This document shows, piece after piece, positions 1 through 23,154 of a stretch of DNA of 23,154 nucleotides. Below the pieces are notes generated by a model, which was not told where the DNA came from, searched no databases, and was given only the letters and a program-made list of their open reading frames with translations. Positions within the stretch are counted from its first letter, which is position 1. Each line of letters starts with the position of its first letter. The position numbers were made by a program, and so were the translations under genes. Source of the DNA: a virus; the IMG/VR virus record IMGVR_UViG_3300029448_000238, positions 7,863-31,016 of that record. The stretch is one strand, 5' to 3'.

Positions 1-894
1 TTCATAAAAGACAGAGGGGCTGCTCCAGCGGACGGTGACACCTTGGGCGTTATTAGGTGGGAAGGTGAGGACTCTACGCAGGCTGCAATTGCTTATGCTC
101 AAATATTTGGAAAAATAGCAGACACAACTGACGGTCAAGAGGGCGGTCATCTGGGATTTCAAATTGCATCTCATGATGGGGAGATGACGGTCGGCCTCGA
201 GCTTGTAGACGGAGATGCTGAAGATGAGATTGATGTAAACATTGGAAGTGGATCAGCGTCTTTAACTTCTATATCTGGTGATCTTACTGTTTCTAGAGAC
301 TTAACTGTTGGGGGCCATTCAGTAAACGACATAGACGTGGCTGGTGAGTTTGTAGATTCTGATGAACACTTAATGACATCAGCAGCTATTAACGATAGAT
401 TCGCCCCCATCAGTACAACTTTTCTTCAAGTTTATAGTCAAGGTTTTTTTGACGATATAGCTACAACTAAACACTATTTGCCTTTTAAGGACATAAATGA
501 GCAAACCACACTTTACCAAGAAGAAGCTGCATTTCTTATGCCTTTTGACGGTAGAGTTAAGTCTGTTTCCTTAAAAACAACTAGTTTGACAGCAGATGGA
601 AACTTTACTGTAGGCATAAACACTATACCTACAGGATCTAATGTTTTTAGCGGGTCTAATTGGACGGAGCAAGAAAATGAGGTTCTTGCAGCAACTTCTA
701 CTGATGACAACCACACATTTCATTTTGTGTTTGACAACGCTAAACATTTTGATGCTGGAGACTCTTGCACCATTAGTCTTCAGGCTTCTGCAGACATAAC
801 AGGCAATGGGTATTGGCACGTAACTACAGTTGTAGAGTTCGACACTGCAAATGACTTAGGATCATCGAGCACTGAGCATGACTCAACTCCATAA
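1..894 (+). CDS. Tail-fibre-like virion protein, C-terminal part (5' end outside window)
   Basis: The frame is open from the first base and ends at TAA 892-894, so this is a fragment of at least 297 residues; an internal TTG at 43 is not a convincing start. The first 65 or so residues have the pattern DGDTLGVIRWEG, then D-S-T, then Y-A-Q-I, then ATDGQEGG-like spacing, which is common in the repeated stems of phage tail fibres and other host-facing virion proteins (family recollection). Residues near 80-105 hold short valine/threonine repeats (LTVSRDLTVGG), as in beta-helical or trimeric fibre stems. The last 130 residues are beta-rich and aromatic and could be a jelly-roll-like tip. It is followed after 24 bases by a promoter and a new transcription unit. 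The exact role is unknown; fibre or decoration protein is the best guess. Confidence 0.6.
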   Translation, partial: FIKDRGAAPADGDTLGVIRWEGEDSTQAAIAYAQIFGKIADTTDGQEGGHLGFQIASHDGEMTVGLELVDGDAEDEIDVNIGSGSASLTSISGDLTVSRDLTVGGHSVNDIDVAGEFVDSDEHLMTSAAINDRFAPISTTFLQVYSQGFFDDIATTKHYLPFKDINEQTTLYQEEAAFLMPFDGRVKSVSLKTTSLTADGNFTVGINTIPTGSNVFSGSNWTEQENEVLAATSTDDNHTFHFVFDNAKHFDAGDSCTISLQASADITGNGYWHVTTVVEFDTANDLGSSSTEHDSTP

Positions 895-906
895 TGTTGT
901 TCTGAT

Positions 907-915
907 TATATTTGC
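907..915 (+). promoter_or_regulatory. Promoter -7 box TATATTTGC ahead of the basic-protein genes
   Basis: TATATTTG matches the Bacteroidetes -7 element TAnnTTTG. No good TTTG -33 element is seen at the usual distance upstream. The box ends 3 bases before the ATG at 919, so the expected transcription start falls at about 918 and the mRNA would be leaderless or nearly so. The same 9-mer occurs in the intergenic gaps at 1909, 6676 and 8925. Confidence 0.7.
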
Positions 916-918
916 ATT

Positions 919-1212
919 ATGGCATTGAGCGCAAGCGATAAAAAGAAACTAAAGAGGTACGGTCTTTCTGGCTTAAGTAAGCCTAAGAGGTCTGCATCTG
1001 GAAAGAAGTCTCATATCGTAGCTGTACGTGTAAACGGAAAGATTAAGATTATTAGGTTTGGAGAGAAAGGCGCTAGTACTGCAGGTAAGCCCAAGGCTGG
1101 GGAGTCTGCAAAGATGAAGGCCAAAAGAAAGTCTTTTAAGTCTCGTCACAGGAAGAACATCGCCAAAGGACCTAGCAGTGCTGCGTACTGGGCAAACAAA
1201 GTAAAGTGGTGA
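919..1212 (+). CDS. Small basic phage protein (97 residues) with SFKSRH...YW motif
   Basis: This protein has 29 lysines and arginines in 97 residues and only three acidic residues, so it is strongly basic. The C-terminal half has the order RKSFKSRH, NIAKG, AAYWANKVKW. I recognise this arrangement (S-F-x-x-R-H, then Y-W, then a terminal W) from small uncharacterised proteins encoded in the structural regions of many marine tailed phages; their function is not known to me. The ATG lies 3 bases after the promoter box, and there is no Shine-Dalgarno. It ends at TGA 1210-1212 and overlaps the next gene, so translation is probably coupled. Binding of DNA or of the acidic interior of the head is a reasonable inference but is not shown. 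Confidence 0.7.
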   Translation: MALSASDKKKLKRYGLSGLSKPKRSASGKKSHIVAVRVNGKIKIIRFGEKGASTAGKPKAGESAKMKAKRKSFKSRHRKNIAKGPSSAAYWANKVKW

Positions 1213-1475
1213 GTTACGGATCTGCAAATAGATATTCTCCAGCGTCTAGAGGTAACTCTAGCGCTCCAAGACGCGCAAGCAACAGAAGTATGAATACTGT
1301 AAAAACAAACAAAGGCGGCAAGCTCAGAGTGTCATCTAAGACGCAACTTGTTGACCCGCCAAAAGGATTTCACTGGATGCTAGAAGGCGGAAGGTACTTT
1401 CTTATGAGAGGGGAATTTAAATCTCATCCAGGAGCAGTAAGAAAAGCAAAGTTTAAGCTTGCCGACCATGGCTAA
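1206..1475 (+). CDS. Small basic phage protein (89 residues), function unknown
   Basis: The start is GTG, either at 1206 or at the directly following GTG at 1209, where GTGA overlaps the upstream stop; no better ATG exists before residue 28. The N-terminal 45 residues are low-complexity, rich in serine, arginine and asparagine, and probably disordered. The C-terminal part is ordered: PPKGFHWMLEGGRYFLMRGEF, then HPGAV, then a lysine-rich end. The glycine-histidine-tryptophan-methionine and HPGA elements look like a conserved small fold and I have the impression of similar short proteins in other marine phages, but I cannot name a family. It is the second of four overlapping genes for basic proteins. 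Confidence 0.6.
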   Translation: MVSYGSANRYSPASRGNSSAPRRASNRSMNTVKTNKGGKLRVSSKTQLVDPPKGFHWMLEGGRYFLMRGEFKSHPGAVRKAKFKLADHG

Positions 1476-1659
1476 GAAGTTCAACGCGAAATACACGCGG
1501 GGCAGCTCTAACGTTGGAGAAAGAAAAAAGCTTATGGCTGAGATTTCTGCCATATACAAAAAGTATCGTGGAACTAAAGGCAAAAGAAAAAAGAAAGGAT
1601 TCCCACCAGCCGTAGCCGCCAGACTCAAGAAGCTTATGGCAAGAAGAGATAAGATATGA
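1468..1659 (+). CDS. Small basic phage protein (63 residues), function unknown
   Basis: The ATG at 1468 is preferred over an in-frame TTG at 1459 because it gives an 8-base overlap (ATGGCTAA) with the upstream stop, the same junction seen later at 20690. The product begins MAKKFNAKYTRGSS and contains a central and a C-terminal lysine/arginine-rich helix-like stretch (KKYRGTKGKRKKKG and LKKLMARRDKI). There is no recognisable catalytic motif. The helices ERKKLMAEISAIYKKY and AVAARLKKLMARR could form a small helical hairpin. It is the third gene of the basic cluster and ends in an ATGA overlap with the next gene. Confidence 0.6.
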   Translation: MAKKFNAKYTRGSSNVGERKKLMAEISAIYKKYRGTKGKRKKKGFPPAVAARLKKLMARRDKI

Positions 1660-1901
1660 TAATTCTAAAGAAGGGCGGAAAGGTCAAAAAGAAAAAGAAG
1701 AAAAAGAAGGGGGGTGGTATGGCTAACCTTTCTGCAGCGCAGAAAGAAGTATACCGCAGAGGCCTTGCTGCATATATGAGTTCTGGGAACAGGCCAAAGG
1801 TATCTCAGCATGCTTGGGCTATGGCTCGTGTAAAGTCTGCATTTGGAAAGCGCGAAGCCGCTAAGATCCGTGCTGGCAAGGGCAAGAAAAAAAAGAAATA
1901 A
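1656..1901 (+). CDS. Lysine-rich small phage protein (81 residues)
   Basis: The ATG at 1656 overlaps the preceding TGA (ATGA), which supports coupled translation. The N-terminus holds a run of eight lysines (residues 11-18) between glycines, and the C-terminus ends in another lysine block. The middle, from an internal methionine at residue 22 (base 1719), reads MANLSAAQKEVYRRGLAAY and then NRPKVSQHAWAMARVKSAFG, a compact helical-looking core. An alternative start at 1719 would give a 60-residue product without the first lysine run; a purine-rich stretch lies before it. This core has the look of a small DNA- or nucleoprotein-binding domain, but I recognise no family. It closes the basic cluster. 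Confidence 0.6.
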   Translation: MIILKKGGKVKKKKKKKKGGGMANLSAAQKEVYRRGLAAYMSSGNRPKVSQHAWAMARVKSAFGKREAAKIRAGKGKKKKK

Positions 1902-1908
1902 TAATTAG

Positions 1909-1917
1909 TATATTTGC
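1909..1917 (+). promoter_or_regulatory. Promoter -7 box TATATTTGC ahead of the decoration/scaffold/capsid genes
   Basis: This is an exact copy of the 9-mer found at 907, 6676 and 8925, in the 34-base gap between two genes. It ends 18 bases before the ATG at 1936, leaving a predicted A-rich leader of about 15 bases. No -33 TTTG is visible; the upstream sequence is an A-tract from the previous gene. It probably drives 1936-5738, including the major capsid gene. Confidence 0.7.
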
Positions 1918-1935
1918 CCAAACAAACTAAACAAA

Positions 1936-2337
1936 ATGGCTACTACAACCGTATCTCTTACGATCTCTAGCGGAGACCTTACTGGAGACAATCTTTCTTT
2001 GAGTACATCAACTCAGCTTAAAAAAGGCGCAAGCGCTACTGGCCTGGACCAAACTACGGGCGTTGCTCGCAAGTTTTATGCTTCAGCTCAGGCTAATGAA
2101 ACTTTGATCTCTGCTGGGGATTACACTGCAGGAAAGGCTCACAAGGTTTACATCAAAAACACTTCAACCAGTAACTCTGAGTTTATTAAGGTTGAACTTG
2201 GAGGGTCTAACCTTTCTCTTGGCTTCCTCTACGGTGGTGACTTTATGTTCATTCCTTATGACGGTGAAAACGACATTGATATTGACACATCTGATGTCAA
2301 CATGACTGTTGAGTTCCTCGTTATTTACGAAGCATAA
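1936..2337 (+). CDS. Beta-rich virion protein (133 residues), probable decoration protein
   Basis: The start is the first ATG after the promoter, preceded by an A-rich leader without Shine-Dalgarno. The protein is rich in serine, threonine and glycine, begins TTVSLTISSGDL, and carries VYIKN followed by GGDFMFIPYDGENDI near the C-terminus. The same elements recur in the next gene, so the two are paralogues made by tandem duplication. No signal peptide or enzyme motif is seen. The size, the beta-rich composition and the place just upstream of scaffold and capsid genes fit a small head-decoration or minor structural protein; this role is inferred from context. It overlaps the next gene by one base (TAATG). 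Confidence 0.6.
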   Translation: MATTTVSLTISSGDLTGDNLSLSTSTQLKKGASATGLDQTTGVARKFYASAQANETLISAGDYTAGKAHKVYIKNTSTSNSEFIKVELGGSNLSLGFLYGGDFMFIPYDGENDIDIDTSDVNMTVEFLVIYEA

Positions 2338-2741
2338 TGGGTACAGTTAGAACAAGTCTAACTATCTCAACTACTGACGTCCTAGCGACAGCGGTAAGCA
2401 TCACAGCTGCCAAAAATTTTGCTGCTGACTCTGGTGTAATCCTTCGCGCTAAAGTTGCTGAAGTAAGCGGTGGTGGCAGTGGCCTCACTGTGTACAAAGC
2501 CAGCGACAAAACTACGTCCGCGTACTTGTATGTTAGAAATCTAAACCCTGAACTAGAAAACTACATCTACGTTTACAACGACACAGACTCTGATGCCGCT
2601 GTAGCTAAGATTGGTGGTGGAGAGTTCTGTTATATCCCCGTGCCAAACGATAAAACGTTTAAGGCTTACGGGACTCTTGTTAATCAAATCGTTGAGTACG
2701 CTGTCTTTGGCAATGACGACTCAGCTAATACTCTTGGATAA
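2337..2741 (+). CDS. Beta-rich virion protein (134 residues), paralogue of the preceding gene
   Basis: The protein begins MGTVRTSLTISTTDV and later shows LYVRN and GGGEFCYIPVPND, which line up with VYIKN and GGDFMFIPYDGEND of the upstream gene at about the same distances from the ends. The overall similarity is low but collinear, pointing to an old tandem duplication. It starts at an ATG that shares one base with the upstream TAA and ends the same way with the next gene (TAATG), so the three proteins are probably made by re-initiation in fixed ratio. The function is inferred to be head decoration or a minor structural role. Confidence 0.6.
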   Translation: MGTVRTSLTISTTDVLATAVSITAAKNFAADSGVILRAKVAEVSGGGSGLTVYKASDKTTSAYLYVRNLNPELENYIYVYNDTDSDAAVAKIGGGEFCYIPVPNDKTFKAYGTLVNQIVEYAVFGNDDSANTLG

Positions 2742-3103
2742 TGGCTAGTATTTCAAATCAAGGAGTGGCAAGTCAAGCGGCTTTTGGGCAGTTTGGTAGC
2801 ACATTCACAGTAGCTACAGACGTAACTGTTAAGCCTCCCGCTGGGATGGTTATTGTCGCTATTACGTTTCTAGGTGATACAACTCTCACTACTCTTACAG
2901 CCGAAAAGCAAGTAGACGGGGAAAACAAGGACTCGTCCTTTAACCACACAAACGAAGGCGCCGCTTTGGCAAGCGCTAATGGTGACCCCATTGTGGCCGC
3001 CACCATTTTCCCAAAAGGGTTGACTGTCTACGGAAGATGGACTGAAGTATTGGCAGCTTCTGTTACTACAAACACAGGGTACATCGTGTACTTCGCACCC
3101 TGA
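2741..3103 (+). CDS. Small virion-type protein (120 residues), function unknown
   Basis: The protein begins MASISNQGVASQAAFGQFG and continues with short beta-like stretches (FTVATDVTVKPPAG, VIVAITFLGD, IFPKGLTVYGRWTEV, GYIVYFAP). The pattern KPPAGxVIVAITFL followed by GxxxYGRWTxV resembles small structural proteins I have seen next to capsid genes in marine phages, though I cannot name the family. It is not an evident paralogue of the two preceding proteins but has similar size and composition. It shares one base with the upstream stop (TAATG) and is followed by a 25-base A/T-rich gap without a clear promoter. Confidence 0.55.
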   Translation: MASISNQGVASQAAFGQFGSTFTVATDVTVKPPAGMVIVAITFLGDTTLTTLTAEKQVDGENKDSSFNHTNEGAALASANGDPIVAATIFPKGLTVYGRWTEVLAASVTTNTGYIVYFAP

Positions 3104-3128
3104 TATAAAAATCAATAATTTAATTTAA

Positions 3129-4250
3129 ATGGATAATATTTCAAAGATTGAGATTGTAGACAGTGCTGAAGCTCTGCAACAGTCTATGCAGGCAGAGTCT
3201 GCTCCTGTTGAACAAGCAGCTGTTCAGGATAATGTTCCTCCAGCTGTACCTCAGCCAGAGCCTACAACAGAAAATCAACCACAGGTTTCAGAACCTGAGC
3301 AGACGATGGAGTCTACACCTTATGTAGATCCTGAGGCTGCACCTACACAACCACAAGAAACAACGGGGCCGCAATACAGCGACCAAGAAGTTGAATCAGC
3401 AGTTTTTACTTTTCTAAGCGAGCGGCTTGGAAGAGATGTAAACTCGATCGACGACTTAAATGCTCAAGCAGCTCCACAACAAGTTCTGGACGAACGTATT
3501 GAGGCTATCGCCAAGTTCGTTGAGGAGACAGGTAGAAAGCCTGAAGATTGGTTCGCTTATCAGTCGCTAAACCCATCCGAGATGGATGACGTTACGGCTG
3601 TTAGAATCAATATGGCTTCACAATACCCTAACCTCACGCAAGACGAAGTCAGTATGCTTATCCAGAGCAAATACAAGCTCGACTCTGATGTGTATTCAGA
3701 TGAAGAGGTTAAGATGTCTCAACTGCAGCTGAAGATTGACGGCTCCGAGGCGAAAGGCAAGATCGAAGATCTTCGTAGTTCGTACAAGGCTCCTGAGCAA
3801 AGAGAAGCGACAGGGCTTGAGGCAGAATCCTTTATTGACGCTGAGTGGATCAGCAAGATGGAACAGGAAGTGGATAGTCTTACAGGGTTGGAGTTCGACC
3901 TAGGTAACGACAAAACATTTACATTCTCTCTTGATGGCCAGTACAAGTCAGAGCTCAAGCAAAAAAATGCTCAACTAGAGCAATTCTTCGACCCCTACGT
4001 CCGCGACGACGGTAGCTGGGATTACGATACTTTGTCTTCGCACAGAGCCCTTATTGACAATGTAGATCAGATTCTATCTTCTGCATATAAGCAAGGCCTC
4101 AGTGATGGACAGCGTAACGTAGTCACTCAAGCAGCTAATGTATCTATGGATACACCTCAGACAGGAAATACGGGTCAAGAGCAATCTCCGCTTGTAGCTG
4201 GCCTAAAACAAATTATAGGTCAGTCAGGCAAAATGACTTTTAAAATCTAA
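3129..4250 (+). CDS. Probable capsid scaffolding protein (373 residues)
   Basis: The place directly before the major capsid gene, the acidic character, and the composition all fit a head scaffolding protein. Residues 10-85 are rich in proline, glutamine, glutamate and alanine and look disordered. From about residue 90 the protein is mainly helical: VESAVFTFLSERLGR, an acidic middle with FAYQSLNPSEMDD, then SWDYDTLSSHRALIDNVDQIL and YKQGLSDGQRN near the C-terminus. Scaffolds of many phages end in a short basic capsid-binding helix; here the last residues are GQSGKMTFKI. No protease motif is visible. The ATG follows an A/T-rich leader (AATTTAATTTAA), without Shine-Dalgarno. The sequence itself is not diagnostic, so the call rests on context. 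Confidence 0.7.
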   Translation: MDNISKIEIVDSAEALQQSMQAESAPVEQAAVQDNVPPAVPQPEPTTENQPQVSEPEQTMESTPYVDPEAAPTQPQETTGPQYSDQEVESAVFTFLSERLGRDVNSIDDLNAQAAPQQVLDERIEAIAKFVEETGRKPEDWFAYQSLNPSEMDDVTAVRINMASQYPNLTQDEVSMLIQSKYKLDSDVYSDEEVKMSQLQLKIDGSEAKGKIEDLRSSYKAPEQREATGLEAESFIDAEWISKMEQEVDSLTGLEFDLGNDKTFTFSLDGQYKSELKQKNAQLEQFFDPYVRDDGSWDYDTLSSHRALIDNVDQILSSAYKQGLSDGQRNVVTQAANVSMDTPQTGNTGQEQSPLVAGLKQIIGQSGKMTFKI

Positions 4251-4262
4251 AAACTAAAAATT

Positions 4263-5738
4263 ATGAGCTTAACAGCTGCTACTAGGGACGGAGCTCCCTT
4301 TGATATTCAAATCAACCCAGACAAATATGCTGCGGTTGGTGATTTGTTGAACGCTGCGGCGGCGTCCGCAACGGATGTTCATGGTAAGCCAGACGTGTCT
4401 GAACTGTTGGTGAAAACCTACGGCGACCAAGGCATCACTGGTTTCTTGAAGCTGACAGGTGCTGTCACTTCTGCTGGTTCTTCTGACCAGTTGGAATTTT
4501 ACGAAGAGGGCCGTCGTCACAAGACTTACGACTACACCTCTGGTGCCACTACTGCCTCTAACGCAATTAACGTTCCATCTGCTAACTTGACCCAGGGTAA
4601 TGGGCAGGGTGGTGAGGTTCCAAATGACGACACCAACGACATTTCAGATTTGGTTCCTGGTGACATCTTGATGGATTTGGCCTCTGGATGCCGTATGATC
4701 TACAAGGACTTTGGTTCTACTGCTGCCGATGACCACACTTTCATCCGTATGGATGGTGCAAACGCGGATGGTACAACTGATATGATTGTAGCAAGCGGTG
4801 GCACTTTGGCACACATCGGAAATGTGTACTCACAAGGTTCTAACCAGCCTACTGTCTTCACTCATCCAGAAGTTAAGCGTCGCATCAACACTTACGCTAT
4901 TACCAAGGATCGCTTCCAAGTGAATGGCTCACAAGCTACTAACGTAGGTTACATCAACGTTGGTAACGGCGACTACAGATGGTACATGCACGGTGAGGCA
5001 GAAGCTCGTAAGCGCTTCGAGGATCGCCGCGAAATGATCATGTTGTTTGGTGAGTTGAACGACCACGCGAACGCTAACACCTTGGCGGTTTCTACCACTG
5101 GGGCTAACGGTAAGTTTGCTGGTACTGAAGGATACGTCACGGCTCTCGAAGAGGGTGGTATCAAGTGGGCTGACAGCGCAGGTATTGACTCCTTGTCTGA
5201 CATTGACACCATTATCGCTGAGTTGGACGCCAACGGCGCTCCTTCTGAGTACGCTATGTACCTCGACAGAGATCAGTCTTTGAAGATTGATGATATGTTG
5301 GCTGCAGGTGTTGCTACACAGGTTACTGCTGGTCTCCCAGGTCAGTTTGGTGCCTTTGACAACAATGCTGACATGGCTGTTCAGTTGGGCTTTAAGAGCT
5401 TTACTCGCGGTGGCTACACCTTCCACAAGCACGACTTTAAGTTGCTGAATGATCCAACCTTGTTGGGTGCAGCTTCAGCTAACTACTACAAAGGCATCAT
5501 GTGCCCATTGACTACTGTTGCTGATGCACGCACTGGTGTTTCTGCTCCTGCATTGGAGATGAAGTACAAGGCCGCTAACGGTTACAGCAGAGAGATGGAG
5601 CACTGGGTAACTGGTGGCGGAATCATGGGTCACACCAACGGAGACAACGGTCAGGACGTTATGACGTTCCACTACCGTTCTGAGACTGCGTTGTTGACTC
5701 GTGCTCGTAACCAGCACGTCTTGATCACCAAGTCGTAA
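4263..5738 (+). CDS. Major capsid protein (491 residues)
   Basis: The size, the position after the scaffold-like gene, and the codon use point to the main head protein. Leucine is encoded mostly by TTG and arginine mostly by CGT or CGC, whereas neighbouring genes use CTT, CTA and AGA freely; such a shift is typical of a very highly expressed gene. The N-terminus (MSLTAATRDGAPFDI, then LLNAAAASATDVHGKPDVSELL) is helical and could be the N-arm; the middle has GEAEARKRFEDRREMIMLFGEL, a long helix compatible with the spine helix of the HK97 fold; the C-terminus has YRSETALLTRARNQHVLI. Assignment to HK97 is from family knowledge and not proven here. The gene is followed after 14 bases by a UUCG hairpin. 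Confidence 0.82.
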   Translation: MSLTAATRDGAPFDIQINPDKYAAVGDLLNAAAASATDVHGKPDVSELLVKTYGDQGITGFLKLTGAVTSAGSSDQLEFYEEGRRHKTYDYTSGATTASNAINVPSANLTQGNGQGGEVPNDDTNDISDLVPGDILMDLASGCRMIYKDFGSTAADDHTFIRMDGANADGTTDMIVASGGTLAHIGNVYSQGSNQPTVFTHPEVKRRINTYAITKDRFQVNGSQATNVGYINVGNGDYRWYMHGEAEARKRFEDRREMIMLFGELNDHANANTLAVSTTGANGKFAGTEGYVTALEEGGIKWADSAGIDSLSDIDTIIAELDANGAPSEYAMYLDRDQSLKIDDMLAAGVATQVTAGLPGQFGAFDNNADMAVQLGFKSFTRGGYTFHKHDFKLLNDPTLLGAASANYYKGIMCPLTTVADARTGVSAPALEMKYKAANGYSREMEHWVTGGGIMGHTNGDNGQDVMTFHYRSETALLTRARNQHVLITKS

Positions 5739-5752
5739 TAAACCTAAGTAAG

Positions 5753-5787
5753 GAGAGGGGGCTTCGGCCCCTTCTCTAAGCTTTTTA
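5753..5787 (+). terminator. UUCG-capped hairpin after the capsid gene
   Basis: Bases 5753-5762 (GAGAGGGGGC) pair with 5767-5776 (GCCCCTTCTC) around a TTCG tetraloop, with one G-T pair. A short T run follows only after TAAGC, so termination may be partial and the hairpin could also protect the capsid mRNA 3' end. No promoter box is seen between it and the next ATG at 5800. Confidence 0.75.
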
Positions 5788-5799
5788 AAAAGAAAAAAA

Positions 5800-6624
5800 A
5801 TGGCTATTTCAAAACATATTTTTCCTTTGGTCCTTGACGGGGCTCTTCAAGCTGTGTCTGCATCTGGTTCAAGCACAGCTTGGAACGGATTGACCAGCTA
5901 TGTGGAGGTTGACAGTTCAGGCGGGAATGAGACCATTACTCTTGCTAATGGTACTATTTCTGGAACTCTCGTCACGGTAATCAAAAAGGGTGCTACTAAC
6001 ACCATCACCGTAAACCCTGCTACTGACTTTGCTGCAGACCAGGCGTCTGTTGCTTTGACAGAGGACAATGAGATGTGTACGTTCTTCTGGAACAACACAA
6101 GCTGGAGAGTCTTTAATCAGGCTGAAGGCGGTCTCTTTAACGGAGGCACTGTTGGTAATGCTACTACATTTTCGTCAGGTGTTACACTTTCTTCATCGTT
6201 ATCTGTGGCTGCAGGTGCTTCATTTAGCGGCGATGTTACTCTTGGTAACGCGCAGGCTGATAAGGTTGAAATTACTGGTAAGCTGGTTCAGGGAAATATC
6301 ACCCAAACGGATATTGACACTCAGAATGGTACGATCTCTGCAGCAAACTTTTTGACTGGTGTGGTTGTTCATACATCTACAACTGGAGCTGGAAGCATCA
6401 CCTTTGACACTGCTGCAAACTTGATTTCTACTCTTGAGCTTGAAGCGGACGGTGAAGTTGCTAAGTGCATTTACATCAACGATGGAAACCAAAACGTGAC
6501 TTTGAATGGAGGCACTCCAACTGGTGTGACCTATGTAAACAATCCAACTATTGCTGCAGAAGGCGCTGCCACCTTGGTGGTCAGAAGAGCTGGATCATCT
6601 GCTGTTTCTGTTTACATTGTGTAA
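5800..6624 (+). CDS. Beta-rich fibre or decoration protein (274 residues)
   Basis: The N-terminal 105 residues form one unit: SGTLVTVIKKGATNTITVNPA followed by TFFWNNTSWRVF, a layout I associate with small beta-structured domains of phage fibres. Residues 110-155 carry short valine/serine/glycine repeats (GVTLSSSLSVAAGASFSGDVTLGN), typical of beta-helical stems. The C-terminal 100 residues contain VVHTSTTGAGSITFD, then YINDGNQNVTLNGG, then AATLVVRRAGSSAVSVYIV, another beta domain. Domain order and lack of enzyme motifs suggest a host-facing head fibre or decoration protein. The ATG sits in an A-rich stretch after the capsid hairpin, so expression is likely read-through from the capsid unit. 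A terminator follows. Confidence 0.6.
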   Translation: MAISKHIFPLVLDGALQAVSASGSSTAWNGLTSYVEVDSSGGNETITLANGTISGTLVTVIKKGATNTITVNPATDFAADQASVALTEDNEMCTFFWNNTSWRVFNQAEGGLFNGGTVGNATTFSSGVTLSSSLSVAAGASFSGDVTLGNAQADKVEITGKLVQGNITQTDIDTQNGTISAANFLTGVVVHTSTTGAGSITFDTAANLISTLELEADGEVAKCIYINDGNQNVTLNGGTPTGVTYVNNPTIAAEGAATLVVRRAGSSAVSVYIV

Positions 6625-6643
6625 TCACCTTACGAATCATGAG

Positions 6644-6673
6644 AAAGGCTCCTGCGGGGGCCTTTTTCTTTTT
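6644..6673 (+). terminator. Rho-independent terminator
   Basis: Bases 6644-6652 (AAAGGCTCC) pair with 6657-6665 (GGGGCCTTT) around a TGCG loop, with one T-G pair, and run into a T-rich tract at 6663-6673. The next promoter box begins only 3 bases later, at 6676. Confidence 0.85.
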
Positions 6674-6675
6674 AC

Positions 6676-6684
6676 TATATTTGC
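6676..6684 (+). promoter_or_regulatory. Promoter -7 box TATATTTGC ahead of the lectin-like fibre gene
   Basis: Exact copy of the TATATTTGC 9-mer, starting 3 bases after the T tract of a terminator. It ends 15 bases before the ATG at 6700. There is no -33 TTTG; that position is occupied by the terminator stem. Confidence 0.75.
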
Positions 6685-6699
6685 AATATCTTTAATGCA

Positions 6700-8022
6700 A
6701 TGAAAAAGTTCTTCCTGTTTAGAAGACAAGAGGTGTCTAAATCGAGCACCTTTGCGTCAGACTCTGGAGTAGGCCTAGACCTCCTTGGGGTGTCTGCCGA
6801 CTTGCTTGCATTTATGACGGCGGAAGAAGGGAAGGTAAAGATCGTCTTTAACAATGCTACCCCCTACGAAGACAACAACCTTGTCGATGGGGACTCTATG
6901 CAGAAGACCAGCGTAACCGTAGGATGTGAGGTGGGGAAAGAGCTGGATGTGATAGAGTCTATCATGAAGTTTGTCGGTAGCGAGACCGTAAGGTCTAACG
7001 TCATGAAGTTTGACGCAGTCGATGGATTCTCTAACCTAAAAAACGTAAGCCTTTCTGGTGTCTCTGATGTCGTCAGTCAAGTCAGGAAGACTCCTGTAGA
7101 GCGCACAAGTGGAGAAGCTTCTACACGTACGTTCCTTGGCGGGACAGCTGGGACAGCTCTTGGGACCCCCAACACTATACAAGGCATTGATTTTGGATCA
7201 ACAGACGCCAAGCCTATTATTGACTATAATGAGTCTGGTATTACGGTTTCATCAGGAACTACTATTAACGGGTGGACAAATGCTGGCACTGGAGGGACAG
7301 ATTACAACGCTACAACAAACGGCTCCCCTAACAAAATCACGGCTGTAGGAAGAACTGGTAGCGGACTTTCTACCGTTGCTGCAGAAGTAACTACTGTAAC
7401 CTACTTCATCGTTTCCACAGAGTTTTTTGTGGAGGGCAGTTTCACTATGTATATGGTTCTTTCAGAAACCCCATCTAATATTATAACTAACAATGGAGGT
7501 AGGGTTATGAGAGGTAACTTCTTTTCTAGTGACGGCGGGACATGCTTTGGACTGGGTGGTCTTAACGAACTTGCAGAGAATAAGTTTGCAATACGCTTTG
7601 ACACCTTTACAGGGGCTCCTGCTACTGGATCAGGAAACGTAGCTCAGCAAACGACCGATGAGTCTCAGATAGAAACAATAGCTGTGCTTGTTGTCCGAAG
7701 AGATGATAATAACGTGATTTACATTCACGACAACACGGGTCAAGTTGTTTCAATAATATCAGATCAAAATAATTCTTTTACACCTGAAGATGCAGAGGCA
7801 GGGTTTATTGAAGTCGAAACTATAGATCCAACAAGCCTTAATGCGTCAGGCAGAACTGATGGCAACCTTGCTATAAAGAATTTTGGCCAAGGCCTCGGCG
7901 CTGAGGAGCCAAAGTTTGCGGGACACATAGGTCGATTTGGAGTTATTCAAAAAGATATAGGCACAGAGCGAGCCGCCAAACTCGCTACTGATTTGCACAG
8001 TTTATACAAACCAATTTCTTAA
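6700..8022 (+). CDS. Lectin-like (concanavalin-type) virion fibre protein (440 residues)
   Basis: The start is the ATG after the promoter; a nearby ATG at 6695 runs into a stop after two codons. Residues 1-130 form an N-terminal unit (KVKIVFNNATPYEDNN, then VTVGCEVGKELDVIESIMKFVG) that could anchor the protein on the particle. Residues from about 140 to 437 resemble a laminin-G/concanavalin A-like jelly roll: SFTMYMVLSE near 246, AIRFDTF near 300, IYIHDNTGQV near 345, and a final strand GHIGRFGVIQKDIG near 407 followed by ERAAKLATDLHSLY, which is the usual ending of such domains. The likely role is binding host surface glycans. It shares a transcription unit with the next gene. Confidence 0.6.
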   Translation: MKKFFLFRRQEVSKSSTFASDSGVGLDLLGVSADLLAFMTAEEGKVKIVFNNATPYEDNNLVDGDSMQKTSVTVGCEVGKELDVIESIMKFVGSETVRSNVMKFDAVDGFSNLKNVSLSGVSDVVSQVRKTPVERTSGEASTRTFLGGTAGTALGTPNTIQGIDFGSTDAKPIIDYNESGITVSSGTTINGWTNAGTGGTDYNATTNGSPNKITAVGRTGSGLSTVAAEVTTVTYFIVSTEFFVEGSFTMYMVLSETPSNIITNNGGRVMRGNFFSSDGGTCFGLGGLNELAENKFAIRFDTFTGAPATGSGNVAQQTTDESQIETIAVLVVRRDDNNVIYIHDNTGQVVSIISDQNNSFTPEDAEAGFIEVETIDPTSLNASGRTDGNLAIKNFGQGLGAEEPKFAGHIGRFGVIQKDIGTERAAKLATDLHSLYKPIS

Positions 8023-8033
8023 TTTATTTAATT

Positions 8034-8891
8034 ATGGCACAACAAACAAGAAGGGCTCCTGGACGCCCTAAAAAAGTCCAGACACCAAAGGTCGAAGAGT
8101 CTAATGTTGTTGAAACAGAAGCTCCTAAAAACAAACCTTCTACTACAATCAAGTGGCAGGAGAAGAAGGAAAACAGATTGTCTGCCGAAGAGTGGCAAAC
8201 AACAGGGAATAAAACTCCTATTGCTTTGATTATTAAGCAAAAAAATGTCACTGTTTTTGACGCTAGTCAAAATAAGATCCGCTCCATCAGATACTGTCCA
8301 AACGAAAACTCTATTTGGACAGAAGAGCAAAGTGAGTTTGCCCAAGTAGGAGCAATCATATTTAGAGAGGGAAGATTGATGGTTCGATCTGACCAACCCA
8401 ATCTTAAAGCTTTCTTGAAGGCCCATCCTGGGAATGAAGCTAACGGCGGATCGACCTTTAAGCAAAGAAACGTACAAAAGAAGATTGACGAAGAACTTCA
8501 AACAGAGTTTCAAGCTGCAGAAGTTGTATCAATCGTTCGAGACAAAGATATCTTGGACCTGATTCCTGTTGCTATTTACTTTGGTGTCAATACAGACGCT
8601 AAGTCAAGCGAGATCCGTCACAATCTTTTGCGTATTGCAAAAAGAGATCCAGAAGCTTTCATGGCTTCTTTTGATTCTCCTCAAGTTCAAGCTAGAGCAG
8701 AAATTCAACAAGCTATTGATTTCCAAATCGTATCTCAAAAAAGCAATGGGGCATATTGGACAGACTCCAATACTCTCATTGTAAGCACCCCAGCGGGTAT
8801 GGATACAATCGACGTGATGACTAGGTTCTGTTTGACAGAGAAAGGGTCTCTAGTTCGAGAAAGGATTAAAGACGAGCTTGCTAAGCTGTAA
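8034..8891 (+). CDS. Conserved phage-type protein with AT-hook-like N-terminus (285 residues), function unknown
   Basis: Residues 6-14 read RRAPGRPKK, close to the AT-hook core (G-R-P flanked by basic residues) that binds the minor groove of A/T-rich DNA. The next 45 residues are charged and probably disordered. From about residue 60 a folded body begins: TPIALIIKQKNVTVFD, IRYCPNENSIWTEEQ, GAIIFREGRLMV, LKAFLKAHPGNEANGGSTF, then helical segments and a terminal ERIKDELAKL. This pattern is familiar from uncharacterised proteins of large tailed phages, but I know no function. It is 11 bases downstream of the lectin-like gene and ends just before a terminator. DNA binding is inferred only from the N-terminus. 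Confidence 0.6.
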   Translation: MAQQTRRAPGRPKKVQTPKVEESNVVETEAPKNKPSTTIKWQEKKENRLSAEEWQTTGNKTPIALIIKQKNVTVFDASQNKIRSIRYCPNENSIWTEEQSEFAQVGAIIFREGRLMVRSDQPNLKAFLKAHPGNEANGGSTFKQRNVQKKIDEELQTEFQAAEVVSIVRDKDILDLIPVAIYFGVNTDAKSSEIRHNLLRIAKRDPEAFMASFDSPQVQARAEIQQAIDFQIVSQKSNGAYWTDSNTLIVSTPAGMDTIDVMTRFCLTEKGSLVRERIKDELAKL

Positions 8892-8894
8892 GAG

Positions 8895-8923
8895 AGAGGC
8901 CCAAACGGGCCTCTTTTCTTTTT
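8895..8923 (+). terminator. Rho-independent terminator
   Basis: Bases 8895-8902 (AGAGGCCC) pair perfectly with 8907-8914 (GGGCCTCT) around an AAAC loop, followed by a T-rich tract to 8923. It starts 3 bases after the stop codon of the upstream gene and runs into the promoter box at 8925. Confidence 0.88.
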
Positions 8924-8924
8924 G

Positions 8925-8933
8925 TATATTTGC
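8925..8933 (+). promoter_or_regulatory. Promoter -7 box TATATTTGC ahead of the neck/tail genes
   Basis: Exact TATATTTGC copy, one base after a terminator T tract. It ends 3 bases before the ATG at 8937, the same spacing as at 907-919, so a leaderless mRNA is predicted with a start near 8936. Confidence 0.75.
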
Positions 8934-8936
8934 TAC

Positions 8937-9737
8937 ATGATATCGGTAATAGAAGTCTACAACGCCGTACGCGATATGGCCAACCAAGATCAGAAAGGAT
9001 TCATTACTCCCGTCATGTTCAATTCCTTTGCTGCAGCGGCACAGAGGAACGTCTTTTCCAAGATTGCGGATAAGGCTGTTGCTGCCAAAGCAGCTAGGAT
9101 TAGGGGGATAGATTTGGAAGAATCTGACTCTGTCCTGATCAAGTACAAGAACTTTATGTCCAACTATGAGAAGACCGTAAACCTTACTCAAGGCGGATAT
9201 GACTCTTCTGGAGGCACTGTCTTTTCCTCAGGGGACGCTGTAGAGACTCAGCCCTTTGTCAAACCCCTAGACTGCTATACCATAATCTCCATATTCGATG
9301 GTGATGGCGATAGCGAATACAAAAACTTTGAGATGGTTTACAACTCAAGGGATATGGCAAGGATTCTTAGAAGTAACCTTTCTGCCCCTACAGCGGAGTT
9401 CCCTGTTGCTTTGATATCAAACAACATTGAGATCTTCCCTGATGCTGATTCAGTCTCTGATGTCATAAAGCTTCACTACTACAGAGTGCCTTCTTCAAGG
9501 ACTATTGTTACTGGTCAGCTAAGGGCTGGCTCTGTTGACCCCAACAGATCTCCCAGTGTGTCTGTATTTAACACTGGCGTGTCTAGCGGTGGGGCTATGA
9601 ACCCTAGTGAAAGCAGAAACTTTGATTTGCCTGAGGATATGTTCCCAGATCTTATGGAAGAGATTATGAGCATGATAGGCATAAACCTCCGAGACCCGCT
9701 TTTGATAAAGGTGGCTCCTAAAGTAGTCAAGAAATGA
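8937..9737 (+). CDS. Neck/ring-type virion protein (266 residues)
   Basis: I choose the ATG at 8937; an in-frame TTG at 8922 lies inside the terminator/promoter and cannot be the start if that promoter is used. The N-terminus MISVIEVYNAVRDMANQDQKG, then FITPVMFNSFAAAAQRNVF, matches a pattern known from structural proteins of Bacteroidetes phages, including crAss-like ones (V-Y-x-x-V, N-K/Q-D-Q-x-G, T-P-x-x-F-N, A-x-x-A-Q). The C-terminal part has FPVALISNNIEIFPD, then IKLHYYRVPS, then LPEDMFPDLMEEIMSMIGINLRDP, which fits a protein that stacks in a ring. It overlaps the next gene by ATGA. A neck or head-tail ring role is inferred from this and from the next two genes. Confidence 0.6.
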   Translation: MISVIEVYNAVRDMANQDQKGFITPVMFNSFAAAAQRNVFSKIADKAVAAKAARIRGIDLEESDSVLIKYKNFMSNYEKTVNLTQGGYDSSGGTVFSSGDAVETQPFVKPLDCYTIISIFDGDGDSEYKNFEMVYNSRDMARILRSNLSAPTAEFPVALISNNIEIFPDADSVSDVIKLHYYRVPSSRTIVTGQLRAGSVDPNRSPSVSVFNTGVSSGGAMNPSESRNFDLPEDMFPDLMEEIMSMIGINLRDPLLIKVAPKVVKK

Positions 9738-10606
9738 GTTACGTAGATTACTCTACAAAGGGGATGGCCTACCTTCCCCTTCGCCAGATTATAGATGATT
9801 TTTTAATCACCAATGACGCAGACGATTATACTGCTAACGTATCTGACGTTACTGTAAGAAACCTTGCTCTTCGTGGCATTAGAGAGTTTGGCTTTGACGT
9901 AACAACACGTGTAAAGTCTCTTAAGCTGGCAATCGACAGTTCCAATGACACTGTTATTCTACCTACAGACTTTGTAGATGTCATCAAGGTTGGTGTTGTA
10001 GATGGTGATGGTATCATTCGCGTTATGCGTCACAACAAGAACATCAACTTCTCTCAGAAGATTGATTCAGACGACGCGACAGCTACTGATGTTGATGCAG
10101 AGGATGGTCCTCTTATGATTCAGCAAAACGCTGATCTTATCCCCAACAAGACTGACGACAAGACAGCTACTTCAGGTAGTGAAGAAGGCAACTCTGACAG
10201 CCTTAGAGAGGATGTTTTTAGAAACTACCTTTATCAAAACACTATCGGCGCTCTCTACGGAATGGGTGGGGGAGTAGGGGCTGGCGAGTATAGAGTAAAT
10301 CTCGATCAATTTAGACTTGAGATTGCCACTAACTCTTCTGTCACAGAGGTTGTTATAGAGTACATCTCTGACGAGGCTCGTAGCACCAACCCTTTGATTC
10401 ACGTGTATGCAGAAGAAGCCTTGAGGTCTTACATATACTACAAGGTCTGCGAAAGAAAGAGAAACGTCCCTGCGGGAGAGAAGGCTAGAGCCAGAGCTGA
10501 GTACTACAACGAAAGGCGCAAGGCTAGAGCTAGGATGAACTCCGTCTCAAAAGACGACATCCTTGGTATGTTGAGAAAGAACTTTAAGCAGGCACCAAAA
10601 TACTAA
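9734..10606 (+). CDS. Head-tail connector/adaptor-like protein (290 residues)
   Basis: The order of elements fits connector proteins of podoviruses: a helical start with VRNLALRGIREFGFDVTTRVKSL (residues 42-64), a beta region with VILPTDFVDVIKVGVVDGDG (75-95), a variable acidic loop with a low-complexity stretch (110-160), then YRVNLDQFRLEIATNSS and VVIEYISDEAR, and a long helix with EEALRSYIYYKVCERKRNVP and KARARAEYYNERRKARARMN. The LP-x-D-F-V-D/Y and x-x-E-Y-I-S elements are those I know from tail tubular protein A-like and crAss-like neck proteins. The ATG overlaps the upstream stop (ATGA) and its stop overlaps the giant tail gene (TAATG), so the three are co-translated. Confidence 0.6.
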   Translation: MSYVDYSTKGMAYLPLRQIIDDFLITNDADDYTANVSDVTVRNLALRGIREFGFDVTTRVKSLKLAIDSSNDTVILPTDFVDVIKVGVVDGDGIIRVMRHNKNINFSQKIDSDDATATDVDAEDGPLMIQQNADLIPNKTDDKTATSGSEEGNSDSLREDVFRNYLYQNTIGALYGMGGGVGAGEYRVNLDQFRLEIATNSSVTEVVIEYISDEARSTNPLIHVYAEEALRSYIYYKVCERKRNVPAGEKARARAEYYNERRKARARMNSVSKDDILGMLRKNFKQAPKY

Positions 10607-13600
10607 TGGCTACAAATAAAGTATACCCTAGAATCCTTTCTAAGTCCAGCGATGCTAGGCTAAGAAAAAAAACAGAGATGCTCGATGCAGTCAATGTGCG
10701 GGCATATGAGTCTAATGACGAGTACCATGGTGATTCAGGTGAGGAGACATCAGGGGGCAACGAAGGTATTCTAAAGCCTGTACGAGGCAATGAGCTTGTA
10801 GATATACAAGAGGCTATAAACGACCCAGAGGGTCGAGGGCGCTCAGGAGGATACAGCGTCATTGGAAGCGTTTCTGATGAGGCTAGAGGCAGCATATACT
10901 ACTTTATGTGGCATAGCGACCCAACTAAGCACGCTGTCTTGCGGTATGTTGACGGCGAGGAAAAAGAGCTTGCTACGATTATCCAAACAAAGTGGCTCAA
11001 CTTCTACTACAACTCTGTGGTTCAAGGGAGTATCACGCATGTTTCTAGCGCTGAGTATGGTCAGGGTACGGGAGAAAAGGCCTTCTTGTACTTCACGGAC
11101 AACTACAATGAGCCTAGGTGCCTGGACATTGAGGCGTGCTTAACGACTTCTCTTAACACATTGACTGACAAGGATATAGTTGAGTTTATCTCTCTTTGTC
11201 CTATAACACCTACGCGGCCTATATTTTTTGAGTGGGACTATGACCCTTCTATTACGATAAGTAACTTTGCAAACTCTAGAGGCGTTCAGTTTGCTTATCA
11301 AAACGTATTTAAGAATGGTACGGTAAGTGCTTTTTCTGTGTATTCCAAGCTGGCTGTCAACCCAGCATACCTGTCTCAAGGTTCTGATCCTACACCAGAG
11401 GTAGACGCATACAACTACATAAAGGTTAGAATACCTACTCAGAGCGATAACGTAGAGTCTATCCGTCTCTACGGAAGGGAGGGCAACCAAGGCCCATGGT
11501 TCTTTATTGACGACTTCAGAGAAAGCGAGACGGCTAATGGAACTTCTTGGTACGGTCCAAACGGAGGATACTATACGTCTCTTTCTAACGGCGACCCTGC
11601 CGTTCCTGTAACGTACAACACGTTTAAGTACTACAACAACAACGTTGTATCATACGTGCCTGAGGATATAACCTTCAAGCAGTTTGATAGCGTACCTAAG
11701 CTTGCAGAAGCTATAGCCCTGTCTAACGATAGGATTTTTATGGGCAACTACGTAGAAGGATTCGATAAGGTTGACGTCTCTGCAAGGCTGTCTTACATAT
11801 CTAGAGAGCGGCCTGACGACTTCACCTCTCTTGACATCAATATGTTTTCTGAAGTCAGAGAAATTGGCAGCCAAGGGGGGGTGAAGAACAGGATTAGTGG
11901 GTATAGGCTAGATATGTCTGATGCTCCAGCTAGTATTGAGGCTGGGACCACACTAAACATCAACATTACAATAAACCCTGACGCCAACATACACCTTTAT
12001 CAATCTAAGGATAGCTTTCACTCTAGCGTCTTTACGACGTTTAATGACCCTAATGACCCAAGCCTTCTTCAGGATAAAGTTACAAATCCTAATAAACAAA
12101 GCAGTAGTTTTTTTAACCCATTAAGGCAGTGTGCAGGTAAGGTTTCAGATCAAACTCGCTCTAAGTTTGGAAAATCGTTTACTATAAAAGATATAGGATT
12201 TGATCCTTTGGCTTCTGTTACTGGAACTTCGCAGAATCAGGCTTCAGCCTCATGGTCCTCTACTGATGGTGAGATAGATGTAGCGTATGGTACATCGGCT
12301 TCTAACCCCCTTATCATACAAGGGAAGCCTATGTCTTTTTTTCTTAGAATCTTTATAAACAACACGATTACTAAGTCTGACCTCTCTAACCTCATAGGCG
12401 AGATTCTTTCAGGCAAAGAAGTTATCCCACCAAGAGTTGGTGGTGGTGGCCCTGGGCAGATTGTTTCTAATGATGTATTGGTTCTTGACGTAAAGAACAC
12501 TGCTGGGTATCAGGTGAACTGCGGTCTAGGAGACTTGAGCTACATTCAAACAGGTGATTCTAACTCAAGAAAAATTTGTTTTGTTGTAGAAAGGGCTTTG
12601 GCAGAGCAGACATCTGGGCCACAGGGCGTACCTCCTTGCGGTTACTTTATTCTTAATAAGGCAGATGTTGTTTTTGGATTGAATAGAGTTAAGAACAACA
12701 CCAATGTCTTTGACCCTAGTAGGAAATACGATTCCTTTACTTACGAAGACCTTGCTTTTGCTGGCACGCCTTCTGCTCAAACAGATGATGTGTTCTTTTC
12801 TCTTGACTTAAAGTCTATAAGTAACGAGCAAGTTCTTACTTGCCTTCCTGACATGAGAGGTGGATACATGCCAACTTCAAATGTTGCAGTAGGTAAAGCT
12901 GTTGAGGTGTTTTTTGACAACAACAATACCATTTCCGACGCCCCAGACTTTTCTGATGCAGGTCCTAATGGCCAAAACATGGGGGGGCTTAACACAATTT
13001 TCCGATGGGTCTGCGTTGGTGCAAGCACGTCATATAGACTTAAAACTGGGTCTATCAGCCCTTCAGAACTTCTTGGAAGATTTGGACCATCTTGGAGTAG
13101 AGAAGATGTTTCAAGCATCATTAACGGCAATTATGTTGGGGGTAAGTTTGCAAATATTGGAGTAAATAGTGTTCAGTTTACTGCTACTAATTTGGCTGGT
13201 CAGCTTTTCCCCATAGATTTAGTAACTACTACTAGTCCTGTATTTACAGAGCAAATCAAAAGGCTTGTTGGGTTTCTTAAATTTCCTGGGAGGTCAGTAA
13301 GTGTTGGAGGAGTAGAAACGGATGATGGAGGTATTGTTTTTAGGGATGGTAACGACGGTCAGAGCGTTGTAGGCACCCTTCAGGTCGGATCTATTGTCTG
13401 TACAAGAGATAGAATTATAGGTGAGCTAAATAGACAGTTTGAGGCTGACATTAACGAGGTTGATAACGCTCAGTCAGTTATAATAGACCTTCTTGGGTAC
13501 AGTATTGTTGATGGAGAGTCAGGACCAGGTAGCAATAATAATGTTGGGTCTATAAACTCCTCCATGGTCAGAGATGGTATTTTGTATCACTATGCTGGCC

Positions 13601-16600
13601 AAAGCTTGTCACCTGGCCCAACTGCAGCGACCTTCCAGCAGCTTTATAATCCATTGGGCACTGGAGAAGGAAATATTTTTGGGATTAACGGTAACTTTGG
13701 AACAGATGGCCAAGTAGCCACTAACACAGGCACAGGTAGTTTTGAATTAGCCCTAGGGTATTACACCAATGTCTTTGACAACTATATGGGTTACCTAGAT
13801 ACAGCTGGGCTCACACCTACAGATCTTACATCTACAAACTTAAACGAAGATATAGAAACATACGATGGGCAGCTTGATAAAGACATAAAGCTGTCAGCTG
13901 CAAACATTTCTGTAGAAGCTGCGCTGCTTGAGATTTCCGAGAATGTATATCAAATTACAGATCCATTGGGATGGTATAGACAGTTTATACCCAACATAGA
14001 AATAACTCTTCAGCAGTCGTTTATACAGTTTTCTGGAGGTGACGCAGCAGACAGAAAGACTTTTAAAAGCAACGCCAACCACAGCTTTGGTATTGTATAC
14101 TCTGATTTCTATGGGAGGCAAAGCAGTGTGTTTCCTTTGGGGTCTGCTTTTGTACCTCCATACGAGCAACAATCTAATGGTAATGGGGGAGCTGTAGATA
14201 TGCAGATAAACCTTCTGCACGACCCTCCTGAGTGGGCTCACTCATATCAGATGGTTTATGGGGGTAATACATCTTACAACCAGTTTATTCAATACTCAGC
14301 GGGCGGGGCTTTTGTTTTGCCTAATGTGTTTGAAGAAAATGACGATCAGGGCTCTGTATCGACAGGCAACATATACGTATCTCTAAACTATCTGCAAGAG
14401 AACTCTGACGTATCGTATGCAAATGCTTTTGGCGCTAAGCCTTCAGACGGGTCTGATAGGTTTTACGAGTACCGCCCAGGCGATAAGCTTAGAATTATAT
14501 CTTATTACGAAGGGGGAGCTAGGCGCTTTGCCAACAACTATGTATTTGACGTGGTGGGTACTGCTACGCTTGGTGATAGTGATAACCCCTTGCATCCATT
14601 TAATGACGGCGATCCTGTCCCAAACTTTAAAAAGGGAAGCTTTGTCATCTTGAGAAACAATCCTCAGGCGGTTGGCTTTAGCGTTTCGTCGATTAAGGCT
14701 GGCCTTAACACCTTGCCTTCGACTGATTCTTTGTGGAACAACAGGTGCATCTTTGAGCTGTACTCTCCTGCTTCTTTGCAGGATCTAGAGGAAAGGCCTT
14801 TTTATGAGATGGGGGAGTCGTACAAGGTTATCAAAGACACCACTGGTGCAGAGCCAGTGATTACTCACCAGTACAACCCTATGGTTTTGACTGATGGTGA
14901 CGTATACTTTAGGCGCCATGCTGTCAACCTGCCTACACTTTCTGGAGGTGACTACCAAAGTATCATCAACGCGGAGGCTGCATCAACGCCTTCTTTCTTT
15001 AACTACTACCTGGAGTCTTCTACCTTCAACGACAACATCGTCAATGCAGACCAGCACGACTACGGAAGGATAAAGGCTGTGGTTCCTAATGCCTCAGAGA
15101 TAAGGCGGTACGCTAGTGTCATCTTCTCTGATCAAGACGACTACTCTGATACGCAGCTTAGACTTAACTCTTTTGATGCTACGAAGAGACCGTTTAAAGA
15201 TCTCCCCAATACGTACGGAAACATTGGGTGCATATTGGACTACAACGACTCTCTTTTTGTTTTGCAACAAACCAAGGTTAGTCAGTTGCCAGTCAACAGA
15301 ACAATCTTGTCCGATGTCTCAGGCAACGATGCTGTCGTTGCTACATCTAAGGTTCTTGGAAATCAAAGATACTATGCTGGTGAGAACGGATGTGACACCA
15401 ACCCAGAGTCCGTAGCGGTTGTAGGGAACACTATATACTGGGTCAACAAGCAAAAAGCTAAGGTTTATAAGTTCAACCCAGCTAATGGCATTACAGCCAT
15501 CTCTGATATAGGCATGAAGTCTTACTTCAAAGACCTTTTTGATGGGTTGAGCATCCTTAATAAGGCTTCTGGCGGCACCCTTAGGGTGGTAGGCGGCTAT
15601 GACCCTACGCATGATGAGTACATACTATCTGCTTACGATCAGGAGATGTACGACTTTACCCCTGACGTCATACCAGACCTTGAGGAAGAAGCGCCTGACG
15701 AGGATACTTTTGACGATCAAACTATAGACACTACAGGAGACCTTACTGCTGAAGAAGAGGCTGCGTTGCAAGCTTCTCTAGATGCGGCGCTGGCAAATCA
15801 GGCCAATGATCTAGCCACTATTGCAGATCTGCAGCAACAGATACAAGATCTTTTAGCTCAGATAAATACAGAGACAGATAATAATGACGGTATACCTCCT
15901 GAGTCTATTTATGACCTCAATGAAGAGATCATAGAGATAAACAACGAGGCTGACGATCTTGTGGAGCTTATTATTCAAAATGTAGATGCTCAAGTAGCTG
16001 ACCATCAGGCTACTCTGGATTTGGCCAACACGGTTGTAGCAGCTGCTGGAACTCTTATTGAGCAGCTTGGGTTTAGCAATAACATTTTTGACCCAAGCAG
16101 TCCGTTTATAGACTTGCAAAACGATCCAGTAACTTTCTTAGGCGTTGATTACGACACGGGATTGGATGCTGCAGCTGCGGTGGTTTCAGAGAGAGACGCG
16201 GCTCAAGCTTTTGCTGATGCCTTTCTTGACGGAGACGATCAAGAAGAGGTGCGTTCTGGCCAACCTTTTGTATTTACGATTGGTTATGGTGCAGGACCTA
16301 ACCCTGATCCAGAATCTTTTATTGCTCTTAACGACAACGCTACGTACAACTCAAGAAAAAATGAGCTAAACCTGGTGAGGCAGGCGATAGCTACTTTCGG
16401 TACTACAGAGCTAATTGACGATCTAAAGGGCGACGTTGATACTTTGACTGGAGAGGTTACCTCTTTGGAAGGCGACAAGCAAGATCTTCTAAACCAGATA
16501 TATCAACTGGCTTTTGAGATGGAGGGCGGAGGCATCCCTGATGTTGATGTGCCTAACCCCAATGACATTGATGCCGAGCTGAGTGACTTTACAGAGGCGT

Positions 16601-18471
16601 TTGGTGATGGCGTAACAGACAGTGATCTTCCAGATGGACTTAATATTATTAAAGCTATCACAGACACGGAGGGTGATCCAACTCAGCTAGAGGATATCTT
16701 TTTTACAGAGGGGTCCTTTACAGGGTTGCCTTCTAATGCAATAAGTGATTACATCTCAGCTGCTGTAAAGAAAAACCTGACTGACCCCAGTAGAGCACGA
16801 AGGATTACTGACTATAATCAGATTGAGCCGCTTACAATAACTAGAGATAGTTTTGCACAGGCCTTTGTTGACAACCTTGCGGCTCAGCAGCTGGCTAGTT
16901 CTGACAGTGTCACAGACCTTCTGGATGGACTTAACGATTACCTCGGAGAGGGCATAGCAGCCATTCTTCTTAGTGACCCAAGCTTGGAAACAGTTTTTAG
17001 CTCGTTTGACATTGATGCCAATGGGACGGTTACTTTGTCGGAAATTGAAACGGTTTTCCCCATTTCGGCGTTTGAAAATGCCCTAGAGGACGCCTTTACT
17101 GTTGAAGGCGGGGAGCCTCCTGTTGTAGTTGGCACCTGGGAGCAAGATGAAACCTTCAGAGATGTCTTTGGTGAGTTGCTTGACGAGGTACTTGACGTAG
17201 GGGAGGACTTGGGGCTAAAGGATGAAACTGATCAGTCAAACACAACCGTAAACAACACGTCTCAAGCGGGATATAGTCTAGCGGGTATTGGTGATTTAAC
17301 TGAATTAAGATTGATTACAAATGACTATAGATGGGTTACGGGCGATGCTGATTTTATTAAAGAATCTGTCAATCAAGTACGAAGAAGGCTTGTAAGCGAC
17401 GACAACAGTTATGCTACCATAACCAAACTTATATCGCGGATAGAAGACGAGTTTGTCAATATAACCACAAGGCCTTTTGAAGAGGGGTACAGCAAAAACA
17501 ATTTGGTTTTTTCTAGCACTTCGGATCAAAACCTATGGGAAGATACATTTAAGTTTTCTGGGTTAAGACCTATCTGGGCGCAAGTGTGGGGTGATGCTGT
17601 TAGTCTACTAAAAACAGACCTTGACGACGTGCTGCAAGCACTAAAGGATTTCCAGAACTTGACCGCTGCTGTTGACGAAGAAGACATTTCATCCTTTACA
17701 TCGGACGACAACAATCAAGAAGACGTAACAGTAACCTTTGATCCTCCTCCTTCATTGGTTGCTCAAGACAGGACGGCTACTAGTCTAGACGGCCCTACAG
17801 CTGGTGACTTGCTGACGGGTCAAAACTTTACTGCTACCTCAACAGACCAGAATGCTTTTCCTCAAAAAGTAGAGGTTCACAGTGCATTTTATGGGCTTAG
17901 CGCAGCTATGGACAGAGCAAATAAAAGGATTAACGACCTTGTGGACCAAGGGCCTGCATATATAGAAAACTACGGGATAAGAGTCTCAAACCCTGCAGGA
18001 GAAAGCCTTTTGGAGGAAGGAACTGATGGTAGTTTCTTGGACCTTCCAGAAGAACAACAAAACCTCAGAGCCATTATATCTGATACTACGTCAACTGATC
18101 TGGCGGCTTCTTTTGGCACAGTTACCGCTGATGACATTGCCACGAGGGTATCTCAATCTCTTAATCCAAATAGTGAGTTTTTTAACAACAGCTTTGCTGA
18201 TTTTGTAAGAGATGAGTTTTTGATACCTGCTCAAAGCAGCGGAAATCTTGGGGCAACAAGCGGCGACCTCGACGGCGACGGCCTCGTTGCGACTTCAGAC
18301 TTGCTTTCCTTCTTGGCCAACTTCGGCGGCACCCCCGCCTCATCACCAAACTTGACCGCCGCAAGTTTTGATATTTTGATTAGCGATTTGCAAGAATTCG
18401 GTCAAAGCGCTAATGCTTTTGACGAGAATAGCGCTAGTGCCGATGTTTACGGCGGCCAAGGAGAAACTTAA
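10606..18471 (+). CDS. Giant tail nozzle/muzzle-like protein (2621 residues) with coiled-coil, EF-hand and dockerin-like extension
   Basis: Residues 25-37 (MLDAVNVRAYESN) and the GN near 61 match the start of T7 gp12-like and crAss-like nozzle proteins. A second signature (FKSNANHSFGIVYSDFYGR, from residue 1153) and a third (NPESVAVVGNTIYWVN near 1597, ISDIGMKSYF near 1633, GGYDPTHDEYILSAYDQ near 1665-1681) support a beta-propeller-like tail-tip body. Residues 430-1150 look like a large insertion between the first two signatures. From residue 1686 an unusual 936-residue extension follows: an acidic stretch, coiled coils at about 1713-1760 and 1919-1972, an EF-hand loop at 2135-2146 (DIDANGTVTLSE), and a dockerin-like loop at 2554-2565 (DLDGDGLVATSD) followed by LLSFLANFG. 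The usual C-terminal domain of the family appears to be the separate next gene. Nozzle role is inferred. Confidence 0.65.
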   Translation: MATNKVYPRILSKSSDARLRKKTEMLDAVNVRAYESNDEYHGDSGEETSGGNEGILKPVRGNELVDIQEAINDPEGRGRSGGYSVIGSVSDEARGSIYYFMWHSDPTKHAVLRYVDGEEKELATIIQTKWLNFYYNSVVQGSITHVSSAEYGQGTGEKAFLYFTDNYNEPRCLDIEACLTTSLNTLTDKDIVEFISLCPITPTRPIFFEWDYDPSITISNFANSRGVQFAYQNVFKNGTVSAFSVYSKLAVNPAYLSQGSDPTPEVDAYNYIKVRIPTQSDNVESIRLYGREGNQGPWFFIDDFRESETANGTSWYGPNGGYYTSLSNGDPAVPVTYNTFKYYNNNVVSYVPEDITFKQFDSVPKLAEAIALSNDRIFMGNYVEGFDKVDVSARLSYISRERPDDFTSLDINMFSEVREIGSQGGVKNRISGYRLDMSDAPASIEAGTTLNINITINPDANIHLYQSKDSFHSSVFTTFNDPNDPSLLQDKVTNPNKQSSSFFNPLRQCAGKVSDQTRSKFGKSFTIKDIGFDPLASVTGTSQNQASASWSSTDGEIDVAYGTSASNPLIIQGKPMSFFLRIFINNTITKSDLSNLIGEILSGKEVIPPRVGGGGPGQIVSNDVLVLDVKNTAGYQVNCGLGDLSYIQTGDSNSRKICFVVERALAEQTSGPQGVPPCGYFILNKADVVFGLNRVKNNTNVFDPSRKYDSFTYEDLAFAGTPSAQTDDVFFSLDLKSISNEQVLTCLPDMRGGYMPTSNVAVGKAVEVFFDNNNTISDAPDFSDAGPNGQNMGGLNTIFRWVCVGASTSYRLKTGSISPSELLGRFGPSWSREDVSSIINGNYVGGKFANIGVNSVQFTATNLAGQLFPIDLVTTTSPVFTEQIKRLVGFLKFPGRSVSVGGVETDDGGIVFRDGNDGQSVVGTLQVGSIVCTRDRIIGELNRQFEADINEVDNAQSVIIDLLGYSIVDGESGPGSNNNVGSINSSMVRDGILYHYAGQSLSPGPTAATFQQLYNPLGTGEGNIFGINGNFGTDGQVATNTGTGSFELALGYYTNVFDNYMGYLDTAGLTPTDLTSTNLNEDIETYDGQLDKDIKLSAANISVEAALLEISENVYQITDPLGWYRQFIPNIEITLQQSFIQFSGGDAADRKTFKSNANHSFGIVYSDFYGRQSSVFPLGSAFVPPYEQQSNGNGGAVDMQINLLHDPPEWAHSYQMVYGGNTSYNQFIQYSAGGAFVLPNVFEENDDQGSVSTGNIYVSLNYLQENSDVSYANAFGAKPSDGSDRFYEYRPGDKLRIISYYEGGARRFANNYVFDVVGTATLGDSDNPLHPFNDGDPVPNFKKGSFVILRNNPQAVGFSVSSIKAGLNTLPSTDSLWNNRCIFELYSPASLQDLEERPFYEMGESYKVIKDTTGAEPVITHQYNPMVLTDGDVYFRRHAVNLPTLSGGDYQSIINAEAASTPSFFNYYLESSTFNDNIVNADQHDYGRIKAVVPNASEIRRYASVIFSDQDDYSDTQLRLNSFDATKRPFKDLPNTYGNIGCILDYNDSLFVLQQTKVSQLPVNRTILSDVSGNDAVVATSKVLGNQRYYAGENGCDTNPESVAVVGNTIYWVNKQKAKVYKFNPANGITAISDIGMKSYFKDLFDGLSILNKASGGTLRVVGGYDPTHDEYILSAYDQEMYDFTPDVIPDLEEEAPDEDTFDDQTIDTTGDLTAEEEAALQASLDAALANQANDLATIADLQQQIQDLLAQINTETDNNDGIPPESIYDLNEEIIEINNEADDLVELIIQNVDAQVADHQATLDLANTVVAAAGTLIEQLGFSNNIFDPSSPFIDLQNDPVTFLGVDYDTGLDAAAAVVSERDAAQAFADAFLDGDDQEEVRSGQPFVFTIGYGAGPNPDPESFIALNDNATYNSRKNELNLVRQAIATFGTTELIDDLKGDVDTLTGEVTSLEGDKQDLLNQIYQLAFEMEGGGIPDVDVPNPNDIDAELSDFTEAFGDGVTDSDLPDGLNIIKAITDTEGDPTQLEDIFFTEGSFTGLPSNAISDYISAAVKKNLTDPSRARRITDYNQIEPLTITRDSFAQAFVDNLAAQQLASSDSVTDLLDGLNDYLGEGIAAILLSDPSLETVFSSFDIDANGTVTLSEIETVFPISAFENALEDAFTVEGGEPPVVVGTWEQDETFRDVFGELLDEVLDVGEDLGLKDETDQSNTTVNNTSQAGYSLAGIGDLTELRLITNDYRWVTGDADFIKESVNQVRRRLVSDDNSYATITKLISRIEDEFVNITTRPFEEGYSKNNLVFSSTSDQNLWEDTFKFSGLRPIWAQVWGDAVSLLKTDLDDVLQALKDFQNLTAAVDEEDISSFTSDDNNQEDVTVTFDPPPSLVAQDRTATSLDGPTAGDLLTGQNFTATSTDQNAFPQKVEVHSAFYGLSAAMDRANKRINDLVDQGPAYIENYGIRVSNPAGESLLEEGTDGSFLDLPEEQQNLRAIISDTTSTDLAASFGTVTADDIATRVSQSLNPNSEFFNNSFADFVRDEFLIPAQSSGNLGATSGDLDGDGLVATSDLLSFLANFGGTPASSPNLTAASFDILISDLQEFGQSANAFDENSASADVYGGQGET
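18250..18360 (+). other. GC-rich dockerin-like segment inside the giant tail gene
   Basis: Bases 18241-18360 contain 74 G or C out of 120 (62%), against 22 of 60 in the 60 bases before and 21 of 60 in the 60 bases after (by hand count). The encoded stretch is G-D-L-D-G-D-G-L-V-A-T-S-D-L-L-S-F-L-A-N, with calcium ligands D at loop positions 1, 3, 5 and 12 and G at position 6. Codons shift to GCC, GGC, CTC and GAC. This looks like a segment acquired from a bacterial gene. Confidence 0.65.
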
Positions 18472-18483
18472 TAAAACAATGGT

Positions 18484-19482
18484 ATGCCAACGATAGGATT
18501 CAACAATAAAAGCAACAAGTGGACCAGCAAGTATACCTATGCTGCGTCTTGCTTTGGCAGGGTAAACAATAAGTTTTTCTCTTCGCCTGCAAGCCCAACC
18601 ACCAACGGAAGTTACGATTCACCTATATGGGAGCACGACAAGTCTAGCGATTACAATAAGTTCTACGGAACTGCAAGTGCAAGTAAGTTTTCCGTGACTT
18701 TTGCTGACAACCCTTCTCAGAACAAGATATACAAGTCCTTGTCTCTTGAGGGCACCAAGAACCTAAATGGATCTTTTTGTGTGGTTAAGACGTCTAACAA
18801 CTTGGACAAGGATGGATCTCCAGACACCAACGTAAACGTAGATATCGTAAGAAATATCAACGGCACGAGCTACGGGCCTGTAGGTAGAGACAGAACCATG
18901 GTGCCTGGAAAGACGTTTGTTATTTTAGGCAGGGTCATGAGAAACCGTTTTGGAAATGGCGTAGAGTCTGTAGCCCCTAACGCTGAAGGAACCCATGGCG
19001 CATACTTTAAGGTCTTTCTTGATCCTACTACAGGTATAACACCGCAAGTACATCAGAACCAAGAAGTTAGGATGAAGGTAGCGGCCATGGCTATTAGTGG
19101 CGATGTAGCTACTGTTTTTTATGGGGGAGAAAGTAGCGAAACCCTTAGCAGCGTTATAGGACAACCTTTTTCTAGCATTTCACCTAAGTCTACAAGCGAA
19201 GCTTTGCTTAATCAAAACAAAAAAGTTTCTGCGTATAGCTCAATAGACAACAGCTTTAATTACGAATCGACTAATTCAGCGCTTTCTATTTCTATAAACG
19301 GACTTGTAAACCTTACTGATGACGTATACCTAGTGGGCCTAGTAAACCCTGAGTTTGCTGGTGATACAGCCAGAGGGCAATACGTAGAGTGTAGCGTCGA
19401 AGTACCTGTAAGTAAGGGGTACTTTGAGGTGTTTTGTGCTAACTTGAATTATGAGCCTATTCAGTTGGCTCATGATAAATGA
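18484..19482 (+). CDS. Virion protein resembling the C-terminal domain of nozzle proteins (332 residues)
   Basis: The N-terminus has GFNNKSNKWTSKYTYAAS, then SPIWEHDKSSDYNKFYGTAS, then NPSQNKIYKSLSLEGT. I know this order (nK-W-x-S-x-Y-S, then lW-x-H-x-x-x-x-x-FYG, then N-x-x-x-x-K-x-x-x-S-L-x-x-E-G) as the usual C-terminal domain of T7 gp12-like and crAss-like tail proteins, where it follows a GYDPxxxEYxxS element directly. Here that element is in the preceding gene, so the domain appears to be a separate polypeptide. The rest of the protein is beta-rich (TFVILGRVMRNRFG, VRMKVAAMAISGD, GYFEVFCANLNYEP). An earlier ATG at 18479 hits a stop within six codons, so 18484 is the start. It follows the giant tail gene by 12 bases. 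Confidence 0.6.
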   Translation: MPTIGFNNKSNKWTSKYTYAASCFGRVNNKFFSSPASPTTNGSYDSPIWEHDKSSDYNKFYGTASASKFSVTFADNPSQNKIYKSLSLEGTKNLNGSFCVVKTSNNLDKDGSPDTNVNVDIVRNINGTSYGPVGRDRTMVPGKTFVILGRVMRNRFGNGVESVAPNAEGTHGAYFKVFLDPTTGITPQVHQNQEVRMKVAAMAISGDVATVFYGGESSETLSSVIGQPFSSISPKSTSEALLNQNKKVSAYSSIDNSFNYESTNSALSISINGLVNLTDDVYLVGLVNPEFAGDTARGQYVECSVEVPVSKGYFEVFCANLNYEPIQLAHDK

Positions 19483-19485
19483 TAA

Positions 19486-20697
19486 ATGATTAAATTTGCA
19501 GACATGCTGCCTATTATATACGACTTTATAGAAAATTTGGTTTTTGGGTTTGACTACCCAGGCCTCTCCCTAGCCCTCGACCCATTTACCCTAGCCCTTA
19601 TTGCCTCTGCTGTAGGCAAAGGCGTGAAGGGTTATAGGGATAATCAAGAGGGAAAAGACATGATGGCTTCTGGAGAGCAGAAGTATGACGAATACTCTAA
19701 AAAACTTATGGACATCGCGTCTGAGGAAAGAGAATTGGACCAAGGCTTCTACGACCTAGAGCAAGCTACACGTCAGGCTACGGAGTTTCAGCGCAAGAAT
19801 ATGCAAGATATGGCAGCGCGTGCTGAGGGTACTCTCCTTAGAAATATAGACCCTAGGACTGCACCTAACGTAGCAGAAAATATAGGGGGGCTGCAAAGAG
19901 GTACCACTCAAAACCTTGCCGCTTTGGCTGGGCAGGACCTTGGCGCTAGAGCAACACTCCTTGGTCAAGAGCAGGCTGTAGATGACGAGAATTTTGCTCG
20001 GAAGTTTGGGATGCAGAAGTATCTGTTTGGATCAGAAAGAGAGCGTGCAGCAGCATCCGCCGAGGCAGGGAGGGCGCAGTCTATTGCTGGTCAAAACGCT
20101 ATGATAGACGCCGTACCGCAAGCTATAGGCACCTTTGCCAACCTGCAGGCCAGCGGCTTGACAGGAGGGGGAGGCGGTGCTTCAACGAGAGCGGCAGTAG
20201 AGACACCTAACCTAGGCTTTGGGACAGGCACGGGAAGTGTTTTTGGATCTGATAAAGATTTTAGTGTAGACACTTCGTTCCTAAACAACTTGGGTTTGAC
20301 TCCACTGCAAATGCTTCAGATAGGGCAGCCTATTCAAGAAAAAGATGGGGGTATAGTAAAGGCTAAAGCTGGTATGGCTATGAAGACTCCTGGAGAGTTT
20401 AGCCATGAGACAAACCCACAGAACGTAAGGGCAGAGGACGGCAACATGGTGTTTGAGAACAAGCAGGGGGAGGATGTAGCAGAGGTAACGGGAGAAGAAA
20501 TTGTTCTTACAGAAAAAGGCAAAGAGGAGGGTGTAGTTGTTATTGCCCCAGAAGATCAGGTGTCTATGCAGGAGTTGATTGAAAAGGGAGACGAAAAAGG
20601 CCTCTTTGAGTTTTTCAAAAACCTGTACGCTAGATTTAAAGAGGAAGGCAAACAACACGAGGCTATGAAGCAACAAATGCAACAGGAAAATGGCTAA
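19486..20697 (+). CDS. Internal-virion/ejection-type protein (403 residues)
   Basis: The first 50 residues are hydrophobic (MLPIIYDFIENLVFGF, then DPFTLALIASAVGKG), as in small internal virion proteins that insert into membranes. Residues 60-200 form a long alanine/glutamine/glutamate-rich helical region with ERELDQGFYDLEQATRQATEF and GQDLGARATLLGQEQ. From about 265 there is a switch to LTPLQMLQIGQPIQEKDGGIV, then PGEFSHETNP, then EVTGEEIVL, a module (H-x-x-NP, T-G-G/E-E) seen in proteins of marine phages. The C-terminus is helical and charged. Start: ATG at 19486, with 19504 (residue 7) possible if the promoter box at 19491 is real. The position after the tail genes suggests a gp14-like ejection protein; this is inferred. 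The end overlaps the next gene by 8 bases (ATGGCTAA). Confidence 0.55.
   Translation: MIKFADMLPIIYDFIENLVFGFDYPGLSLALDPFTLALIASAVGKGVKGYRDNQEGKDMMASGEQKYDEYSKKLMDIASEERELDQGFYDLEQATRQATEFQRKNMQDMAARAEGTLLRNIDPRTAPNVAENIGGLQRGTTQNLAALAGQDLGARATLLGQEQAVDDENFARKFGMQKYLFGSERERAAASAEAGRAQSIAGQNAMIDAVPQAIGTFANLQASGLTGGGGGASTRAAVETPNLGFGTGTGSVFGSDKDFSVDTSFLNNLGLTPLQMLQIGQPIQEKDGGIVKAKAGMAMKTPGEFSHETNPQNVRAEDGNMVFENKQGEDVAEVTGEEIVLTEKGKEEGVVVIAPEDQVSMQELIEKGDEKGLFEFFKNLYARFKEEGKQHEAMKQQMQQENG
19491..19499 (+). promoter_or_regulatory. Candidate promoter box TAAATTTGC inside the start of the 403-residue gene
   Basis: It differs from the TATATTTGC 9-mer at one position and keeps TAnnTTTG. It overlaps the first codons after the ATG at 19486 but lies 4 bases before an in-frame ATG at 19504, a spacing like those at 919 and 8937. 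It may drive a leaderless transcript starting at the second ATG. It could also be coincidence. Confidence 0.35.
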
Positions 20698-22288
20698 TGG
20701 CTTTTCGTACACTCAGGCAGCTCCTCAGTCAGGAGACAATTTTGCTGAGTTAAATCAAATGATCGACCAGAATGCTGGTCGTCTTCAGAGAGCTGTAGCC
20801 CAAGATCAAGCCATAAAGGCCAATAGAGCTAGACAACAGGCCCAGGAGCTGCAAGCTGCACAGAAGAATGCCCAAAACAACCTTAAAAGGATTGATGGGT
20901 ATGACTCAAGTATGCTTATCCCTGAGATAAGACCTCTGTTTAACGATTACGTCAGAACTCAACTAGAGTCTGTTAATAACTTTGCCACTGATGACGTGCA
21001 GGCAGTAGAAAGAGTCATAGACAACATCGACCAGTTCTACACTACGTACTCATCACACCTTTCAGATAAGTCTGTTACTGAGATATACGACAGAACTCTC
21101 AACTTAGCCTCTGATCCAGAAGCCCTTGCTGAATATGAGTCAGGTATCTCATCAATAGCTAAAGTTGATATTGACATGAATAAGTTTGTTGAGATGGACA
21201 AGCGCCACCGTGGTGGGTTTGCGGAGGGATATGAGCTTGTAGGCAATCAAATCTATGCTACAGGTGCTGATGGATACATGGCTGTAGAGGATATGAAGGC
21301 GTGGACAAACCCTAGAAATTACGAGCCCTCGGTAGGTTCTAAGGCATCTAGAAGCTTGCATGAGTTTGCTGTTGGTTATGTGAGAGAATCAGGAAAGGCC
21401 GCTGATGAAAATGAGTTTTCTAGACCAGCAGCTCTAGAGGCTGCTACGTCATTGGTTAGAACTGGAGACACAGACGATAGTCTTGAGGTAAGGAGAAGGA
21501 TAATAGAAGACTACTTTACTCAAGAGCAGATAAAAAACAAAGCCCTTGTAGAGGAGTTTTTGCAACACAGTACAGACGATCAGGGTAACTTTACGGGGAG
21601 TACAGCTAAGGCCTATCAAGATATCCTTGTTAATTACGAAAACAAGGCTATAAGCAAAATGGCTGATACGTCTTACGTAAATCCACCAGATGAAGAGCCA
21701 GAGGAGCCAGACAGCGATGGTTCTATGACTCAAGAAGATGTCTTTGGCGAAGTGTTCCAGGACATGGACGCCAAGTTTACTCAGGTACAAGATGTAGATA
21801 CTATTTTTGGGGGGACAGAGAGGCTGGCCAACGAAGAAGGTCGAGGCCTTCCGTATGGTCAGTTCTACAACTTAGAGAGGTTGCGTATGGATAGAGCAAC
21901 CATTGATATTCCAAACCCTCTGTATGTGCCTGAAGTTGTTCCAGAAACTGGGGAGACTGTGTACCCTGAGGGTATGGATGCTGTAATAAAATTCAGCCCT
22001 AACGACCTTGTCGTAGTCCCAAATAAAAACGGTGGGTATCAAGTGTTGCTTGACAATATTAGCGTCGAGGGTTCTCCTTACACCAAGGTCCTTCTTGATC
22101 ACGAAGAAGACAGAGACACACTGGCTCAACTAGACTTTTACATCAAGGAAACTTACGATAAGCAGGTCAACCTAGAGATGCTTGTAGAAAAGGCTAGAGA
22201 GTCAAAAGAAAGGTTTGGTGAAAGAGCTAGAGCTTCGCGTGAAACGACTACTACACCAGCACGCACTGGCCCTATGAGTGGCTTTTAA
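20690..22288 (+). CDS. Probable internal-virion (ejection/cargo) protein (532 residues)
   Basis: The protein is largely helical and charged. Residues 15-70 form a coiled-coil-like stretch (LNQMIDQNAGRLQRAVAQDQA, ARQQAQELQAAQKNAQNNLKR). A central part runs through VRTQLESVNNFATDDVQAVERVID and VRRRIIEDYFTQEQIKNKALVEEFL, then an acidic linker at about 327-345 (PPDEEPEEPDSDG). The C-terminal third has beta stretches (VIKFSPNDLVVVPNKNGGYQVLL) and ends in a basic helix and a proline/threonine tail. No enzyme motif is seen. Size and place between a gp14-like and a longer downstream gene match gp15 in the gp14-15-16 ejection set of T7-like phages; the sequence itself does not prove this. The start overlaps the preceding stop by ATGGCTAA. 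Confidence 0.5.
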   Translation: MANGFSYTQAAPQSGDNFAELNQMIDQNAGRLQRAVAQDQAIKANRARQQAQELQAAQKNAQNNLKRIDGYDSSMLIPEIRPLFNDYVRTQLESVNNFATDDVQAVERVIDNIDQFYTTYSSHLSDKSVTEIYDRTLNLASDPEALAEYESGISSIAKVDIDMNKFVEMDKRHRGGFAEGYELVGNQIYATGADGYMAVEDMKAWTNPRNYEPSVGSKASRSLHEFAVGYVRESGKAADENEFSRPAALEAATSLVRTGDTDDSLEVRRRIIEDYFTQEQIKNKALVEEFLQHSTDDQGNFTGSTAKAYQDILVNYENKAISKMADTSYVNPPDEEPEEPDSDGSMTQEDVFGEVFQDMDAKFTQVQDVDTIFGGTERLANEEGRGLPYGQFYNLERLRMDRATIDIPNPLYVPEVVPETGETVYPEGMDAVIKFSPNDLVVVPNKNGGYQVLLDNISVEGSPYTKVLLDHEEDRDTLAQLDFYIKETYDKQVNLEMLVEKARESKERFGERARASRETTTTPARTGPMSGF

Positions 22289-22293
22289 TTTGC
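22285..22293 (+). promoter_or_regulatory. Weak promoter-like box TTAATTTGC
   Basis: It matches TATATTTGC at seven of nine positions but lacks the TA of the first pair. It overlaps the upstream stop and ends 7 bases before the ATG at 22301. It may be a degenerate member of the promoter family. Confidence 0.3.
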
Positions 22294-22300
22294 AATAAGA

Positions 22301-23154
22301 ATGAACGAAGAAGCGATTCAAACTATGTATGAGCTGGCCCAGCAAAATGGGTACGGCAAGGGTTACGATGATTTTGTCACTCTCCTCAACACAAACGAGG
22401 ATGCCTTTAGCACGATGTACGGTCTTGCTCAAGACAATGGCTATCAGAAGCCAGTTGAGGACTTCTACACCCTTATGGGTGTAAAAAAAAAAGAAGACGC
22501 TGCAGTATTGGAGTCTCCTGTGGAGGAGGTTTCTATGGAATCTACCTTGCCTACGGGTACGGAAGCTCCCGCACAGAGTGGAGATACGGCTTCTCTCGAC
22601 ACGCAGGTAGGTGAGCCTGTAGCGCCACAGCCTGATGTTGCTCTCGCACAAGAAATGGCGCCTGAGCCACTTGAGCCTAAAGGATTTAAGACTGTTTTTA
22701 AGCCTGGAGGCATGGGGCTGCAGTTTGTTCAGCAAGATGAAGCAAACTATCTTACTGGGTCACTGGGCGATGCTGTCAATACGATACCTTACTTTGGTGA
22801 GCTTATTGACGACACCTTTAGGTCACTAGACAAAGGCCTCTCTAAGCGCGAAAGCGTCAACACCACCCATGACCTCTTGAATAAAGGGAGCAACTTCAAC
22901 ATGGAGGATGTTTCTAGTTATGTTACATCTGTCAGGGAGTACGACGAAAAAGTTGAGAGGCTCGGTAAAAGCAGCTCTATGCAGAGCTTTGAGTCTATAT
23001 ACGCTGAGGATCCTAATCCTTGGGGCGTTGTCAAAGGTTTTGCAGCAAACCTTGATGTTATTCCAGAGGTGTTCTTGGAGTCTGCATCGGCATTGTTGAA
23101 TAAATCTTCAGCAGAAGCGTTTTTGGCTACTGAAATTGCTGGTACGGCTGGGGG
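22301..23154 (+). CDS. Large internal-virion-type protein, N-terminal part (3' end outside window)
   Basis: An open frame runs from ATG 22301 to the last base without a stop, giving at least 284 residues. The first 61 residues hold two copies of a 30-residue repeat (TMYELAQQNGY..DDFVTLL and TMYGLAQDNGY..EDFYTLM). A lysine run (VKKKED, from ten A bases) and a proline/glutamate-rich linker (residues 66-125) follow. From about 130 a helical part begins, with GSLGDAVNTIPYFGELIDD, then WGVVKGFAANLDVIPEVFL and AFLATEIAGTAGG, hydrophobic stretches that could interact with membrane. The position after two ejection-type genes suggests a gp16-like large ejection protein, possibly with a lytic domain further on, but this cannot be seen. 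No Shine-Dalgarno precedes the start. Confidence 0.65.
   Translation, partial: MNEEAIQTMYELAQQNGYGKGYDDFVTLLNTNEDAFSTMYGLAQDNGYQKPVEDFYTLMGVKKKEDAAVLESPVEEVSMESTLPTGTEAPAQSGDTASLDTQVGEPVAPQPDVALAQEMAPEPLEPKGFKTVFKPGGMGLQFVQQDEANYLTGSLGDAVNTIPYFGELIDDTFRSLDKGLSKRESVNTTHDLLNKGSNFNMEDVSSYVTSVREYDEKVERLGKSSSMQSFESIYAEDPNPWGVVKGFAANLDVIPEVFLESASALLNKSSAEAFLATEIAGTAG
22313..22483 (+). repeat. Two tandem 30-residue coding repeats
   Basis: Residues 5-34 and 35-61 of the gene at 22301 align without gaps: A, T-M-Y, L-A-Q, N-G-Y, K, D-F and T-L are identical at a fixed period of 30. Fifteen positions are the same. The DNA copies are less alike than the protein, so the duplication is old. Confidence 0.75.

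Follow-up and report, generated by a model that had tools for sequence, protein, structure and literature searches.

Near the 3′ end of a very long tail gene of a marine virus, a short GC-rich block encodes a calcium-loop motif, and the question is where this block came from and what it could do on a virion protein. The window, i.e., the whole stretch of DNA analyzed, comprises 23,154 nucleotides and spans positions 7863 to 31016 of a virus record (L077) that is 31,016 bases long. A run of N is present just ahead of the window start (record about 7841-7862), in or beside a collagen-like fibre ORF, and represents an assembly gap or a masked stretch. The features discussed, in window positions, are the following:

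10606-18471, + strand: gene for the muzzle (tail-tip) protein, 2621 aa, of a marine crAss-like phage (PF25731, phrog_14478, homologues)
15658-18468, + strand: C-terminal extension of the muzzle, approximately 930 aa, ending with the module (comparison with relatives)
17008-17043, + strand: canonical EF-hand loop DIDANGTVTLSE in a helix-loop-helix, aa 2127-2150 (EF-hand models, below cut-offs)
18250-18363, + strand: GC-rich block with foreign codon use (GC3 shift, codon fit)
18265-18300, + strand: predicted Ca-binding loop DLDGDGLVATSD, D1/D3/D5/D12, with the dockerin-type Asp at 12 (translation, HMM, PSSM)
18301-18327, + strand: F-helix LLSFLANFG of the loop-helix module (DLLxFL..(F/Y)G is invariant in phage and host alignments)
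18367-18405, + strand: FDILISDLQEFGQ, a putative degenerate second helix without a loop (direct reading of the sequence)
18484-19482, + strand: separate ORF, crAss muzzle C-terminal domain (PF25729 crAss_MUZ_C, E 7.4e-6)

The muzzle gene and its extension

Translation confirmed that the ORF at 10606-18471 is open and encodes 2621 aa. The core of the product (aa 1532-1680) matched PF25731 crAss_MUZ with an E-value of 7.4e-12 and 44.7 bits, above the 27 bits required for a Crassvirus muzzle; the product also matched phrog_14478 (virion structural, E 6.6e-88), and distant homologues were found in Flavobacterium, Cellulophaga, Tenacibaculum and Maribacter phages. From these matches and homologues we conclude that the gene codes for the muzzle protein of a marine crAss-like phage. 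In PhicrAss001 the muzzle is a hexameric tail-tip assembly with a beta-propeller and a crass fold, which forms the tail end and gates ejection, and whose length varies through insertions that alter its surface (PMC10172136). The crAss muzzle is thus tail-terminal, and contact with the cell surface has been attributed, as a presumed role, to its variable parts (PMC10172136).

Relatives whose muzzle is full-length (1308-1484 aa, or 1863 aa in the case of G005) lack the extension. G002, another relative, does have the first part of the extension, up to the contig end at aa 1804. When viral contigs were searched with the full-length muzzle and with the extension as queries, no relatives were found. 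An AlphaFold model of the extension, computed without an alignment, was of low confidence (pLDDT 34) and was set aside. In relatives the C-terminal muzzle domain lies inside the muzzle ORF or right after the core (L018, L178, L088); in the window the order is muzzle core, 930-aa extension, and then the C-terminal domain as an ORF of its own.

The muzzle copy of the module is seen in one record only, since the contigs of the closest relatives stop before that point. This, together with the N run elsewhere in the record, would agree with an assembly chimera or a functionless chance insertion. For a chimera, however, two joins no more than ∼110 bases apart would both have to be in frame, and the frame remains open through the block and for another 46-47 residues; furthermore, the module is present in other virion genes of related phages. 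We consider an artefact or chance insertion very unlikely.

Sequence and composition of the module

The sequence DLDGDGLVATSDLLSFLANFG is encoded at 18265-18327 (aa 2554-2574 of the muzzle), and translation bore out the loop ligands D1, D3, D5 and D12 that the initial annotation had read in this tail gene. The loop-helix was matched by the module HMM with an i-E of 7e-9. As in type I dockerins, DLDGDGLVATSD has Asp/Asn at positions 1, 3 and 5 and Asp at 12; the two repeats of type I dockerins, in contrast, are reduced here to one full loop and the loop-less FDILISDLQEFGQ half. By its sequence, FDILISDLQEFGQ may correspond to the second half of a dockerin repeat pair, and L002 appears to be similarly arranged: at L002 6158-6922, a lipoprotein-like ORF, which overlaps a terminase-like gene by one base, carries DFDADGLVATSDL and a loop-less second half. 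The muzzle module contains no Cys, and, with 46-47 residues after it, is not at the exact C-terminus.

Taken alone, the module missed the cut-offs of both dockerin models, with 12.7 bits (E 0.15) vs 22.9 for Dockerin_1 (PF00404), and 16.4 vs 29 bits for the GC-type dockerin NF041540. When PDB chains were searched with a profile of the phage modules, the best match was the dockerin 2y3n (E 1.5e-5), ahead of calmodulins. The sub-cut-off scores and 2y3n as the best structure match indicate that the module resembles dockerins without belonging to a curated dockerin family. Its matches to curated EF-hand models were likewise below cut-off. A lack of any dockerin or EF-hand similarity had been named as a reason to drop the idea; such matches exist, but they are sub-threshold, so that the idea survives weakly. 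No match to the module was obtained by tblastn among 50,697 phage records.

A second loop, overlooked in the initial annotation, is present upstream in the same extension. The sequence FDIDANGTVTLSEIETVF contains a canonical EF-hand loop (aa 2135-2146), in which the ligands are canonical and flanking helices are present. EF-hand_7 (E 0.004) and EF-hand_6 (E 0.006) matched the helix-loop-helix of aa 2127-2150, both below the curated cut-offs, and none of the bit-score cut-offs was reached (PF13499, 17.9/30; PF13405, 16.8/25; PF00036, 14.9/25.4).

The sharp GC spike reported for this locus was confirmed: G+C was 0.61 over the 120 bases at 18220-18339, and 0.64 in the 72-base core of the block, vs 0.448 for the whole window. 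The observed GC3 of the block was 0.75-0.83, vs 0.37-0.38 expected from its amino acids and the codon use of the phage; over the ∼110 bases with the strongest shift it was 0.80 vs 0.38 (z 4.9). In the codon-usage analysis suggested in the initial annotation the block was the most GC3-shifted coding stretch of the 31-kb record (z 4.7-4.9) at window sizes of 24, 30 and 36 codons, with z values of 4.73, 4.88 and 4.87, respectively, vs 3.71, 3.40 and 3.63 for the runner-up stretches. Since GC3 was scored given the amino acids and the phage codons, the shift is not just a matter of Gly, Asp and Ala codons, and a motif-only artefact of a Gly/Asp-rich sequence could be ruled out. The block codons fitted the usage of GC-rich marine Flavobacteriales over that of the phage itself by up to 15.4 nats, and host-contig usage was better than phage usage for 63 of the 66 contigs tested. 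Because the G002 contig ends at the start of the extension, composition alone is informative on how old the module is in relation to the extension.

A C-terminal tag of marine Flavobacteriales and related phage modules

The pattern D[LF][DN]GDGxVxTxDLLxFLxxFG, which the muzzle module matches exactly, was scanned in 84,980 bacterial and archaeal genomes (GTDB). It returned 71 stretches, ∼95% of them from uncultured marine Flavobacteriales/Bacteroidetes and C-terminal; nearly all the assemblies with matches were uncultured marine Flavobacteriales, Crocinitomicaceae or Bacteroidetes. Nearly all the stretches form the final 24-26 residues of long proteins and lie between two cysteines, as in CPGDLDGDGLVATPDLLSFLSVFGTTCE. 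This agrees with the proposal that similar segments end proteins of marine Bacteroidetes. The single-loop, Cys-flanked form of this host tag, CPGDLDGDGLVATPDLLSFLSVFGTxC, is the C-terminus of secreted proteins. A profile of the tag detected 46-109 copies per genome, single- or double-loop, in 11 marine Flavobacteriales genomes (G012-G025), the G024 count being an "at least" value, from 150 of 228 candidates scored. Among sampled loci, 48 of 48 final repeats were exactly C-terminal; the nine further repeats each came first in a tandem pair. The tag-bearing genomes carry 36-150 type IX secretion tail domains each.

Five tag-bearing genomes gave 13-32 matches each to NF041540, vs none in 14 control genomes, and tandem host tags exceed the cut-off of this model. 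Hence the tag is partly known as GC-type dockerin, with the single-loop tags mostly outside the model. The partner of a dockerin is cohesin, and Pfam cohesin PF00963 was absent from 15 host-like genomes, which makes ordinary cohesin-dockerin pairing an improbable account. The tag is a large, little-described C-terminal family of abundant uncultured marine bacteria for which no cohesin partner was found, and our literature search found no paper on it.

The best nucleotide match of the block was a host tag, with 56 of 72 bases and 20 of 24 aa identical. Fourteen of the 20 shared residues used the same codon, vs 8.8 expected from host usage (p 0.008), a value that is uncorrected for picking the best tag and is not significant when ∼70 tags are allowed for.

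Modules that share the core were also found in many viral contigs. In relatives of the window phage (with identities of 72-82% for terL, 64-67% for the portal, or ∼51% for the capsid) they are part of fibre-like proteins, whose genes are located in the interval from the portal region to the capsid gene, where the window phage has no module. Homologous tail proteins with the same segment and the same composition throughout, which the initial annotation had named as evidence against capture, were not what was found: the other phage modules are in different proteins, with the composition of their own genomes. A PSSM comparison, with the scored sequence left out, placed the muzzle module with the host tags, by a margin of 10.9 nats over the phage modules; for comparison, the 95th percentile of phage modules was 1.9 and the median of host tags 5.0. 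The idea that a fibre module had moved horizontally into the muzzle from another, related phage was rejected as the main account, as both module and codons fit host tags better.

The tag distribution, the PSSM value (+10.9) and the codon fit give good support to the proposed capture from a gene of marine Bacteroidetes, and on these grounds we would put the confidence that the block is of bacterial (marine Flavobacteriales) origin at about three quarters. That what was captured is a dockerin holds in part: neither of the two cysteines that flank the host tag is left in the phage copy, and no Pfam cohesin was found in the 15 genomes. Copies of the module in phage virion proteins are without the cysteines, which are kept in phage-encoded secreted proteins (M43 proteases and the 126-aa L004 type). 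Such a split would be expected if virion proteins fold in the cytoplasm and secreted ones outside the cell. Among phage-encoded secreted proteins, those of 124-134 aa in L004, L005, L009, L010, L016, L029 and others, on viral contigs of up to 178 kb, end in a Cys-containing host-type tag. A truncated M43 metalloprotease is encoded beside terL in the window phage (record 1-681, - strand, outside the window), and M43 homologues occur in the module-bearing phages L064, L068 and L023; those of other viral contigs have a pair of dockerin-like repeats together with a type IX secretion-like tail. Small dockerin-like ORFs on the strand opposite to their neighbours were seen in L015 (3058-4215 region), where the ORF adjoins a terminase-like gene, and in L069 (6778-6966); each of these contigs also has a module in a virion-like protein of 675-683 aa. 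Our literature search found no paper on dockerins in phage virions.

The window phage encodes a further dockerin-like protein at its terminase gene:

Record 1202-1366 (outside the window), + strand: mini-dockerin MQDFLDFMQEVAGFYNSFGTDNKTYDYDGDGVVTVLDWLEFLSNQPWF, 48 aa (48-54 aa), overlapping the terL start (L077)

Its loop pattern was found in 24 contigs, and in 24 of 24 the gene was at terL; the terL products of these contigs are 78-100% identical. Among 16 distinct mini-dockerin sequences, mean pS was 0.74 and pN 0.046 (pN/pS about 0.06); the pattern fixes just part of the loop half, and the N-terminal half is equally conserved. The mini-dockerin is thus under strong purifying selection. AlphaFold predicted a helix-loop-helix (pLDDT 90), whose best fold match was the dockerin 2y3n (TM 0.65 of query, rmsd 1.4 Å, probability 0.90, E 0.27), followed by another dockerin. 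By tblastn against the 50,697 phage records, the mini-dockerin of the window phage gave no match, and that of the L065 type only chance-level matches. The latter type is a different marine phage, in which a 49-aa relative is encoded directly upstream of a portal-like gene (L065 10587-10736, L044 12-188 and some 15 further loci).

In marine crAss-like phages, the terminase gene is accompanied by the gene of a very small, strongly conserved dockerin-like protein. This conservation, the overlap with the terL start in all 24 contigs and the dockerin fold match would suit a phage-internal docking, in which virion modules and the 48-aa mini-dockerin bind each other or share a partner during assembly; fibre-like modules do occur in the same phage family, and G005 has both. 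The muzzle module, however, is closer to host tags than to phage modules, and in L065-type phages the mini-dockerin is present with no other module detected. We regard internal docking as improbable.

A possible role at the tail tip

Marine Flavobacteriales, which are presumably also the hosts of the phage, end many secreted proteins in a Cys-flanked, putatively Ca-binding loop-helix tag. Recombination could have brought the coding end of one such tag gene, minus the cysteines and the stop codon, into the lineage-specific extension of the muzzle. Once in seawater, the loop would take up Ca2+, and the module would fold at the tail tip, where it would make a Ca-dependent contact, most likely with a host surface component that recognizes or packs the host tags, and this contact would help the muzzle to engage the cell. 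We see about an even chance that a host tag end was captured in this way and mediates Ca-dependent contact at the tail tip. If so, the phage has placed the address label of secreted host proteins on the part of its particle that touches the cell, and the module points to a possible means by which the virus binds or mimics the host surface.

A purely structural role is possible, though we hold it to be rather unlikely. A Ca-stabilized loop-helix, together with the EF-hand of aa 2135-2146, would fold in the ∼10 mM Ca2+ of seawater and stiffen or cap the long extension, with no host partner. It agrees with such a role that one extension holds two candidate Ca-loops, that like modules recur between other domains in the fibre-like proteins of related phages, and that the host cysteines are missing from the phage copies; the foreign codons and the host-tag-like sequence, however, ask for a recent bacterial source rather than for refinement in place.

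Captured-tag contact with the host could also be part of something wider. It is conceivable, but doubtful, that the phages of marine Bacteroidota possess their own dockerin-like system for docking, made of the fibre and muzzle modules and the 48-aa mini-dockerin produced with the terminase. Both its source and its target would be a C-terminal tag system, as yet undescribed and independent of cohesin, by which dozens of surface proteins would be organized in marine Flavobacteriales.

Among known systems, the gene neighbourhood in the window record (capsid, portal and terL) is that of a crAss-like phage, and its muzzle shares the protein core with gp44 of PhicrAss001 (crAss_MUZ). It differs in adding the 930-aa extension with the EF-hand and the dockerin-like module, and in having the C-terminal domain moved to its own ORF. 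The GC-type dockerin NF041540 shares with the module a D-x-D/N-x-D/N-G loop followed by a DLLxFL helix, and with the host tag the C-terminal place on secreted proteins; the muzzle copy, in contrast, has one loop, is without cysteine and is part of a virion protein, and it is not at the exact C-terminus, whereas host tags are C-terminal with flanking cysteines. With type I dockerins (PF00404, 2y3n) it has in common the Asp at position 12 of the Ca-loop, but it has one loop instead of two and the helix motif LLxFLxxFG, and no Pfam cohesin was found in the host-like genomes. BACON domains, also of host type, occur in tail proteins of crAss-like phages, which belong to the same phage order (PMC6949934). 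Like the module, BACON is a domain type common to Bacteroidetes hosts, is borne on the tail and has been proposed to bind the host (PMC6949934). It differs in having an unrelated, carbohydrate-associated fold, in forming tandem arrays, and in coming from gut rather than marine phages. With these tail-borne BACON repeats, other crAss-like phages offer an earlier example of a tail protein that contains a domain of host type (PMC6949934).
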